NCBI GenBank assembly: GCA_005524015.1
Contig: SULG01000004.1
Span: 1-64,000, forward strand
Origin: Candidatus Jettenia ecosi
GTDB taxonomy: Bacteria; Planctomycetota; Brocadiia; Brocadiales; Brocadiaceae
Direction: 5' to 3'
Length of the DNA stretch: 64,000 nt
How positions within the stretch are numbered: the first letter of the stretch is position 1; each line of letters opens with the position of its first letter. Under the pieces are notes generated by a model, which was given only the letters and a program-made list of their open reading frames with translations, had not been told where the DNA came from and did no database searches. This document shows positions 1 through 64,000 of the stretch, piece after piece. Both the position numbers and the translations under genes were made by a program.

Positions 1-362
1 TAGCAGTTTTATAGCCCGGCTTGAAAATGTCCTTGGAAGAATGCTCCATAAGCAGAAACCCGGCCCCAAGGGGTCTCAAAAGAAAAATAGGAATCTCCAA
101 AACTAAGTATTAAAATTAAGTGTAGTGTTCCCGGAATTCTAATTATACGAACGGTGATCTCAAGTATATCACAAATACACCTAGTCCAGATCAGCATAGG
201 AATAGGGAGTGATTTTAAATGCACTCACTATTTTTTTAACCAAAACCGCTTACGTAAGGTAGCATAATAACCAATAATGACAATACACAGGAATAATAAG
301 ACATAAAATATTTTTATTTACAAATACATAACAATGCTGGAAAAGTGATCACACATCTGAAT
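1..362. other. left-edge stretch without a recognisable gene
   Basis: AT-rich sequence at the window edge. The only sizeable open frame (9-224, minus) has no ribosome binding site and an implausible protein composition. I see no tRNA, repeat copy or strong terminator here. It could be the end of an element lying outside the window, but nothing in view supports that. Confidence 0.4.
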
Positions 363-668
363 CTATTTTACAACAACATCATTTTCGACTGATTCGACGC
401 CTTCAACACCTTCTGCAATTTCTTCTGCCCTCGCCGCCTGTTCAGATGTATCTGCAAATCCGCTAAGCTGTACGTTTCCTCTAAAAGTCTTCACCTTAAT
501 GTCTAAAGCATCAACGACCGGGTCAGAAGCAAAAGCAGACTTTATTTTTGTAGTAATAGTCGCATCATCGATATATTCCCCGGTACTCCTTTGGCTCTTA
601 CTACCAGCACAACCTATCATTGCAGCAACAAATACAAAAACAATCATATACCTTGTCAAACTTTTCAT
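363..668 (-). CDS. BON-domain lipoprotein
   Basis: 101-residue exported lipoprotein. The N-terminus is a short hydrophobic signal ending in a lipobox (AMIGC, lipidated Cys20). Residues about 33-101 form one BON domain, the OsmY/hemolysin-secretion type module thought to bind phospholipid or other envelope surfaces; the pattern TTKIKSAFASDP ... VKTFRGNVQLSGF is characteristic. The start is backed by GGAGG five bases upstream. The likely role is envelope stress or maintenance at the outer or inner membrane, inferred from family only. It stands alone, about 200 bp from the next gene on the same strand. Confidence 0.8.
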   Translation of the reverse strand: MKSLTRYMIVFVFVAAMIGCAGSKSQRSTGEYIDDATITTKIKSAFASDPVVDALDIKVKTFRGNVQLSGFADTSEQAARAEEIAEGVEGVESVENDVVVK

Positions 669-865
669 AACTTCCTCCCTCTTCTCAAATGTTAATCTTG
701 ACTAATTGGCACTTTACCATTACCTATAACAAATTCCTTTACAAACATATTTAACAGCAAGAAATGATAGTTTGAATATCTATTTTACAAGAGTATTATT
801 TCCGACAAGGGTTTAACAATCAAAATTACAAAACAAAATACTCCATCCAAAACTTTCCCTTATTC

Positions 866-1087
866 TTATGATCTTCTCGCTCCTATAACCAACAACGCAA
901 TTCCCCCTGCTAATGCTAATCCACCAAAAATTGGAGGCAAGGGAATTCTTTTGGTCTTTTCAGCCGTTGCTTCGATAGGACCGACTTCTAACACCTTTTC
1001 TTTGGTTTTAAAAGTAATACCCTCATACACAAAAGATACAATTCCTAAAATAATAAGCACAATCCCGATAATAATATATGTCCTCAT
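866..1087 (-). CDS. small two-helix membrane protein (DUF3185-like)
   Basis: 73 residues with an N-terminal transmembrane helix (about 4-22), a short soluble loop (FKTKEKVLEVGPIEATAEKTK) and a second, glycine-rich helix (about 50-70, GGLALAGGIALLVIGARRS). Small proteins of this layout are widespread in Gram-negative bacteria and are usually annotated DUF3185 or hypothetical; no function is known. A GGAGAGG site precedes the ATG. The call rests on recognition of the layout, so the family name is tentative while the existence of the gene is fairly secure. Confidence 0.65.
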   Translation of the reverse strand: MRTYIIIGIVLIILGIVSFVYEGITFKTKEKVLEVGPIEATAEKTKRIPLPPIFGGLALAGGIALLVIGARRS

Positions 1088-1305
1088 CCTTTCTACCTCT
1101 CCTTTCCTCAGTTACATTTATAACTTCTCAATATTTAATACCGCTAAAAACTTATCTGTTATGCTGCCTTATCAGTTATAGATAAAACAAAAAGCCTCAC
1201 AGCAAAGCTAGTTTATTAAAAAACAATCTATTTTTGTCTAATAAACGATCAAATATCATACCAATATAAATTATACGTAAAACTTTTTTTATGATTTTTA
1301 CAACA

Positions 1306-1364
1306 AAAAGGCCTTACTGTAAAATATTCACTACAGAATATCTTTGCAGTAAGGCCTTTTTTTT
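1306..1364 (-). terminator. intrinsic terminator, possibly bidirectional
   Basis: Fourteen-base perfect arms (1306-1319 and 1347-1360, core GGCCTTACTG) around a 27-base loop. The minus-strand transcript ends in a run of U after the stem; the plus strand also has eight T. It lies about 115 bp past the last gene of the atp-rfbB run and would end that transcript. Its arm sequence recurs in the terminator at 42171. Confidence 0.75.
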
Positions 1365-1480
1365 ATAATAACTTTTATAGTGTTGAAAACTATTTATTTT
1401 GTATCTTCATTTAGAGTTTTTACATTAAGTTTTAATCCATCGAAAGAACGACTGTATCAATCAGAAGTACTCAAGTTTAT

Positions 1481-1933
1481 TTAATGATTTTCAGCCTTTT
1501 CCAATGAGAGCGGCAATAAACCAACTTGAAGTGTCCTTTCAATCCGCCGCACACCTTGTTTACTATTCCATAATACTCCATTGATAGCAGATTTAATTAT
1601 TAGTCTGGATCTATCATAGGTTATCAGTATCTTAAATATAAAGTATAGTTTTAGCATGATTATCAGCGTTAATGGCGATACCAAAAGGAGCACATTAGGT
1701 TTCGACATCTCTACAGCCAGATGCTGGGTCATATGGCTTATTAATAAAGCCATTACTGAAAAGGTAGCTATGAGAATGATTCCAATCTTTAATGACATAT
1801 AAATAACAGCACAATTCATCAAAAACGATCTATGTTTTTTCTTAAAATTAAGTACAGTCGTTATTAGCTCTTCTGCTTTTTTCTGTATATTTATAATCAA
1901 TCTTGCATCGGAAAAACTTATCGAATCTAACAT
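1481..1933 (-). CDS. membrane protein of unknown function
   Basis: 150 residues. An amphipathic, lysine-rich N-terminal region (about 1-40) is followed by two hydrophobic segments (about 42-66 and 80-103) and a basic C-terminal tail. I do not recognise a family; the arrangement faintly recalls phage-holin-like or YqjE/DUF1469 proteins but motif support is lacking. AGAGG precedes the ATG by six bases. It begins 30 bp after the end of rfbB on the same strand and is followed by the strong terminator at 1306-1364, so it is probably the last gene of the atp-rfbB transcript. Confidence 0.6.
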   Translation of the reverse strand: MLDSISFSDARLIINIQKKAEELITTVLNFKKKHRSFLMNCAVIYMSLKIGIILIATFSVMALLISHMTQHLAVEMSKPNVLLLVSPLTLIIMLKLYFIFKILITYDRSRLIIKSAINGVLWNSKQGVRRIERTLQVGLLPLSLEKAENH

Positions 1934-1963
1934 AATATACCTCTTTCTTCACACAATAGGCAT

Positions 1964-2995
1964 CTAACAAATTGACGAATTTCTGAAACGATGATTATAC
2001 TGCCTGTTATAATATTCCATAAATTCACCGTTCTTTATCCGATTCCACCATCCCTGATTATCCTTGTACCATTGTATCGTATCTTTAAGGCCATTTTCAA
2101 ATTTTATTTTTGGTTTACAGCCTAAAGATGCAAGTTTAGTACAATCTAAAGCATAGCGTCTATCGTGTCCTTCTCTGTCCTTCACATGTTCTATCAAAGT
2201 TTTATCTTTCTTAAGCTCTTTCAGGATGAGATTCGCTGTATCGATATTGGACCACTCATTACCTCCACCGATATTGTACACTTCACCATCTTTCCCATGT
2301 ATCATGAGAAAATCAATGCTGGCACAATGGTCTTCAACATGAATCCAATCCCTTACTTGTTTTCCATCACCATATAACGGAAGCTTCTTGTCTTCTAACG
2401 CATTCGTGATAAAGAGAGGAATGAATTTTTCAGGATACTGATATGGACCATAGTTATTGGAGGCTCTTGTTATAATGATAGGTAACCTGTAGGTTATCCA
2501 ATATGAATAAGTAAGTCTATCTCCACCCGCCTTACTTGCAGAATAAGGGTTACTGGGGTTTAAGGCCTCTGTCTCCCTGAAGGCGCCATGATGGGCTGTC
2601 CCATACACTTCATCTGTAGATATCTGAATAAATTTTTTGACCTTATGATGCCTTGCTGCCTCTAAAAGGATAAAAACACCCTTCATATCTGTGTCAATGA
2701 AGGTACTTGCGCTCAAAATACTTCGGTCGACATGTGTTTCTGCAGCAAAGTTGACGATTACATCAACTCCTTCCGCGGATACAATATGTTCTACTAGCTC
2801 TTGATTACAAATGTCCCCTTTGTAAAATTTACACTGTTTAGACCTTTTTGAATCTTCTGTGATATCCTTCAGATTTTCAAGATTGCCCGCATAGGTTAAT
2901 TTATCAAGCACTACTACTTGCTTATTTTGATTAACCATACGGCGGACAAAATGGCTTCCAATAAACCCTGCGCCACCCGTAATAAGTATAGACAT
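1964..2995 (-). CDS. rfbB: dTDP-glucose 4,6-dehydratase
   Basis: Extended short-chain dehydrogenase that converts dTDP-glucose to dTDP-4-keto-6-deoxyglucose, the entry step to rhamnose and other deoxysugars for surface polysaccharide. Visible features: N-terminal NAD-binding GGAGFIGSHF, DKLTYAGN, the HVDRS segment, the TDEVYG loop with catalytic Asp/Glu, and the YSASKAGGD active-site Tyr-Lys pair. Length (343 aa) is normal. The longest frame opens with TTG at 3007, but GGGAGGA sits just before the ATG at 2995, which gives the canonical start MSILITGG. It follows atpC by 44 bp on the same strand; no rfbA, rfbC or rfbD is nearby, so the rest of the pathway must be encoded elsewhere. Confidence 0.95.
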   Translation of the reverse strand: MSILITGGAGFIGSHFVRRMVNQNKQVVVLDKLTYAGNLENLKDITEDSKRSKQCKFYKGDICNQELVEHIVSAEGVDVIVNFAAETHVDRSILSASTFIDTDMKGVFILLEAARHHKVKKFIQISTDEVYGTAHHGAFRETEALNPSNPYSASKAGGDRLTYSYWITYRLPIIITRASNNYGPYQYPEKFIPLFITNALEDKKLPLYGDGKQVRDWIHVEDHCASIDFLMIHGKDGEVYNIGGGNEWSNIDTANLILKELKKDKTLIEHVKDREGHDRRYALDCTKLASLGCKPKIKFENGLKDTIQWYKDNQGWWNRIKNGEFMEYYNRQYNHRFRNSSIC

Positions 2996-3039
2996 ATATC
3001 CTCCCAACTCTGGTTAAATTAATGGGAGATAAAAAGATT

Positions 3040-3444
3040 TTATTTGTTTGCCAAACTAAGCCATACGTTAGCTCTTTTTAAAGCAGCCTGTGCTTTTTCT
3101 TTAACTTCAGTGGTTCCTCCCATAGCTAATGCTTTTTCTGCAGATTCCTTTTCGGCGCGCATTTTTTCGACATCCACTTCACCTTCCATAACACATGAAT
3201 CAGTCAGCACAATAACATTGTTAGCCATAACTTCCAAAAAACCGCCATCAAGAGCAGAACGTATCGATTTATTATTTGTATCAGTAACCACCAACACGCT
3301 CGTCTGAAGTTCTGTAATCAGAGGAGCGTGATCTGCAAGTATACCAAAAGCGCCCTCAGTTCCAACAGCAGTAATGCTTTGAACAGGATTGCTATAAACA
3401 ACTTTTTCAGGTGTAACAATCTCAAATTTAAATGTTTTAGCCAT
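3040..3444 (-). CDS. atpC: F1Fo ATP synthase subunit epsilon
   Basis: 134-residue central-stalk subunit. The N-terminal beta-sandwich is clear (FKFEIVTPEKVVYS, GTEGAFGILADHAPLITEL) and the C-terminal part is a two-helix hairpin (EKMRAEKESAEKAL ... ALKRANVWLSLANK). In the enzyme it contacts gamma and the c ring and can act as a brake on ATP hydrolysis. It lies two bases after the atpD stop, so the two are probably translationally coupled; its own ribosome binding site (GGTGGA) is weak. Last structural gene of the atp operon. Confidence 0.97.
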   Translation of the reverse strand: MAKTFKFEIVTPEKVVYSNPVQSITAVGTEGAFGILADHAPLITELQTSVLVVTDTNNKSIRSALDGGFLEVMANNVIVLTDSCVMEGEVDVEKMRAEKESAEKALAMGGTTEVKEKAQAALKRANVWLSLANK

Positions 3445-3446
3445 GT

Positions 3447-4895
<1,449 letters not shown>

Positions 4896-5010
4896 TTATT
4901 TTTTAGAATTTGAATGCTTCTCATAGTCTTAATGTTAGCATTTCAACATTCCTAAATAGTTTTATATACCTTATATATTACTTTTTTATTTTTACTCAAT
5001 AGGTACAATT

Positions 5011-5883
5011 TCACCTTACGAGCGCTTCGGCACCCGAAATAACCTCTAACAATTCCTTCGTTATTGCTTCTTGCCGAGCTTTATTGTAAGTACTGGTTAA
5101 TTCTTCAATCATTTCACCGGCGTTCTCAGTAGCGGCAATCATGGCCACCCGCCTTGCAGCATATTCAGACGTTAAGGATTCTAAAATACACTGATACAAT
5201 CGAGTCTCTATGAATTTCGGGAAAAGATGATTAATTATCTGTTCTGCCGATGGCTCAAAAATATATTCACCACCTGATTTTTCTTTCGATTCAAAAATAT
5301 CTTTTTCTATGGGTAACAATCGCATACTCGTGGGAAAGGATTGCATAACGGTATGAAATTTCGTATAAAATATATGCAACTCTCCAAACGCATTACTATC
5401 GTACCCATTAATTAGCTGGGCAACTATCGCCTGCACCCGGCTATATCCGAGCTTTTCCACACTTTCAGGAATGTATTCTTCAATAGCAGGAGCATAGATT
5501 CCTTTAGAAAGGTACTGATATCCTTTCTTTCCGATGAGGATCAATTTAACCTTTTTATCAGATTGAGCCTTCATAAATCGAACTAATTTTTGAATGATAT
5601 TGTTATTATAAGCCCCGCAAAGCCCCTTGTCCCCTGTAATCAAAATAGCTTTTATAACAGAAACTTCCTGTCCTTTTTCTGCAAACCACGGATGGGCTTT
5701 TTCTAATGTGGAAACCAGATGGTTCAAAACCATATGCATTCGTTCAGTATAAGCTCGCGATGCTACAACCCTGGACTCAACTTTTTTTAACCGGCTCGCT
5801 GCAACCATCTCCATGGCGCGCGTAATTTGCTTGATACTTGAAATACTCCTGATACGTTGTTTAATTTCTCGAGTACTCAGCAT
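5011..5883 (-). CDS. atpG: F1Fo ATP synthase subunit gamma
   Basis: 290-residue central rotor shaft. The N-terminal helix (STREIKQRIRSISSIKQITRAMEMVAA) and C-terminal helix (ERRVAMIAATENAGEMIEEL-like segment with EYAARRVAM and YNKARQEAITKEL) that form the coiled coil inside the alpha3beta3 hexamer are both conserved. Length is standard. It starts three bases after the atpA stop, preceded by AAGAAGGG, and ends 130-150 bp before atpD. Nothing unusual was seen in the protein. Confidence 0.97.
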   Translation of the reverse strand: MLSTREIKQRIRSISSIKQITRAMEMVAASRLKKVESRVVASRAYTERMHMVLNHLVSTLEKAHPWFAEKGQEVSVIKAILITGDKGLCGAYNNNIIQKLVRFMKAQSDKKVKLILIGKKGYQYLSKGIYAPAIEEYIPESVEKLGYSRVQAIVAQLINGYDSNAFGELHIFYTKFHTVMQSFPTSMRLLPIEKDIFESKEKSGGEYIFEPSAEQIINHLFPKFIETRLYQCILESLTSEYAARRVAMIAATENAGEMIEELTSTYNKARQEAITKELLEVISGAEALVR

Positions 5884-5886
5884 TTC

Positions 5887-7401
5887 TTAGCCCTTCTTTA
5901 CAAAGTTTTGTTTGAATTCCTTGATCGCATTCTCTAATTTCGGTATCAATTCCTGGTCGAGTTTTTTCTTCTCTTTAATCTCGATACCAATAGAAGCATA
6001 TTTTTCTCTCATAAACTTCAAAAACTCTCTTTCAAAAGAACGAACCTTATCTACGGCAATATCATCCAGGTATCCGTTAATACCAGCAAAAATTGCCATG
6101 ATTTGTTCTTCTACCGGCACAGGGGAATATTGCGGCTGTTTTAAAATCTCTACGAGCCTGCTACCTTTAGCTAATTGCGCCTGAGTAAATTTATCCAATT
6201 CAGAACCAAACTGCGCAAATGAGGCCAATTCTCTATACTGTGCCAGGGTCAAACGTAACGTTCCAGCAACCTTCTTCATTGCGGGAATTTGGGCGTTTCC
6301 ACCGACCCTGGACACTGATAACCCTACTGAGATGGCAGGGCGTATACCTGCATTAAACAAATCACTTTCTAAGTAGATCTGACCGTCTGTAATGGAAATA
6401 ACATTGGTTGGAATGTAAGCTGAATAGTCTCCTGCTTGTGTTTCCACAACAGGAAGCGCAGTTAACGAACCTCCACCGAGATCATTGTTCAGTTTTGCTG
6501 CCCTCTCCAGTAATCGTGAATGGAGATTAAATATATCACCAGGGAAAGCTTCGCGTCCAGGCGGGCGCCGTAATAACAGGGAAATCTGGCGATAGGCAAT
6601 AGCATGCTTATAAAGATCATCATACATAGCCACGGCATGCATACCATTATCCCTGAAATACTCTCCCATAGCGCAGCCAGCATACGGCGCAATATATTGA
6701 AGCGGGGCAGGATCAGATGCAGAGGCTACAACAACGATACTTATATCCATCACCTTATGATTTTCCAATGTCTTAACAACATCAGCAACAGTAGACATCT
6801 TCTGACCGATCGCCACATAAATACAGTAAACACCGGATTCTCGCTGATTGATTATCGTATCAATGAGAATAGCAGTTTTACCTGTCTGTCTATCACCAAT
6901 AATAAGTTCACGCTGGCCTCTACCAATCGGTATCATAGCATCAATTGCCTTAATACCAGTTTGGAGCGGCTCTTTTACCGGTTGCCTTTCAACCACGTTG
7001 GGAGAAGAGCTTTCGATAGGTCTAAAATGCTCAGTGGCTATAGGCCCCTTACCATCAATAGGTTGGCCCAAAGCATTTACTACACGGCCCAATAATGCCT
7101 TACCAACAGGCACCTGTACGATCTTACCGGTAGTCTTTACAACATCACCCTCTTTAATTTTTTCGTCGGAACCCAAGAGGATCGCGCCAACATTATCCTC
7201 CTCCAAGTTCATAGCAATGCCGTACACATTTTCAGGAAATTCCAACAACTCACTGGATAAACAATCATCCAAACCGTAAATACGTGCAACACCATCTCCT
7301 ACTTGCATAACATATCCGACATTTTCTAATTTTAGTTTTTCCTCATAACCTTCAATTTCCTTTTTTAGGATTGAAGTAATATCCGTGGATGCTAATGCCA
7401 T
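5887..7401 (-). CDS. atpA: F1Fo ATP synthase subunit alpha
   Basis: Non-catalytic nucleotide-binding subunit of F1, about 504 residues. Walker A GDRQTGKT, the [11 protein letters not shown] beta-barrel motif and the alpha signature around [13 protein letters not shown] are present. The longest frame opens with GTG at 7410; AGGAG lies eight bases before the ATG at 7401, giving [12 protein letters not shown], which I take as the start. A 240 bp spacer carrying a perfect hairpin separates it from atpH, while atpG follows after three bases. Confidence 0.96.
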
Positions 7402-7526
7402 ATCCCCCACTCCTATCGTAAATAATTTAGACCCTTTTCTTCGCTCACATAATCATGATAACGAGTCATGCGAAAAGCGATAAATACAAAAGAATCTCCA
7501 TGATCAAATTCCTCAATTTCAAGTTA

Positions 7527-7551
7527 TGTGGCAGGAGTAACTCCTGCCACA
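7527..7551. repeat. perfect hairpin in the atpH-atpA spacer
   Basis: An 11-bp perfect stem (TGTGGCAGGAG / CTCCTGCCACA) closes a three-base loop TAA. No T-run follows on either strand, so it is not a normal intrinsic terminator. It sits inside the atp operon between the stalk/membrane genes and the F1 genes; an mRNA processing or stability role is possible. The other atp intergenic gaps I looked at lack such a hairpin. Confidence 0.7.
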
Positions 7552-7648
7552 AATTGTACTATTCACCAAGCTCCGGGGCTACTAAAAGCATCTGTAAATC
7601 GGACTTGATGCTTTATTCCATGTTTAAAAATACTGAAACTCTACCTAC

Positions 7649-8197
7649 CTACGCTGTTCGCAGCGATAGTAATTTGGTTTTGAGATTTTTTAATTTGCTC
7701 ACAACACTTCCATCGATCATTTTATTACCAATTTGGATTATCATACCTCCCAAAATATCTGGATTATGAACAACTTCAACCTCTACTATTTTACCAGTAA
7801 GTTTACTTAACTGCTTTTTGAAGTTATCAAGCCGTTCTCCTGCCAGAGGTATGACTGTCTGCACCCTGGCTTTTACGATCCCTTTCTTTTCACTCGTAAC
7901 CGTTTTATATACATCAGGAATAAATTCCAGAAGACCTATCTTTCTCCGATCCACTAATAAATACAAAAAATTTTTCATGAGATCTGAGACAGATCCACCA
8001 AACACATTCTTGATTAAATCCTTCTTCTCGTTTCTTGGGATCGATGGATGAAACAATATTTTTTTAAGGTTATCGTGTCTTGTGATTACATCAGAAACCA
8101 AATCCAGTTCTTTCTCAATTTGCTCAAAATTCCCCTTCTTTAAAGCTACTTCTAAAAGGGCATTAACGAATGCAATTGCAGCACTTTTATCTAACAC
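7649..8197 (-). CDS. atpH: F1Fo ATP synthase subunit delta
   Basis: 182-residue peripheral-stalk subunit (OSCP homologue) that links F1 alpha to the b subunits. The N-terminal helical bundle (AIAFVNALLEVALKKGNFEQIEKEL) and the C-terminal signature region (NPDILGGMIIQIGNKMIDGSVVSKL) are typical. The start is GTG at 8197, preceded by AGGGGA about seven bases upstream, inside the end of atpF; the two genes overlap by 11 bp. The long spacer after this gene is unusual for an atp operon. Confidence 0.95.
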   Translation of the reverse strand: MLDKSAAIAFVNALLEVALKKGNFEQIEKELDLVSDVITRHDNLKKILFHPSIPRNEKKDLIKNVFGGSVSDLMKNFLYLLVDRRKIGLLEFIPDVYKTVTSEKKGIVKARVQTVIPLAGERLDNFKKQLSKLTGKIVEVEVVHNPDILGGMIIQIGNKMIDGSVVSKLKNLKTKLLSLRTA

Positions 8198-8696
8198 GCA
8201 ATTCCCCTATTTCTTCAATAAAGCCATCAACAAGCTCCTCAGCTGTCTGTGGACTTATCGACTGCTTAATTATCCTGGAAGAAGCTAAAATGGAAAGAGT
8301 CACTACCTGATTTTTTATTTCTGTCAGAGCTTTCTTCCGCTCTTGTTCAATCCCTTCTTGCGCCTTTATCCTGACCAGTTCAACCTCTTCCTTAGCACGC
8401 TTAATAATTTCTTCGCTAATGCGATTACCCTCATTTATAGCTTCCTGAATCCGCCTGGCAGCATCAGCTTCTGCTTCAGAAAGCTTCCTTTGATACTCCA
8501 ACTTAACAGTTTCTGCCTCTGCTCTATCTTTTTCAATCCTCTCGTAGGTGTTTCTTACTTCATCCGTTCGGGCTTTTATTATAGCTGATATCTTACCAAA
8601 AAGAAATTTCTTAAGAACAAAGAGCAGTATTAAAAAACCAGTTCCCTGGATAATAATAGATTTAAAATTGATTCCCAGGGTATTCAAAATATCCAA
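8187..8696 (-). CDS. atpF: F1Fo ATP synthase subunit b
   Basis: 169 residues: one N-terminal transmembrane helix (about 11-32, IIIQGTGFLILLFVLKKFLF) followed by a long charged coiled coil, the normal b-subunit design for the peripheral stalk. Start is TTG at 8696, supported by AGGAGGG eight bases upstream; no alternative ATG precedes the helix. It overlaps atpH by 11 bp and follows atpE by about 20 bp. Only one b gene is present, so a homodimeric stalk is expected. Confidence 0.94.
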   Translation of the reverse strand: MDILNTLGINFKSIIIQGTGFLILLFVLKKFLFGKISAIIKARTDEVRNTYERIEKDRAEAETVKLEYQRKLSEAEADAARRIQEAINEGNRISEEIIKRAKEEVELVRIKAQEGIEQERKKALTEIKNQVVTLSILASSRIIKQSISPQTAEELVDGFIEEIGELRVR

Positions 8697-8716
8697 TGAG
8701 ATTCCCTCCTAAACAC

Positions 8717-8989
8717 TTATTTCACTGCGTGTTGAATTAATTCAAGAACTGCCTCTGTCTTTGGTAATTTTCCAAGAAGCATAAAGGACATCATCAAGGA
8801 ATAGATTGTTAATGATTCAATAAAGGCCAGACCAACAAACATGACAAGCTGTATTTTACCTGCCGTTTCAGGCTGTCTTGCTATGCTGGTTGTCGCACCA
8901 TAAACAGCCATACCTTGTCCAATAGCACAACCAAAAGCTGCAATTGCTATCAAAGCCACTGATACTGCTAATACTGCAAAATAAACCAC
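8717..8989 (-). CDS. atpE: F1Fo ATP synthase subunit c
   Basis: 90-residue two-helix rotor proteolipid. Helix 1 carries Gln25 in AIGQGMAVYG, the polar loop is ARQPE, and helix 2 carries the ion-binding Glu58 in FIESLTIYS. Gln25, Glu58, Ser59 and Tyr63 occupy the spacing of the Na+ ligand set known from Ilyobacter c rings (Gln32, Glu65, Ser66, Tyr70), though the Thr67 equivalent is Leu; chloroplast-type H+ rings have Ala after the Glu. A 15-residue charged C-terminal extension is present. Start is GTG at 8989 with GAGGAGGT four bases upstream. Confidence 0.96.
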   Translation of the reverse strand: MVYFAVLAVSVALIAIAAFGCAIGQGMAVYGATTSIARQPETAGKIQLVMFVGLAFIESLTIYSLMMSFMLLGKLPKTEAVLELIQHAVK

Positions 8990-9014
8990 GGTACCTCCTC
9001 CTTCTTAAAAAATG

Positions 9015-9779
9015 TTAATGATGCTCTTCTTCATGGATGCCAATTGCACCCGCTATATAAAAACTTGCCAATAATGAAAAAATCATTGCTTGTATTGTAC
9101 TTCCTAATAGGGCAAGAAAGACCATCGGTAAATGCATGGGTAAAGGAATGTAACCCAGGAGAAACGGAGAAATTCCTATAAATATTGCAATAATTGTATC
9201 TTCTCCCATAACATTACCAAATAAACGCATGGATAAAGATAATGGACGTGAAAGCAATTCTTGCATTAAATGTAAAGGGAAAACGAGTGGGGCAAGCCAA
9301 ATTGGCTTTCCTGCCATATGCTTAAGATACCCTACAATGCCATTGTTTTTCACTCCCTGGTAGTGCGTAACAAAAAAAACGATTAATGTTAAAGCAATAG
9401 TAGTATTAAAATTACTCGTTGGTGAGTGAAACAAGGGGATTTGCCCTAGCATATTCATGGCAAAAATATAGATAAACAACGTCCCAATAAACGGAATAAA
9501 GGGCCCTGCAGCTCGTCCCATCTGTGATCTGGTAAAATTTTCAAGCCCTTCCACAAGGATTTCTAAAAAAGCCTGAAGCTTACCAGGGGTTTTTCGTAAC
9601 TTTCTCGTTGCAAGCATAGAAAATAATGCCAAAAAAATAATTATCGTTGCCGACATTATTATAGGTACCCACTCGTGCTTCGTTAATCCTAAAAAATGAC
9701 TATGGGCATCGATAGGCACTAAATCTACAAACGATGGTAATTCAGTTGTTTTTTCGCCTCCATCACCTGCACCAGACAC
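9015..9779 (-). CDS. atpB: F1Fo ATP synthase subunit a
   Basis: 254-residue membrane stator subunit with about five to six transmembrane segments. The essential arginine motif is conserved in helix 5 (SRPLSLSMRLFGNVMGED) and the C-terminal helix ends in AGAIGIHEEEHH. The N-terminal region preceding the first helix includes LVPIDAHSHFLGLTKHEW. It forms the ion half-channels against the c ring. Start is GTG at 9779 with AAAGGGG about nine bases upstream. atpE follows after 25 bp. Confidence 0.95.
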   Translation of the reverse strand: MSGAGDGGEKTTELPSFVDLVPIDAHSHFLGLTKHEWVPIIMSATIIIFLALFSMLATRKLRKTPGKLQAFLEILVEGLENFTRSQMGRAAGPFIPFIGTLFIYIFAMNMLGQIPLFHSPTSNFNTTIALTLIVFFVTHYQGVKNNGIVGYLKHMAGKPIWLAPLVFPLHLMQELLSRPLSLSMRLFGNVMGEDTIIAIFIGISPFLLGYIPLPMHLPMVFLALLGSTIQAMIFSLLASFYIAGAIGIHEEEHH

Positions 9780-9941
9780 AGACTAACACCCCTTTCTTAC
9801 ATAAATTAGTTGAGAAACATAATAACTTCCATAGCACACTTATCATTACAAAGGATAAAATATTCAATTGCAATATTTATCGCTTAACTATATCTCAGTT
9901 TAGCTTTTTTATAGTGTGGCAGTTGGAAGCCATTACAAAAA

Positions 9942-10397
9942 TCACAAATTAATATCTTTATAAGAAACTTTAACCGACCTATTCATATAATTTACCAGTA
10001 CTTTACTTCCAATTTTCATAACAATCACTGCAATGACTACACTGAGACCAATCATCATAGCAATTACATCAACGTCCAGAAATAAGCTGATCGAAAGTAA
10101 GAGCGCACCTAGAATAAAATACTTTAAGATATTTATCTTTAAGAGAAATTTCTTAATCTCGGAGCTCTTATGCTGTATTGCATGTTGTATCGTATGTTGT
10201 ATCGTCCACCACAACACCTTATAGAGAATTAAGCTTATAAAACAGCCAACAGCAACACTTACAGTTACCATAAAAGACATATAAGATAATGAGCAAACAA
10301 CGAGTAAGAGTGACAGAAAAAAAGAAGTTTTAAGCACCCTATCGGGAAAACCCTCATCAAAAAACAAAAGGGATTTATCTTTATCCTCTATTATCAT
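9942..10397 (-). CDS. AtpI-like membrane protein
   Basis: 151 residues with about four hydrophobic segments (roughly 24-41, 45-65, 87-105 and 109-130) and a charged N-terminus. Position between atpZ and atpB, and the helix layout, match ATP synthase subunit I, an assembly or Mg2+-related accessory of Fo, but sequence conservation is too low to be sure by eye. The ATG overlaps the end of atpZ by 17 bp, implying translational coupling. About 160 bp separate it from atpB. Confidence 0.65.
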   Translation of the reverse strand: MIIEDKDKSLLFFDEGFPDRVLKTSFFLSLLLVVCSLSYMSFMVTVSVAVGCFISLILYKVLWWTIQHTIQHAIQHKSSEIKKFLLKINILKYFILGALLLSISLFLDVDVIAMMIGLSVVIAVIVMKIGSKVLVNYMNRSVKVSYKDINL

Positions 10398-10647
10398 GAT
10401 TTTTATTATTTTCTTCTAATAATTTCTTTACTAGCTTAAAAAATTCTATAAAACTTCCAATAACTCCTAATATAATGAACGACATCATAAACCACGGAGA
10501 GGTATCAAATCTTTTATCTAAATAGCCACCAAGAAAATATCCCCCAGCTATAACGCCAGCAGTCGTGAAACCAAAGCTACCGACTAATCCTATAACACGA
10601 TACGTTTCATTATCTTTACCATTATTATCCTTCTTAACAAGAGGCAA
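10381..10647 (-). CDS. atpZ: AtpZ/AtpI-family ATP synthase accessory protein
   Basis: Small two-helix protein of the F0F1-ATPase subunit AtpZ family: helix 1 VIGLVGSFGFTTAGVIAGGYFLGGYLDKRF and helix 2 WFMMSFIILGVIGSFIEFFKLVKK, with the typical GGYLDKRF..SPWF turn. Family members sit at the head of atp operons and are linked to assembly or divalent cation transport. The longest frame opens with TTG at 10710 without a ribosome site; GAGGGG lies six bases before an in-frame TTG at 10647, so I take an 88-residue product. The gene begins about 120 bp after hemL on the same strand. Confidence 0.8.
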   Translation of the reverse strand: MPLVKKDNNGKDNETYRVIGLVGSFGFTTAGVIAGGYFLGGYLDKRFDTSPWFMMSFIILGVIGSFIEFFKLVKKLLEENNKNHDNRG

Positions 10648-10766
10648 TCTATTCCCCTCTATACAAAAATCCACATCGAGGCTTGTTCGATTAGGAAAAT
10701 CAACTTTCAACAGAAAGAAACACTATCTACGAATTTTAAAATGAACATAGCCCTTCAGATCTTCGT

Positions 10767-12059
10767 TTAAAAACTTTTTACTACATCCTTAAAAGCATCG
10801 ATAGTTGCATCAATTTCTTTTTCACCATGGCATGTTGATACGAAAATTGCCTCAAACTGAGACGGAGCAAAATAGAAACCTCTTTCTAACATACCGTGAA
10901 AGAACTTTGCATATCGCCCTGTATTACATTTTTTGGCCGTGGTATAATCCGTTACTGGTTGATCTGTAAAAAACGTACATAACATGGATCCTATACGTGT
11001 ATGGTAAGCAGGTATTTTAGCATCTTTACAGACTTTTTCCATACCTACAGCTAACCGATGGGATTTCTCTTCTAATCCTTTATAAATAGTAGTATCTTTG
11101 AGTATTTCCAATGTAGCAATACCAGCAGTCATAGCCACAGGATTGCCCGATAGCGTACCAGCTTGATATACAGCACCCATAGGGGATATACTATCCATAA
11201 TCTCTCTCTTACCACCATATGCACCAACCGGAAGACCACCGCCAATAATCTTTCCTAAGGTAGTTAAGTCAGGTATAATATTGCAAAGTGATTGTACACC
11301 ACCGTGTGCAACCCTGAAACCGGTCATTACCTCATCAAATATAAGTACAATGCCGTATTTCTTAGTTATTTCCCTTAATCCCTCTAAATAATTTTTCTTA
11401 GGGAGCACGACACCCATATTCCCAGCGACTGCCTCAACAATAATACAAGCAATTTCCTTCCCGCGCCTGAGACAAACATCATTCACTGCGTCTATATCAT
11501 TATAGGGAAGAGATATCGTATGTTTAACAAAATCTTGAGGAACACCCGGACTCGTGGGCGTTCCTAAGGTCATGGCGCCCGAACCTGCCTGGATAAGCAA
11601 ACTATCCACATGCCCATGGTAACAGCCATCGAATTTAATCACCGCATCCCGTCTGGTAAATCCTCTCGCCAGTCGAATAGCGCTCATTGTGGCTTCTGTA
11701 CCAGAATTAACCATTCTTATCTTTTCCAGAGAAGGCATAGCTTCTTTAATGAGTTGCGCCAACCTTACCTCTTGTTCGGTTGGGGCTCCGTAACTGGTTC
11801 CATTGGAAACTGCCGCATGAATCCTTTTTACAATCCTGGGATCGGCATGCCCCAATATGAGCGGCCCCCATGAGCCTATATAGTCCACGTAAGTATTGCC
11901 ATCAATATCATTCAGATAACAACCTGTTCCTGATTTTATAAATAGAGGAGTTCCTCCTACTGCGCCAAATGCTCTAACAGGGCTATTAACTCCTCCGGGT
12001 ATAAATTTTTGCGCTTCAGCAAATATCTTTTCTGATTTTTCGGTAATTCTTTTTGACAT
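10767..12059 (-). CDS. hemL: glutamate-1-semialdehyde 2,1-aminomutase
   Basis: 430-residue PLP enzyme that converts glutamate-1-semialdehyde to 5-aminolevulinate, the C5 route to haem, which matters for a cytochrome-rich organism. The PLP lysine lies in LTTLGKIIGGGLPVGAYGG; VNSGTEATMSAIRLAR and VYQAGTLSGNP are the typical class III aminotransferase blocks. Full length. It is divergent from purN across a 137 bp gap and codirectional with the atp operon 120 bp downstream, with no obvious terminator between, so partial co-transcription is possible. Confidence 0.96.
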   Translation of the reverse strand: MSKRITEKSEKIFAEAQKFIPGGVNSPVRAFGAVGGTPLFIKSGTGCYLNDIDGNTYVDYIGSWGPLILGHADPRIVKRIHAAVSNGTSYGAPTEQEVRLAQLIKEAMPSLEKIRMVNSGTEATMSAIRLARGFTRRDAVIKFDGCYHGHVDSLLIQAGSGAMTLGTPTSPGVPQDFVKHTISLPYNDIDAVNDVCLRRGKEIACIIVEAVAGNMGVVLPKKNYLEGLREITKKYGIVLIFDEVMTGFRVAHGGVQSLCNIIPDLTTLGKIIGGGLPVGAYGGKREIMDSISPMGAVYQAGTLSGNPVAMTAGIATLEILKDTTIYKGLEEKSHRLAVGMEKVCKDAKIPAYHTRIGSMLCTFFTDQPVTDYTTAKKCNTGRYAKFFHGMLERGFYFAPSQFEAIFVSTCHGEKEIDATIDAFKDVVKSF

Positions 12060-12196
12060 AGAGAATTTTTATTCTTATTATTTATGTAATTAGAGTTCTA
12101 AGTCCAGAAGATTCTTCTAGTACCATAAAGATCGACATCTTAGCAAACATTAATTTTTTTGTCAATATATTTCATAAATTTTCATATGCCTTTTCT

Positions 12197-12823
12197 ATGA
12201 ACAAAAAAATCAATTTAGGGGTGCTAATTTCTGGTAGTGGTAACACTCTTCAGAATTTTATAGACCAGATAAAAACAGAAAAACTTAATGCCCGCATTGA
12301 GGTTGTAATAAGCAGTAAGCCGGATGTTGCAGGTTTAGACCGTGCGAAAAAATATAATATCCCTACAGCAGTCATTCCTTATGTAAATTATAAAGATGTT
12401 GATTCTTTTAGTGGTGCTCTTAGTACTGAATTAGATAAGTATGCTATTGATTTAATTACCCTTGCAGGTTTTATCCATCTCTATAAGATTCCTGAGAAAT
12501 ACCAGGGAAGGGTTATGAATATTCATCCCGGCCTCATTCCCGTCTTTTGCGGTCAACAGCACTATGGTCATAAGGTTCATAAGGCCGCCATTGACTATGG
12601 GGTAAAGATTTCCGGATGCACCGTACACTTTGCTGATAATACCTACGATACCGGACCTATTATTATCCAAAGGGCTGTTCCTGTATTTTTTGAAGACACG
12701 CCTGATACTCTTGCTGCCCGGGTATTCGGAGAAGAATGTATAGCATATCCTGAAGCAATACGCCTGTTTGCTGCAGGGCGATTACGGATAGAGGGCAGAA
12801 AGGTAAAGATACTAAACTCTTAG
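12197..12823 (+). CDS. purN: phosphoribosylglycinamide formyltransferase
   Basis: 208-residue GAR transformylase of de novo purine synthesis, using 10-formyl-tetrahydrofolate. The GVLISGSGNTLQN N-terminal P-loop-like motif, the NIHPGLIP stretch carrying the catalytic Asn and His, and HFADNTYDTGPIIIQ with the catalytic Asp are all present. Phe-Cys-Gly in LIPVFCGQQHYGHKVH replaces the more usual S(F)xG, which is a mild variation. The ATG has no clear Shine-Dalgarno site. Divergent from hemL. Confidence 0.93.
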   Translation: MNKKINLGVLISGSGNTLQNFIDQIKTEKLNARIEVVISSKPDVAGLDRAKKYNIPTAVIPYVNYKDVDSFSGALSTELDKYAIDLITLAGFIHLYKIPEKYQGRVMNIHPGLIPVFCGQQHYGHKVHKAAIDYGVKISGCTVHFADNTYDTGPIIIQRAVPVFFEDTPDTLAARVFGEECIAYPEAIRLFAAGRLRIEGRKVKILNS

Positions 12824-12928
12824 CATAGTGAAATTACGATAAAGTAAATCCCCAGATTCATAGATATTAAGCAAATTTGAAGCACAGTATTATAATAAAA
12901 TCCAATACGTAAAATTTTAAATACCGGA

Positions 12929-13056
12929 CAATTCAATTGGGAGGAACTTACGTTCGATTTAAGATCTTACTATTTATATTTATCCAGGATTCAACACATG
13001 AATTTTGGATTTATATGTGCTCCTCCTGGGGATAGATGCAGCTACAAATTGAATTG
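12929..13056 (+). other. possible structured leader of the M16 peptidase gene
   Basis: Nested complementary segments: CAATTCAATT at 12929 pairs with AATTGAATTG at 13047, and inside them GGAGGA (12940-12945) pairs with TCCTCC (13021-13026). The fold would end just before the ATG at 13073. Weak evidence; AT-rich complementarity can arise by chance. Confidence 0.25.
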
Positions 13057-13072
13057 AGACATAATTTACATA

Positions 13073-14359
13073 ATGTATATATATAGTAAAGAGACTTTAC
13101 CAAACGGACTACGTGTAATCTATATAGAGATGCCTTATATCCACTCAGTGGTTATGTCTGCCTATATCAGCGTAGGGTCCCGATATGAGGAAGAAAAGAA
13201 GACGGGTATCTCACATTTCCTTGAGCATATGCTGTTCCGGGGAACGAGGCGTTTTAAAAATTCTTTCGAGTTGCTTCAGGCTATTGATAGTATCGGTGGA
13301 GAAAATGATGCTTACACATCTCCGGAATATTCTGCCGTAACTATTCAGGTACATAACAAATACATAGAACAGGGATTACAGATATTAGGCGACATTATCC
13401 TGGGAGGAAATTTTAAACCGGAAGATATCGAGATCGAAAAATGCATCCTCCGCGAAGAAATGAAACAATTTGTAGATGTAAAAGGAGATTATGTATGCAT
13501 TGACGATATGTCCTATTGTCTCATGTGGAAGAGTGGTTCAACAGAGATACCTTTATTCGGAGATGAAAAAACCATCGCATCCTTAACCGCCGAAGACCTA
13601 ACAGCATACTATAAGCAATTCTTTGTTCCAGACAATATGGTTCTCTGTATCAGTGGGAACTTCAGGAAAGAGCAAGTCGTCCATTATATATATGAAGTAT
13701 ACGGGAATCAACAAGGTAAGTTTGCCGGACAAAAACCACCTCTCAAAACCAAGCAAACAAAGCCGAAATATTTATTTAAAAAATCTCCTTCTCAAACCAC
13801 CAGTTTTAAACTTTGTCATAAGGCATACCCGTATAAGCACAAAAACGTCATTATCATGCTTCTCGTTGCAGATGTTCTGGGCGGAGGCATTAGTTCAAGA
13901 TTATCAATCAATCTCCGTGAGAGATTAGGCCTCGTTTACGAAATAGCCTGCTACCCTACTATGTTCTCTGATGTGGGGTCTATTGATATCTACACATCTA
14001 CAAAAAAGGAAAATTTTGAGAAAACAGCACAGGCCGTCATGGATGAAGTCCACAAACTTTCTTGCGAGGGAATAACCGAGCAGGAACTCAAAAGGACAGA
14101 GGAGCGGGTGTTCAGCCAGATGCAGCTTATTATGGATAGTCCGCTCGCTATGGCTAACTGGTTTGGCATTGAAGAACTGTTAATTACTCCGGAAATACCT
14201 GATACACCCGAAAAACAAACCCAGAAAATTCATGATATTCGATTAGAAGATGTGCGCAAAGTTATTTCTGAAATTTTTGTACCTGAAAAGCGCAATTTTA
14301 TCGTTGTGGGTGCTTATAGTTTGTCGAACAAGAAACATACCATTACGATGCTTACATAA
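13073..14359 (+). CDS. M16 family zinc metallopeptidase (processing protease-like)
   Basis: 428 residues, single full M16 unit. The inverted zinc motif HxxEH is intact (His48-Phe-Leu-Glu51-His52 in SHFLEHMLFRGT), with the downstream acidic ligand region EIEKCILREEM. The C-terminal half carries the RLSINLRERLGLVYEI segment with the Arg-Tyr pair typical of catalytically active members such as PqqL or mitochondrial processing peptidase beta. No signal peptide is visible, so it is probably cytoplasmic. It stands alone, with a possible structured leader upstream. Confidence 0.92.
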   Translation: MYIYSKETLPNGLRVIYIEMPYIHSVVMSAYISVGSRYEEEKKTGISHFLEHMLFRGTRRFKNSFELLQAIDSIGGENDAYTSPEYSAVTIQVHNKYIEQGLQILGDIILGGNFKPEDIEIEKCILREEMKQFVDVKGDYVCIDDMSYCLMWKSGSTEIPLFGDEKTIASLTAEDLTAYYKQFFVPDNMVLCISGNFRKEQVVHYIYEVYGNQQGKFAGQKPPLKTKQTKPKYLFKKSPSQTTSFKLCHKAYPYKHKNVIIMLLVADVLGGGISSRLSINLRERLGLVYEIACYPTMFSDVGSIDIYTSTKKENFEKTAQAVMDEVHKLSCEGITEQELKRTEERVFSQMQLIMDSPLAMANWFGIEELLITPEIPDTPEKQTQKIHDIRLEDVRKVISEIFVPEKRNFIVVGAYSLSNKKHTITMLT

Positions 14360-14456
14360 TTTTCTTCGCTTTTGTAAATTCTATACAGATCCTTTAATTT
14401 GATATTCTATCGAAATATATGGAAACGTATTATAATTCTTTCAGAAAGGTTTTACC

Positions 14457-15194
14457 ATGAAAAGCTGTATCATAGCCCTCTTAAATCTTCTTGTAATTTT
14501 TACCCTTAGTTGCAACAAAAATGATACCCCGCATGCCAAGGTAGGAATTGTTTATAAACCCAATAGCATGAACGATAATACCTTGAAACAGGAGGCATCC
14601 GGTTTAGACGCCTCTCCCCTTGATATACAAGAGATCAATAATAAACTGGAATCCATGGAAAACAATGATTTATTCAATTTTGCGCTTGATGCCGGAAATC
14701 AGGGTAACTATGGAGATGCCCTGACAGCATATAATAAACTATTGGAACGGGATAAAAATTACCCTGATGTTTATTACTTTCAAGGGCTTTTATACCGGGA
14801 TATGGGTATGCGAGATGAAGCTATCAGCGCCTTTCAAACAGCCATTATTCAAAACCCAAATTCAGCAGAGGCCCACTATAATCTAGGCTACGCTTATCGA
14901 TGTAAGGGATTACATGGAGAAGCTATTGAAGAATATCAAAAATCTTTGGAACTTATTCCTGAAAATAAGATAAAACAACGGACATATATTCATTACAACC
15001 TTGGATTTTCTTACTTTTCCAATGGACTGATTGATGATGCAATCAATGAATTTACTAAGGCCCTGACCTATAAGCCAAAAGATAAGGAAATTCATCAGAA
15101 GCTCGGCATTGCTTATACGGCAAAAGGTTGGACAGATAAAGCAAAAGATGAGTTTTCACTGTATCATACCTACGATAAACCTATAAAAAAATAA
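14457..15194 (+). CDS. TPR-repeat lipoprotein
   Basis: 245 residues. A signal peptide ends in a lipobox (FTLSC, lipidated near Cys19). After a low-complexity linker, residues about 75-240 carry four TPR units: ALTAYNKLLERDKNYPDVYY, AISAFQTAIIQNPNSAEAHY, AIEEYQKSLELIPENK and AINEFTKALTYKPKDK. It is expected to be membrane-anchored and to scaffold protein complexes in the periplasm-like compartment. AAAGG lies seven bases before the ATG. A 65-residue gene follows after 46 bp and may be co-transcribed. Confidence 0.85.
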   Translation: MKSCIIALLNLLVIFTLSCNKNDTPHAKVGIVYKPNSMNDNTLKQEASGLDASPLDIQEINNKLESMENNDLFNFALDAGNQGNYGDALTAYNKLLERDKNYPDVYYFQGLLYRDMGMRDEAISAFQTAIIQNPNSAEAHYNLGYAYRCKGLHGEAIEEYQKSLELIPENKIKQRTYIHYNLGFSYFSNGLIDDAINEFTKALTYKPKDKEIHQKLGIAYTAKGWTDKAKDEFSLYHTYDKPIKK

Positions 15195-15240
15195 TACTTT
15201 TACAACCAAAGATCCAAAAGATATAAAACTGGAGAACACA

Positions 15241-15438
15241 ATGAAAGACCTTAAAAGCAGGCTTGATTTATTAGAAATGGATTTAAAAAAGCTGGAAAAA
15301 AAGATTAAAGAAGACGGTCCTCATGGCTCCACAGAAGAATGGCATCATGTATTGCATAGGGTAAGAAAAATCGAGGAGTTTGCTATCGCACAATTAGCGA
15401 TTAAAAAATATTTAGAAGAGCGTGAAAAACCGATGTGA
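15241..15438 (+). CDS. small coiled-coil protein of unknown function
   Basis: 65 residues, highly charged. Residues 1-27 form a heptad-like helix (LKSRLDLLEMDLKKLEKKIKE), followed by a His-rich turn and a second helix (VRKIEEFAIAQLAIKKYLEE). No cysteine or known motif. GGAG lies six bases before the ATG, which makes a real gene likely. It sits between the TPR lipoprotein and the tandem flavoprotein on the same strand. I do not recognise the family. Confidence 0.65.
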   Translation: MKDLKSRLDLLEMDLKKLEKKIKEDGPHGSTEEWHHVLHRVRKIEEFAIAQLAIKKYLEEREKPM

Positions 15439-15488
15439 ATACACCTTTCTAAATAGTACTATTAACAAATATACACGTAAATATATAC

Positions 15489-18188
15489 ATGAAACTTTCT
15501 TTAAAAGACACTTCAAGCATTGTGGTCATAGGCGGTGGGCCAGCAGGGAGTTTCTTCACTCATTTTGCGTTAAAGCTTGCAAAAGAATATGGATATAAGA
15601 TCACTTTAACTATCTTTGATGGAAGGGATTTTATTCAAAAGGGTCCTGTCGGATGTAACATGTGTGCCGGAGTCTTATCCGAAACCCTTATCGAAAGGAT
15701 GGAATCTGAAGGAATTGTGTTGCCAAAAGAGCGCGTCCAACAGGAAATAGATGGCTACTATTTTCAGACACAAGGGCGCGGTATTCCACTGTATCATCCA
15801 ATTCCGGGTCATAAACCAAAGATTGTAACAATTTTCCGTGGGAACGGCCCCCGGTTCTCCAGCGTAACTACCAATATCAGTTTTGATGATTTTCTCCTGA
15901 AACAGGTAGCATCTCAAGGCGCAAAGGTCATTCCTGCTATTGTAGAAGAGATAGAACTGCCCAAAAACCCACAAGACTTAATCAATATCGTTTACTGTGA
16001 AGCAGGTGTAAGAAAAAAGATGGCTGCGCATCTTGTTGTAGGCGCATTTGGTCTTAATACATCCCTTATCAAGAGGATTGTAGGTAAGGAATTTGGGTAT
16101 CGGGAACCACAATCTGTAAGAACTTGCAATACCGAGCTTCACCTGGGGCGCTCTTTTATCCAAAAGAATTTTCGAAACACCATTTATGTGTTTGCTTTAG
16201 GAATTAAACCTATAAAGTTTGCCGCTCTTATCCCGAAAGGAGACTATGTTACTATTTCACTTATCGGCAAAGAGGATATAACAAAGGCACATTTAATGGA
16301 ATTTCTGAAGCATCCAAAAGTATCCAGTCTTTTACCAGAAGGATGGTCGTTACCCAAAAGTCTCTGTATCTGTTTTCCTAAAATACCTGTCTCTCATGCT
16401 CCCCATCCGTATACCAACAGACTTATTATTATAGGAGACGCCAGTATTACACGTACCTATAAAAATGGCATTGGGTCTGCCTTTGATACAGCAAGGTTAG
16501 CATCAAATACCATTTTCAAATATGGTATCTCTGAAAAAGATTTCAAAACGGGATATTACAAACCCGCATTAAGACTTTTGGCGCAGGATAATTTTTTTGG
16601 TAATCTCATGTTTAGCATCCACGATTACACCACCTCTAGCAAACAACTCGTAAATGCACAGATTGATCATCTTAAAAAATATAAGAATGCCTGGGAATCT
16701 ATCCAAATTAATACCATCTTATGGAATATGGTTACGGGCAATACCAGTTATAAGGAGATTTTCTTCAAAGCCATTAACCTGCGCCTGCATGCCATCATGT
16801 TTCCCTATATCTTTTCTGCCACTATAAAACAAGTATACGCTTCCTTAAAGAATTGCATATATCTCAACTATGATAAAACACAAAAAGCTCAGAAAGAATC
16901 GGAACTAGGACCGTTAAAGAATAACCAAACAGTTGTTGTTATTGGCGGAGGACCTGCTGGCACGAGTTGTGCCATTACCCTAAAAAACCTCGCAAGAAAA
17001 CGAAATATTAATCTGGAGGTTATCCTGTATGAACTAAAAGATTTTGAAGGTGGCATTGAACATAACGAGTGCGCTGGTGTCCTTTCTCAACCCATAGAAC
17101 ATATCATTGAAGAAAAACTAGAGATTCCCTTTCCCTGGCATCTGGTTAAAAGAAAGGTGACGGGTTATTATCTTCATACCGATGGACAGGTTATCAAGCT
17201 TGATGGTGAAGGAGAAGTCTCTTATACTTTGCGGAGGATTCAATTCGATGCTTATCTCTTACAAAAGGCTAAAGAGGTTGGTGTAACGATTATCCGGGGT
17301 AAAGCTACCAATGTGGAAATCGGTCAGCATAAGGTTATTGTATACAGTGAGATAAACCATGTTTTTGCCGATATTATCGTCGGCGCATTTGGACTTGAGG
17401 AGGGTACAAACCGCATATTTGAGAGTGAAACGCCATATAAATCACCAAAATTTCTCCTAACAATACTAACCAAATTCCACCCTAAAGGAAAACACCATGC
17501 TCTGGAGAAAACAGATGGGTACATCCATGCCTTTTTGCCATCACGTAAAGATATAGAATTTGGCGCAATTACCCCCAAAGATGATCACTATACGATAAAT
17601 ATTGCTGGCGCAAAGATCTCTTCCAGGTCTATGGATGAATTCCTTCGATTACCTGATGTTTTAGGAGTACTTCCTCAAAATTTCAGAGAATCTTTGGATA
17701 AACTCGATTACCATCGTGGTTGTTTTCCTGTAAAACCAGCCAAAAATCTCTTCGGCAACAGATATGTTACTATTGGTGATGCAGCCGGCCTTATTCGTCC
17801 ATTTAAAGGCAAAGGAGTCAATGCCGCCTGCTTAATGGGAATTGCGGCTGCTGAAACGATGATATACGCGGGCATATCGAAAGAAGCGTTTCAAACCTAT
17901 GCTGACAACTTTCAGGAAATCATGAGGGATATACCTTATGCAAAAGCGGCGAGGAAATTTGTCATATGGGGAACCTATTACGGTTTTCTGGCTCCTATTA
18001 TTCAAATCGCAAAAAACCACCCATCCTGCAAAAAAGCATTATTCGATAGTATATCGGGTAAGAAAATGTATCGTGAGATACTCCTGGATAGTATAAGCGT
18101 AACACTCTTTATAAAAATAACTATGATAATCATTCGAAGGTTTGTAAAATGTATGTATGATAAATGCAGGCAGTTAGTTACACGTTGA
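15489..18188 (+). CDS. tandem geranylgeranyl-reductase-like flavoprotein (two fused copies)
   Basis: 899 residues made of two homologous FAD-dependent oxidoreductase units. Each opens with a Rossmann GGGPAG motif (near residues 15 and 486), contains a CAGVLS motif (NMCAGVLSETL and HNECAGVLSQPI) and a GD FAD-phosphate motif (IIGDASITRTYKNGIGS and TIGDAAGLIRPFKGKGVN). This is the geranylgeranyl/digeranylgeranyl reductase superfamily, which saturates isoprenoid double bonds or acts on lipids. The first copy has diverged in its GD block. A short linker around 460-480 joins the units. The substrate is unknown; a lipid role is inferred from family. No operon partner is adjacent. Confidence 0.85.
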   Translation: MKLSLKDTSSIVVIGGGPAGSFFTHFALKLAKEYGYKITLTIFDGRDFIQKGPVGCNMCAGVLSETLIERMESEGIVLPKERVQQEIDGYYFQTQGRGIPLYHPIPGHKPKIVTIFRGNGPRFSSVTTNISFDDFLLKQVASQGAKVIPAIVEEIELPKNPQDLINIVYCEAGVRKKMAAHLVVGAFGLNTSLIKRIVGKEFGYREPQSVRTCNTELHLGRSFIQKNFRNTIYVFALGIKPIKFAALIPKGDYVTISLIGKEDITKAHLMEFLKHPKVSSLLPEGWSLPKSLCICFPKIPVSHAPHPYTNRLIIIGDASITRTYKNGIGSAFDTARLASNTIFKYGISEKDFKTGYYKPALRLLAQDNFFGNLMFSIHDYTTSSKQLVNAQIDHLKKYKNAWESIQINTILWNMVTGNTSYKEIFFKAINLRLHAIMFPYIFSATIKQVYASLKNCIYLNYDKTQKAQKESELGPLKNNQTVVVIGGGPAGTSCAITLKNLARKRNINLEVILYELKDFEGGIEHNECAGVLSQPIEHIIEEKLEIPFPWHLVKRKVTGYYLHTDGQVIKLDGEGEVSYTLRRIQFDAYLLQKAKEVGVTIIRGKATNVEIGQHKVIVYSEINHVFADIIVGAFGLEEGTNRIFESETPYKSPKFLLTILTKFHPKGKHHALEKTDGYIHAFLPSRKDIEFGAITPKDDHYTINIAGAKISSRSMDEFLRLPDVLGVLPQNFRESLDKLDYHRGCFPVKPAKNLFGNRYVTIGDAAGLIRPFKGKGVNAACLMGIAAAETMIYAGISKEAFQTYADNFQEIMRDIPYAKAARKFVIWGTYYGFLAPIIQIAKNHPSCKKALFDSISGKKMYREILLDSISVTLFIKITMIIIRRFVKCMYDKCRQLVTR

Positions 18189-18220
18189 TGTGCTTATAAG
18201 GCAAACCCATAAAATAAGGT

Positions 18221-18799
18221 TTACTCCAGGTTGGAATGCCGCCTGTGCATATCATTCTCAGAGCTGTTCAGCCTGGTAAGAAGAGAAAGAATAACCCCGT
18301 CTAAATACACAAGGCATGCCTGCTCAAAAAGTGTACTCCGGAATTGAATAGACCCATTATTCTTATAATTGGTGCTCACTTCCTGTACCGGTAATTCAAT
18401 AATAACATCCGCTTGCCTCGCAAGTGAAGAGTCTTTGCGGGAAGTCACAGCGATGATGGTGGAATGTGATTTCTTAGCCAACCCGGCAATATAACCGGTA
18501 ATATGGGTATTACCAGAACCGCTGCAGGCTATCAATAGATCTCCTTTATCGATATTGGGTGTTGTAGCATCGCCAACGCAATAAGCATGCAATCCAATAT
18601 GGGTAAGTCTCATAGCAAAGGTGCGTGATACCAGCCCTGAACGCCCTTGTCCTGTAACAAATATATTTTTTGCAGCAAGAATAGACAAAACAAACTGCTC
18701 ATATGCCTTTTCATCGATCTTTTCCAATACAGAATAGATTTCGTCTAGTATAATTTGTGTAGTCGCTTTAATACCAAGAGGGTTGCCATGAATCTTCAA
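18221..18799 (-). CDS. hxlB: 6-phospho-3-hexuloisomerase-like SIS protein
   Basis: 192-residue sugar isomerase (SIS) domain protein. VTGQGRSGLVSRTFAMRLTHIG, GDLLIACSGSGNT and the C-terminal QFRSTLFEQACLVYLDGVI block match phosphohexuloisomerase, which interconverts hexulose-6-phosphate and fructose-6-phosphate in the ribulose monophosphate route. The partner hexulose-6-phosphate synthase (hxlA) is not next door, so the pathway role is unclear. The start is TTG at 18799, with AAGG about nine bases upstream. It is convergent with the tandem flavoprotein gene (32 bp apart) and divergent from yggT. Confidence 0.85.
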   Translation of the reverse strand: MKIHGNPLGIKATTQIILDEIYSVLEKIDEKAYEQFVLSILAAKNIFVTGQGRSGLVSRTFAMRLTHIGLHAYCVGDATTPNIDKGDLLIACSGSGNTHITGYIAGLAKKSHSTIIAVTSRKDSSLARQADVIIELPVQEVSTNYKNNGSIQFRSTLFEQACLVYLDGVILSLLTRLNSSENDMHRRHSNLE

Positions 18800-18949
18800 T
18801 TTGTCAGACCTTAAGGAATTTATCTAAAGTAAATAATTATAAAAATTTTACCATGCAGCATAGTATATTTCAAGTAAGCATACATTCTTGTCAAAAATAA
18901 TAAAGCATTGTACAGAAAGATACGTGAAAACCTTAGATTTTATTTTTTG

Positions 18950-18978
18950 TTGCTCTCTTGTATAAGGTGTGTTAAAAT
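18950..18978 (+). promoter_or_regulatory. sigma-70 type promoter for the yggT run
   Basis: TTGCTC at 18950-18955 and TAAAAT at 18973-18978 are 17 bp apart, 68 bp upstream of the yggT ATG. Predicted from consensus only. Confidence 0.5.
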
Positions 18979-19045
18979 TTTTTTCATTTTCAGTATTCTA
19001 AATCATTAACATATCGGCTTATATGTTTAAAAAAGGAGTATCCAT

Positions 19046-19288
19046 ATGGGAGTTTTTCTGGGTAAACTCATTAGTCTTTACGAGATCGCATTACTCATCA
19101 GAATTGTATTATCGTGGGTACCTCATAACCCCTATAATCAGGCAATACAATTTCTTTATAAAATCACAGACCCCGTATTGAATCCCGTAAGAAAACTTAT
19201 CCCACCCATCAAAGGTATAGATTTCTCCCCGGTAATTGTATTTATTGCCCTGGGCGTTGTTAAACGGATGGCATTGGTACTATTTTAA
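19046..19288 (+). CDS. YggT family membrane protein
   Basis: 80 residues with two transmembrane helices and the YggT signature: RIVLSWVPHNPYNQAIQFLYKITDPVLNPVRKLIPP followed by a second hydrophobic segment. Members occur across bacteria and plastids and are linked to membrane organisation, division-site or osmotic functions; the molecular role is not settled. AGGAG lies seven bases before the ATG, and a consensus promoter sits upstream. The HAD-kinase fusion starts 20 bp downstream, so they are probably co-transcribed. Confidence 0.93.
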   Translation: MGVFLGKLISLYEIALLIRIVLSWVPHNPYNQAIQFLYKITDPVLNPVRKLIPPIKGIDFSPVIVFIALGVVKRMALVLF

Positions 19289-19308
19289 TCTTCCATGGGC
19301 ATATACCT

Positions 19309-20571
19309 ATGAAAAAGATTGTTGTAATGGACGTAGACGGTGTGCTATTTAGAGGGCAATTTTTATTGCACTTAGCGCGTTATATAGGAATATTTGTATA
19401 CATACGAACGGTTCTCCTGTGTTTTCTCTTTAACATGAATAAAATCTCTATCCAGGAATTGCTCAAAAAGGTATACGAACGTTTTAAAGGAATTGAACTC
19501 GAATCTGCACAAATGGTTTACAAAAATATCACGGTAATAAGATATGCACAAGAGACGATTGAGACACTGCGCAGCCATGGCTATTATGTAATTCTTGTTA
19601 GCAGTGGAGTACCTGATTTATTTGTAAAAGACCTTGCAACAAGATTATCGGCAGATAACGGATACGGTGTGGAAATCGGTATACAGAACAGGCGATTAAC
19701 AGGCGATGTATCTGGACGTCTTTCCCAACCTCATGGTAAAAAAGAACTCATTGAAGAGTTATTAATCAAAAATAACCTTACATGGCAGAATACTGTTGTT
19801 CTTGTGGATGACCGTAATAACCTTAATATTATGAATAAAGCCAGTATCAATATTGGTGTTAATGCCCACTACACCGTGCGGCAAAAGGCAAATTACTTAA
19901 TTGATAGTAGAAACCTTGCCGAGGTTCTGGATATTTTGAATATAGCAGATGCAGATACCTATGGAACCCTGTCTGCAGGCATGCGGAAACAGTTTATTCA
20001 TTCGTGGTATCAGGAAATTCGGAGAAAATTTCTCCATATTCTCATCGCATTCGTGCCAATATTCTCCAATTTCATTTACTATACAACCCAAATAACGCTC
20101 CTTGCTTTGTTAGGCGCTTATGTGATTTCTGAATGTCTAAGGATCAATGGGTACTCATTTCCACTTTTGGGAAGAATAACAAGATCCAGTGTTCGTAAAG
20201 TAGAAGAACGAGATTTTGCTTTTGGACCTGTGACTTTGATTCTGGGAGCGGTTTTATCTTTACATTTCTTTCCCGCTATGGTTGCAAATATTGCTATATG
20301 GATTGTAGCATTTGCCGATACCGCTGCTACCATAGTTGGCAGGAGTCTGGGTGTCCACCGTATCCCTTACAACAAAAAGAAGAGTCTTGAGGGCACTTTC
20401 GCAGCTATGATTGTGGCTTTTTTGTGTGGATATATCTATTTACCGATTCCGGTAGCTTTATTTATAGCGCTCATTTCAAGTATTATAGAATCATTACCGC
20501 TAAAGTCATTAGATAATCTATTCATGCCCATTGGCGCCGGACTTCTCTTGTTATCTCTCGGATATTCATAG
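19309..20571 (+). CDS. HAD phosphatase fused to a phytol/dolichol/diacylglycerol-type kinase
   Basis: 420 residues in two parts. Residues 1-215 are a SerB-like HAD hydrolase: nucleophile motif DVDGVLF (Asp7, Asp9), motif II ILVSSGV, and motif IV VLVDDRNN. Residues about 230-420 are a multi-pass membrane domain with the SEC59/DGK1/VTE5 (CTP-dependent lipid kinase) pattern: RRKFLHI near 238, FADTAATIVGRSLG near 336 and KKSLEGT after it. The fusion implies a phosphorylation/dephosphorylation cycle on a lipid alcohol or processing of a phosphorylated intermediate; the substrate is unknown. It lies between yggT and ruvX. Confidence 0.85.
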   Translation: MKKIVVMDVDGVLFRGQFLLHLARYIGIFVYIRTVLLCFLFNMNKISIQELLKKVYERFKGIELESAQMVYKNITVIRYAQETIETLRSHGYYVILVSSGVPDLFVKDLATRLSADNGYGVEIGIQNRRLTGDVSGRLSQPHGKKELIEELLIKNNLTWQNTVVLVDDRNNLNIMNKASINIGVNAHYTVRQKANYLIDSRNLAEVLDILNIADADTYGTLSAGMRKQFIHSWYQEIRRKFLHILIAFVPIFSNFIYYTTQITLLALLGAYVISECLRINGYSFPLLGRITRSSVRKVEERDFAFGPVTLILGAVLSLHFFPAMVANIAIWIVAFADTAATIVGRSLGVHRIPYNKKKSLEGTFAAMIVAFLCGYIYLPIPVALFIALISSIIESLPLKSLDNLFMPIGAGLLLLSLGYS

Positions 20572-20615
20572 CATTTTACTCTTTTACAAGGTGACAACAC
20601 GAGGTATTCTTAATT

Positions 20616-21029
20616 ATGCGCATATTGGGAATCGATTACGGTGAGAAACGAATTGGCATTGCATTAAGCGACCCACTTGGAATTACCGCACAAGGATTAA
20701 CAACAATAGAACGCACTCAGATAAAAGAAGATCTGCAAAAAATACTGAATATTATACAGGAAAAGGAGGTTGAAGAAGTTGTCGTTGGTTTACCAAAACA
20801 TATGAACAATACGTTAGGAGACAAGGCACATGCGGTGCTGGCATTTGTTGAACTACTAAAGAAGCGTGTTCAAATCCCTATACATACTATCGATGAAAGG
20901 CTCAGTACTGTTAGAGCAAATAAAGCTATGCTGGAAGGAGATCTATCAAGAAAGAAGAGAAAAGAACGAATTGATATGATTGCCGCCCAGTTCATATTAC
21001 AGAACTATTTAGCGAGAACTCAGAAATAA
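20616..21029 (+). CDS. ruvX: putative pre-16S rRNA nuclease / Holliday junction resolvase
   Basis: 137 residues, RuvX/YqgF family with an RNase H-like fold. ILGIDYGEKRIGIALSDP carries the first catalytic Asp, VVVGLPKHMN the second strand and TIDERLSTVRAN the catalytic Glu/Arg segment. The enzyme is implicated in maturing the 5' end of 16S rRNA and in Holliday junction resolution. Full length. It follows the HAD-kinase gene by 44 bp. Confidence 0.93.
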   Translation: MRILGIDYGEKRIGIALSDPLGITAQGLTTIERTQIKEDLQKILNIIQEKEVEEVVVGLPKHMNNTLGDKAHAVLAFVELLKKRVQIPIHTIDERLSTVRANKAMLEGDLSRKKRKERIDMIAAQFILQNYLARTQK

Positions 21030-21157
21030 AATCAACAATGGAAGAATACAAGCTTGCTCACTAAGAAGTAACCATCCCAAATTTCCCGGTTTAATCGTAA
21101 ACGATTGAGCCGATAATAAAATTGGTTTTCTTGAGATGTTGAAATAAAAAGAATCTA

Positions 21158-22399
21158 ATGATACATATACAGAATACATTACCTAAAAAACCGGAACTCC
21201 TTGCACCGGGAGGAGATATTGAAAAACTCAAAACAGCAGTTGAATATGGCGCCGATGCTGTTTATGTAGGTGGAGAAGGTTTTAATCTTCGAATGGGCGC
21301 ACCCGATATAACGTTAGAGGAGATCAATGAGGCTACTACCTGGATTCATAACCGGGGTAAAAAAATTTATATCACCTTAAATATCTTTGCACGTAATTAT
21401 CACATTCGCAGTATACGTCCTTATCTGGAAAAACTTGCTGAAATTCCGGTAGATGCTATAATTATTTCAGATCCTGGCATTTTTTTCATGGTGAGAGAAA
21501 TTGCCCCGCACATTCCCATTCACCTGAGTACACAGGCCAATACAACCAATGGGAAGTCTGCCGAGTTCTGGTATCAACAGGGTATTCAACGGATAATACT
21601 TGCCAGGGAATTAACCCTGGGAGAAATTCAAGAGATTACTGACAATTCCCGTGCAGAAACTGAGGTGTTTATCCATGGCGCTATGTGTATGTCATATTCA
21701 GGCCGTTGTCTCCTGAGCAGTTTCATGACAAACCGGCATGCAAACCTGGGAGATTGCTCCCATGCATGCCGATGGCAGTATACCCTGAAAGAGGAAAAAC
21801 GTCCCAATGAGACATACCCTATAATCGAAGATGAAAGTGGTACTTTTATTTTGAGTTCCAAAGATCTTTGTATGATTCAGCATATTCCAGAATTGGTACG
21901 CGCCGGCATTACTGCATGGAAAATAGAGGGACGGATGAAAAGCCAGTACTATGTTGCCGTTGTCACGAGGATATACAGAGAAGCGATGGATCGTTATTTT
22001 GCTGATCCTGACAACTACGTTTATGATCGGAGATGGCTATCTGAGCTTGAAAAAGTTAGTCACAGGGAATACGGAACAGGATTCTTTTTCGGAAATCAGG
22101 GGTATAATAGTCAGACAACGCATCCTGGAAATTCTTATATAAAAGAGTATGATTATCTTGGTACAGTTCATAATGTCCTTTCAGAAGATACGGCAGAAGT
22201 ATTAGTAAAAAACAGGATTTCCGGGAACACTTCTGTAGAAATCATGGGAAAGCGTTTAAGTGAAGATTTTAGCCAGGTGCTGATGGATATCAGGAATGAA
22301 CATAATGAACCGATAGAAACAGCCAATGCCGGGCAAAAGGTACTGGTAAAAGTATCACGCCCGGTACGTAAGTATTTTATGCTTAGGAAGTACAAATGA
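21158..22399 (+). CDS. U32 family peptidase-like protein (TrhP/YegQ type)
   Basis: 413 residues. KPELLAPGGDIEKLKTAVEYGADAVYVGGEGFNLR is the family N-terminus, and the U32 signature is complete (EVFIHGAMCMSYSGRCLLS, with conserved Cys residues that likely hold an Fe-S cluster together with GDCSHACRW). Close relatives (TrhP/YegQ, RlhA) act in tRNA or rRNA hydroxylation with prephenate, rather than as true proteases. The C-terminal beta-barrel is present. The next gene overlaps its stop codon by four bases (ATGA). Confidence 0.92.
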   Translation: MIHIQNTLPKKPELLAPGGDIEKLKTAVEYGADAVYVGGEGFNLRMGAPDITLEEINEATTWIHNRGKKIYITLNIFARNYHIRSIRPYLEKLAEIPVDAIIISDPGIFFMVREIAPHIPIHLSTQANTTNGKSAEFWYQQGIQRIILARELTLGEIQEITDNSRAETEVFIHGAMCMSYSGRCLLSSFMTNRHANLGDCSHACRWQYTLKEEKRPNETYPIIEDESGTFILSSKDLCMIQHIPELVRAGITAWKIEGRMKSQYYVAVVTRIYREAMDRYFADPDNYVYDRRWLSELEKVSHREYGTGFFFGNQGYNSQTTHPGNSYIKEYDYLGTVHNVLSEDTAEVLVKNRISGNTSVEIMGKRLSEDFSQVLMDIRNEHNEPIETANAGQKVLVKVSRPVRKYFMLRKYK

Positions 22400-22647
22400 A
22401 AAAAATTACAAAAAATGTTGCAGGTATTTTTCTTATCTTTATAGGATCGGCAATGCTTGTTTTACCCGGTCCTGGCCTCTTGACAATTCTAACTGGATTA
22501 TACATCACAAGCTTTCCAGGAAAGGTTTCTCTCGTTAAGAAGCTGAAAAAGACAAAATTTTACCATCGGTATTTAATAAATATTGAATCAAAAATAAAAT
22601 CCAGTGAAATAAAAATAAAATCAAAATTTAAAAGAAAGAATAAATAA
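22396..22647 (+). CDS. PGPGW-type small transmembrane protein
   Basis: 83 residues with one or two N-terminal hydrophobic helices containing VLPGPGLLTILTGLY, the core of the putative transmembrane PGPGW family, and a strongly basic C-terminal tail (KKLKKTKFYHRY ... KSKFKRKNK). Function unknown. The ATG overlaps the U32 stop by four bases and AGGA lies upstream, so the two are translationally coupled. The PDZ-TPR lipoprotein starts two bases after its stop. Confidence 0.8.
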   Translation: MKKITKNVAGIFLIFIGSAMLVLPGPGLLTILTGLYITSFPGKVSLVKKLKKTKFYHRYLINIESKIKSSEIKIKSKFKRKNK

Positions 22648-22649
22648 AA

Positions 22650-23693
22650 ATGAACACCAGAACAATCGTCTTTATTGTTCTTACTACTTTTATAACCGGC
22701 TGCAGTTCTTCCGGGTTTCTTAAAAAGGTATCACCTTTTAAAAACGAAGAACCCACTCTCGAACCCCAAAAAGATACGGCGCCTGCAAATAGAGAGAAAA
22801 GCGAAGAGATGTTTGTCTGCGCAGGCGATATCGATACAACATATAAAAAGCTGGGAGAAGTGAGTCTTGGTGAATTCGGTTTTTCAGGACATGACGTTCT
22901 CGCCTTAAAAATTAAGGAAAAAGCCCAGACGGTGGGCGCCCAGGCAGTAATTAATGTTCAGTACGATACCGGAGCTTCAAAATCATGGCAAGGATATGGA
23001 GAGTTGGGAGGAACAGATTACGGTGTAAAACATACTTCGTGGTGTAAAGGCACGGCAATTGTATTTCTGGAATCCTATAATCCTTTGGGGCTTCTTGTAT
23101 GCAATATTACCAAAGAAAATAAAGAATGGTTTGGATTTAAAAAAAAGCAACACGGAGTACTTATCGCTCATAGTATGCCTGAAGGCATCGCAGCAAATGC
23201 AGGTATTCGGGTAGAAGACCTCCTTACCGAATGGAATAGTGAAAAAATTGAAGACAAAAAACATTTAAAACAACTCATAGAAACACATGCAGGCAAAGAG
23301 GTTAAACTTACTCTCTTGAGAGAAAAAGAGATCAGGATGATAACTCTGTCAGTACCAACATCTGAGGCTAGCCGAATTGTGTTATCTCCGCCAAATCCCT
23401 TCAAAGAAGAACAAAAATTGGCAATTGAGAACACTGCGGAAAAAGAAACTTCTCCGGTTAAACTGAGTTCAAATACTGCCGATATTCACAATGAAGTCGG
23501 TGATCTTTATCTGCGAAAAGGGATGTATAATGAGGCGATGAAAGAATATAAAAAAGCCATTGAAATAGACCCAAACTGCGCTATCGCCCATTTTAATCTT
23601 AGTATCGTATATGATAAAAAGGGTATGAAAGAAAAAGCTGATGAGGAATTTGTAACCTATAAGAGATTAAAGCCAAAAAATAAATTCAAATAA
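22650..23693 (+). CDS. lipoprotein with PDZ and TPR domains
   Basis: 347 residues. Signal peptide with lipobox (FITGC, near Cys18). The middle part resembles a YbjQ/heavy-metal-binding-like fold (VSLGEFGFSGHDVLALKIKEKAQTVGAQAVINVQY), the PDZ domain spans about 165-235 (SMPEGIAANAGIRVEDLLTEWN, LTLLREKEIRMITL) and two TPR units close the C-terminus (MKEYKKAIEIDPNCAIAHFN). Likely a cell-envelope scaffold. It overlaps the transcription unit of the U32 and PGPGW genes, being only two bases from the latter. Confidence 0.82.
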   Translation: MNTRTIVFIVLTTFITGCSSSGFLKKVSPFKNEEPTLEPQKDTAPANREKSEEMFVCAGDIDTTYKKLGEVSLGEFGFSGHDVLALKIKEKAQTVGAQAVINVQYDTGASKSWQGYGELGGTDYGVKHTSWCKGTAIVFLESYNPLGLLVCNITKENKEWFGFKKKQHGVLIAHSMPEGIAANAGIRVEDLLTEWNSEKIEDKKHLKQLIETHAGKEVKLTLLREKEIRMITLSVPTSEASRIVLSPPNPFKEEQKLAIENTAEKETSPVKLSSNTADIHNEVGDLYLRKGMYNEAMKEYKKAIEIDPNCAIAHFNLSIVYDKKGMKEKADEEFVTYKRLKPKNKFK

Positions 23694-23724
23694 CCATAAT
23701 TTCATATAAAGCATAGAGAAAATA

Positions 23725-24381
23725 ATGAAATATGCCTTATTCGGTTTCATCTTCTTCCTGTTCACGTTATCATCATCGTTTGCTTCAGAATTACTCAAGA
23801 ATGGAGATTTTGAAACGGGAGATACCACGGGTTGGAAATACTGGGAAACTTCCCCTTGGGATGGTGATGGCGCCCCTGTAGAATTCCCCACTCATATAAC
23901 CATTGCAATTCCCGGTACCATCGGAACCCCCCTGCCCCCTGCCATAAGTGGATTTTTTGCTTTGGCGCAACAAGTTGACTCGAATGGAACGGCCCGAGGA
24001 GGTCTTTATCAGGAAATTAAGGTAATAGTCAATACTCCTTATATCTTAACAGGCCGTATGGCGTTTTATGGCGATGATCTCGGAGACGCAACGATTATAG
24101 GAATCCTTGACGGTACCTGGAATCCGGCGCTTGCTTTTACAGCAATAAATAAACATACTATCAGTGGGAATAGTATCTCACCATGGATTGAATTCTCTCT
24201 TACCATTATTCCTACCAAGGATATAATTACGGTTTTTACCGAAACACGGCAAGATTGGACACATGGACATGTGGCAGGCTGGTATGATGGACTTAGTCTG
24301 CAGCCAACTCTGGAGCCAACAAAATTTTTTAAATCACCACATCGTGAGAATCATTCTTTACAGAAAGAAAAGCAACCTTAA
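23725..24381 (+). CDS. secreted protein with a carbohydrate-binding-like fold
   Basis: 218 residues. A clear signal peptide (MKYALFGFIFFLFTLSSSFA) is followed by LLKNGDFETGDTTGWKYW, the opening of many jelly-roll carbohydrate-binding or PEP-CTERM-type surface proteins. The remainder is beta-rich (GGLYQEIKVIVNTPYILTGRMAFYGDD) and ends in a polar tail; no PEP-CTERM sorting signal is seen. The function is unknown beyond an exported, possibly glycan-binding protein. It lies 31 bp after the PDZ-TPR gene and may be the last gene of that unit. Confidence 0.7.
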   Translation: MKYALFGFIFFLFTLSSSFASELLKNGDFETGDTTGWKYWETSPWDGDGAPVEFPTHITIAIPGTIGTPLPPAISGFFALAQQVDSNGTARGGLYQEIKVIVNTPYILTGRMAFYGDDLGDATIIGILDGTWNPALAFTAINKHTISGNSISPWIEFSLTIIPTKDIITVFTETRQDWTHGHVAGWYDGLSLQPTLEPTKFFKSPHRENHSLQKEKQP

Positions 24382-24403
24382 AATGGAGCTACCTTTGGCA
24401 GAG

Positions 24404-24434
24404 AGCAGGGGCAAGTTTTAAACTTGCCCCTGCT
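24404..24434. repeat. 31-bp perfect palindrome
   Basis: Two 15-base perfect arms (AGCAGGGGCAAGTTT and complement) around one base. It lies 23 bp past a gene end. No T-run follows on the plus strand, but it could still act as a mRNA 3' stabiliser or weak terminator. The words just before it (GCTACCTTTGGCAG) recur at 62278. Confidence 0.7.
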
Positions 24435-24498
24435 TGTGAAAAAACGGAGTCGATGAGCGTTAGATTCAATCTGCTTGACAATGTCATTACGATGCAAT

Positions 24499-24576
24499 GG
24501 TGGATTTACTTCGCTTAATCTACCCTACCGAATGATTGAGGTGTGAGTAGGGTGGATTAAGCGGGGCGAATCCACC
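24499..24576. repeat. REP-like inverted repeat, copy 1
   Basis: Imperfect 30-base arms (24499-24528 and 24547-24576) with core GTAGGGTGGATTAAG and GCGAATCCACC. The same core occurs in a similar arrangement at 57666-57755. With the palindrome at 24404 this fills most of the gap 24382-24700; nothing coding was seen there. Confidence 0.75.
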
Positions 24577-24700
24577 AAAGGGATAAATTCCAGACATGAA
24601 TATGAACTTTGCAGACAGCCTCTTAGCATTTTTACCATTCCCTTACTAAAGCTTTTTGAGGGGAATTTTACTGCAGGATGCTTACCTTAACGACATTGAT

Positions 24701-24952
24701 CTACCTGACAGAACCGGCCTTTTTAATATATTTTTGACCAAGATCTAATGCCGTATCATACTCTAAGGTTTTAAAACATACCTGACACTCAATATAGTTA
24801 TCAGCTTGTCGTAAATTAGGTAAAATGCCTGTTTCATCCACTCTTACCCCTATAACCGGGGATTGTTTAATAATTTGAAAGCTACTGGTAAATACTTTAA
24901 ATTTTTCAATATTACCACAGTTCGGACAGACAAAAAATTTATTGGTTTTCAT
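24701..24952 (-). CDS. small zinc-ribbon protein
   Basis: 83 residues. Two CxxC knuckles (CPNCGN at residues 9-14 and CQVCFKT near 57-63) form a probable zinc ribbon around a beta-rich middle. I do not recognise a named family. AAGGA lies eight bases before the ATG. It is about 200 bp downstream of the HD-GYP gene on the same strand. Nucleic-acid binding or a metal-dependent structural role is possible but not shown. Confidence 0.65.
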   Translation of the reverse strand: MKTNKFFVCPNCGNIEKFKVFTSSFQIIKQSPVIGVRVDETGILPNLRQADNYIECQVCFKTLEYDTALDLGQKYIKKAGSVR

Positions 24953-25148
24953 GTATCGTATCCTTATTTAACAGTACCACAAGATCTCAAAACGTTAATT
25001 TGCAATTCAATAAACAGGTAAAATATTTATCCTTTTAACATAGCAAGTTCTCTGGGAATATTTCCTAAATGATCTCCCCCGACAATTAACACAAACATAT
25101 TTTTCTACCCTTTTTTAAACAAATAAAATAATGAGAAGGTTTCCAAAA

Positions 25149-26303
25149 TCAAATTTTCAACAAAACATCTTCAAATAGTCTCAGATTTGCGTATGACTTC
25201 TGTTCAAACTTAAATCCTTTTTCATGAAAAATAACCAAACAGGCATGTACCACATTAAGATCGTAAAGAATACCTCTGTTTTGTGATATTTCATCCAAGG
25301 CTTTATCTAAACCGAATGTTGACCGATAAGGACGGGGAAAGGACATTGCTTCTACAACATCAGCTACACCCAAAATTTTTGCTTCCAGGAGTATATCTTT
25401 ATCTGACAAACTCATAGGATATCCAGACCTATTAATCCTCTCATGATGTTGAAGCACAATTTGAGCAACAGGGTAAGGAGATTCTATCTCCTTTACTATA
25501 TCATAACCCACTCGTGAATGATTTTTAAGCATATTCAGATCTTCCTCGGTAAGCTGTTCAACTTTCCCAAGAATCTCTGCTGGTACCGATACTTTTCCAA
25601 TATCATGAAGATTTGCCGCAAAACAGATTCCATCAATCCTTTCCTGGGAAATACCCATCTCCTCCGCTATACGACAAGCAAGTTGGGCAACTCGTTTTTG
25701 ATGACCAACTGCATAAGAATCCCTCAATTCAACAACCGACGCCATAGTCTGAATGATACATCTTAAGGATTTTTGTAACCTTTTACTATTCTGTTTAGAT
25801 TCACTCTCTAATCGTTTACGGTTGTAAATCTCCTCCGTCAATTCTTCATTTATCTTTACCAGTTTTATTGAGTTTTCTGTTATCCGTTTTTCTAAAGATT
25901 CGTTAAGCGCCTTTACCTCTTCTCTTTGCTCACGGAGGGTGATATCTCTGGCAATACCTATAACGCCAATTATATTTCCTTTTTCGCCTTTCAAAGGAAA
26001 ATTCTTATATCCACAGAGCACCTTTGTATTTTTAAAATATAATTCGTATTGCGGGCACTCCCCTTTCAAGGTTCTTGCATACATATTTAGCGCTTCTTTC
26101 AGGCTAGATTCATCATAAAGAGAAGCAAACGGTTTTCCGTAAAATTCTTCTGGTCTATGCCCGGTAAATTTCTCAAATATTTTATTCACAAATAAAACAT
26201 TTCCCTCTGTATCATAAATATAGGTAAGATCAGTTACATTAGATAATAATAGACTCATCAATTCATGATCTATCAAATTATCAATAAGCCTTGATATCTC
26301 CAC
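25149..26303 (-). CDS. PAS - HD-GYP domain protein (probable c-di-GMP phosphodiesterase)
   Basis: 384 residues. A PAS domain (about 15-125) and a coiled coil (about 125-175) precede an HD-GYP domain. The HD pair is intact (ANLHDIGKVSVP, His233-Asp234), as is HHE..GYP near residue 285-295, but the linker reads HHERINRSGYP where the usual form is HHERxDGxGYP, so the Asp and Gly are replaced. It probably hydrolyses c-di-GMP, with reduced certainty because of that change. The PAS domain closely matches one in the large histidine kinase at 28844. GTG start, with GGAGG nine bases upstream. Confidence 0.88.
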   Translation of the reverse strand: MEISRLIDNLIDHELMSLLLSNVTDLTYIYDTEGNVLFVNKIFEKFTGHRPEEFYGKPFASLYDESSLKEALNMYARTLKGECPQYELYFKNTKVLCGYKNFPLKGEKGNIIGVIGIARDITLREQREEVKALNESLEKRITENSIKLVKINEELTEEIYNRKRLESESKQNSKRLQKSLRCIIQTMASVVELRDSYAVGHQKRVAQLACRIAEEMGISQERIDGICFAANLHDIGKVSVPAEILGKVEQLTEEDLNMLKNHSRVGYDIVKEIESPYPVAQIVLQHHERINRSGYPMSLSDKDILLEAKILGVADVVEAMSFPRPYRSTFGLDKALDEISQNRGILYDLNVVHACLVIFHEKGFKFEQKSYANLRLFEDVLLKI

Positions 26304-27020
26304 CTCAATAGTCCTCCAGCTTTATAAAGAATAATAATTGCTTCCAAAAGACTTTGGTAAACCTTACAAACGTGTCACTACCGTCAAAGAGATCAAAATA
26401 CTCACGAATACCAGGACCGTAAATATCAACATGGCTCTATCTTTCTCCTTTCGTTTGTCACAGTAAAGTTTATTATTTCTCATATTTACCTGTTTATTAC
26501 TACATTCCCCTGAGAAATGATGATTTTAACTTATCAAAATGTATACCAGGAAAAGAAAAAATTTCAGATAATATAATTTGCTTGTTTGGATAAAACCAAG
26601 GGAAGTAATCAACAGAAAAGTATCGGTAAACTATAACGCTAAATTGAGTAGACTATCATAAACAAAAATCATTAAAATTTATGATGGTAATAGTTTTTAC
26701 GATTAATCGATTGTGTGTAAACTATAATAAATCAAATGCTTGTATGAAAATAACTTTCGGGAATCCTACGGATGAAACGGAAAAAGCAAGAGATGATAGA
26801 AGAAGATATAGGGAAAGAAGAATTCTTATTCAGCACTATTTAGGATTTTACCAATGCATGAATACGAGAGAACGAAAATAATCTTAATATGATTGTTTGG
26901 TATAAAAGTGTCTCATGAGACAAAAGTGTCTCATGACAAAAGTGTCTCACGGGACACTTCATACTACGGTAGAAATAGTATAAGGCAAATAAAAGGAGGG
27001 TAACAAGGCAGGAAAGTGGA
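26304..27020. other. 717 bp gap upstream of the HD-GYP gene
   Basis: AT-rich and without a convincing gene. It contains the triple TGTCTCA repeat at 26904-26958. A 45-codon frame starting at 26744 (plus) lacks a ribosome site and I do not accept it. I searched for a GG-N10-GC sigma-54 core promoter in front of the HD-GYP gene and did not find a good match. Confidence 0.5.
26904..26958. promoter_or_regulatory. three tandem TGTCTCA boxes, likely activator or repressor sites
   Basis: Three copies of AAAAGTGTCTCA begin at 26904, 26922 and 26938. Copy 1 continues as the perfect 14-bp palindrome TGTCTCATGAGACA (26909-26922), copy 2 is a half-site with spoiled right arm, and copy 3 forms AGTGTC..GACACT. 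The spacing of 18 and 16 bp and dyad symmetry look like binding sites for a dimeric regulator. They lie just past the 3' end of the sigma-54 activator gene and upstream of the HD-GYP gene. Confidence 0.6.
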
Positions 27021-28724
27021 TTATATATCCCGCATCTTTATTTTATATTCTTCAATTTTCCGGTAAAAAGTACTCCTGCTCATGCCTAACAGGCGAGCTG
27101 CCTTAACCCTGCTCCATGCAGTTTTTTCAAGCGCCTGAAGAATTGCCTGTGATTCTTCAATAGTTATATCTTCTCCAGAAGTAGTCTTAACTTCAAGAAG
27201 TCCCTTAAGAATACCTGGTAAGTAATCTACGGTAATGGTACTCTGAGGGCAAAGGATAAATGCATGTTCAAGGGTATGCTCCAGTTCTCTGACATTACCG
27301 GGCCATTGATATTCCATAAATATTTTTTGAACATCGGAAGAAACTGCTACGATTTCCTTATTTATCTTCTTATTGAGCTTGTTCAAAAAATGATTAACCA
27401 GGAGCGGTATATCCTCCCGACGATCCCTTAATGGTGGTAAATTCACTTCCACTACCTTCAGACGGTAATAAAGATCTTCACGGAACCTTCTTTGCCGTAT
27501 TTTTTCCTTTAAATTTTGATTAGTAGCAGCAACAATCCGGACATCAATCCGGATAGGCGTTGAGTCTCCAACCTTCTCAAATTCTTTTTCCTGCAATACC
27601 CTTAAGAGCTGTAATTGCATCCGGGGTGATATGTCCCCTATTTCATCCAAAAAAATAGTACCACCATCTGCCTTTTGAAACCTGCCGATCCTATCCTGAA
27701 CAGCGCCGGTAAAAGCGCCTTTCACGTGCCCAAAGAGTTCGCTCTCAAGCAAATTCTGTGATAAAGCTGCACAGTTTACATTGATAAATGGTTTATGACT
27801 ACGTTCACTTTTAAGATGCAAAGCCTCAGCAACCAATCCCTTGCCTGTTCCACTTTCCCCGGTAATCAAGACAGTGGTTTGAATATTGGAGAGACTTTCT
27901 ATAAGAGAGTAAACTGTCTGCATCTTTTCACTTTTTCCCATGATAGTATGGAATTGTTTGCGCTCTTTCTTATCTCTCGCAAGATCTGCCAAATATGTCT
28001 CATCACTCACTACCAACACTACTCCGGAGAATATGCCTTTGTTACTAAGCAGAGGATAGGTAGTAATAGAGACAACCTGTTGCGGGCGAAATTTATGTCT
28101 GCATTCAATATGATACACTTCCGCGGGCTGTTTTTTATGAATGGCTTCTTCAATACTAACGAGACATTGACCACTACAATGCTTCGAGAGAGAACCTAAA
28201 GGCACTCCGATTACTTCACGAGAGAAATTACATATATCTTTAGCCGCTTCGTTAATCTCAAGTACAAGCAATTTTTGATCCACCGTAATAATTGCATCCT
28301 TTACGCTATTAAAGATAGCCTTAAGATTTAAGCGGTAATTCTCCTTTTCATCTACCAACGCTTTGTGCTGTAATGCCATCTTTGTAACCCTTAACAAGGT
28401 ATCTTTGAGTACAGGTTTAGAAATATAGTCGAAAGCTCCCAACCGAAGTGCATCCGAAGCAGTTTCAATGTTAGGAACCCCGGTAATCATAATAACAGGA
28501 GAATTCATATTCCTTTTCTTAACTTCCCTTAAAAAATCAATCCCTGTCTTACCTTCCAGGAAAATGTCTGCAAATATCAAATCGAAATCGGATGCATCAA
28601 TCATCGTTAAAGCCTCATGGTAATCTTTAGCAATTACTACTTCATATCCCCAATCTAAAAGAAAACTTTTGAGAGTAAACCGAATATTCTCTTCGTCATC
28701 GATTATAAGAATTCTTGTCCTCAT
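27021..28724 (-). CDS. NtrC-family sigma-54 activator with REC and PAS domains
   Basis: 567 residues. The N-terminal receiver (1-120) has the acidic pair Asp9-Asp10, phospho-acceptor Asp53 (FADIFLEG) and a KP switch motif (ISKPVLK). A PAS domain follows (about 130-250), then the AAA+ domain with Walker A GESGTGKG (289-296), the sigma-54 loop GAFTGA, Walker B GGTIFLDEIGD, and a Fis-type HTH (SRVKAARLLGMSRSTFYRKI). GAFTGA means it should activate sigma-54 promoters. Its partner is the histidine kinase 120 bp upstream. ATG preceded by AAGGGGGG. Confidence 0.96.
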   Translation of the reverse strand: MRTRILIIDDEENIRFTLKSFLLDWGYEVVIAKDYHEALTMIDASDFDLIFADIFLEGKTGIDFLREVKKRNMNSPVIMITGVPNIETASDALRLGAFDYISKPVLKDTLLRVTKMALQHKALVDEKENYRLNLKAIFNSVKDAIITVDQKLLVLEINEAAKDICNFSREVIGVPLGSLSKHCSGQCLVSIEEAIHKKQPAEVYHIECRHKFRPQQVVSITTYPLLSNKGIFSGVVLVVSDETYLADLARDKKERKQFHTIMGKSEKMQTVYSLIESLSNIQTTVLITGESGTGKGLVAEALHLKSERSHKPFINVNCAALSQNLLESELFGHVKGAFTGAVQDRIGRFQKADGGTIFLDEIGDISPRMQLQLLRVLQEKEFEKVGDSTPIRIDVRIVAATNQNLKEKIRQRRFREDLYYRLKVVEVNLPPLRDRREDIPLLVNHFLNKLNKKINKEIVAVSSDVQKIFMEYQWPGNVRELEHTLEHAFILCPQSTITVDYLPGILKGLLEVKTTSGEDITIEESQAILQALEKTAWSRVKAARLLGMSRSTFYRKIEEYKIKMRDI

Positions 28725-28809
28725 GATCCCCCCTTACAGATATTAATGAGGTTGGGTTTTAAAAGACGAAACTCAACGACTTTTCTTTTTACCCATCCCT
28801 CAATGGTTA

Positions 28810-28830
28810 GAGACGCAAATCTTGTGTCTC
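28810..28830. repeat. short GAGACGCAA inverted repeat
   Basis: GAGACGCAAATCTTGTGTCTC, a near-perfect 9-bp stem with a tiny loop, in the spacer between the kinase and activator genes. Related copies occur at 40574 and 40642, so this is a dispersed element. Confidence 0.6.
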
Positions 28831-28843
28831 CACAATTCTGGTT

Positions 28844-31800
28844 CTACTGTTTTAATGTAAATATCGGCAAAATTACTGCGACTTCAGTAAATTCTCCCTC
28901 GATACTATGAATCATAATCTTGCCACCATGCTCATTGATAATACCATGACTAATACTTAACCCTAATCCAGTGCCCCTACCTCTTGGTTTAAGGGTAAAA
29001 AAAGGATCCATTACTTTCTCTATACTATTGGCAGGTATACCGGTACCATGATCATAAAAGATCATTTTCAGACAGGGAAGACTATTTATGGTTATTTCTT
29101 TACCTGAGATCTCAAGGAGTTTATCATCATGCGCCTCCGGATATTTCTGATTTAAGGCATACCGTGCATTACTGATAATATTCAAAAAAACTTGCTGAAT
29201 TTGTTGTGGATGCACAGTTATTTCTGGAAAATTGTGGGGAATATCTAATCGTATTTTGATCCCCTCTTTTCGTAACTGTACCTCCGACAGAGTTAAGGTA
29301 TCAGACAATATTTCATGGACACTGACGATACTTTTCTTTTCTTTTCTATCTCCGGATCTGGCAAAAGACAGGAGGCTGCTTACTATGTTAGCGATACGTT
29401 TACCTTCTTTGATAATCCTGTTTGCGATATCTTTTTCACTGCTTTCCTCGCTGCTTTTATCGAATAGTATCTGAGCACAGTTAATAACACCGGTTATGGG
29501 ATTATTGATCTCATGAGCCACACCCGCCGCCAGTTCACCCAGCGCTACCAGGTGCCTTGAGCGCACAGATTCCATCTGCAAAGCGACCTTCTCGGTAATA
29601 TCCCAAAAAACACCTAAGATGCCAATAACGTTACCTTTCTCTTCTTTTATAGGGGTTTTCACGGTATGCACAATACATTCACGCCCATCCTTAATGTATT
29701 TTTCTTCTATATCTTCCGTTTGGCCGGATTTCATGATTCGTTTATCATCTGTCCGGTATTTCTTAACAAACACTTCAGGAAAAAAATCATTATCTGTCTT
29801 TCCGGCAATTTCGTCTGGTTTAATATGTAAATCTCTGGCATAATTCTCATTACAAGAAACATACACCAAATCTCTATCTTTGTAAAATATCCTTTGTGGT
29901 AGATTTTCAAGGAGCATTCGGTACTTGCTTTCACTCATACGTAGTGCTTTTTCTGCCTGCTTACGATCTATGCCTAACGCAATGATATCTGCTACAGAAG
30001 CCAAAGCCTTGTTGGTAAATTCTGTAAGGGGTTTGCGTAAAAATATCGCAACAACTCCAACCAAATTGTTCCCAATAATCAGGGGATATCCGGCAAACGA
30101 AACCATTTTCTCCCGTTCCGCCCATCCCTTATCACTAATATAGGGATCATCGACAATAGAGTTCGTTAGATGTGGCTGACGCTCTGAGGCAATACGGCCA
30201 ATTTTGAGTTTCCCAACAGGTACCCGGCTGTGAGAACCATTTATATGAGTATGTAGCCCCGCGCTGGCTTGCAACTCTAGCATATTTTCCTTTTCATTCA
30301 GTGTCCAGATGCGAGCAAGCGCTGCATCCAGATTGTGAACTATAGCTTCCGTGCAGTATCGTAAAACATCATACAAGGTATTACCCTGGCTGAGCGCAAC
30401 ACTAACATCTTTGATAAATGATATCAGACGGAGCCGTTCTACCAATGCCTGTGTTCGCTTTTGTTCAGTAATATCAATCCCAAAAAAAATCGTTTCCTTG
30501 ATTTTACCGTGTTCCCGTACCTCCGTATTCTGCCATGATATATATCGTTTTTTACCTGACTTTGTAAAAATAGGATTCTCAAAGGTCTTTGGCAACTGTC
30601 CGTTTTTTTGCCAATTCGTAAACTCTTGCCAAAAATAGGGAATACGGTCTTTTGGCACAATTGTCTCAAACCAATTTTTCCCTACGATCTCAGCTTTTTT
30701 ATATGCAGTAATTTTCTCTGCTGCCTCATTAAATATCCGAATAGTACCTGCAATATCCAATCCTATAACCATTACGTTTGCTGTCTCTATAAGATTCTCA
30801 GCATAATTCTTTGCACACCGTAGTTCATCAACCATTCGCTTCTGTTCGGTAATATCGGCTAGTATACCAACGATACCAGCAATGTTACCATGAGAATCAC
30901 AGAGGGGCGCCGTTGAAAGACTGATATCAACCTGAGTCCCGTCCCGTTTCTGACGACGTAATTCCAAACCTATAAATGATTCCCCGCGTAATACCCGGTT
31001 ACGCAGAAAACGGAATTCATCGTGTTTGCCTTTTAGCATGACAGGAAGGGAATGATTCAGCAACTCCTTTTCTTTCCAGCCGAACATAGACTCCGCAGAA
31101 GGATTCCACATCTTAATATGCCCATAAGAGTCAAGAACAATGATAGCCACGGGAGATGCCGATATAAGAGCGCGAAGGGTTTGATTCGTTTTTCGCAGTA
31201 TATCCTCCATCCGTCTTCTTTCGGTAACATCTCTGGCAATCCCTATAACTCCGATGGTATTCCCGTTCTCATCCCTTAGAGGAAGATTCTTATGTTCGCA
31301 CAATATGTTGGTGTTCTTGAAATAAAGTTCATATTGAGGACTTTCCCCTTCCATTGTTCTTGTGTAAGCATCCATTGCCTTTTTCAGGTTCTCTTTATCA
31401 AAAAGCAGCGCGAATGACTTTCCCAGAAAATCCTCTGGCCGATGGCCAGTAAGTTTTTCAAACATATGATTTACAAAGACTACATTTCCTTTATCATCAC
31501 AAATATACGGAAGGTCGGTCATTTGTGAGATTACTATTTCATACTTTTTTAACTCCTTTTTTGCCCTTTTATGCTCTGCAATCTCTCCTTTCAGAAGCTC
31601 ATTAGTTTTTAACAGCTCAACGGTACGCTCCAGAACACGGACTTCCAGTTTATCATATGCCTTTTGTAGCATCTCTGCTTTTCGCCTGTGCTCTAAAGCA
31701 TTCACAAATATTTCACTAATTATTTTCAGCATCGTAATATCTTGTTCTATCCATGTTTTTTCTATCCGTACCGAATCAAACCCCAAAAACCCAACAAGAG

Positions 31801-33052
31801 ATCCACCATAAATCATGGGAACGATGATAAATGACCGGACTGCCTGCAGTTCTTGCAACTCTTTTTCCGCTTTGGCACAAACTGGCAGATCATCTGGCCG
31901 GGGAACATGGACAACCTCAAATCGTTTTAGTTTCTCCATCTCCCGGGAAAGACGCTCAACGAAAACTTCCTTACGATCTTTCATCTGTGGCTCAGTCCCT
32001 TCAGCACACCACACATGGGTATTATCGATAATCTCTTCACTATTGTTAGAATAGAGGCAGACATAACTGCGGTCAACTTCCAGGAATTTTCCTATTGTTT
32101 CCAACGCCCGGTTTATTCCTGTATCAACCTCATTTGGCGCAAGGTTTATGAAGCTTGTCGATATAGCTGCAATAAGTTCTTCCAATTTTACCTGACGCTG
32201 CAATAATTTTGCTGTATATTTATGCTCAACAACCTCCTGTTTTAGATCAGTATAAGATTTTTCAAGCGCCGTTGTCATTTGATTGAAATTTATGGATAAT
32301 TGTCCAATTTCATCTCGGGAACGGATGTTTACTTTGCGGGTGAGATTGCCTTTGGCTATATCCAGGGTAATGCTTGTTAAATGCTGTAATGGTGAAATTA
32401 TATATCTGGTAAGAAAGAAGGTAATACATATACCGCCAATAATAATACTTAAACCCAGGGGGATAATAATATATACCATAATATGCTGAGTGTTCTCATG
32501 TATTTTATGGGTAGATAAACCAATCTGTACAAAACCTAATATCCGTTGTTTTGTCTCTGTAACGATTTTATCTTCACTTAAAATCTGTGTGGCAAAAACC
32601 TCCTCTGAGAACGTCTTCTCAAAAACAGGGATTGAGAAATCAAAAAATTCCTCATCTAAGGAAGTACTGCTATGGCGGATAAATAATATATCTGGATTTT
32701 GATGGTCCTCTCTGACAGGAAGCTCTTCAATATTAAGATTAATTCGGGAAGATTTTTCTTCAACAATAACCTTTTGTATATCTGATACACGCAAATAACC
32801 AATTTCCCCTTCAGCATCAAGCGCCTTTATTCTTTTAATAGGAGCGTCTAAGAATGCAGGTTGCGTATAACTCAATGCATGTTTGACCTCGTCATCCTGC
32901 GCAAGCAACATAACAAGAGAGGTGCCTAATTTTCTCAGGGCATTGTCTTGCTGTCTCTTTAAATGGATTAAAAAGAACAAGCAACTCAATGTTCCAATGA
33001 TAATTATCAGTGTACTTATAAAAAGGATAAGTTTTGTACGGATACTTATCAT
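28844..33052 (-). CDS. membrane multi-PAS/GAF sensor histidine kinase
   Basis: 1402 residues. Order: transmembrane helix 1 (about 7-28), periplasmic sensor region, helix 2 (about 193-214), HAMP (about 214-268), GAF (about 290-460), a coiled coil, PAS1 (YICDDKGNVVFVNHMFEKL), PAS2 (IIVLDSYGHIKMWNPSAES), PAS3 (VIGLDIAGTIRIFNEAAEK), GAF2, PAS4 (FYKDRDLVYVSCNENYA), HisKA with phospho-acceptor His1180 (GVAHEINNPITG) and HATPase_c (N-box NIISNARYAL, G-boxes DHGTGIPA and GRGTGLGLS). It almost certainly phosphorylates the sigma-54 activator just downstream. The AtoS/NtrB-style NEINNP H-box is typical of such pairs. The stimulus is unknown. Confidence 0.96.
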   Translation of the reverse strand: MISIRTKLILFISTLIIIIGTLSCLFFLIHLKRQQDNALRKLGTSLVMLLAQDDEVKHALSYTQPAFLDAPIKRIKALDAEGEIGYLRVSDIQKVIVEEKSSRINLNIEELPVREDHQNPDILFIRHSSTSLDEEFFDFSIPVFEKTFSEEVFATQILSEDKIVTETKQRILGFVQIGLSTHKIHENTQHIMVYIIIPLGLSIIIGGICITFFLTRYIISPLQHLTSITLDIAKGNLTRKVNIRSRDEIGQLSINFNQMTTALEKSYTDLKQEVVEHKYTAKLLQRQVKLEELIAAISTSFINLAPNEVDTGINRALETIGKFLEVDRSYVCLYSNNSEEIIDNTHVWCAEGTEPQMKDRKEVFVERLSREMEKLKRFEVVHVPRPDDLPVCAKAEKELQELQAVRSFIIVPMIYGGSLVGFLGFDSVRIEKTWIEQDITMLKIISEIFVNALEHRRKAEMLQKAYDKLEVRVLERTVELLKTNELLKGEIAEHKRAKKELKKYEIVISQMTDLPYICDDKGNVVFVNHMFEKLTGHRPEDFLGKSFALLFDKENLKKAMDAYTRTMEGESPQYELYFKNTNILCEHKNLPLRDENGNTIGVIGIARDVTERRRMEDILRKTNQTLRALISASPVAIIVLDSYGHIKMWNPSAESMFGWKEKELLNHSLPVMLKGKHDEFRFLRNRVLRGESFIGLELRRQKRDGTQVDISLSTAPLCDSHGNIAGIVGILADITEQKRMVDELRCAKNYAENLIETANVMVIGLDIAGTIRIFNEAAEKITAYKKAEIVGKNWFETIVPKDRIPYFWQEFTNWQKNGQLPKTFENPIFTKSGKKRYISWQNTEVREHGKIKETIFFGIDITEQKRTQALVERLRLISFIKDVSVALSQGNTLYDVLRYCTEAIVHNLDAALARIWTLNEKENMLELQASAGLHTHINGSHSRVPVGKLKIGRIASERQPHLTNSIVDDPYISDKGWAEREKMVSFAGYPLIIGNNLVGVVAIFLRKPLTEFTNKALASVADIIALGIDRKQAEKALRMSESKYRMLLENLPQRIFYKDRDLVYVSCNENYARDLHIKPDEIAGKTDNDFFPEVFVKKYRTDDKRIMKSGQTEDIEEKYIKDGRECIVHTVKTPIKEEKGNVIGILGVFWDITEKVALQMESVRSRHLVALGELAAGVAHEINNPITGVINCAQILFDKSSEESSEKDIANRIIKEGKRIANIVSSLLSFARSGDRKEKKSIVSVHEILSDTLTLSEVQLRKEGIKIRLDIPHNFPEITVHPQQIQQVFLNIISNARYALNQKYPEAHDDKLLEISGKEITINSLPCLKMIFYDHGTGIPANSIEKVMDPFFTLKPRGRGTGLGLSISHGIINEHGGKIMIHSIEGEFTEVAVILPIFTLKQ

Positions 33053-33278
33053 ATGTTTCCGATCAAAAAACGATTATGGGTAAAAAAACTGCATTTGAAT
33101 TCATTTGAATGAGTAACCGGCATAGAAACGTTTTTTTCCCTTTACATCCTTTTCCAAAACCTTTAATTGCTTCATTGCAGGCAGTAACCGGTGGATATTG
33201 AATGATGACAACGGTAATCTTTACTACCATTAGTTCGGAAGTAAAAAATGAAATTTTAAAAAACAGTAAACGTGCATT

Positions 33279-33307
33279 TTAGTACCAAATTTGCTAGTTA
33301 ATGTCAA
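33279..33307 (-). promoter_or_regulatory. possible sigma-70 promoter of the kinase-activator operon
   Basis: On the minus strand a perfect TTGACA (33307-33302) is followed after 17 bp by TACTAA (33284-33279). The -10 match is weak; the leader to the kinase ATG would be about 220 bases. Confidence 0.35.
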
Positions 33308-33480
33308 GCATTGTTTGCTCGTTTGATAAGGACGGATCAAAGAAATAAGAAATTATCAATGCGGAATGTACAGAAGTATAAAAAAGGCTTATGAGTTCCA
33401 TAGAAAGCGGGTTATCTTAAGGTATAAGGTACATAATTCATAACCTTCTGAAAATACACAATATTATTTCATCGTAATCT

Positions 33481-33508
33481 TTGAAAATATAAAATCTTGC
33501 AGTATAAT
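33481..33508 (+). promoter_or_regulatory. sigma-70 type promoter upstream of the PLD-like gene
   Basis: TTGAAA (33481-33486), 16 bp spacer, perfect TATAAT (33503-33508). The leader to the ATG at 33757 would be about 240 bases. Consensus match only. Confidence 0.5.
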
Positions 33509-33756
33509 ATCATTAAATGGTAATATTTTTAAATAGTAAATTATTACAATCCGATCTTTTATGAAAAATTTTTGGAGGTTAACAAAAAGTTAATGAAGCA
33601 TTCATACCATTGTATATACAATACTTGTTATTCCCGCAGATAGCTTCTTACAATATGGGACAAACGATTAACTCATCTTGTAGGCTCAGCGATGTAATTA
33701 TATTGTGAGAGGTTACTTTGATAAGCTGAAACCATACTCCTTTAGAGGTAATACCG

Positions 33757-35160
33757 ATGAGTGAAAAACCAAGACCAATTGTTCGGCTGTTAATCGCATG
33801 TCTTTTCTTCCTTATTGCAGTTCTCCTTAACATTTTATTGCCACTTTATTGGCATACGGTACCAGAAATAGTTAAGCATCTGCTTCTCATCTTCAGCGCC
33901 ATAATGTGCGTTCATATCATGGAATATACCTACCTCTGGTGGGAAATCTTTGGACATATAAAGGACATATTAAAGGAAACTCTTCAAACTACAAACCGGC
34001 TTATCGATGATAACAGAATTTCTTTAGAAAAATATTTACAAACAACCAATCGACTCATTGGGTCAGCAGCATTTTGTGGTCTCACAAATATCTATTCCAC
34101 CCGCAAGGATGTAAAGAGCGATATTTATGATGCAATAGAAAATGCAGAGAAAAGGGTATGGCTTCTTGGCATCACATTCTCCGAAAATCTCCATCTCGAT
34201 GAATTGCTTTCCACACTTCAGAAGAAAATATCGCATGGACTCGATGTAAAGATACTCCTTCTTGATGCACTTGAGTGCCCGGCAATCTTCCGAACTTTTC
34301 TTGAGAGCACTGCATCTGAAGCTGCAAAGATTATCCATGCCGACAGGACAAAAACACAATCACCGGACCCTTATTTCCATCAGCGATTGTACAGTGATTT
34401 TGTTCATGCCTGTGATAGACTGAAAAGTTATCCCAACGTTGAGCCTGCGGTTAGGTTTTACACGCATAGCCCGACCTGCTGGATGATGATTGTAGATAAT
34501 GTAGCACATTTTCAACCCTATACATTCGGAAGGACCGCCAGCCAGCATTCAACAAACCTCTGCATCGGGGCTAACATGCCGGTATTTAAATTTCAAATAC
34601 AGCCAAAAGGGAAACCCTTCGAAATTCTTGAAGATCATTTCCTGAAGCTATGGCTGACATCTAATTTAGACCTGTTTCATATAGAAGCTAAGATAGCAGA
34701 CCGGAACCGTATCGTAAAAGATATATTTGATTCTCATTCATCATGGTTGAAACAGGTATATGAAGTACTTTACACACCGAAAGATAGTGCGTCCTCCGTA
34801 ATTGACCAATACAAGATTCCAAGTCAATTATGGAGATGGGATCAGCCGTCACTGAGTATCTCCCTGCAAGATAATAAAATCTTGACACGTGCAGCTATCT
34901 GTGATTATTCCTGCAAGGGGATTTCATTAGAAATAGAGTCAGCCCTGACGTTATGTGAAGGGCAAATCATCATCCTGCAGGGCGAACCTCCAACAGAGCC
35001 GTTGGAGGCCAATTTCGTAATGAATCATTTCCTCAGAATAAAGAGATTTATTATCAGACAATTATCACAAGGATCGCCATCAACAATCAGATTAGAGGCA
35101 GCCCCTGTGGAAGAGAACAACAAACTGGGAATTGATAGTGGATTAACCGCATATTCTTAG
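33757..35160 (+). CDS. membrane-anchored PLD-like protein with a PilZ-like tail
   Basis: 467 residues. Two N-terminal transmembrane helices (about 9-32 and 38-58) and a coiled coil (about 65-100) lead to a soluble region (about 110-330). That region resembles the N-terminal part of phospholipase-D-fold sensor modules (DIYDAIENAEKRVWLLGITFSENLHL, GLDVKILLLDALECPAIFRTFLE) but has no HKD motif, so catalysis is unlikely. Near the C-terminus TRAAICDYSCKGISLEIES matches the DxSxxG half of a PilZ domain without a clear RxxxR. GAGG lies eight bases before the ATG. It ends 84 bp before the Amt-kinase gene, suggesting a shared transcript. Family assignments are tentative. Confidence 0.6.
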   Translation: MSEKPRPIVRLLIACLFFLIAVLLNILLPLYWHTVPEIVKHLLLIFSAIMCVHIMEYTYLWWEIFGHIKDILKETLQTTNRLIDDNRISLEKYLQTTNRLIGSAAFCGLTNIYSTRKDVKSDIYDAIENAEKRVWLLGITFSENLHLDELLSTLQKKISHGLDVKILLLDALECPAIFRTFLESTASEAAKIIHADRTKTQSPDPYFHQRLYSDFVHACDRLKSYPNVEPAVRFYTHSPTCWMMIVDNVAHFQPYTFGRTASQHSTNLCIGANMPVFKFQIQPKGKPFEILEDHFLKLWLTSNLDLFHIEAKIADRNRIVKDIFDSHSSWLKQVYEVLYTPKDSASSVIDQYKIPSQLWRWDQPSLSISLQDNKILTRAAICDYSCKGISLEIESALTLCEGQIIILQGEPPTEPLEANFVMNHFLRIKRFIIRQLSQGSPSTIRLEAAPVEENNKLGIDSGLTAYS

Positions 35161-35244
35161 TTACAATTACCATTATTATCCAGAACGTGACATAAGCTAC
35201 AAGGAAGGTTTGGACAGATACTATATATGGTGTGATATTCAATC

Positions 35245-37281
35245 ATGGAAAACATACAAATAAATATTAATCACGTCTGGGTTATGGCAGCAGCATGTAT
35301 GGTGTTTTTCATGCAGCTGGGGTTCACCTCCTATGAAGCAGGTTTTTCACAATCCAAGAATGCTATCAGCGCTTCTATTAGAAATCTCGTAGTATTTCTC
35401 ATATCCTCACTGGTATTTTACGCTGTCGGGTTTGGATTTATGTTTGGGATAAGTTGCATGGGCTGGATTGGAGTAAACCATTTCTTTACCAGTGGCATTC
35501 AGGAACATCCTGGTAATTTAGGTTATACCTTTTTCTTTTTTCAACTGGTCTTTTCCGCCACAGCATCTACCATAATGACCGGAGCTATAGCAGAACGCTC
35601 CTGTTTTGTTCCTAATGTTGCAGGCACGGTATTCATGGTAGCCATCGTCTATCCGATTTTCGGCCATTGGGCATGGGGAAGCCTTTTCCATTCAGAACAA
35701 TACGGTTGGCTGGAAAAATTAGGGTTTATTGATTTTGCAGGATCTACTCTGGTGCATTCGATTGGGGGTTGGTTCGCCCTTGCGGGGGCAGTTGCTGTAG
35801 GACCAAGAAATGGCAAGTATAATCCTGATGGGTCTTCAAATCCCATGGGGCTACATAATATTCCGATGGTAACTTTGGGTACCTTCTTCCTCTGGTTTGG
35901 CTGGTTTGGCTTTAACGGAGGAAGTCTTCTGCGGGCAAGCGCCGAGATTAGCCTTGTCATTACCAACACGAACCTGGCAGCTGCCACAGCGGGAATTTCT
36001 GCGCTCCTCTTTACGTATGCAAAAGAAAAGAGACTGAACGCCGGGAAACTCTTTACAGCCATACTGGCTGGCCTGGTAGCAATAACAGCAGGCTCTAGCA
36101 GGGTAAATCCTAACGGCGCCATCTGTATCGGTTTCATTGCTGGTATAGGAGCGATCTTAGCTCAGGATTTTATTGAAAAGATATTAAAGGTTGACGACCC
36201 CGTCTCTGCCATTGCAGTTCACGGAGTCGGGGGCGCTATAGGCACCCTCTGTGTTGCATCTTTTGCTGAAAAATCGACGCTAGCGGTGGAAAGTGGCAGC
36301 CGGTTACATCAACTTGGTATACAAGCTGCAGGCATTGCGGTTGCCTTCGTGTGGTCTTTCGGGTTAGGAACGCTCTTTTTTTGGTGTCTAAAAAAAATCG
36401 TAACTATCCGTGTAAGTCCTGAAGAAGAAAAAAGAGGACTTAATGTTGCCGAATACGAAGATGTGGCTTCGTGGCTTGATTTCATACGTATTACCAGACT
36501 TCAGGACTTAAACACCCTGCTTGAAAAGAGAGTTGCAGAAAGAACAGAGGAACTTCAAAAGACAAATATTGCGCTCGATAAGGCCAATAAATTAAAATCA
36601 GAATTCTTAGCAACCATGTCGCATGAACTTCGTACCCCATTGAATGCTATCATCGGCTTCGCTGAGGTTTTAAGGGACGAAATTACCGGGGCTCTTAACG
36701 AAGAACAAAAAGAATACATCAATGATATCCACGGTAGCGGTGAACACTTACTCAATATGATTAATAGCATCCTCGACCTTTCAAAAATTGAAGCTGGCAA
36801 ATTAGAACTTCACTATGAGGTGTTCTCTATAGAAGAGGCTATCAATGAGGCGCTGAATATGATCATGGGGCTTTCTCTGAAGAAAGGCATATCCCTGAAG
36901 ACTCTTATTCAAAAAGATATTCCCTCTTTAACAGCAGACCGATTGAAATTCAAGCAAATTATGTTTAATCTATTATCCAATGCCATTAAATTTACCCCGG
37001 AAAGTGGCGCGATTTCAATCTCTGCAGATCTCTTAGATCAGCATATCCAGTTTGCCATAAGTGATACCGGCATAGGAATCAAATCAGAAGATATGGATAA
37101 GATATTCCAGACGTTCCGTCAACTAGATGCCTCATATGCACGCCATTATGAGGGGGCAGGCCTTGGCCTGGCACTCACAAAACGTCTGGTTGAATTACAC
37201 GGCGGTAAGATATGGGTAAAGAGTATCTATGGAAAGGGAAGCACATTCACCTTCACGTTACCACAAAATCCATCGCATTAG
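35245..37281 (+). CDS. ammonium transporter-histidine kinase fusion (Amt5-like sensor)
   Basis: 678 residues. Residues 1-390 are an Amt/Mep/Rh domain with eleven predicted helices. The twin pore histidines are present: His171 (TLVHSIGGWFAL) and His326 (AVHGVGGAIGTL), as are GTFFLWFGWFGFNGG and FMQLGFTSYEAG. A short helical linker (about 420-450) joins a HisKA domain with His460 (TMSHELRTPLNAIIGF) and HATPase_c (N-box NLLSNAIKFTPE, DTGIGIKS, GAGLGLALTKRL). This is the architecture of Ks-Amt5, described as an ammonium sensor rather than a transporter. There is no receiver domain; the response regulator is unknown. No clear ribosome site. Convergent, four bases overlapping, with the nitroreductase gene. 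Confidence 0.97.
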   Translation: MENIQININHVWVMAAACMVFFMQLGFTSYEAGFSQSKNAISASIRNLVVFLISSLVFYAVGFGFMFGISCMGWIGVNHFFTSGIQEHPGNLGYTFFFFQLVFSATASTIMTGAIAERSCFVPNVAGTVFMVAIVYPIFGHWAWGSLFHSEQYGWLEKLGFIDFAGSTLVHSIGGWFALAGAVAVGPRNGKYNPDGSSNPMGLHNIPMVTLGTFFLWFGWFGFNGGSLLRASAEISLVITNTNLAAATAGISALLFTYAKEKRLNAGKLFTAILAGLVAITAGSSRVNPNGAICIGFIAGIGAILAQDFIEKILKVDDPVSAIAVHGVGGAIGTLCVASFAEKSTLAVESGSRLHQLGIQAAGIAVAFVWSFGLGTLFFWCLKKIVTIRVSPEEEKRGLNVAEYEDVASWLDFIRITRLQDLNTLLEKRVAERTEELQKTNIALDKANKLKSEFLATMSHELRTPLNAIIGFAEVLRDEITGALNEEQKEYINDIHGSGEHLLNMINSILDLSKIEAGKLELHYEVFSIEEAINEALNMIMGLSLKKGISLKTLIQKDIPSLTADRLKFKQIMFNLLSNAIKFTPESGAISISADLLDQHIQFAISDTGIGIKSEDMDKIFQTFRQLDASYARHYEGAGLGLALTKRLVELHGGKIWVKSIYGKGSTFTFTLPQNPSH

Positions 37282-37919
37282 GACTTATCATCTTTCTTTT
37301 TTCCATACTTTTCATAAAAAACAATCTTTTCAAGATCAAATCTTGGTCTTTGAGATGGTTCTTCATCAGGATAGCCTACAGGAAGTATCGCAACGATTTC
37401 TATGTTCTTTGGAATTTCAAGTATCTCTTTGACTTTATTATCATTAAACCATCTTACCCAACAGGTTCCCAACCCTAATTCTACAGCCTGAAGTACCATA
37501 TGTTCAATAGCAATATCGGTATTTCCTGTAGCAGCAATCAATAAGTGCCATGTAATATCGGCGCTCGTTTCACCCCGTTTCAATGAAGGAACAAAAATTT
37601 CACGAGTCTTAGCCGGCAGGGCGCCCGCTGCAATCAGTTCATCAATCCGCTTCGGAAACTCACCGGATGCCTTGATATCCGCACAACAGGCAATAATCAC
37701 GGGCGCCTGCCCAACATGGCGTTGATTATATGAAGCTGCCTGGAGTTTTTTTCTTGTTTCGGTATCCTTCACCAGGATAAATCTCCACGGTTGTGTATTA
37801 GAACCCGATGGCGCAAGCCGTGCACTTTCTAAAATTTGCACTATGCATTCATCGGGTACCGGATCTGGTTTAAATTTTCTGATACTGCGGCGTTTATGAA
37901 TTGCTTCTCTGACATCCAT
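37278..37919 (-). CDS. nitroreductase family flavoprotein
   Basis: 213 residues of the FMN nitroreductase fold. The N-terminal REAIHKRRSIRKFKPDPVP and LAPSGSNTQPWRFILVKD segments bind FMN, and LGLGTCWVRWFNDNKVKEIL and ILPVGYPDEEP are the typical C-terminal blocks. It should reduce quinones, nitro compounds or similar substrates with NAD(P)H; the true substrate is unknown. AAGGA precedes the ATG. Its 3' end overlaps the Amt-kinase stop by four bases in convergent orientation; it is divergent from the macro-domain gene. Confidence 0.93.
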   Translation of the reverse strand: MDVREAIHKRRSIRKFKPDPVPDECIVQILESARLAPSGSNTQPWRFILVKDTETRKKLQAASYNQRHVGQAPVIIACCADIKASGEFPKRIDELIAAGALPAKTREIFVPSLKRGETSADITWHLLIAATGNTDIAIEHMVLQAVELGLGTCWVRWFNDNKVKEILEIPKNIEIVAILPVGYPDEEPSQRPRFDLEKIVFYEKYGKKKDDKS

Positions 37920-38261
37920 ATTGTTATCCTTCCTGCAATGAAGTTATTGATTACCTGTTTCTTCTTCCGTATAACCGATACCGAAGAAATGCAGCGCAAG
38001 TCCCGTCATTGTGCCACTACAAATCACAATCTGGCCAGGATTCTTCTCCTCCTATAAATACCATAAAATACCATAATGACCACAAGCAATGGGCGCTTAT
38101 CAAAAGATCGGCTGCTTGTGTCCATGAGTATAAAAAAATATAAAAACGGAGAAAAGTAAAAAATACCAGAAACTGGAAAAGAAAATATTCACAACAAAAA
38201 CAAAAAGATATAGAAACATTGTGACGCAGCGTGTTACAATATTTTGGAGGCATTAAATCCT
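37920..38261. other. divergent gap between nitroreductase and macro-domain genes
   Basis: About 340 bp of AT-rich DNA with a short direct repeat (AAATACCATA near 38055). I see no gene and no promoter with both -35 and -10 in good register. Confidence 0.4.
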
Positions 38262-38825
38262 ATGCTAAAAACTACTATTAACACATCAACGTTAGAACTT
38301 GTAGAGGGAGATATTACCCTGCAGGAAACAGATGCCATCGTTAATGCAGCAAATACAAGTCTTTTAGGCGGTGGCGGTGTAGATGGAACAATTCACAGGG
38401 CAGGGGGACCAAAAATATTAGAGGAATGTAAGAAGCTGGGAGGATGTCCAACAGGAGAAGCCCGCATTACTACAGGAGGAGATCTTAAGGCAAGGTATGT
38501 AATTCATACCGTCGGTCCTGTGTATCGCCATGGTAAAAAAGGCGAAGCAGAATTACTGGCTCATGCTTATAAAAATAGCCTCGCACTCGCCTCTCAATAT
38601 AAGCTCAAAAGCATATCATTTCCATCTATTAGTACTGGCGCCTACGGGTACCCAATTCATGAGGCAGCAACAGTAGCCTTAAAAACAGTAATAGACTATT
38701 TAAAAACCCATTCTCATAGTATCGAACTCGTACGCTTTGTTCTCTTTAATTTCAGGTCATATCAGCCTTACGAGAAAGCTTTACAGGAGCTTATAAAATA
38801 CCAGACCCTTAAGGAAAAGCAATAA
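38262..38825 (+). CDS. macro-domain protein (ADP-ribose hydrolase-like)
   Basis: 187 residues, single macro domain of the YmdB/MacroD type. LVEGDITLQETDAIVNAANTSLLGGGGVDGTIHRAGG contains the ADP-ribose binding Asp, Asn-Ala-Ala-Asn and the GGGVDGxIH catalytic loop; STGAYGYPIHEAA is the phosphate loop. The enzyme deacetylates O-acetyl-ADP-ribose or removes mono-ADP-ribose from proteins. The longest frame starts with TTG at 38244, inside the ribosome site; GGAGG at 38246-38250 points to the ATG at 38262. It is followed 12 bp later by a sensor kinase gene. Confidence 0.95.
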   Translation: MLKTTINTSTLELVEGDITLQETDAIVNAANTSLLGGGGVDGTIHRAGGPKILEECKKLGGCPTGEARITTGGDLKARYVIHTVGPVYRHGKKGEAELLAHAYKNSLALASQYKLKSISFPSISTGAYGYPIHEAATVALKTVIDYLKTHSHSIELVRFVLFNFRSYQPYEKALQELIKYQTLKEKQ

Positions 38826-38837
38826 TGGGTTTCATGT

Positions 38838-40403
38838 ATGTTTATTAAAAAAAGAGAGATCATTCTTACCATTAATAAAATCATCTTCTCTAGCCTTGAT
38901 ATACGGGAAGTTTACCAAACAATGGGTAAGGAACTTTTAAAGGTAATTGATTTCGACCGTATGAGTGTTACTCTTATTAGTGAAAATAACAATTTATATG
39001 AAACCTTTGTGCTCTCAAAGGATTACGGATATACAGACCTCAAAGAGGGTGTATTATATCCGATGGAAGGAAGTTTAATGAAAAGAGTAGTTCAATTTCG
39101 TGAACCGGTACTTGTTGATGATACATCAAAAGGCCGATTTCTTACCGATGCTGTACTATTTAAAGAGAACATTCGCTCAAGATTGGGATTTCCCCTTGAT
39201 TACAAAGGGCGCATAATCGGCAGCGTAAATTTTGGGAGTAAGCGAAAAGATTATTACACAAGAAAGCATATTGATTTTCTTTCGCAAATCGCGCCTCAGT
39301 TAGCTATGGCAATCGAAAATACAAGACTTTTCAACAAAATTAAAGAAGCGGAGAAGAAGTACAGGACAGTTATCGAAAACTCGCCGGATATTATCTTTGA
39401 GTGTATGAAAGATGGGAATTTTTCTCTTATGAGCCCTTCCGTGGAAGGAATAACAGGTTATCCGCTCCATGAATTTTATGATAATCGGGGTTACGGACTC
39501 GCCCTTTGTCATCCGGAAGACCAGGAAAGAGTACACCATGAAATACTCCAGGTATTACAGGGCGTCAATAGAAATTTAATGAATCTGGAGTTTCGGATCA
39601 TTCATAAGCAAGGTCAGATTGTCTGGCTCTCTCTTGAGATACTTCCCATTATTCAGGAAAATACGATCATTGGCATTGAAGGTTTTTGTCGTAATATTAC
39701 CGAAAGAAAACGATTAGAGGAGCTAAAAGATATTCTCATCCGGGATGTTACCCATGAACTCAAGACGCCTGTCGCTAAGATAGAAATGGCTCTTGATATG
39801 TTTCAACGTTCTGTTTTAGCTGGAAATAAAGGTATGCCGGAAAGGGGCTATCAAATCAATAAAATTCTTCGAAATAATATCAGGCGATTAAAGAACATAA
39901 TTAAAAACATACTTGATATATCTAAGTTAGAATCGGGAACGGAATCGTTAAAATTATCTGATATCTCATTGGTTGAATTAGTAAAAACATCTGTTAATGA
40001 ACTGAAAGATACGGCCGATCAAAAAGAAAATATCCTTCTGTATCAAATACCTTCTGACATTCCCATAATTAAAGCAGACCGGGATAAGATACTTCATTTG
40101 ATAACCCATCTGGTGGACAATGCTATAAAATTTACGGAACGTGGAAAAATCAACATATCGGCACGAAAGCTCCCTGATACCGTGGAGTTAACCATAGAAG
40201 ATACTGGCAGAGGTTTGGATGAAGGGGTACAAAAACGCGTATTTGAAAAATTTTATAAAGAAATACCCTCAGCCTATGGGTCAGGAATAGGTCTTGCCAT
40301 TTGTAAAAACATTGTACAGATGCATAAAGGAAATATCTGGGTAGAATCTGAAGGCAAGGGAAAAGGATCACGGTTCAAATTTATCTTACCAATCAAATCA
40401 TAA
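38838..40403 (+). CDS. GAF-PAS sensor histidine kinase
   Basis: 521 residues, cytoplasmic (no transmembrane helix seen). A GAF domain (about 1-165), PAS domain (about 175-290, MKDGNFSLMSPSVEGITGYPLHEF), HisKA with His306 (DVTHELKTPVAK) and HATPase_c (HLVDNAIKFTERGK, DTGRGLDE, GSGIGLAICKNIV). The H-box is the common HELKTP type. It begins 12 bp after the macro-domain gene, suggesting co-transcription. A stand-alone receiver is encoded 1.1 kb further on, in the same direction, and is a possible partner. Confidence 0.95.
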   Translation: MFIKKREIILTINKIIFSSLDIREVYQTMGKELLKVIDFDRMSVTLISENNNLYETFVLSKDYGYTDLKEGVLYPMEGSLMKRVVQFREPVLVDDTSKGRFLTDAVLFKENIRSRLGFPLDYKGRIIGSVNFGSKRKDYYTRKHIDFLSQIAPQLAMAIENTRLFNKIKEAEKKYRTVIENSPDIIFECMKDGNFSLMSPSVEGITGYPLHEFYDNRGYGLALCHPEDQERVHHEILQVLQGVNRNLMNLEFRIIHKQGQIVWLSLEILPIIQENTIIGIEGFCRNITERKRLEELKDILIRDVTHELKTPVAKIEMALDMFQRSVLAGNKGMPERGYQINKILRNNIRRLKNIIKNILDISKLESGTESLKLSDISLVELVKTSVNELKDTADQKENILLYQIPSDIPIIKADRDKILHLITHLVDNAIKFTERGKINISARKLPDTVELTIEDTGRGLDEGVQKRVFEKFYKEIPSAYGSGIGLAICKNIVQMHKGNIWVESEGKGKGSRFKFILPIKS

Positions 40404-40573
40404 CTCATAGAGAAATAAAGAGGTTATTCCAGGACCCTTCGTATGAAACCAAATATATTGTGCAATTCAAGTCCGAAGGGATGACATCTCTGTATCCTGT
40501 ACCACCCCTTCGGGGTTCACGATCCTTTTCTCTCTTTTTTGCTATAATCATAACATCCCCACGGGATTAGGTA

Positions 40574-40595
40574 GAGGCGCAAAATCTTGTGCCTC
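40574..40595. repeat. short GAGGCGCAA inverted repeat
   Basis: GAGGCGCA / TGTGCCTC stem with a six-base loop. Related to the hairpins at 28810 and 40642. Confidence 0.55.
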
Positions 40596-40641
40596 CGGTG
40601 AAGCTGAACGCATCTGCGTGCCAGAATCAACCTATACGAGA

Positions 40642-40663
40642 AGACGCAACATCTTGCATCTCT
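40642..40663. repeat. short AGACGCAA inverted repeat
   Basis: AGACGCAACATCTTGCATCTCT, an imperfect hairpin of the same family as 28810 and 40574. It directly abuts the larger inverted repeat that begins at 40665. Confidence 0.5.
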
Positions 40664-40664
40664 A

Positions 40665-40814
40665 GTAACAATTTAGTTTTTTGAAAAAGTAGGGGCGAAG
40701 CATTTGCCAGTTTGAGTATGAATGCATGTATGCCAAATTATAGCAAATGCTTCGCCCCTACATTGCGCGGCAAACATCGCTATTATTGGAATTTTTCAAA
40801 AACTAAATTGTTAC
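40665..40814. repeat. 150-bp nested inverted repeat
   Basis: Outer arms (about 23 bases, 40665-40688 and 40792-40814, core AACAATTTAGTTTTT) enclose perfect inner 19-base arms (40689-40707 and 40743-40761, core GTAGGGGCGAAGCATTTGC). It would fold into a long branched hairpin and resembles a small non-autonomous element. It fills much of the gap 40404-40883 after the kinase gene. No coding content was seen there. Confidence 0.75.
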
Positions 40815-40883
40815 CATCTCTACAATTTTCAATCGTTAATCACTATAGCATAATTTAGTAAATCTACGTTTTATTCTGAAGCT

Positions 40884-41243
40884 TTAAGCTGACCATATCT
40901 CAAGACGATTTCCCTCCGGATCAAACAAAAAAAAGGATCGTCCCCCCCAGGGATGGTCTGAAATCTTTCCTATACGTACCCCCTTAGCGAATAACCCCTG
41001 CCACGCTTCATCGGCTTTATCCACTTGAAAAGCAAGCGTCAAACCCTGACCGTTTGCACTTTTAATAGTAGCGCGTTTCTCGTTTGCCACGCTTAAACGA
41101 GCGCAGTCATTTACTTTGAACTCTATAAACCAGTCATTTCTAAACGTTATTGGAAAACCGAGAGTATCGCGATAAAAGGCAACTGTCTCTTGCCAGCAAC
41201 GGCAATACAATATTGTATTAACTACACGAATTGATTCTCTCAT
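40884..41243 (-). CDS. glyoxalase/VOC family protein
   Basis: 119 residues with a vicinal-oxygen-chelate fold: WQETVAFYRDTLGFPITFRND at the N-terminus and RSFFLFDPEGNRLEIWS at the C-terminus, where the Glu is a probable metal ligand. Members include glyoxalase I-like enzymes, dioxygenases and antibiotic-binding proteins; the substrate cannot be read from sequence. It is transcribed opposite to its neighbours and appears to be a single-gene unit. Confidence 0.88.
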   Translation of the reverse strand: MRESIRVVNTILYCRCWQETVAFYRDTLGFPITFRNDWFIEFKVNDCARLSVANEKRATIKSANGQGLTLAFQVDKADEAWQGLFAKGVRIGKISDHPWGGRSFFLFDPEGNRLEIWSA

Positions 41244-41537
41244 TTAGCATTTCCCACCATAGAATTATGCAATTAACGATAACTTTTACCAGAGACTATC
41301 CGTAGTTTTATATCATACCTAAAGATAAGAACATATCAAAACAAACATAGACAAACAAGCATTAAATTCCCTTGAAAGCTTTTAAATTACTGGTAAAATC
41401 AAAGAATATTAAAAGACATAAAAGTATACAGGAAATACGAAAAATTGTTTATAACTATTTTGCCAATACGCTGGAAAACCTATACCGGTAGAGAAGAAAC
41501 GAAATACAAATAATCTTTTCAAAGGAGTTGAAGAGAA

Positions 41538-41906
41538 ATGAAGGAATTACTAATTGTAGAAGATGACTCGGAAATGCAAGAATTTTATAAAGATATGCTT
41601 CAAGGGGAACAGTTTACCGTTACCCTCGCTTCAAATGCTGATGATGGACTCAAAAAAATAAAAGAAAATACGTATGATATGGTAATACTTGATATTTTAA
41701 TGGAAGGCGTTACAGGAGACAGACTATTTGCTTTACTCAGAAAGGACAGCCGATACAGAAATGTACCGGTTATTATGGCTTCTGTATTAGAGGAAAAGGC
41801 TTACCGGTGTTTCCAGGCATTAGGAAATATTTCATTTTTAGAAAAACCTTTTAACAAAGAAAGACTTTTGAGTGAAATAACAAAAAGGCTCGATAATTCC
41901 AAATAA
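41538..41906 (+). CDS. stand-alone receiver-domain response regulator
   Basis: 122 residues, one REC domain and no output domain. Asp9-Asp10 (VEDD), phospho-acceptor Asp52 (VILDILMEG), and the LEKPFNKE switch Lys are present. It probably relays or competes for phosphate, as CheY- or Spo0F-like proteins do. AAAGGAG precedes the ATG by about 11 bases. Candidate upstream kinases in the window are the GAF-PAS kinase and the Amt-kinase; neither carries its own receiver. Confidence 0.92.
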   Translation: MKELLIVEDDSEMQEFYKDMLQGEQFTVTLASNADDGLKKIKENTYDMVILDILMEGVTGDRLFALLRKDSRYRNVPVIMASVLEEKAYRCFQALGNISFLEKPFNKERLLSEITKRLDNSK

Positions 41907-42037
41907 CGTAACAAATACTCAACCAGGTAACCTTTCTTTCTATATTATTACCTCCAGATTATCTCTTATGCCTTTAAGATTTTATATTTTTCTTGAAATA
42001 CCGGGATATGCATGTTATTTAAGATATATAGTACATT

Positions 42038-42156
42038 ACGATAAAGGCAAACCCTGAGTAATCAGGGGACGCAAAGGAAAGGGTCTTGTAACCGTGGAGA
42101 GTGTTCGTGAAACAGTGTCAGCATAAGTAACTGACACTTACACTCATAACTGACAC
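42038..42156 (+). ncRNA. degenerate GEMM-I-like (c-di-GMP riboswitch) leader
   Basis: ACGATAAAGGCAAACC, a hairpin CCCTGA-GTAA-TCAGGG (42052-42067) and GGACGCAAAG match the first half of the GEMM-I riboswitch almost perfectly, including the GNRA loop. The second half is atypical: GGAAAGGGTCTTG replaces the usual GCC..GG, and the conserved P2 3' strand (GGGTTACC-like) is not found. Downstream, GTGTCAG (42115-42121) can pair with either of two CTGACAC copies (42131 and 42150), a possible switch ahead of the terminator at 42171. It may be a decayed or variant aptamer. Confidence 0.5.
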
Positions 42157-42170
42157 GATAGAAATAAGAT

Positions 42171-42226
42171 AGCCTTACTGCCGAAGATGTTCTTGTTGAA
42201 TATCTTGACAGTAAGGCTTTTTGTTT
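42171..42226 (+). terminator. intrinsic terminator after the GEMM-like leader
   Basis: AGCCTTACTG (42171-42180) pairs with CAGTAAGGCT (42209-42218), followed by TTTTGTTTT. The arms and part of the loop are related to the terminator at 1306. It could attenuate transcription into the small cysteine-rich genes or simply end the receiver gene transcript. Confidence 0.75.
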
Positions 42227-42566
42227 TAAAGAACTTCCCATATCAATAGTAAAAAGTGAATCTGATCTGAGAGAATTTTTCTCTTTAAAAAAACCGAAAC
42301 TAACCTTACGGACCATATTTGCGATCATCGATACAACATCATGAGAGGAGGTGATGGTTGAATCTTTAAAATTTTTTATTTTATGTATCAAGTTTGATGC
42401 ACGTACATTGGGATAGAGCCAATGAGTGACTAACTTTTATTTTATATAAATTAATGATGCGCGCAAACATCCGGAGGGATATTCCTGAAATTGATTTATG
42501 GATAGTTTTAGGAAAAAATATGTCCTTTATTTTCATACTTTTTCATTAAATTAAAAGGAGATGCCT

Positions 42567-42746
42567 ATGTTTAAAAAAATTGGTATTACCGCGACGTTTG
42601 TGGGCGCATTGATGCTCAGTATAGGTACGGTTAACACTTTTGCGAAGGAACCTAATTGTCCGGATGCTTGCAAATGCCCAGATACGATAAAATGTGATCC
42701 AGAATGTGTGAAGGGAAAGACAGATAAATGTATTTGTAAACATTAA
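42567..42746 (+). CDS. small exported cysteine-rich protein
   Basis: 59 residues. A signal peptide (MFKKIGITATFVGALMLSIG..TFA) leads to a mature part of about 33 residues with seven cysteines in KEPNCPDACKCPD, KCDPEC and DKCICKH. The spacing could coordinate a metal or form disulfides; no family is recognised. AGGAG is six bases before the ATG at 42567; an upstream in-frame ATG at 42561 is too close to the ribosome site. It follows a GEMM-like leader and terminator about 340 bp upstream and has its own terminator immediately after. Confidence 0.7.
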   Translation: MFKKIGITATFVGALMLSIGTVNTFAKEPNCPDACKCPDTIKCDPECVKGKTDKCICKH

Positions 42747-42770
42747 ACACAGCCCAAAGCTTTCTCTATT

Positions 42771-42810
42771 CAGAAGCGCCTTGTATTAATATAAGGCGCT
42801 TCTGATTTTA
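42771..42810 (+). terminator. hairpin terminator after the cysteine-rich gene
   Basis: Perfect 12-base arms CAGAAGCGCCTT / AAGGCGCTTCTG (42771-42782, 42793-42804), then ATTTTAT. The T-run is short, so termination strength is uncertain. Confidence 0.6.
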
Positions 42811-42849
42811 TAACTATGAGACCGGCGAATACAAATTTTGGAGAGGAAA

Positions 42850-43032
42850 ATGAGGAAAATAACAAAAAAGAGAATAGGGCACTGGTGGAAAAATCCTAAA
42901 AATGAACTGTTTGATGAAAGTCATACATTAAGAACTTACTGGGATGAGGAAAAATATTGTTTCAGATGTGGAAACTGCAATACAGAAGTCAAAGAAGGTA
43001 CTGTTTGTAAATGTGCTAAGGAAAATACATAA
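42850..43032 (+). CDS. small cysteine-rich cytoplasmic protein
   Basis: 60 residues; basic N-terminus (MRKITKKRIGHWWKNPKN) and a C-terminal knuckle CFRCGNCNTEV..TVCKCA with five cysteines, zinc-ribbon-like. There is no signal peptide. The longest frame opens with TTG at 42838, but GGAGAGG lies three bases before the ATG at 42850. Family unknown. It is 104 bp after the exported Cys-rich gene, with a hairpin between. Confidence 0.55.
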   Translation: MRKITKKRIGHWWKNPKNELFDESHTLRTYWDEEKYCFRCGNCNTEVKEGTVCKCAKENT

Positions 43033-43087
43033 TAGTATATTTTATAGTAACCTATTGGAGTATATCTTTACAAAGTTTATTCTGTAG

Positions 43088-43684
43088 TTATTTTTTATCT
43101 ATCTTTTTTTCAAGTTTTTCAACTGCTTCTCTGATGGCTTCACTTGCCAACACAACTTCATCCTTATAAGGCACGCTCTTGTTTGCTTCTATAGACCATA
43201 AGATTTTTCCTTGTTTTGTATCAATACAATCAGCTTTAAAAGATACTTTTCCACACTGGTAGATTGCCGCATTCGATAACTCAAGCTTATATACTTTACC
43301 AATAACCACAGCATCTACCCCTAATATTCTTCCCAGAGCAATATAATCTCTCTCTCTCATCAGTTCTTCTTTTATGTCTTCAGCTTTTAATATACTCCTA
43401 ATTTCCGAGCGCGTTAAGATATGATATCTTCCCCAATCTGACAATGCATCGGTCATCATACCTGCAAGCATTTCACCCGCATCAGGATTACCGATTGTTT
43501 TGATAAAGAGACCCTTCACTTCATCTTTCTGAATATGTTCATCATCAAAACACATCACGGCTAACGTATTTCTATGGTTATAAGGTATCTCCCTCTCTAC
43601 ATATGCTTCAGTCATAGAGACCATCCTGCAGCCAGAACATATCATATATATTACTAGGATAAAGAACAAAAATAGCCTATTCAT
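43088..43684 (-). CDS. CsgG/LpoB-like lipoprotein
   Basis: 198 residues. Signal peptide with lipobox (ICSGC, lipidated near Cys19). The mature part has the CsgG/TolB-N-like alternating pattern: TLAVMCFDDE, MLAGMMTDALSDWGRYHILTRSEIRSILK, GRILGVDAVVIGKVYKL and GKILWSIEANKSVPY. Relatives are outer-membrane lipoproteins involved in curli or peptidoglycan synthase activation. It is a single gene convergent with the Cys-rich protein genes and divergent from sbtA. Confidence 0.85.
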   Translation of the reverse strand: MNRLFLFFILVIYMICSGCRMVSMTEAYVEREIPYNHRNTLAVMCFDDEHIQKDEVKGLFIKTIGNPDAGEMLAGMMTDALSDWGRYHILTRSEIRSILKAEDIKEELMRERDYIALGRILGVDAVVIGKVYKLELSNAAIYQCGKVSFKADCIDTKQGKILWSIEANKSVPYKDEVVLASEAIREAVEKLEKKIDKK

Positions 43685-44152
43685 ACATTCTCCTTAAAAG
43701 GTTGCAAAATTTATCCTGATTCGTTCTCTACCGGTAACGTAAGCTTATGAAAAAAAATATTCTCACTGTAAAATTTATAATCCATGAATTCACGTAGGAG
43801 GGCATGGTATATCATAGTCAGATAGTATTTTCGGCTACTGTGTGAGCTTATCGTAGTGATAATAAAACGAAATTGGAAAATAAATTTCAAAAATGAAATG
43901 GTAGTATTTTATCATAATTTGCCTGTATAATCTAAAACAATTAATCACTATTTAGCTAAGTCTTTGTTGTATAAACATTAATATTATATTCTAAGATAAT
44001 AATTATTTTGGAATACTATTTGTGTATTACCCTATTCGTTTTAGATTAAAATTTAAATTTCATATTGAGTAGCTCATAACGGGCATAATATTTAACTTAA
44101 GCTTATTGTTATTTTATACATAAGGAGAAAATATGGATAATGGAGAAAAGAT
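43685..44152. other. 468 bp gap upstream of sbtA
   Basis: AT-rich. It holds a perfect TATAAT at 43926-43931 without an obvious -35, and a leader ORF (44133-44183) that overlaps the sbtA start. No other gene was seen. Confidence 0.4.
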
Positions 44153-44183
44153 ATGGATATTGGTCTTATTATTAATAATTTAG
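44133..44183 (+). CDS. possible 16-residue leader peptide overlapping the sbtA start
   Basis: ATG at 44133 is preceded by AAGGAG at good spacing and reads MDNGEKIWILVLLLII, then TAG. The sbtA ATG at 44153 lies within it in another frame, preceded by its own GGAGAAAAGAT. The two start regions look like a local duplication (GGAGAAAATATGGAT / GGAGAAAAGATATGGAT). Translation of the leader would terminate 28 bases inside sbtA and could affect its initiation. Confidence 0.35.
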   Translation: MDNGEKIWILVLLLII

Positions 44184-45148
44184 TGCATCCCCCGGTTCTT
44201 TTCTTCTTTCTCGGAATGATTGCATCGTTCTGTAAATCAGACCTCAAGATCCCCGACCCCCTACCCAAGCTTTTCTCACTCTACCTGTTACTTGCTATAG
44301 GATTTCATGGTGGAGTCGAGCTTCGTAAAACAGGCATCAATCAGGAAGTTATTTTTTCCTTGTCTGCTGGTATACTAATGGCTATTATTGTACCGATATA
44401 TACGTTCTTTATTTTAAAGATTAAATTAGACGCTTATAATGCTGCAGCAATTGCTGCAACATATGGTTCCATAAGTGCGGTAACGTTTATAACCGCTGTC
44501 ACTTTTCTTCAGACATTAGGTCTTGAGCCTGGAGGGTATATGGTAGCAGCGCTGGCGCTTATGGAATCTCCGGCAATCGTTATCGGTATTATCTTAGCAA
44601 GATTATTTGCCCCGAATAATAAAGAAGGGAATCACTTTTCCTGGGGTATGGTCATGAAGGAGGCATTCCTGAATGGTTCTGTATTACTTATATCCGGTAG
44701 TCTTTTGATTGGATTAGCTTCAGGTGAAGAAGGATGGGATACTCTAAAACCTTTTACAAAAGACATCTTCAAAGGAATGCTAAGCTTTTTTCTTCTTGAT
44801 ATGGGGCTTTTGGCGGCAAAAAGAATTGGTGATCTGAGAAGCGCAGGATTCTTTTTACCACCTTTTGCGATATTAGTTCCGGTTCTTAATGCGTGTGTTG
44901 GTATTTTTATAGCAAAGCTCATACATTTGCAGCCAGAAAATGCCCTCGTGTTTTCGGTACTTTGTGCCAGCGCTTCATATATTGCAGTCCCTGCAGCTAT
45001 GCGATTGTCGCTTCCTGAGGCAAATCCAAGTTTATTCGTTCCCATGGCTTTAGCTATTACCTTCCCGTTCAATATTATCGTAGGAATACCTTTGTATTAC
45101 TATTTAATTTTGAGAACTGATCAATGGATTCCCTTATTTTGGAAATAA
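44153..45148 (+). CDS. sbtA: SbtA family sodium-dependent bicarbonate transporter
   Basis: 331 residues with about ten transmembrane segments and the SbtA/DUF897 pattern: FFLGMIASFCKSDLKIPDPLPKLFSLYLLLAIGFHGGVEL at the N-terminus, ATYGSISAVTFITAVTFLQ, ALMESPAIVIGI, and CASASYIAVPAAMRLSLPEANPSLF. The protein imports bicarbonate with Na+, and in cyanobacteria is inhibited by the PII-like SbtB. Bicarbonate uptake suits an autotroph. The sbtB gene follows after four bases. Its start shows an unusual duplicated ribosome-site region. Confidence 0.94.
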   Translation: MDIGLIINNLVHPPVLFFFLGMIASFCKSDLKIPDPLPKLFSLYLLLAIGFHGGVELRKTGINQEVIFSLSAGILMAIIVPIYTFFILKIKLDAYNAAAIAATYGSISAVTFITAVTFLQTLGLEPGGYMVAALALMESPAIVIGIILARLFAPNNKEGNHFSWGMVMKEAFLNGSVLLISGSLLIGLASGEEGWDTLKPFTKDIFKGMLSFFLLDMGLLAAKRIGDLRSAGFFLPPFAILVPVLNACVGIFIAKLIHLQPENALVFSVLCASASYIAVPAAMRLSLPEANPSLFVPMALAITFPFNIIVGIPLYYYLILRTDQWIPLFWK

Positions 45149-45152
45149 AAAT

Positions 45153-45458
45153 ATGAAAAGAGTGGTAAAAGTAGAAATAATAACAGATGCTCTTGAAGTT
45201 GAAAATATTATTAAACTCCTTGAAGAGGTTGGGGTTTCCGGTTACAGTGTTATAAAAGATGTAACAGGAAAAGGCCATCGGGGAGTGCGGTCTGGTTATG
45301 CATTCTCAGATTTATTTAAAAACAGTTACATATTAGTTGTGGGTGAGGAAAATCAGATGCATAAGGTCGTAGAGGCTATAAAGCCTATTATAAAAAAGTT
45401 TGGTGGGCTTTGTATCGTCTCTGATGTTATATTGAGAATACACAGAGGTGATGACTGA
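45153..45458 (+). CDS. sbtB: SbtB-like PII protein, regulator of SbtA
   Basis: 101-residue PII-like fold: KVEIITDALEVENIIKLLEEVGVSGYSVIKDVTGKGHRGVRSG spans the first strand, helix and T-loop, and LKNSYILVV-like FKNSYILVVGEENQMHKVVEAI gives the second half. The C-terminal redox CGPxGC motif found in some cyanobacterial SbtB proteins is absent (ends in RIHRGDD). SbtB proteins bind adenine nucleotides, c-di-AMP or cAMP and gate SbtA. Four bases from sbtA, so coexpression and direct interaction are expected. Confidence 0.9.
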   Translation: MKRVVKVEIITDALEVENIIKLLEEVGVSGYSVIKDVTGKGHRGVRSGYAFSDLFKNSYILVVGEENQMHKVVEAIKPIIKKFGGLCIVSDVILRIHRGDD

Positions 45459-45526
45459 ATTTCCTCGGGAAAGTTCTACCCTGTTGGATCAGATAGAAGA
45501 ACAAGCGCTATCGTTGTGTGAAGTAA

Positions 45527-47251
45527 TTAGATAGCTGCCCTTTTTTTCTTACAAAAGGCTTTTAAGTCATGGAGTAAGAATGTGTTAATTACATTCTTTG
45601 CCTCCAGCCAACCCCTGCGGGCTATCCCCACACCCAATTCAATCATCCACATCTGATCCACATGGTGGGCATCGGTACTAATTGCAATCATAACTCCTGT
45701 CTCTTTTGCCTTTTTGCAATTGCTATCATTGAGATCGAGCCTATCATAATAACAGTTAAGCTCAAGCGCCGTACCGGTTTCAACGCAAGCCTCCATAACC
45801 TTATCCAGGTCTACCTCATACCCTTCACGTTTACTAATTAACCGGCCTGTTGGATGGGCGATGATGTTGACATAAGGATTACGAATAGCAGCAATCATTC
45901 GCTCGGTAATTTTTTTCTTCTCTTGCTTAAATCCACTATGGATAGAAGCTATAACAACATCCAGTTTTTCTAATAGTTTATCAGGAAAATCAATAGACCC
46001 ATCAGCCATAATATCCACTTCTGTCGCCTTCAACAAGGTAAATCCTTTCAATTTTTTATTCAAATTATCAATCTCCTCAATCTCTTCAAGCAGTTCTTCC
46101 TCCTTTAAACCATTCGCCACATGGAGTGATTGTGAGTGATCCGATACCACGAGATACCTATATCCCCTATCCATAGCTCGTTTGGCCATTTCCTCAAAAG
46201 TGGAATTGCCATCACTCCAATCGGAATGGTTGTGGAGATCTCCCTTGATATCTGAAAGTTTAATGAGATTCGGTAATTTCCCCTCCTGAGCAGCTTCGAT
46301 TTCTCCCTTATTTTCCCGCAATTCAGGCGGTATCCAGTCCATCCCCAGCGCCTTATAAATTTCCTCCTCCTTACTTCCCCCAATCTTTTTATTGTCCTTA
46401 AAGATGCCATACTCATTGATCTTATATCCCTTCTTTTTAGCAATCTCCCGGAGATGGACGTTGTGTTCCTTTGAGCCGGTAAAGTATTGTAATGCAGAAC
46501 CGAACTCATCTTCACGAACCACTCGCAAGTCTACTTGCACACCTTCCTCCACCCGAACACTTCCTTTGGTATCCCCTGCTGCTAATATCTGTGTTACACC
46601 ATGCATAGTTACAAAAGATTTTACAACATCCTCACCATGTGTACCGGTGGCTAGTATATCTATATCCCCAACAGTTTCTTTCATTCTGCGCAACGAACCT
46701 GCTGATTGTACATCTTTTGTTTGTGAATGGTGTTTTAATACCTCTATAATCCCTTTAACAACAGGGTATGCTATTCCAATAAGGATACGCTGCTGACTCG
46801 TCTTAAATAACTCGATCCCTCTCATAATATTTTGAATCTTCTTATCTCCAATCCCAAATAATCCCTTTAGCTTGCCCTCTTGTAGAGCCTTCTCAAGGTC
46901 ACTCAAACTCACAATACCTAATTTCTTATTCAACATGGCTACGGTTTTTGGACCTAAGCCAGGTATCTGCATAAGGGTTATTGTTTCTTCAGAAATTTCC
47001 TTCATTACCTCATCGTACTTGGACATTTTTCCGGTATGAATATATTCCATAATTTTTTCAGCCATACCTTCTCCGATGCCGGGAATGTCCTTTAATTTCC
47101 CTTCTTTGGCAAGTACTTCTATATCCTCTGTTACATCTCCAAGTATCCGGGCAGCCTTCCGGTAAGAATTTATGCGAAAGGCGTTTTCCCCTTTAAGCTC
47201 CAGTACATTAGCAATCCGTTCAAATAATGCTGCAATCTCATGATTTTTCAC
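45527..47251 (-). CDS. polX: PolX-family DNA polymerase with PHP domain
   Basis: 574 residues. The N-terminal family X part has HhH motifs (LKDIPGIGEGMAEKI, LMQIPGLGPKTVAML), nucleotidyl-transfer residues (GDIDILATG and QVDLRVV), and a fingers/palm region. The PHP domain (about 335-570) has KGDLHNHSDWSDG, HSQSLH, VDIMADGSIDFP, IHSGF and DAHHVDQM metal ligands, giving 3'-5' exonuclease activity. It serves base excision repair. Start GTG at 47251 with AAGGA seven bases upstream. Convergent with sbtB (about 70 bp) and divergent from mtnP. Confidence 0.96.
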   Translation of the reverse strand: MKNHEIAALFERIANVLELKGENAFRINSYRKAARILGDVTEDIEVLAKEGKLKDIPGIGEGMAEKIMEYIHTGKMSKYDEVMKEISEETITLMQIPGLGPKTVAMLNKKLGIVSLSDLEKALQEGKLKGLFGIGDKKIQNIMRGIELFKTSQQRILIGIAYPVVKGIIEVLKHHSQTKDVQSAGSLRRMKETVGDIDILATGTHGEDVVKSFVTMHGVTQILAAGDTKGSVRVEEGVQVDLRVVREDEFGSALQYFTGSKEHNVHLREIAKKKGYKINEYGIFKDNKKIGGSKEEEIYKALGMDWIPPELRENKGEIEAAQEGKLPNLIKLSDIKGDLHNHSDWSDGNSTFEEMAKRAMDRGYRYLVVSDHSQSLHVANGLKEEELLEEIEEIDNLNKKLKGFTLLKATEVDIMADGSIDFPDKLLEKLDVVIASIHSGFKQEKKKITERMIAAIRNPYVNIIAHPTGRLISKREGYEVDLDKVMEACVETGTALELNCYYDRLDLNDSNCKKAKETGVMIAISTDAHHVDQMWMIELGVGIARRGWLEAKNVINTFLLHDLKAFCKKKRAAI

Positions 47252-47355
47252 GTCATCATCCTTCTCTTTTCATTGTTGTTTATTAAACATACAGGGAAAT
47301 TTTCACAGGTAAGTGGATTATATCAACGTCATCAAAACACTTCAAATTTTATTTA

Positions 47356-47385
47356 TTGACACAGAGAGGATACTTTTCGCATAAT
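47356..47385 (+). promoter_or_regulatory. sigma-70 type promoter of mtnP
   Basis: Perfect TTGACA (47356-47361), 18 bp spacer, CATAAT (47380-47385); the leader to the mtnP ATG is about 120 bases. Consensus match only. Confidence 0.55.
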
Positions 47386-47513
47386 CTAGACGTTCTTATT
47401 CTGAGTAATAACCATACTGCTCAGGCATAAAAAGATACAAACAATAAAGATTTTGATCCTGGAAATTCGTTGCTCTGTAGCAAGAAATGTTACGGTAAAA
47501 GGAGGGATAAAAA

Positions 47514-48377
47514 ATGAGAGAACAGATGATCGGCATTATTGGGGGGAGCGGCCTTTACAATATAGAGGGAATTCAAGAGGTAAAAGAGGTGTCAATTGAT
47601 ACCCCTTTTGGCAAACCGTCTGATAGTTTTATGGTAGGAACCTTAGAAGGACGGAAAGTGGCTTTTCTGCCACGTCATGGCAGAGGACACATGATCTTAC
47701 CATCAGAACTCAACTTCAGGGCTAATATTTACGGGATGAAGAAATTAGGGGTGGAGCATATCATTGCTGTCAGCGCTGTTGGAAGTATGAAAGAAGAGAT
47801 TAAACCTTTAGATATTGTTATTCCAGACCAGTTCTTTGACAGGACACAAGGCAGGGTCAGCACATTCTTCGGGGAAGGAATTGTAGGACATGTAAGTTTT
47901 GCCGATCCGGTATGCAGTACCCTTGCCAATACATTATTTAATGTGGCTAAATCCCTTGGTGTACGGGTACACAAGGGCGGTACCTATTTGTGCATGGAAG
48001 GCCCTTTATTCTCTACCCGGGCAGAATCGAATGTGTACAGACAATGGGGAGTTAGCATCATCGGTATGACAAATCTTCAGGAAGCTAAACTGGCACGGGA
48101 AGCAGAAATATGCTACAGTACCTTAGCTATGGCTACAGACTATGACTGTTGGCACATAGAAGAAGAACCGGTAACGCTGGAAATGATTATTGCAAATTTA
48201 AATAAAAATGCTGAAACAGCAAAACAGATTCTCAGGGGCGCTATTCCAAAAATAGAACAAAAGAGAAGCTGTTCTTGCGCAACAGCAGTACAAAATGCTA
48301 TTGTAACTCATAAAAACATGATTCCAGAGAGCGTTAAGAAGAAGCTCGATGTTATCTTCGGAAAATATTTAAGATAA
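47514..48377 (+). CDS. mtnP: S-methyl-5'-thioadenosine phosphorylase
   Basis: 287 residues of the PNP/MTAP phosphorylase family, which cleaves methylthioadenosine to adenine and methylthioribose-1-phosphate. IGIIGGSGLYN, FLPRHGRGHMILPSELNFRANIYG, TYLCMEGPLFSTRAESNVYRQWG and the adenine-binding MTNLQEAKLAREAEICYSTLAMATDYDCW are present. The last block (Ser/Asp pattern) favours MTA over guanosine. AAAGGAGGG precedes the ATG. Its end is three bases from that of the convergent FKBP gene. Confidence 0.94.
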   Translation: MREQMIGIIGGSGLYNIEGIQEVKEVSIDTPFGKPSDSFMVGTLEGRKVAFLPRHGRGHMILPSELNFRANIYGMKKLGVEHIIAVSAVGSMKEEIKPLDIVIPDQFFDRTQGRVSTFFGEGIVGHVSFADPVCSTLANTLFNVAKSLGVRVHKGGTYLCMEGPLFSTRAESNVYRQWGVSIIGMTNLQEAKLAREAEICYSTLAMATDYDCWHIEEEPVTLEMIIANLNKNAETAKQILRGAIPKIEQKRSCSCATAVQNAIVTHKNMIPESVKKKLDVIFGKYLR

Positions 48378-48380
48378 CTA

Positions 48381-48821
48381 TCAATGAGACGGTGGAATAA
48401 TTTCTATGAGCTGAAAATGAAAGATAAGATCCTTGCCGGCCAAAGGGTGGTTAATATCCAGAGTTACTTCCTGTTCAGTAATATTGGTCACCGTGACTAC
48501 AACAGTCCCGCCACCCTCTTGATAAATATCTAGCTGATGACCTACCTCCGGTTCCAAATTGGATGGAAATTCTTCTCGGTCTATTACGACAATTAATTCT
48601 TCGTTATATGAACCATGTGCTTTATTTGATGGTACTTTGATTGTTTTTAACTCACCTGGCTCCATCCCAATTACTGCTTCTTCAAGACCAGAAATGATAG
48701 AACCTTTACCTATGGTAAATCTCAGAGGTTTTCGATTAATTGAGGTATCGAATATCGTACCATCTTCAAGTTTTCCCGTATAGTGGATCTTAACAGTATC
48801 ACCATATTTTGCCCGTGCCAC
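48381..48821 (-). CDS. FKBP-type peptidyl-prolyl isomerase (SlyD-like), copy 1
   Basis: 146 residues. An FKBP domain with the inserted flap of the SlyD class: GDTVKIHYTGKLEDGTIFDTS, TIGKGSIISGLEEAVIGMEPGELKTIKVPSNKAHGSYNEELI and a C-terminal LDINHPLAGKDLIFHFQLIEI. It should catalyse cis-trans prolyl isomerisation and act as a folding chaperone. It lacks the His-rich metal tail of E. coli SlyD. Start GTG at 48821 with AGGAG nine bases upstream. A close paralogue lies 490 bp upstream. Confidence 0.94.
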   Translation of the reverse strand: MARAKYGDTVKIHYTGKLEDGTIFDTSINRKPLRFTIGKGSIISGLEEAVIGMEPGELKTIKVPSNKAHGSYNEELIVVIDREEFPSNLEPEVGHQLDIYQEGGGTVVVTVTNITEQEVTLDINHPLAGKDLIFHFQLIEIIPPSH

Positions 48822-49124
48822 TTCTCTTTGCTCCTCTTGTGTTGTTGTACAATACAGGGAAAATGATAAATTCTATAGAGAAAAAGATGTGCCAATAGTA
48901 TGAGAAAGATAAGGAATGATTAAATTTTACTTTTCGTAGTACATAATCGATAAGATAATAAACCCGGTGTAGTTTTTCGGATGGCGAACAGCACGGAATG
49001 ATTGACTATGATAATGTGAATACTGTGACATGATACAAAATTGCGATATCACAAGGATGTGACATGGCACAATTTCTGGAAAAGAAGATAAAAATCAGGA
49101 AATGAAGACTGCAGAGGGTCGAAC

Positions 49125-49158
49125 AATGTAGGGGCGAATGACCGTTCACCCCTACATT
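49125..49158. repeat. TAGGGGCGAA hairpin
   Basis: AATGTAGGGG / CCCCTACATT with a short distal stem (GAA/TTC) and a six-base loop. The GTAGGGGCGAA core is shared with the element at 40689. It lies in the gap 48822-49309 between the FKBP genes, which otherwise shows nothing. Confidence 0.6.
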
Positions 49159-49309
49159 AGTTTACACAATTTTCTATAATTATCGATCTGATAGAGAGAT
49201 ACATTCGCAATCGTACCTTACATAGTCCCTCTGATAAAGGAAGCAAATTGCCTCAGCCTTCCCGTGAGAAATTTCTGTGCTGTCTGATTGAAATGATAAC
49301 GAAAGGTAG

Positions 49310-49738
49310 TCATGCAATATCTATAAGTTTGACATCAAAAATGAGGTCTTTACCAGCCAAAGGATGGTTAGCATCTAATGTCACATCAGATTCAGAAACA
49401 TCAGTTACCGTAACTACCGATGTTTGACCATCAACGCCACGGACCTTAAACTGTTGTCCAATTTTTGGTTCCACATCGGGGGGAAATTCATCCCGGTCTA
49501 TAACCCCTACCATCTCTTCGTTATGACCCCCATATGCATCTTCCGATTTAATATTAATGGTTTTTGATTCTCCGGGGCTCATTCCCACCACCGATTGTTC
49601 AAAACTTGGGATTATCTGACCATTACCTATAGTAAACTGTAAAGGTTCACGGTCTTCAGAGGAATCAAATACTGTACTATCATCCAATTTACCCGTGTAA
49701 TGTACTTTAACGGTATCACCATACTTTGCCTGTCTCAT
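49310..49738 (-). CDS. FKBP-type peptidyl-prolyl isomerase (SlyD-like), copy 2
   Basis: 142 residues, paralogue of the gene at 48381: GDTVKVHYTGKLDDSTVFDSSEDREPLQF, GNGQIIPSFEQSVVGMSPGESKTINIKSEDAYGGHNEE and VTLDANHPLAGKDLIFDVKLIDI. Metal-binding tail absent. The ATG is preceded by AAAGGAG. The two genes are separated by 490 bp that contains a dispersed hairpin, so they are probably transcribed separately. Catalytic-site aromatic residues look conserved in both copies. Confidence 0.94.
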   Translation of the reverse strand: MRQAKYGDTVKVHYTGKLDDSTVFDSSEDREPLQFTIGNGQIIPSFEQSVVGMSPGESKTINIKSEDAYGGHNEEMVGVIDRDEFPPDVEPKIGQQFKVRGVDGQTSVVTVTDVSESDVTLDANHPLAGKDLIFDVKLIDIA

Positions 49739-49890
49739 TTTTCACTCCTTTCGTTTTATAATAGCTCCCTTCTGAGGAATCCAATAACGTCCTCCAGCGT
49801 ATGCTAAAACCAAATGTGTTAGGCAAAACATAGCTGCAAACACGTTGTTAAGTAACATGATATCCTGCGTTATTCCGCATGGTATCTTTA

Positions 49891-50241
49891 TTAGAAACGC
49901 CGTCTTCCACCGCTGCCGCCACTACCGTATCTTCCACCCCTACCACCACCGCCGCCACTGCTACCTCTTCCGCCGCCACCGCCGCCCCTTCGTTTTTCTT
50001 CACGTGGACGAGCCTCATTAACGACAATCATTTTTCCTTTTAATTCTTTGCTATTCAAACCATTGATTGCAGCCTGTGCTTCAGCTTTGGCAGGCATTTC
50101 CACAAACCCAAACCCTTTTGATGTCCCGCTGAATATATCTTTTATAACAGTAGCGGATGTCACCTTTCCAAAAACCTCAAAAGCTTGTCGCAAATCATCT
50201 TCACTAACATCGTGTGGTAAGTTACCTACGTAAATATTCAC
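49891..50241 (-). CDS. glycine-rich RRM RNA-binding protein
   Basis: 116 residues. One RRM (1-78) with RNP2 IYVGNL and RNP1 KGFGFVEM, followed by a charged link and an arginine/glycine-rich tail (about 85-116, RRGGGGGGRGSS.. RYGSGGSGGRRRF). Such proteins are RNA chaperones induced by cold in cyanobacteria and others. GTG start at 50241, with AAGGAG six bases upstream. The long 600 bp upstream gap may hold a leader. Together with the DEAD-box helicase nearby it suggests RNA-structure management. Confidence 0.94.
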   Translation of the reverse strand: MNIYVGNLPHDVSEDDLRQAFEVFGKVTSATVIKDIFSGTSKGFGFVEMPAKAEAQAAINGLNSKELKGKMIVVNEARPREEKRRGGGGGGRGSSGGGGGRGGRYGSGGSGGRRRF

Positions 50242-50846
50242 GCGTATCTCCTTTCTATTCTTTAAAGCCCTTGCCTACGATTTATCCTCACAAATAAACC
50301 AATGTAAAAACAGTCGCAAATTTTAGACGCCATAGTCTAAAAAGTTAAAAATACATGCCATACAAATTCTGTTATCGAAAGAACCTACGTATAGATTTAT
50401 GCGAAAATCCAAGAGCTTATACAATTGTCGAAGACTACCTTATGTAACAATAAAACAGTATATGGAGTAAATCTAAGATATCTGGAGGCAGTGTATTGGA
50501 AGTACCTGGAGATTGAATTTGAATATCAAAAAAAAGATGAGTTGCTCTTAATAAAGATCGATGCAGCACGATTGTATGGGAACTATACGTATACCCCACC
50601 TTTACAATGTCTATAAGGTTAGGATTCCTTTTTAATTCGATGGGGATCTCTTTGCTATAAAAAATTCATAAATCAGGTATCATCGGCAGATTTTTAAATT
50701 TTCTTTATCAATCTGATAGTTACCTTGCAATCATGTAATTTATAAAAAATCTCGAACAGTAGTACTGTTTTCTCTTAGCTATACTATACCGCATAATAGA
50801 GGAAATGAAAGATAAAAAGAAAATATTTTCCACCTTACGAAAAATT
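50242..50846. other. 605 bp gap between the RRM and UMF1 genes
   Basis: AT-rich. A 63-codon plus-strand frame (50425-50616) opens with TTG and lacks a ribosome site, so it was not accepted. No hairpin of the dispersed families was found. Confidence 0.4.
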
Positions 50847-52157
50847 CTAAACAGAATCCTGAGATAAGTATTTCATCTCTTTCCGCCCTTTTTCTTCATT
50901 TACAAGAGAGAACAAAATTCCGCCAATAATAAAAAAGAGCGAGACAGACGAAATACCAAATCGCGATGCGCTATCACTGCTATACCCAAGAGATCTCGTC
51001 ATCAGACTGATTCCACCAATAAAGGCAGGGCCAATAACAGCAGCAAATTTACCTACCATATTATAAAAGCCAAAATACTCGGCTGATTTGTTAACAGGAA
51101 TTATTTTTGCATAATAAGAGCGACTTAACGCCTGAATGCCACCCTGAACCAAACCAATGGTAATGGCTAATATATAGAATTCATTCTTACTTTGCACAAA
51201 AGCTCCATAGAAGGAAACAGATAAATAAATTGCAAGAGCGATAAAGATAACATATCTGGCGCCAATCTTACCGCCAAGATAAACAAGCCCCAAAGCAGAT
51301 GGAAACCCGATGAATTGCGTGATGAGTAATGCGACAATTAAATCACGGGATTCAAGGCCTATAGAAATACCATAATCTACCGCCATGTAGATAATGGTAT
51401 TTACCCCATCAATATAGAACCAATAGGCCATAAGAAAGAGAAAAACCGTCTTTAAATGCCGAAAGTTCCGGAATGTTTTTCTTAATTGGGTAAAACCTGC
51501 TTTTACCATAGTTACAGGTAATTTTATCTCAGTATTCCTAGGCTCTTTTACAAAAAGGAAGAGGGGGATAGAAAATACAGCCCACCAGATGCCTACGGAA
51601 AGGAATGAGGATTTTATCACTTTCCCGGTATCTGAAAATCCAGATACTTTAGCATTGAGAACTATCCATACATTGAATGCGAAAAGGATACCGCCTCCCA
51701 GATATCCCAAAGAAAAACCTAATCCAGAGACAAAGTCCAACTTCTTCCCGGATGCCACGCTCGTGATCAATGCATCGTAGAAGATATTCCCTCCCAAGAA
51801 TCCAACAGTTGCAAAGATATACAGAAGAATGGCTACCGGCCAGTTACCCTGAGGGACCATGCACAGGCATGAAGTCATCACTGCGCCCATATAAGCAAAG
51901 AAGAAAAGAAATTTCTTTTTCGAAGTCCCCTTGTCAGCAATGGCTCCTAATATGGGCGCTCCTAAACCTATGATTATACTTGCAGCCGAATTTGCAAATC
52001 CTAACCTCGCTGTAGTTATCGTGGTATCAACGCCAATACTCCAGTATTGTTTTAAAAAAATGGGAAAAAATCCAGCCATAACGGTGGTAGCAAAAGCCGA
52101 ATTAGCCCAATCATACATACTCCATCCGAAAATCGCTTTTTTATCATTAAGTTGCAT
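50847..52157 (-). CDS. UMF1-family major facilitator transporter
   Basis: 436 residues with about twelve transmembrane segments. The UMF1/BtlA opening IFGWSMYDWANSAFATTVMAGFFPIFLKQYW is diagnostic. The loop SKKKFLFFFAYMGAVMTSCLC and GGIQALSRSYYAKIIPVNKSAEYFGFYN are typical later blocks. Substrate unknown. The longest frame extends 58 codons upstream, through repeat DNA that reads as nonsense; the ATG at 52157 opens the conserved part (MQLNDKKAIFGW). The gene runs alone; a large repeat region lies upstream. Confidence 0.9.
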   Translation of the reverse strand: MQLNDKKAIFGWSMYDWANSAFATTVMAGFFPIFLKQYWSIGVDTTITTARLGFANSAASIIIGLGAPILGAIADKGTSKKKFLFFFAYMGAVMTSCLCMVPQGNWPVAILLYIFATVGFLGGNIFYDALITSVASGKKLDFVSGLGFSLGYLGGGILFAFNVWIVLNAKVSGFSDTGKVIKSSFLSVGIWWAVFSIPLFLFVKEPRNTEIKLPVTMVKAGFTQLRKTFRNFRHLKTVFLFLMAYWFYIDGVNTIIYMAVDYGISIGLESRDLIVALLITQFIGFPSALGLVYLGGKIGARYVIFIALAIYLSVSFYGAFVQSKNEFYILAITIGLVQGGIQALSRSYYAKIIPVNKSAEYFGFYNMVGKFAAVIGPAFIGGISLMTRSLGYSSDSASRFGISSVSLFFIIGGILFSLVNEEKGRKEMKYLSQDSV

Positions 52158-52256
52158 ATAGCATCCAGGAGATGAAACAGAACAGAATATAGTGCAAGTA
52201 TTTTGAGTCTTTGGTTGTATGCTGGTATAGGGAAACGTTACGGAAACCCTAAACAG

Positions 52257-52562
52257 GTCATTGCGAGGGTATTGTCCCCTATGCGTCAAGCTAACATGAG
52301 TAAACGCGGTGAAGAATAACAAACCACCCATAATCCCCCTTAGTCCCCCTTTAGAAAAGAGGAAAATCCCTTCTTTCCCCTCTTTTTAAAGGGAGGTTAG
52401 GGGGGATTAGAGGGGAACATGGACCTATATTGCTCTTTTTCCAAAGGGATACCTCTTTTTTTATGGAATACTACTCTTAGCTTGATGCATATGGGGTATT
52501 ATCCGAAGCAATCTCTTCTGAAACATGCAAAGGATTGCTTCGGACAATACCCTCGCAATGAC
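52257..52562. repeat. compound 300-bp inverted-repeat region
   Basis: Outer perfect 21-base arms (52257-52277 and 52542-52562, core GTCATTGCGAGGGTATTGTCC) enclose inner arms of about 30 bases (52331-52362 and 52379-52409, core TAATCCCCCTTAG..CCCC). A motif TATGCGTCAAGCTAA at 52280 recurs inverted at 52478 and again at 57977. Together these fill the 546 bp gap before the EamA gene. It is probably a composite of small dispersed elements. Open frames inside it are not credible genes. Confidence 0.7.
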
Positions 52563-52703
52563 CGGCGGGGTAGTCTTTCTTCTGTTGAGGATATATTCGA
52601 TTTCATCCTTGAAATACTATAGATATTCATAAGAGAGCTTTTTGAAAGATAGAAACTATAGACAACTTAAAGAAAAACACTCCTGATTATTGTTCTCATA
52701 AAG

Positions 52704-53168
52704 TTATCTATAGTTATCCTGCCTGCCCTCAATCGGACCTGAGAGCAAAAAAAATGCGCCGATAAGAATCAGTATGAGTCCAATCCACTGGGTTAAGCTT
52801 GGTCGTTCAGCGAGAATTGCATAGCTCAGGACTACTGTCACAGCAGGATACAGGGAAGTTAAGGGCACGACCAGACTTGCATGGCCTCTTTGGAGCGCAA
52901 AATAATAGAACACAAGACCCAAAGCCAGACTTACTCCTGATAAGAAACCAAATATATTCCAGGGCGTGCGCCATGGAAGAAAATTTTCTGTACGGGAAAA
53001 AAACAGGAAAACGAATGCTGCACAAATCAGGCAAATAAGCACTTCGGCAAGAAAAATAGAGACCGGTGACATGTTTCTTTCAATTGCAAGTTTTCCGAAA
53101 AAGCCCCAAAGGCCCCACATCAGAAGAGTAATACCAGAAGAAAATATCACAAAATAATCAGCTCTCAT
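52704..53168 (-). CDS. EamA-type (DMT superfamily) membrane protein
   Basis: 154 residues with about five transmembrane helices, one EamA repeat (half the usual ten-helix transporter): LLMWGLWGFFGKLAIER and LVVPLTSLYPAVTVVLSYAILAERPSLTQWIGLILILIGAFFLL. Half-size DMT proteins act as dimers; the substrate cannot be named. Start ATG at 53168 with AGGAAA upstream; a TTG at 53174 is alternative. It begins six bases after the helicase stop, so it is likely cotranscribed with the DEAD-box gene. Confidence 0.88.
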   Translation of the reverse strand: MRADYFVIFSSGITLLMWGLWGFFGKLAIERNMSPVSIFLAEVLICLICAAFVFLFFSRTENFLPWRTPWNIFGFLSGVSLALGLVFYYFALQRGHASLVVPLTSLYPAVTVVLSYAILAERPSLTQWIGLILILIGAFFLLSGPIEGRQDNYR

Positions 53169-53174
53169 ATACAA

Positions 53175-54836
53175 TTATTTCCTGCGCCGCTTGCCCTTTT
53201 TCCCATAAGATTTCTTAGATGCTGTTCCGGTTGTTTTTTGGCTGGCAGGTTCTATAATAATCTTCTTCCCTTTGATTTTAATATCTTTCATAACATCCTG
53301 GATATCTTCTGCGTATTCTTTCGGCACTTCTACAAAAGTATAATTGTCAAAAATATCAACAGCTCCAATCATCTTGCCGGAAAGACCTGTTTCACCGGCG
53401 ATGCTTCCTACAATATCCTTAGCTTGCACTTTCTGCTTGCTCCCCGCATTAATAAACAATCTCACCATGTCTGATGCTGCGGGTCCTGTATCTCTAAAAT
53501 CTTCCTCTTGTGCTGATGTTTGTTTACTTTTTTCCCCTACAATTATTTTTAATAAAGATGCGGCAATATCTATAGAGGCATAATCTTCACCAGCCAGGCT
53601 TTCAACCCAGTGAATATATTTCCCTAAATGCCCTTCATTAATTGTTTCTTTTACCTTCCCTAAAAGTAAACTTGTTTTAATTTCTTCTACGTCACCAAGA
53701 GAAGGAATCTTTTGAGGTGTAATTTTCGTCTTCGCATATCGTTGTATATCCTTTATTTGATAAATCTCTCTCCCTACAACAAAGGTAAATGAGCGACCTT
53801 TTCTCCCCGCCCTCCCCGTTCTTCCTATCCTGTGCACATAGTATTCTTCATCATGCGGCACATCATAGTTAAAGACAGCTTCTATATCTTCCACATCAAT
53901 TCCCCGGGCTGCTACATCAGTTGCTATCAGAATTTCGATAGTTCCTTTCCTGAACTTGGACATAACGCTATTTCTTTGTGATTGTCTCATATCCCCATGC
54001 AAACCATCAGCCAGATATCCTCTTGCCTGGAGATGTTCTACCAGGTCATCTACCCGCCTTTTTGTGTTACAAAATACCAGTGATAGTTTTAAATTATAGA
54101 TATCGATTAAACGGGATAGTGTCTCTAATTTCGCCTGCTCTTTTACCTCAAAATAAAATTGCTCAATATGCGGAACTGTAAGTTCCTTGTGCACAACCTT
54201 TATAAATTGCGGATCGTTTTGATATTTTTTTGTCAAATCTAAAATAGCCTGAGGCATAGTTGCGGAGAAGAGAATGGTTTGTCTCTTCCTGGAAATTTTC
54301 TCCATAATAAATTCGATATCTTCCCGAAACCCCATATCCAACATCTCATCCGCCTCATCCAGTACGATTATTCTTACGGTATCCATTTTTAGCGTACGGC
54401 GGTTCATGTGGTCCATAACACGTCCCGGAGTACCAATAATAATTTGCACCCCTTTTTTTAATGCCTTAATTTGACGTTCTATAGGTTGCCCTCCGTAGAT
54501 CGGCAAAATCTCAATGGCCTTTTTATATTTCGATAATTTTTTCATCTCTTCGGCAACCTGGATTGCCAATTCCCTTGTAGGACATAAAATTATCGCTTGT
54601 AGTTCCCTGGTACCAGGATCTATCATTTCGAGTGCGGGAATTCCAAACGCTGCAGTCTTCCCGGTGCCTGTTTGGGCTTGCCCAATGATATCTTTTCCTT
54701 TTAAAATATGGGGAATAGCTTGATACTGTATTGGAGTGGCTTCTTCAAAACCCATATCTTTAATTGCTTTCCGTAGTTCTTCTGATACATGTAAATCTTC
54801 GAATCTTAATTTTTCTATATCAGTTAGTTCTTCCAT
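53175..54836 (-). CDS. deaD: DEAD-box RNA helicase with DbpA-type C-terminal domain
   Basis: About 553 residues. All helicase motifs are present: Q motif GFEEATPIQYQAIP, I AQTGTGKTAA, Ia PTRELA, Ib TPGR, II DEAD, III SAT, V ATDVAARGID and VI HRIGRTGRAGR. The C-terminal part (about 455-530) is the DbpA/CsdA RNA-binding fold, ending in a Lys/Arg tail. It remodels RNA in ribosome assembly or cold adaptation. Two starts are possible, 54890 (571 aa) and ATG 54836 with AGGAAAG upstream; I prefer the latter, though a GAGGAGGG lies between them. EamA follows. Confidence 0.95.
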   Translation of the reverse strand: MEELTDIEKLRFEDLHVSEELRKAIKDMGFEEATPIQYQAIPHILKGKDIIGQAQTGTGKTAAFGIPALEMIDPGTRELQAIILCPTRELAIQVAEEMKKLSKYKKAIEILPIYGGQPIERQIKALKKGVQIIIGTPGRVMDHMNRRTLKMDTVRIIVLDEADEMLDMGFREDIEFIMEKISRKRQTILFSATMPQAILDLTKKYQNDPQFIKVVHKELTVPHIEQFYFEVKEQAKLETLSRLIDIYNLKLSLVFCNTKRRVDDLVEHLQARGYLADGLHGDMRQSQRNSVMSKFRKGTIEILIATDVAARGIDVEDIEAVFNYDVPHDEEYYVHRIGRTGRAGRKGRSFTFVVGREIYQIKDIQRYAKTKITPQKIPSLGDVEEIKTSLLLGKVKETINEGHLGKYIHWVESLAGEDYASIDIAASLLKIIVGEKSKQTSAQEEDFRDTGPAASDMVRLFINAGSKQKVQAKDIVGSIAGETGLSGKMIGAVDIFDNYTFVEVPKEYAEDIQDVMKDIKIKGKKIIIEPASQKTTGTASKKSYGKKGKRRRK

Positions 54837-54979
54837 ATACTCTTTCCTATCCCTCCTCAATATTCCTTTTAATAATTTCCGTTTCCCCATTCATCTTCAA
54901 CAAATTTAAGAAAACTAAGACCTTCGCTCTATTCTCATATCATAGTATGATAATAAAAGCAATAAATAAATTTATACGG

Positions 54980-57367
54980 CTATTTTTTATCCCAGAATAT
55001 ACCTAAGATGCCAACAACAGTACCTTTTTCATCTTTTACGGGGGTTTTTACCGTATGCACAATGCATTCCCTCCCATCCTTGATATAGTTCTCTTCTATT
55101 TCTTCTGTTCGCCCTGATTTCATAATTCTTTTATCATCTGCCCGGTATTTTTCAGCTATTGTCTTGGGATAGAAATCATAATCCGTTTTTCCTCTAATCT
55201 CATCCGATTTTATCGATAGATCCGCAGCGTAATTTTGATTACAAGACACATATACTGAATTTTTATCTTTGTAAAATATCTTTTGTGGCAGGTTCTCTAA
55301 GAGCAAACGATACTTACTTTCATTTGTACGCAATGCTTCCTCTGTCTGTCTTCGCTCTGCAATCTCTTTCCGTAATTCCTCATTTACCTTCATGAGTTCC
55401 GTAGTCCGCTCTGCTACCCGTTGCTCCAAAGATTCATTCAGCGCTCTCAGTTCATCTTCTATGCGCTTAAATTCAGTAATATCCTGAACCGTTCCATTCA
55501 TTTTAACCACCTTGCCTCTCTGATTACTTATGATCTCAGTCTGTACATGGATGATGCGTATCCGGCCGTTTGGTAAAATAATACGGAGGTTATTAGTATA
55601 AGGCTTTCCCTTACAGATAGATTCACGAAGAGATTTTTTCACAGACTCTCTATCGTCTCCATGAACAAAACTCAGGAACACCTTGTAGGTCGGAGTAAAC
55701 GTATCCGGAGACAAACCAAAGATACGATAAAGCTCATCCGACCAATACAACTTATCTTCCCTGATATCCCATTCCCAGTTTCCCAGATGGGCTATTCGTT
55801 GCGCATTCGCAAAACCGGTTTCACTTTTCCGCAACGATTCCTCTGCCCGTTTATACCCGGTAATATCGGATACCACACCATGCAGATGGATAGATTCATT
55901 CTCCCCTTTCTTCGCAACGATACTATCACGCACCCAGCGAATCGTTCCATCCGGCTTAATAATCCGGTACTCCTCTTCTTCAAGAGCTGACTTGCCCACT
56001 GAAATGCGAATTAATGCATTTTCCAGCCTGGTTCGATCCTCAGGATGCAGAGTACTCAACCAGCGCTCTGGCCCCCGTACATAAAATTCCGGAGGCCTAC
56101 CGGTGATCTTTTCCACCACGGGAGAGTAATAACGATAGGTAAATGTACCTTTCTTATCAACCTCAGCGCTCCAAATATAATCCGAAATCGAACTCAATAC
56201 CTGGCGAAGTTCTATGTCGGTGTGTTGCAGCATTTCTTCCGCCCGTTTCCGTTCAATAATTTCCTTTAAGAGCCTTTCAGCAATTGTATGAAAACTCCTG
56301 GCCAGTAAGCCAATATCTCCCTTGCAACGTATCTTCTCCGGGTAATTCAGGTCTCCGTCAGCAAACCTTTCCACTGCATCCTTTAAATCCTTAATCGGCT
56401 TTGATACTGAAATAGTAAAAATAACCCCTGCACCGGTAACCAATGCAGCAACAACCACTCCAAAGATCAGCGTAACAATACCCAATATCCTTACTGGTGC
56501 AAAGGCCTCTGCCTCATCTATCTCTGCCAAAAGCACCCAATCATATCCGGGTATAATCATCGAGGCGCCAATAACAGGTATTCCCCTGTAGTCTTTATAT
56601 ATACCAACTATCTCTTCATTATTCTCCGCAAAGGCACGAATAGGCTCTGTATCTACTTTCTGCTTCAGTGATGCATCTTCTATAAATCTCGATTCAGTCA
56701 GCATCACCTTGTCTCTGTTAACCAGATACACTTCACCAGTCTCTCCCATTCCAACACGGTCGGTTGTAATTTCATTCAAGAATCTAAGGTTATAGACATT
56801 AACAATAACACCGAGCAACTCTGCGTTATGTTGAGAAATAATGGGTGTAGAAATTAATATACAATTTGTATCAAGGGAAGAGTGGTAATGGAGTTTAATA
56901 TAGGTTTTACCTTCGCTTTTACTTATTCCTTGAATAAAGATATCGCTATTTGACATATCTTTATCAATAAAATTCAGATTGGTAGACGAGATTACCTTAC
57001 CATATTTATCTACAAGGATTATTGCTATGAAATGTTGGTTAAGTAGTTGCTTATTCCTTGAGAAATACTTGTTTAATCTTATTGCCTCATCGTGATAAAA
57101 GGAATCTCCGCGGAGAGCCCTTCTCATACAATTTCTTATGAATTCGTCAGAGCTGAAATCTATGGTCTGTATCTTTATCCTTTCCATAAGGGATAGCATG
57201 TGAAGCCTTTTTGATTCTGCAACCGCTCTTAATTGTTCAAGAATCTGATACTTTAGTGTACTTCTGGCATTCAGAAAACATATTGTTGTAATTATCGCTA
57301 TTGGTATGAGGGAAATACAGAGAGTGAATATGAGGAATTTACCTCTTATAGATAGAGATGAGTTCAT
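54980..57367 (-). CDS. membrane Cache-HAMP-PAS sensor lacking a transmitter domain
   Basis: About 795 residues. TM1 (about 10-32) opens with MNSSLSIRGKFLIFTLCISLI; a dCache-like periplasmic region, TM2 (about 300-325) and HAMP (SKPIKDLKDAVERFADGDL) follow, then PAS (DYIWSAEVDKKGTFTYRYYSPV), PAS (NWEWDIREDKLYWSDELYRIF), coiled coil, and PAS (FYKDKNSVYVSCNQNYAADL). The protein stops at GILGIFWDKK, exactly where the homologous PAS of the kinase at 28844 continues into its HisKA. No HisKA or HATPase follows. The longest frame adds 53 codons upstream; AAGGAG eight bases before the ATG at 57367 decides the start. Confidence 0.85.
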   Translation of the reverse strand: MNSSLSIRGKFLIFTLCISLIPIAIITTICFLNARSTLKYQILEQLRAVAESKRLHMLSLMERIKIQTIDFSSDEFIRNCMRRALRGDSFYHDEAIRLNKYFSRNKQLLNQHFIAIILVDKYGKVISSTNLNFIDKDMSNSDIFIQGISKSEGKTYIKLHYHSSLDTNCILISTPIISQHNAELLGVIVNVYNLRFLNEITTDRVGMGETGEVYLVNRDKVMLTESRFIEDASLKQKVDTEPIRAFAENNEEIVGIYKDYRGIPVIGASMIIPGYDWVLLAEIDEAEAFAPVRILGIVTLIFGVVVAALVTGAGVIFTISVSKPIKDLKDAVERFADGDLNYPEKIRCKGDIGLLARSFHTIAERLLKEIIERKRAEEMLQHTDIELRQVLSSISDYIWSAEVDKKGTFTYRYYSPVVEKITGRPPEFYVRGPERWLSTLHPEDRTRLENALIRISVGKSALEEEEYRIIKPDGTIRWVRDSIVAKKGENESIHLHGVVSDITGYKRAEESLRKSETGFANAQRIAHLGNWEWDIREDKLYWSDELYRIFGLSPDTFTPTYKVFLSFVHGDDRESVKKSLRESICKGKPYTNNLRIILPNGRIRIIHVQTEIISNQRGKVVKMNGTVQDITEFKRIEDELRALNESLEQRVAERTTELMKVNEELRKEIAERRQTEEALRTNESKYRLLLENLPQKIFYKDKNSVYVSCNQNYAADLSIKSDEIRGKTDYDFYPKTIAEKYRADDKRIMKSGRTEEIEENYIKDGRECIVHTVKTPVKDEKGTVVGILGIFWDKK

Positions 57368-57576
57368 GCGCAGGACTCCTTGAAGTGTATTCTTAAAATC
57401 TCTAAAAATGAGAGAAGAGTTTTTCCATAATTGTAATCTTAATCCATAAAGCATATCCAGTTTGCAATAGAGTAAAAAGATGCAAAATGGCATGATTAAT
57501 AAAGAGGAATTCCGCAGGGCAACCATTTAGGGTTGCCACCCCTGTATAAGCGCTACCTTAAGTAGTATTTGGGGTG

Positions 57577-57629
57577 GCACGGACAAACCCTGTCCCAGCA
57601 TGTCTTGAACAGGGATGGTTTGTCCGTGC
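57577..57629. repeat. long hairpin repeat
   Basis: About 19-base arms with core GCACGGACAAACC / GGTTTGTCCGTGC, loop about 13 bases. It is one of several repeats in the gap 57368-57966. Confidence 0.65.
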
Positions 57630-57665
57630 TCAACCTGAAAGATGCGGTTATAGTACAAGGTATGA

Positions 57666-57755
57666 GTAGGGTGGATTAAGGCGTTGGTTTTTACGCCGAA
57701 TCCATCAATACTATTTCCAGAAAAGGCGGATTCGCTATCGCTTAATCCGCCCTAC
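57666..57755. repeat. REP-like inverted repeat, copy 2
   Basis: GTAGGGTGGATTAAG (57666-57680) faces CTTAATCCGCCCTAC (57741-57755), with GCCGAATCCATC and GGCGGATTCGC inside. Same core as 24499-24576. Confidence 0.75.
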
Positions 57756-57821
57756 CTACCACAAACCCGCTTTATGAAAAGGTAAGATTTATTTTCCTGC
57801 TTAAGGTAACGCATATAACCC

Positions 57822-57948
57822 TAAACAGGCTGTCCGAAAATTATTTTACAGACCGAAAACTATGCTCCCCAGAGATCAATCATTATAATGTAAACAATAT
57901 ATAGAGTATACCCTGAGATTGCAATTGCATTTTCAGACAACCTGTTTA
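57822..57948. mobile_element. MITE-like element, copy 1
   Basis: 127 bp with terminal inverted repeats TAAACAGGCTGTCCGAAAAT / complement of TAAACAGGTTGTCTGAAAAT, AT-rich interior (GTAAACAATATATAGAGTATAC) and no ORF. A second copy of the same length and order lies at 62467-62591. The shared ends and matching interior are what suggests a non-autonomous element. No transposase was seen in the window, and target-site duplications are not clear. Confidence 0.65.
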
Positions 57949-57966
57949 GGATCGCCTTCCGCAAGG

Positions 57967-58089
57967 CTAAAGCCTCATATGCATCAAGCTAAGAATAGTG
58001 TTCAAGGTAGTGATTATGGCTATAGGTATGAGAGAAATACAAAGAGAGAATATGATTAATTTTATCTTGATTGATCTGAATAGACTCAT
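57967..58089 (-). pseudogene. 5' remnant of a second Cache-type sensor gene
   Basis: ATG at 58089 with AAGG upstream opens 40 codons. Residues 1-28 (MSLFRSIKIKLIIFSLCISL, then IPIAIITT) match the first 28 residues of the sensor at 54980-57367. Homology then stops and the frame continues through the dispersed ATGCATCAAGCTAAG repeat to TAG at 57967. Only this N-terminal stub is left, and the rest is replaced by repeats and a MITE-like element. It looks like a partial copy of the neighbouring gene truncated by repeats. Noncoding in effect. Confidence 0.75.
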
Positions 58090-58205
58090 TTTGGAAGCCT
58101 TGTAAAATGATAATAATACGTACAAGACAGTGCGAAAGGGGAAAATGATATATCTGGAGTGTCTGAAGATAAAATTTTTAGTGATTCAAATGGTTATAGT
58201 TATCG

Positions 58206-58358
58206 TTAACTATCTGGCGTGCTTTTATGATCTATCTTTGAAGGGAGTGTCTTTTTATAGCCCTTTCTCCCCGATATCATACAGAGAATAATAAAACCCA
58301 ATACCATGGTAACGAACATGATATATGCAGTAATTAACAATTCTCCAGAGAACTTCAT
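58206..58358 (-). CDS. small single-pass membrane protein
   Basis: 50 residues: one transmembrane helix (about 7-30, LLITAYIMFVTMVLGFIILCMI) and a basic, polar tail (SGRKGYKKTLPSKIDHKSTPDS). The longest frame begins at 58424, but AGGAGGG lies four bases before the ATG at 58358. I do not recognise a family; OadG- or CcmD-like small subunits share this design. It starts 72 bp after batE on the same strand, so it may be part of the bat transcript. Confidence 0.55.
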   Translation of the reverse strand: MKFSGELLITAYIMFVTMVLGFIILCMISGRKGYKKTLPSKIDHKSTPDS

Positions 58359-58430
58359 TTTACCCTCCTGGTCTAAATAAACCGGAACAAGGGAAAGAAG
58401 GAAAACGTAAGAAAAATAAACCATAAAGCA

Positions 58431-59300
58431 TCAGATAATGTCCACATCCCCTTTTTGCAACCATCCTCTTCTGAGTTCTTTACTTGCCTTTTCTTCCATG
58501 ACTGCTTTTGACTCCATGTCCTGTTTGACGCCAACGTACATATACACTCTGTACCAACCATCTTTTTCATCTTCAACGACACATTCCGCGCCATCATGTA
58601 TTTCAAACTTAGGTTCATACTCTTTTCCGGGGCCATAGAGTATCTGGCACTTTTTCACAACGATTACCCCGCGATGTATTCCCTGTTCTCTGTAGATTTT
58701 AATGCCCAGTGATACCACTACAATACACAGGCCGAAGGTAACACTTATGATAATCCTTTTAAACCATGGATATTTAAGAATAATGAAAGAGAGAATCAAT
58801 ACTATCAACACGGCATACAAAGATACGGCTGTTAGTATCAATTCATTCTGGTTTAACAGGAAAAGCCAAAAAAATATCCTTTGAATCGCAACCGGGGTTT
58901 CATGGACTAATTCCTTATCCTCTATGGCGCTTTTAACCAATTTCAGATTGGCATCGGGATCTGCATGCCTCGGCAGAAGGCGCTGAGCCCTCCGGTAATT
59001 TACAATAGCTTTTCCTAATGCCCCCTGACGATAATAGGTATTTCCCAGATTGTAGTATATCTGGCCATGTTCGAATCCATTCGTCAGTATCTTTTCGTAT
59101 TGCAATGCCGCGTCGTGTAATTTTTTATCTGCTTCTTGATTATTTTTTGCTGCAATAAGCTTTGCAGCTTGCTGATAGTTTTCATTTGCATCAGTAAATA
59201 ATTTTATCGCATCATCCCTTGATAGTGCGGATGCAAAAAGTTCCTCATAGATAAAAAAAGAAATAAGAAGGAAGAAAAGAGCAATGAAACGCATCTTCAT
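58431..59300 (-). CDS. batE: BatE-like protein (TPR and SH3-like)
   Basis: 289 residues. An N-terminal signal/helix (about 5-23), TPR region (about 30-125; YYNLGNTYYRQGALGKAIVNYRRAQRLLPRH), two transmembrane helices (about 145-165, 190-208) and a bacterial SH3-like C-terminus (KKCQILYGPGKEYEPKFEIHDGAECVVEDEKDGWYRVYMY). This matches BatE of the Bacteroides aerotolerance (Bat) operon. The ATG overlaps the batD stop by four bases (ATGA). Its role is envelope stress protection with BatD and BatA/B, by family. Confidence 0.88.
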   Translation of the reverse strand: MKMRFIALFFLLISFFIYEELFASALSRDDAIKLFTDANENYQQAAKLIAAKNNQEADKKLHDAALQYEKILTNGFEHGQIYYNLGNTYYRQGALGKAIVNYRRAQRLLPRHADPDANLKLVKSAIEDKELVHETPVAIQRIFFWLFLLNQNELILTAVSLYAVLIVLILSFIILKYPWFKRIIISVTFGLCIVVVSLGIKIYREQGIHRGVIVVKKCQILYGPGKEYEPKFEIHDGAECVVEDEKDGWYRVYMYVGVKQDMESKAVMEEKASKELRRGWLQKGDVDII

Positions 59301-61141
59301 GACAATTGCTTCTCCAGTCTTGTAATAAGTTGTGCTGCAAGTTTTAAAGAACGATCCATCTCGTCCTTTGTTCCTCCATCTCCCGAAAAGCGCCGATAAT
59401 CAAAATTGGTTAAACAACGGGAGAATTCTCCTGCCAATCCGTCTTCAACCCCTCGCTGTTTTAATACGTAACCAATTTTCTCATCAGAAGCATCTGTTGT
59501 AGAAATATTACATTTATCTGCAAGGTAATCAGCCAGCGCCCTTGAAAGAGCTGAATAAAATTCTGCAGGCGTGTTTTGGGAGAGCGCTGATTGTGCTGTT
59601 ACCAGCCTCTTTTTTGCTATGGTATGCGCCCGCCTGTACCTGGCATATCCGACATCTGACTGCAATTTTTCTTTATGCCTTGTTATCAGCAATGAAGCTA
59701 TAACCGCAATCGATGGAATAGAAAGGCATGCTATCATAAGAGGGCTTTTATAGACAGAGATATTCTGATTTCGTAGCGAGGCCAGATTCGTCATAATAGG
59801 CAAGACATCTTGCGTTAATATTTGTGCGTGCTGTTTTGCCGATGGCGCAGTATCGCCGGAAAGTGTTAATTGAATCGGCATTTCCTGTTGGCCAGCCTCA
59901 ACAAAAATAGGCATGGGGTTTTTGGTAATCGTCTTGTACTGTCCTGCGGATGGATCAAAAAAGCTAAATACAATAGCAGGGGTATATTTCAGATCTGTTT
60001 TTTGAGGTTCAATCACCTTGCTAAATACCTTTCGCCCCCGAATCAATTCCTCACGGTTCGTAATTTGTGTATGAGATTCAGCAGGATATAGTTTAAAATC
60101 ATTTTCGTTATGCAACGCCAGCACCGGTTCATTAATTGTCTGAATGTTTCCTTCTCCATATATTGAAATGGAAAGGGTAATCGGGTCGCCTACCTTTACT
60201 TGCCGTGTCCCTATAGAAGCCTCCATCTCATACGCGCCTACAGCGCCTTTAAACTCCTTCGGCTTACCTTGTTCGGGCATCGGTTTCACCTTTATGGTTA
60301 CTGGCTTCGTTGACCTTTTAAGAGGATATCTCTTCTGTTCCTTGCCAAAAAAATCATCGAAAAAGGCATCATCAAAAAAACTATCATGATTTGAATCCCT
60401 GCGACTCCTCCTTTGCTGAATAATCAAATCGCATTTCAACTTTGCGGGTGTCACCGTGAGTTCCCCGGAAACCATAGGGAAAAGGGCTGTGCGAAGCTCT
60501 AAGACATTGTAGATAATCCCGTCACGAATTTCCTCATACTGCCTCTGGTCTCCAAGTTTTTCTTCCATAAAGTTTTTTGTAACCGGCGCCGTATAATCAA
60601 TATCACTAACCGGCAATCCCTTCTGGAAGAAGAATTTGAATGACAGCACAACCTGTTCATAAATATAGGTATCATTTTTATCGGCACAGAGTTCCAGAAA
60701 GATGAGTTTGTCGAGATCCGGGGATTGTGAATCCGCCGAGTGAGATGAATCAACGACCTCAACCCCTACTGGACGAGAAGAATAAACCTTCCCTTTATAT
60801 TCTACCGTAGATGGCCCAATAATAAATTTACCTTTTGCTGCAGGTTGTAATACATACGTATACTCTTTGCTTATGGAAACATCACCATTGACGATCCTTG
60901 TTTGTGCAGAAACCTTTGGACCAAATAGTAAGGTAAAACCTTCGATATTTGGGAATGAGGGTGGTGATGTATCTTGCGTGCCATGAATCGTTAATGTTAA
61001 TTCCAGACGATCATGCAATTTCAGGATATTCTGGTCGACAGTCGCCGTTAAACTAATATCCTGAGCACATACACTCCCTGTATACCCAAAGGTTATGATA
61101 ATTCCAATACAGAGGCTTACATATCTTACATATTTTCCCAT
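59297..61141 (-). CDS. batD: BatD family protein
   Basis: 614 residues. Signal peptide with cleavage near VCAQD. Repeated oxygen-tolerance (BatD) beta domains follow (LTATVDQNILKLHDRLELTLTIHGTQDTSPPSFPNIEGFTLLFGPKVS, MEASIGTRQVKVGDPITLSISIYGEGNIQTINEPVL), then one transmembrane helix (about 470-490) and a cytoplasmic tail with a helical domain. Large secreted or membrane-bound BatD acts with BatA/BatB, function not fully established. Start is ATG at 61141. A 153 bp gap separates it from batC. Confidence 0.9.
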   Translation of the reverse strand: MGKYVRYVSLCIGIIITFGYTGSVCAQDISLTATVDQNILKLHDRLELTLTIHGTQDTSPPSFPNIEGFTLLFGPKVSAQTRIVNGDVSISKEYTYVLQPAAKGKFIIGPSTVEYKGKVYSSRPVGVEVVDSSHSADSQSPDLDKLIFLELCADKNDTYIYEQVVLSFKFFFQKGLPVSDIDYTAPVTKNFMEEKLGDQRQYEEIRDGIIYNVLELRTALFPMVSGELTVTPAKLKCDLIIQQRRSRRDSNHDSFFDDAFFDDFFGKEQKRYPLKRSTKPVTIKVKPMPEQGKPKEFKGAVGAYEMEASIGTRQVKVGDPITLSISIYGEGNIQTINEPVLALHNENDFKLYPAESHTQITNREELIRGRKVFSKVIEPQKTDLKYTPAIVFSFFDPSAGQYKTITKNPMPIFVEAGQQEMPIQLTLSGDTAPSAKQHAQILTQDVLPIMTNLASLRNQNISVYKSPLMIACLSIPSIAVIASLLITRHKEKLQSDVGYARYRRAHTIAKKRLVTAQSALSQNTPAEFYSALSRALADYLADKCNISTTDASDEKIGYVLKQRGVEDGLAGEFSRCLTNFDYRRFSGDGGTKDEMDRSLKLAAQLITRLEKQLS

Positions 61142-61294
61142 TCTGTAATACCTTTCTAACGCATAAAAATTAACTTGCCTGCAGAGGACACAAAAACATC
61201 AGAGATTTCCATGAAAAAAATGTTTTCATTTTTATCTTTGCCTATGCTCTTTCTCTCGGTGTCGTCTGCGGTAAGTTTTACTCTCATGAATGAA

Positions 61295-62200
61295 TTACCA
61301 ATCCTTTTCAGTGGACCCATGTTGTACGCGCTGCGCATCTCTTTTCATTGCCCTCGCCTCTTTTTCGGACTGGTTCAATGCCTCCAGCAATTGTTCTGCC
61401 TCCTCTTTTGACATCTGTTTCTGTCCCTGTGGCTGTAACTGCTGTTGTTGCTGTTCAGAAGGCTGATCTTTTTGTTTATCTTGCTGAGACTGGTTTTGAT
61501 GTTTATCTTCTTCATTCCTATCCTTTTCCTGAGTATCCTCTGGTTCGGATGGTTCTTTATCCTTCTCCTGGGGCTTTTGCCGCTCTTTTTCCTTATCCTT
61601 GCCTTTATTTTCTTCCGATTGTTTATCGTCTTTTTTAGGATCTTCTTTCTGTTGTTGATCTTTTTGATCCTGATTTTGCTGCTGTTGCTTCTCCTCTTTC
61701 ATCTTCTTTTCAACATATTCGTAGTTATACTTTGCATCATTTTTCAATGTCTCAAGATTACTACCACCCTTGCCTTCTGCTTCTTCAGCAAAATCCACAG
61801 TCTTCTTATAGCATTCCAATGCCTCTTTCATTTTACCCTGGCGATACAGGGCATTACCCATATTAAAACTCGATCTTGCTCTCATTCCAGCATCGTCAGA
61901 TTTTATACCCTTGTCAAATAACTGGGTGGCCTCTTCGTATTTACCCCGTTTGTATTGAGCATCAGCTACATTAAAGTCTAGTTGGCTTGCATCAGGTAAA
62001 TCTATTTGCGCATTTATATATTTATCCAATGCCTCATCATACTTGCCATTATGATAAAGCTGGTTTCCCTCCCGTACCTTATCAGCCAATGGGTCAATCC
62101 ACCCTATGGATAAAAACCCAAGGAATATTACGAAGAGTAAACTGCAATTTTTCTTATTAAGCATACTATTTACCAGAGTGTTGTACAGGTATTTTGCCAC
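61295..62200 (-). CDS. batC: BatC-like TPR protein
   Basis: 301 residues. A signal/helix (about 17-36), then TPR units (GNQLYHNGKYDEALDKYINAQ, GNALYRQGKMKEALECYKKTVDF), then a highly charged Gln/Lys/Glu-rich low-complexity region (about 170-280), and the C-terminal KEAEQLLEALNQSEKEARAM..KDW typical of BatC. GTG at 62200 has AGGAG six bases upstream; an ATG at 62164 is an alternative. The repeat gap 62201-62644 separates it from batB. Confidence 0.88.
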   Translation of the reverse strand: MAKYLYNTLVNSMLNKKNCSLLFVIFLGFLSIGWIDPLADKVREGNQLYHNGKYDEALDKYINAQIDLPDASQLDFNVADAQYKRGKYEEATQLFDKGIKSDDAGMRARSSFNMGNALYRQGKMKEALECYKKTVDFAEEAEGKGGSNLETLKNDAKYNYEYVEKKMKEEKQQQQNQDQKDQQQKEDPKKDDKQSEENKGKDKEKERQKPQEKDKEPSEPEDTQEKDRNEEDKHQNQSQQDKQKDQPSEQQQQQLQPQGQKQMSKEEAEQLLEALNQSEKEARAMKRDAQRVQHGSTEKDW

Positions 62201-62309
62201 ATATTGCTCCTAACAGGGCTTTCAAGGGAACTAAGAATCTCTTTCTATATAATATCTTACCCCTATTTTTAATTAGGCTACCTTTGGCAGCGACTGTGCG
62301 TTATTTTGT

Positions 62310-62375
62310 CATTCCCGTGTAAATGGGAATCCAGATTCCTCAAAAAGTGCCTGGATTCCCACTTTCGCGGGAATG
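62310..62375. repeat. GGGAATCCAG-type inverted repeat
   Basis: Arms of 25 bases (62310-62334 and 62351-62375, core CATTCCCG..GGGAATCCAG) differ at about three positions. This is a common REP-like motif in several genomes. With the MITE-like copy it fills the 444 bp gap before batB. An open frame through it is a repeat artefact. Confidence 0.65.
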
Positions 62376-62466
62376 GCATGGAAAAACAAAATACTTTGAA
62401 ATTACTAAACATTGAAACCAGGCCTTCGGCAACTTTTGTCTCTTACTCAAAATGTAGGACAAGGCT

Positions 62467-62591
62467 TTACAGGCTGTCCGAGAATTACTTTGCAAGCCAA
62501 GAGCTATACTATATATTGATCAATCGTTAGAATTTAAACAATATACAGTATACACTGAAGACTACAATTGCATTCTCGGAGAACCTGTTTA
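62467..62591. mobile_element. MITE-like element, copy 2
   Basis: About 125 bp with ends TTTACAGGCTGTCCGAGAAT and complement of TAAACAGGTTCTCCGAGAAT, matching copy 1 (57822-57948) in length and interior (TTTAAACAATATACAGTATAC, CTACAATTGCATT). Flanked by gene ends rather than inside a gene. Confidence 0.65.
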
Positions 62592-62644
62592 GCCTTGCTC
62601 CCCCGCGTAAACGTGCACAGGGGTGACAACCCTAAAGGGTTGCC

Positions 62645-63667
62645 CTACGGATAGGTAACAGGACTAATTACTTTCCTTCTCTCCATCAAAAAACTTTCTA
62701 CAGTAATGACAATTATTGCAATAAGAAGAGGGATCTGATAACGGTTCACATACCGTTTTACCCGTTGCGTTTTATACGTAGACTCTTCTATCTGTGCGAT
62801 GCTATTCTTATACACCTTCTCCAAACCCCACTTCGTTCCATACGCCGGGGTATAAAGCCCGCCAGTTCCCAATGCGATTTTGTTTAAGGTAATCTCATCG
62901 AGCCTTGATTTGACGACCTGCCCTTGTTTGTCTTTCAGTAATGTTTCCTGACCACTTTCGTTTTTTATCCTGATATAGGACCCTTCTTTTTTCCCTACGC
63001 CGACAGTATAGATAACGACATCCTGTCTTTTTGCCTCCTCGGATACCTTCAGAGGGTCATCCTCATGGTTCTCGCCATCGGTAATTAAGATTATCGCCTT
63101 GCGATTCTTTGAATCCCGCTCAAAAGTAGTAAGACCTTTCCTTATTGCCTCCGCCAAAGCAGTACCGCCCCGTGGAATAATATGAGTATTTAAGTCATTC
63201 AAAAAGAGACGGAAAGCGCCATAATCGGATGTCAACGGACAATATGTGAATGCTGACCCTGCAAATGCCACCAGACCGATACGATCTCCTCCCAGCACAT
63301 GCAATAAATCCTCAATCTCTCTTTTTGCTACTTCCAGCCGGTTGGGTTTTACATCATCAGCCAGCATGCTCTTAGAAGTATCAACAGCAATTACAATATC
63401 GATACCTTTCTTTTCCACCTCTTCCCAATGGTATCCCCATTTAGGCTCAATAAGGGTAAATATCAGAAAGAGTATGCCTGTCGTCATTAAGGTGGCCCTG
63501 AACCATTGCTTCTTCTGGCTCAATGAGAGCCCAACTTTTTGCAGGAGTTCAATATTTGCAAAGGTATGTAAATCCTTCATCTTTTTCCTGAAGACAAAGA
63601 TGTACCCAACAATCAATAGGGGAATAACAGGAAGCAGATAAAGATAGTTAAGGTTTTCGTATTTCAT
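62645..63667 (-). CDS. batB: BatB-like von Willebrand factor A protein
   Basis: 340 residues. Two N-terminal transmembrane helices (about 8-25, 55-75), a VWA domain (about 90-280) with MIDAS VIAVDTSKSM, the Thr-bearing RGGTALAEA segment and TDGENHEDD, and a C-terminal helix (about 312-330). Bat family VWA proteins BatA and BatB sit side by side. The gene order (batA partial upstream, batC downstream) supports the BatB call. Start ATG at 63667, ribosome site weak. Confidence 0.88.
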   Translation of the reverse strand: MKYENLNYLYLLPVIPLLIVGYIFVFRKKMKDLHTFANIELLQKVGLSLSQKKQWFRATLMTTGILFLIFTLIEPKWGYHWEEVEKKGIDIVIAVDTSKSMLADDVKPNRLEVAKREIEDLLHVLGGDRIGLVAFAGSAFTYCPLTSDYGAFRLFLNDLNTHIIPRGGTALAEAIRKGLTTFERDSKNRKAIILITDGENHEDDPLKVSEEAKRQDVVIYTVGVGKKEGSYIRIKNESGQETLLKDKQGQVVKSRLDEITLNKIALGTGGLYTPAYGTKWGLEKVYKNSIAQIEESTYKTQRVKRYVNRYQIPLLIAIIVITVESFLMERRKVISPVTYP

Positions 63668-63765
63668 AAAAATTTTATTCGAATGCAGATTATCAGGCGG
63701 TAAAGATGAAAACTAAAAATCTTTACCTACGCTTATCTGCAAAAATCTGTGCCTTCTCTAGAATA

Positions 63766-64000
63766 TTATGGTATTTTTCTGAACCTTGTTTTGATTAATC
63801 CTAATTCAAATAATAGCAAGCCAAAAGCGGGAAGCAGGAAATAATGAAATACTTCATTATACTCTGTATATTGAGTTACCTCAGCCTCGGTTTTTTCGAG
63901 TTTATCTATTTGATTATAAATCTCCTTCAGTGAGTCGGTATCGGTTGCTCGATAATACTTCCCATCAGTAATTTTTGCAATTTCCGTGAGGGCGTCATCA
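63766..64000 (-). CDS. batA: BatA-like VWA protein, 3' part only
   Basis: Partial gene cut by the window edge; the 78 last codons read ALTEIAKITDGKYYRATDTD, then SLKEIYNQIDKLEK, a C-terminal transmembrane segment (FLLPAFGLLLFELGLI) and stop TAA at 63768-63766. KYYRATDTDSLKEIYNQID is the usual end of BatA VWA proteins. It continues upstream beyond 64000. It lies about 98 bp upstream of batB on the same strand. Confidence 0.8.
   Translation of the reverse strand, partial: DDALTEIAKITDGKYYRATDTDSLKEIYNQIDKLEKTEAEVTQYTEYNEVFHYFLLPAFGLLLFELGLIKTRFRKIP

Follow-up and report, generated by a model that had tools for sequence, protein, structure and literature searches.

A putative Amt5-type ammonium sensor kinase of 'Candidatus Jettenia ecosi' with a changed ion site, and a candidate receiver for its signal

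Does a kinase-fused ammonium transporter sense ammonium in the same way wherever it occurs, and to which regulator does it pass its phosphoryl group? These questions are raised by a gene in a 64,000-nucleotide stretch of the genome of 'Candidatus Jettenia ecosi' (the window), the product of which resembles Ks-Amt5 of 'Ca. Kuenenia stuttgartiensis', the best-characterised transporter turned ammonium-sensing kinase and one whose mechanism rests on a two-ion site in a single crystal structure. Ks-Amt5 keeps the filter (W144, S227), the Phe gate (F103, F223) and the His pair (H171, H326) of the family; its pore is plugged by F27, Y30 and F34, and two NH4+ lie behind the pore with Q24, E31, N47, D50, T51, T109 and T112 as ligands, E31 and D50 compensating the charge (PMC5764959). 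NH4+ is bound and not translocated, and autophosphorylation in vitro is NH4+-dependent, while the response regulator was described as 'yet to be identified' (PMC5764959) and was still cited as unidentified in 2026 (PMC12918730). A literature search, conducted mostly outside subscription journals, returned no paper on ortholog variation at D50 or on a candidate regulator of Amt5.

The original prediction, an intact Amt domain with both pore histidines joined to a complete HisKA/HATPase module in the architecture of Ks-Amt5, holds throughout (Table 1). The 678-aa protein matches the Pfam models Ammonium_transp, HisKA and HATPase_c with E values of 1e-110, 4e-25 and 1e-30, respectively, and scores above the cut-off of TIGR00836 (amt). 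The match to PF00909 covers positions 1-398 of the 399 in the model, corresponding to a complete Amt/Rh ammonium transporter fold with twin pore histidines, filter and Phe gate, and the kinase carries, besides H460, all three ATP-binding motifs: N-box NLLSNA (575), G1 DTGIGI (607) and G2 GAGLGL (637). Neither a HAMP nor a PAS domain was detected between Amt and HisKA in a Pfam scan of the protein, and a linker similar to that in this position is found in an Amt-coiled-coil protein on contig C146 of the same genome. The open reading frames of the window and their Pfam matches also bear out the earlier statement that no response regulator adjoins the gene. Promoter and terminator scans around the gene gave scores close to chance level, and an antisense open reading frame at 35649-36137 was set aside as most likely spurious on one test, its overlap with the conserved Amt5 gene.

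Table 1. Features of the putative ammonium sensor locus, in window positions.
Feature	Positions	Strand	Remarks
Upstream co-directional gene, 467 aa	33757..35160	+	84 nt before Amt5; two likely membrane helices
Putative Amt5-type ammonium sensor histidine kinase (P0001)	35245..37281	+	678 aa, ATG to stop
Amt (ammonium transporter) domain, residues 11-408	35275..36468	+	W144, S227, F103, F223, H171, H326 present
Codons 50-51, GTA TTT	35392..35397	+	V50 F51 (Ks-Amt5: D50 T51)
Helical linker, residues 409-450, Amt to kinase	36469..36594	+	From sequence and Pfam
HisKA / DHp domain, residues 451-518	36595..36798	+	Phospho-acceptor H460 at 36622-36624
HATPase_c / CA domain, residues 565-675	36937..37269	+	N, G1, G2 boxes

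The relationship to Ks-Amt5 (kust_3690 / KSMBR1_3866) goes beyond shared architecture, for the two proteins are orthologs of an Amt-kinase type that is already known. Among solved structures the Amt part of Ks-Amt5 (6EU6) matches best, at 655.7 bits and free of gaps over residues 1-403, followed by 8QJ3 and 8QPF at 292 bits, and the Amt tree places all Amt5 proteins in one well-supported clade (100/99). The two proteins are colinear (678 aa in the window, 679 aa in Kuenenia) and both have the direct linker and H460; the kinase core of the Kuenenia-type ortholog is about 67% identical to that of the window, whereas its locus (L134) is without the upstream and downstream neighbours of the window gene. 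The window genome (3.86 Mb in 223 contigs, with eight Amt matches) contains the hydrazine synthase alpha marker PF18582, which is absent from 14 control genomes. An Amt-HisKA-HATPase ortholog, in one case truncated by a contig end, is present in 28 of the 33 genomes of the family; among the remainder, one (G003) has a gene broken by stops and four lack Amt5, three of these being less complete. Purifying selection on the gene is strong, with dN/dS of about 0.10 in both the Amt and the kinase domain when compared with the orthologs of two other genomes of the genus. A member of another family (G381; locus L157, G381:C4) has an Amt5 that is 78% identical to that of the window and nested among the orthologs of genus g3, which suggests a recent transfer or a misbinned contig.

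Alignment to Ks-Amt5, proposed earlier as a check on the Phe gate and pore lining, reveals both continuity and change. The filter, F103 and F223, and the His pair are intact; the plug residues F27, Y30 and F34 are all kept; loop 5 (19 residues, G186-N205) has the same length in both proteins, with no gap in the alignment; and ligands Q24, E31, N47, T109 and T112 are retained. Unlike in Ks-Amt5, the remaining two of the seven published ligands are substituted, D50 by valine and T51 by phenylalanine, and because both further genomes of the genus have identical codons, sequencing error is unlikely to be the cause. The ion contacts of 2.2-2.4 Å quoted for 6EU6 seem short for NH4+, which lies about 2.8-3.0 Å from oxygen, and nearer to the Na+-O distance. 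Because of the two substitutions the sensing chemistry of Ks-Amt5 is not simply transferable to the window protein, and they may indicate that this site has ceased to bind ammonium. The ammonium-sensing role claimed for the protein therefore fares unevenly, in that the pore and kinase motifs behind it are kept and two residues of the Ks-Amt5 site are not. The window Amt5 is likely to be an ammonium sensor.

The substitution is part of a wider pattern. Across 29 ortholog rows, two of which are identical, position 50 is V in 14, E in 10, D in three, and L and I in one each, and position 51 is T in 15 and F in 14, while Q24, E31, N47, T109, the filter tryptophan, the Phe gate and the His pair are present in all 29. 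The three D50 proteins come from two Kuenenia-type genomes and one genome of a neighbouring genus; a third genome of the Kuenenia-type genus has V50. In the Amt tree the proteins with E50 F51 form one clade of 10, and the D50 T51 proteins are nested among those with V50 T51, which make up another large set. Since a single acidic residue, E31, remains in V50 orthologs, one ion or weaker binding would be expected in them, and for the window genus an ion stoichiometry or affinity that differs from that of the Kuenenia two-ion site is mildly favoured by the alignment.

The explanation that we hold to be probable as a whole combines an Amt5 ortholog, an altered ion site and a receiver encoded on contig C6. 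A trimeric Amt module, probably no longer used for uptake, would bind external NH4+, which would enter through the W144/S227 filter and, in the window genus, would have only the five retained ligands to hold it behind the pore, as one cation or more weakly, in place of the two ions of Kuenenia. Binding would set the level of H460 autophosphorylation in the fused kinase, from which the phosphoryl group would most likely pass to the single-domain receiver G000:C6:19073-19447; this receiver may be shared with the adjoining Tll0287-type hybrid kinase, and perhaps also with a protoglobin hybrid kinase.

Two other accounts of the site can be weighed against this one. The mechanism of Kuenenia might operate unchanged, with two NH4+ and with water or backbone contacts, for example, able to stand in for D50 and T51, and indeed five of the seven ligands are kept in all or nearly all of the 29 orthologs and E50 retains the charge in 10 of them. 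Such an account is nonetheless unlikely, as it leaves E31 the sole acid for two cations wherever V, L or I stands at position 50 (in the window genus, in the large genus g3 and elsewhere), and it was E31 together with D50 that was named as the charge compensation (PMC5764959). Still less probable is a loss of ammonium sensing in the window genus, by which the protein would have become a constitutive kinase, turned to another signal or regained transport. The disappearance of D50 and T51 would agree with such a loss, as would the expression of Kuenenia Amt5, which is low and unchanged under ammonium or nitrite limitation (PMC7438415), but the selection on both domains, the retention of Y30, filter, gate and His pair, and the fact that F51 is the common residue of stand-alone Amts all speak against it.

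Seen against other Amts, the altered reading of the site gains a context. Among 68 stand-alone Amts, which were picked by similarity to the window Amt domain and so sample the nearer subfamily in a biased way, D50 occurs in 52, E31 in 62, N47 in 54, Q24 in 47 and T109 in 57, and the plug residues F27 and F34 in 66 and 49, respectively. All five residues Q24, E31, N47, D50 and T109 are present in each of the 25 Amts that a HAMP-like linker joins to other outputs; in the kinase-fused Amts from Bacillota and Fusobacteriota position 50 is T or A. Y30 follows a different distribution, being present in 28 of 29 Amt5 proteins and four of five Amt-HisKA_3 proteins, with V, L, M or other residues in the stand-alone and HAMP-like sets. 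That the site appeared confined to sensors in 2018 is explained by the distant Af-Amt1, which lacks its residues in the alignment; judged from the present sequences, the published two-ion site is neither specific to sensors nor conserved among them.

Several other proteins combine an Amt domain with a C-terminal extension or output. The structures 8QJ3, 8QJ4 and 8QPF ('Ammonium transporter', 644-661 aa) are, like the window protein, Amts with such an extension, and differ from it in keeping D50 and in having two of the plug residues changed, to F30 and N34. The Amt-HisKA_3 kinases of Bacillota and Fusobacteriota are also direct fusions of Amt and kinase, like the window protein without D50, and differ from it in their HisKA_3 (NarX/DesK class) domain. 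The gene overlaps that of a NarL-type response regulator at all five loci (L041:6866-9437, L042:9926-13996, L046:9971-13867, L048:9992-13850 and L054:10001-13868) and is followed by a stand-alone amt gene at four, an arrangement with the appearance of ammonium two-component operons. Amt domains are fused to many further outputs, among them MCPsignal (L045, L069, L143), SpoIIE (L084), GGDEF-EAL (L068), HisKA_2 (L148) and PAS-HisKA-REC (L144), several by way of a HAMP-like linker, and the MCP fusions suggest ammonium chemoreceptors. A second, split system that resembles an ammonium sensor is found in the window genome (L138:384-5222, on contig C146) and at L155:480-7200 and L156:1312-8926. Its Amt has an Amt5-like linker and a coiled-coil end and no kinase domain, and the kinase, of about 1060 aa with Tll0287, PAS, GAF and HisKA domains, is encoded separately, within about 12 nt downstream. 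An NtrC-type sigma-54 regulator comes next in two cases, the Kuenenia-type and G353 loci, and in Kuenenia there is a weakly PII-like gene as well; the literature gives Kuenenia amtb_1 a kinase domain, and the open frame seen here is without one.

The gene immediately upstream of Amt5 is at most a possible accessory. Its family adjoins Amt5 on the same strand, usually at less than 100 nt, in 14 of the 21 loci read; at the remaining loci it was not found, except as remnants in G022 and in the Kuenenia-type genome. With linkage so limited and decay in some lineages, the gene was rejected as an obligate partner. Weak Pfam matches to PilZ and PLD occur in two members each. An RxxxR-like motif that precedes the PilZ-like part in several relatives is lost in the window genus, and the family members of genus g11 are without the whole PilZ-like part. 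No relative of the protein was found in the PDB, and structure prediction for two sequences gave a mean pLDDT of 39. Farther upstream, the gene at 23725-24381 resembles family F2, whose members in other genera immediately precede the Amt5 locus. The window genus differs in having, between that gene and the Amt5 locus, a sigma-54 regulator together with a 1402-aa PAS kinase on the opposite strand (27021-33052), which suggests an insertion or rearrangement.

Which receiver serves Amt5 is best approached from two genomes of another family in the same order, G364 and G401, in which an Amt-HisKA-HATPase gene of like architecture (Amt 58-59% identical to that of the window, with D50 F51 in G364) is, unlike the window gene, directly followed by a gene for a single-domain receiver. 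The G364 receiver begins 3 nt 3' of its Amt-kinase (L139), and its G401 counterpart, 59% identical, comes just after the Amt-kinase there. Nearly every anammox genome has one clear homolog of the G364 receiver, at 46-52% identity; in the window genome this is the C6 receiver, which scores 125 bits, the second-best receiver reaching 70. Its gene is flanked by those for an 821-aa hybrid kinase (Tll0287, HAMP, HisKA, HATPase and two receivers) and a 247-aa RR-PAS protein. Of the approximately 22 loci read for this receiver class, most of which are related by descent, all but one have the gene of a kinase with an Amt5-like core immediately upstream of the receiver. These kinases have four architectures (821 aa at most loci, 1310 aa at two, 994 aa at one, and the Amt-kinases at two); the exception is L177, where the stretch around the receiver yielded no kinase.

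The kinase cores point in the same direction. Among 53 kinase candidates from a search of the window genome, the cores closest to that of Amt5 belong to the 821-aa kinase (61% identity, 319 bits) and to a protoglobin hybrid kinase on contig C46 (62%, 290 bits), with a drop to 139 bits for the third. Amt5 and the 821-aa kinase have in common, without a single difference, the stretch HELRTPLNAIIGFAEVLRD, which runs from the phospho-acceptor histidine along helix 1. The protoglobin kinase (L206:6081-8150) also has two receivers, and its kinship with Amt5 may reflect a convergence of heme-gas and ammonium signals. On the linkage in G364 and G401 and the kinship of the kinase cores, the C6 receiver is the likeliest partner, and we tentatively propose it as the main one for Amt5, shared with the neighbouring kinase. 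Counting against this pairing, G014 (96% complete) has a receiver of the class and no Amt5, and the anammox homologs, with only 46-52% identity to the G364 receiver, adjoin another kinase and may serve that kinase alone. In the kinase tree the Amt5 core does not group specifically with the Amt-kinase cores of G364 and G401, so the fusion may have arisen twice.

Other acceptors lie close at hand. The phosphoryl group of Amt5 might instead reach the built-in receivers of the 821-aa or protoglobin kinases, whose cores are so similar to that of Amt5, or the RR-PAS protein encoded beside the C6 receiver, although the Amt-kinases of G364 and G401 adjoin a single-domain receiver alone, with no RR-PAS gene following, and this makes such a route rather doubtful. 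The receiver at 41538-41906, suggested earlier as a phosphotransfer partner, lies 4.3 kb downstream of Amt5 in a linkage kept in eight loci of several genera, yet it is very improbable as the cognate regulator, since it falls outside the receiver class that accompanies Amt5-like cores and elsewhere follows, by about 23 nt in genomes such as L123, a homolog of the GAF-PAS kinase at 38838, the core of which is just 37% like that of Amt5. Between receiver and GAF-PAS kinase there is a glyoxalase gene in the window genus; the receiver probably belongs with that kinase.

The window Amt5 is thus a variant of the known Ks-Amt5 type, so called because D50 and T51 of the published site are absent from it. 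Natural variation among D, E, V, L and I at position 50 offers a ready mutational series for the binding site, and the C6 receiver gives the question of the Amt5 partner one concrete candidate. A broader and more speculative reading, which we put forward as a possibility of lower likelihood, is that sensing by Amt5 proteins is independent of the D50 two-ion site, this being an old feature of the Amt subfamily that stand-alone Amts keep and kinase-fused Amts tend to lose, with Y30 as the mark of kinase fusion, and that Amt5, the Tll0287-type kinase and the protoglobin kinase, with one shared core, may converge on one single-domain receiver. If so, ammonium and heme-based signals would be integrated in anammox bacteria, in which the control exerted by ammonium is relevant both to their physiology and to the removal of nitrogen from wastewater.

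Follow-up and report, generated by a model that had tools for sequence, protein, structure and literature searches.

A probable c-di-GMP-I (GEMM-I type II) riboswitch with a long hairpin extending the P2 tip in an anammox planctomycete

The DNA analyzed here, a stretch of 64,000 nucleotides (the window) from Candidatus Jettenia ecosi, an anammox planctomycete of the family Brocadiaceae, includes what is very probably an intact c-di-GMP riboswitch of class I (GEMM-I type II). Its P2 is extended at the tip by a long hairpin, and the ligand would switch it on through mutual exclusion of P2 and an intrinsic terminator. The computed support consists of the aptamer match, the ligand contact nucleotides, an overlap between strands, the predicted exclusion and the conservation of the element. 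Judging from its sequence, the element is most likely a c-di-GMP sensor that controls the continuation of transcription.

Comparison of the complete window with Rfam revealed a match to RF01051 (c-di-GMP-I, GEMM-I) on the + strand at 42036-42185, with a score of 57.8 bits (cut-off 35) and an E value of 1.1e-8, calculated over 64 kb and 4227 Rfam families. This is the sole match above cut-off in the window. All 87 positions of the covariance model (1-87) are included in the cmscan alignment, with a 77-nt insert located in the loop of the second helix. Because of this E value and the existence of 30 related copies, the resemblance to an aptamer exceeds what chance would produce. The initial annotation had recognized a GEMM-like leader followed by a terminator, with a nearly perfect first GEMM-I hairpin, and this holds: GGCAAACC, a GUAA loop and GGGGACGCAAAG are found at 42046-42076, and the 6-bp hairpin with its tetraloop of the GYRA class occupies 42052-42067 (+). 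In an alignment of 30 copies, consisting of 29 intact insert-bearing copies and one Brocadia copy that were selected for resembling the window in DNA sequence and are mutually related, 100% of the cells of this hairpin are paired and two-sided changes are present.

The view that the P2 consensus was absent and its second half missing has to be abandoned. P2 (P3 in publications) has its 5′ strand, AGGAAAGGGUCUU, at 42075-42087 (+) in the cmscan alignment and its 3′ strand, AAGAUAGCCUUACU, which is the supposedly missing half, at 42166-42179 (+) in the RF01051 alignment; the 3′ portion of the aptamer as a whole, 42165-42185, reads UAAGAUAGCCUUACUGCCGAA. The pairing joins AG.A.AGGGUCUU to AAGAUAGCCUU.CU and includes a single G-A mismatch (42077/42177), at a position where 17 of 29 distinct copies lack a pair. 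Among the 30 aligned copies 94% of the P2 cells are paired, again with two-sided changes. The second half seemed to be missing because a long hairpin interrupts it, and the distal helix closes across the insert, about 80 nt beyond the area that had been searched. A search of the whole genome placed the window element only at 42036-42093, with 38.3 bits as opposed to the 57.8 bits of the window scan.

The aptamer is followed by an intrinsic terminator at 42171-42227 (+), identified by sequence and folding and situated, as initially described, after the pairing motifs of the insert discussed below. It consists of a 5′ arm (42171-42180), a 3′ arm (42209-42218) and a T-rich tail, that is, AGCCUUACUG ... 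CAGUAAGGCU and then a T-rich stretch, and the two arms of the window terminator are perfect complements (10/10). Most of the terminator 5′ arm lies within the P2 3′ strand, and therefore aptamer and terminator are predicted to be mutually exclusive. When growing transcripts of the window were folded, with energies that disregard ligand, kinetics and tertiary contacts, the mean P2 probability was 0.23-0.51 until the terminator was complete and 0.01 thereafter; for the contested bases only, it was 0.49 before and 0.00 after synthesis of the terminator arm. P2 is thus predicted to be only about half formed without ligand. In 26 of the 30 copies a T tail is present and the terminator arm agrees with the P2 strand at no fewer than 8 of 10 bases; in 25 of these 26 the P2 probability is below 0.1 after the terminator (the exception is L164, 0.36). 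The other four copies (L166, L172, L175 and L185) are missing a well-matched arm.

These features suggest a c-di-GMP ON switch. The nascent RNA would fold the aptamer first; with c-di-GMP bound, P2 would retain AGCCUUACUG, the terminator would be blocked and transcription would go on, while in its absence AGCCUUACUG would pair with CAGUAAGGCU and transcription would halt. The insert would serve as a structural cap that brings the distant P2 strands together. A published logic of the same kind is that of the pilM riboswitch of Geobacter metallireducens (PMC9262584), which also shares a strand between mutually exclusive aptamer and terminator and is also an ON switch. That riboswitch senses cGAMP; the window element differs from it in its contact nucleotides, which are those for c-di-GMP, and in its long insert.

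On its own, the insert (42088-42165, +) folds into an imperfect long hairpin. It is present in ten intact copies of the same genome, and the three genomes of the genus have 11, 11 and 10 insert matches. Of these 32 matches, 29 are in intact riboswitches and three (L167, L176 and L177) are in copies whose aptamers are lost or degenerate, with no insert found away from riboswitch remains in the three genomes; the idea of a free-standing repeat was consequently discarded, as all 32 matches sit in riboswitches or their remains. Of these three, L167 and L176 retain the terminator 5′ arm in addition to the insert.

Within the insert, a motif script located GTGTCAG at 42115-42121 and CTGACAC at 42131-42137 and 42150-42156, all on the + strand. 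The first CTGACAC is the partner of GTGTCAG in a local hairpin, as indicated by covariation and folding, and the second is, according to folding, an alternative partner that also forms part of the outer insert helix. The initial annotation had seen here a hairpin that could switch between both partners. The sequences are as described and the two pairings are possible, but pairing perfect in both ways occurs in only three of the 30 copies, the window included, and the alternative helix shows no two-sided changes; the actual switch appears to be that between P2 and terminator. One 7-mer with two complements is not by itself an arrangement beyond chance: five 7-mers of the window, one of them poly-T, have two complements likewise.

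It is nevertheless conceivable, if unlikely, that the insert constitutes a second regulatory module in which GTGTCAG toggles between the CTGACAC copies in response to another signal (a protein, a small RNA or a ligand) and so tunes P2 or the terminator. Consistent with such a module, the alternative helix (42115-42121/42150-42156) can pair in 93.8% of the cells as compared to 17-44% for slid versions; counting G-U pairs, all seven pairs form with the far partner in 17 of the 30 copies and locally in six; and the insert is retained in about ten copies per genome in three species. The covariation points the other way. The local hairpin (42114-42121/42131-42138) has 88.7% of its cells paired, with two-sided changes at two pairs, which is the extent of its covariation support, and a non-pair at one position in 22 of 27 distinct copies; one covariation control, control (a), took core and insert helices jointly. 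In the same 30 copies the alternative helix has zero two-sided changes and does not exceed the shuffle control, and it loses pairs in copies in which the local hairpin compensates (L161, L163/L170 and L180). Some orthologues, among them the G002 copy of the window locus, have lost parts of the insert, and near-repeat CAGACAC/CTGACAC units yield this type of pairing for free. The local hairpin also wins in the predicted fold of the window itself and is found in the minimum-energy fold of six of eight inserts folded, being absent from L060 (the G002 orthologue) and L173. Hence, while the far pairing is often the better one by count, the modest covariation favors the local hairpin. A toggle acting as the main switch was set aside as improbable on the basis of the covariation pattern and the low number of copies with perfect two-way pairing. 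A broader proposal, that the insert acts as an additional sensor or a timing module, making these anammox riboswitches two-input devices that spread through the genome as an aptamer-insert-terminator cassette, is a decidedly long shot.

Comparison of putative orthologues, grouped by sequence similarity, showed that core and insert differ in their rate of change. Summed over 19 comparisons between species, the core shows 31 differences in 1292 sites (2.4%) and is free of indels, and the insert shows 111 differences in 1421 sites (7.8%) and eight indels. The core of the window locus, which each of the three genomes of the genus keeps intact, has two and one differences out of 68 positions with respect to its two orthologues and no indels. 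These numbers bear on the suggestion that the element is a decayed, non-functional riboswitch copy, which would agree with the G-A mismatch in P2 and with the relatives L167, L176 and L177, where the insert is kept and true decay of the aptamer core is seen. The near invariance of the core and the perfect terminator arm led us to reject decay for the window copy, for which it is very improbable.

All 30 copies have G, A and C at the positions that contact the ligand, as in c-di-GMP aptamers; the C following the contact C is replaced by T in two of them. The contacts in Vc2 are G20, A47 and C92, and the correspondence was established through G11, A38 and C81 of Bc1, the position of the C being set by the model alignment and less certain (both sets from PMC11218506). 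The same source describes type I GEMM-I aptamers as having a GNRA loop, typically GAAA, and a receptor for it, and type II aptamers as usually having a GYRA loop and no receptor. The window aptamer has a GUAA loop, hence a GYRA loop, and a UCUU/AAGA helix in place of the 11-nt receptor (CUAAG/UAUG), which identifies it as type II and would help explain why its P2 escaped notice at first. Among 104 distinct aptamers parsed, which are related loci and not a random sample, the CUAA receptor motif accompanies all nine GAAA loops, a UCU strand is found instead in 88 of the 91 with other GNRA loops (neither in three), and four have non-GNRA loops. The GYRA loop would dock in the minor groove of C-G/U-A pairs at the receptor register; GUGA and GCGA loops with AG/CU receptors are described in PMC3494683. 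Thus, the window has in common with RF01051 type II aptamers the full core, the contact nucleotides, a GYRA loop without the 11-nt receptor and the terminator platform, and it differs in that its P2 tip carries a structured extension of 77 nt and in being one of about ten insert-bearing copies in its genome.

A divergent variant class had also been considered. In this case the aptamer would recognize a different ligand, either cGAMP or that of the orphan c-di-GMP-I-GGC group, RF03167, which belongs to the same clan, has the same overall fold and ranks first by E value, ahead of RF01051, in small searches; we regard this as very unlikely, since the RF03167 score of 56.2 bits is below its own cut-off of 59, the CGCGAA of that model is CGCAAA in the window, with A in the place of G, and all 30 copies have G where the cGAMP-binding G20A mutants (treated in PMC6274999) have A. 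The contact nucleotides and the RF03167 score led to the rejection of both the cGAMP and the GGC variants.

The gene likely to be under the control of this riboswitch encodes an exported Cys-rich protein of 59 amino acids (42567-42746, +). The initial annotation had such a gene following the element; the ORF exists, but it starts about 340 nt downstream and is not directly adjacent. Six Cys residues are invariant in 12 aligned homologues, and homologues were found in 26 of 33 Brocadiaceae genomes; searches of Pfam and NCBIfam gave no match for the ORF. The intervening region includes, at 42354-42416 (+), an ORF of 20 amino acids, MVESLKFFILCIKFDARTLG, preceded by GGAGG and conserved in all three genomes of the genus, which from its sequence may be a leader peptide. 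Between terminator and gene, Rfam gave only weak, chance-like matches for other RNAs, and a simple scan detected no + strand promoter, which is weak evidence because the same scan missed the terminator. No Rfam match was found within about 1.5 kb of the Cys-rich homologue in any of 20 loci scanned in other genera, out of 27 outside the window locus and its two orthologues; the coupling of riboswitch and Cys-rich gene is therefore, as far as tested, confined to the genus of the window.

The ORFs following other copies in the genome, picked by a mechanical choice of the downstream ORF, have a Pfam match in 13 of 16 cases, including pilus, polysaccharide and exported proteins, and the adjacent genes include those for PilM, a pilin-like protein, a sugar transferase, a glycosyltransferase and a matrixin. 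Nine GGDEF matches in the genome, as compared to its 28 GEMM-I matches, make a source of c-di-GMP plausible. At locus L004 (G000:C87:1646-1732) a GEMM-I aptamer precedes a GGDEF match by about 600 nt in the same orientation, an arrangement through which c-di-GMP could possibly feed back on its own production. At L002/L003 (G000:C10:37399-37830) two GEMM-I aptamers of type I are separated by about 340 nt, and each is followed by an ORF of its own.

The riboswitch is ordinary in kind, and what is mildly new is the insert family and the large number of copies in anammox bacteria; the titles and abstract openings listed for open-licence PMC articles on anammox bacteria, Brocadia or Jettenia contained no description of these elements. 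The window element shows that a GEMM-I riboswitch can keep its core intact when P2 is extended at its tip by a long hairpin, and therefore readers and tight models can overlook half of the element. RF01051 matches were found in 45 of the 59 genomes searched, this one included, and the genomes of the Brocadiaceae (G000-G032) have very many GEMM-I riboswitches each. With 28 matches in this genome, 26 of them over cut-off, and up to 56 in one relative (G020), the numbers suggest that anammox bacteria rely on c-di-GMP riboswitches to an unusual extent.
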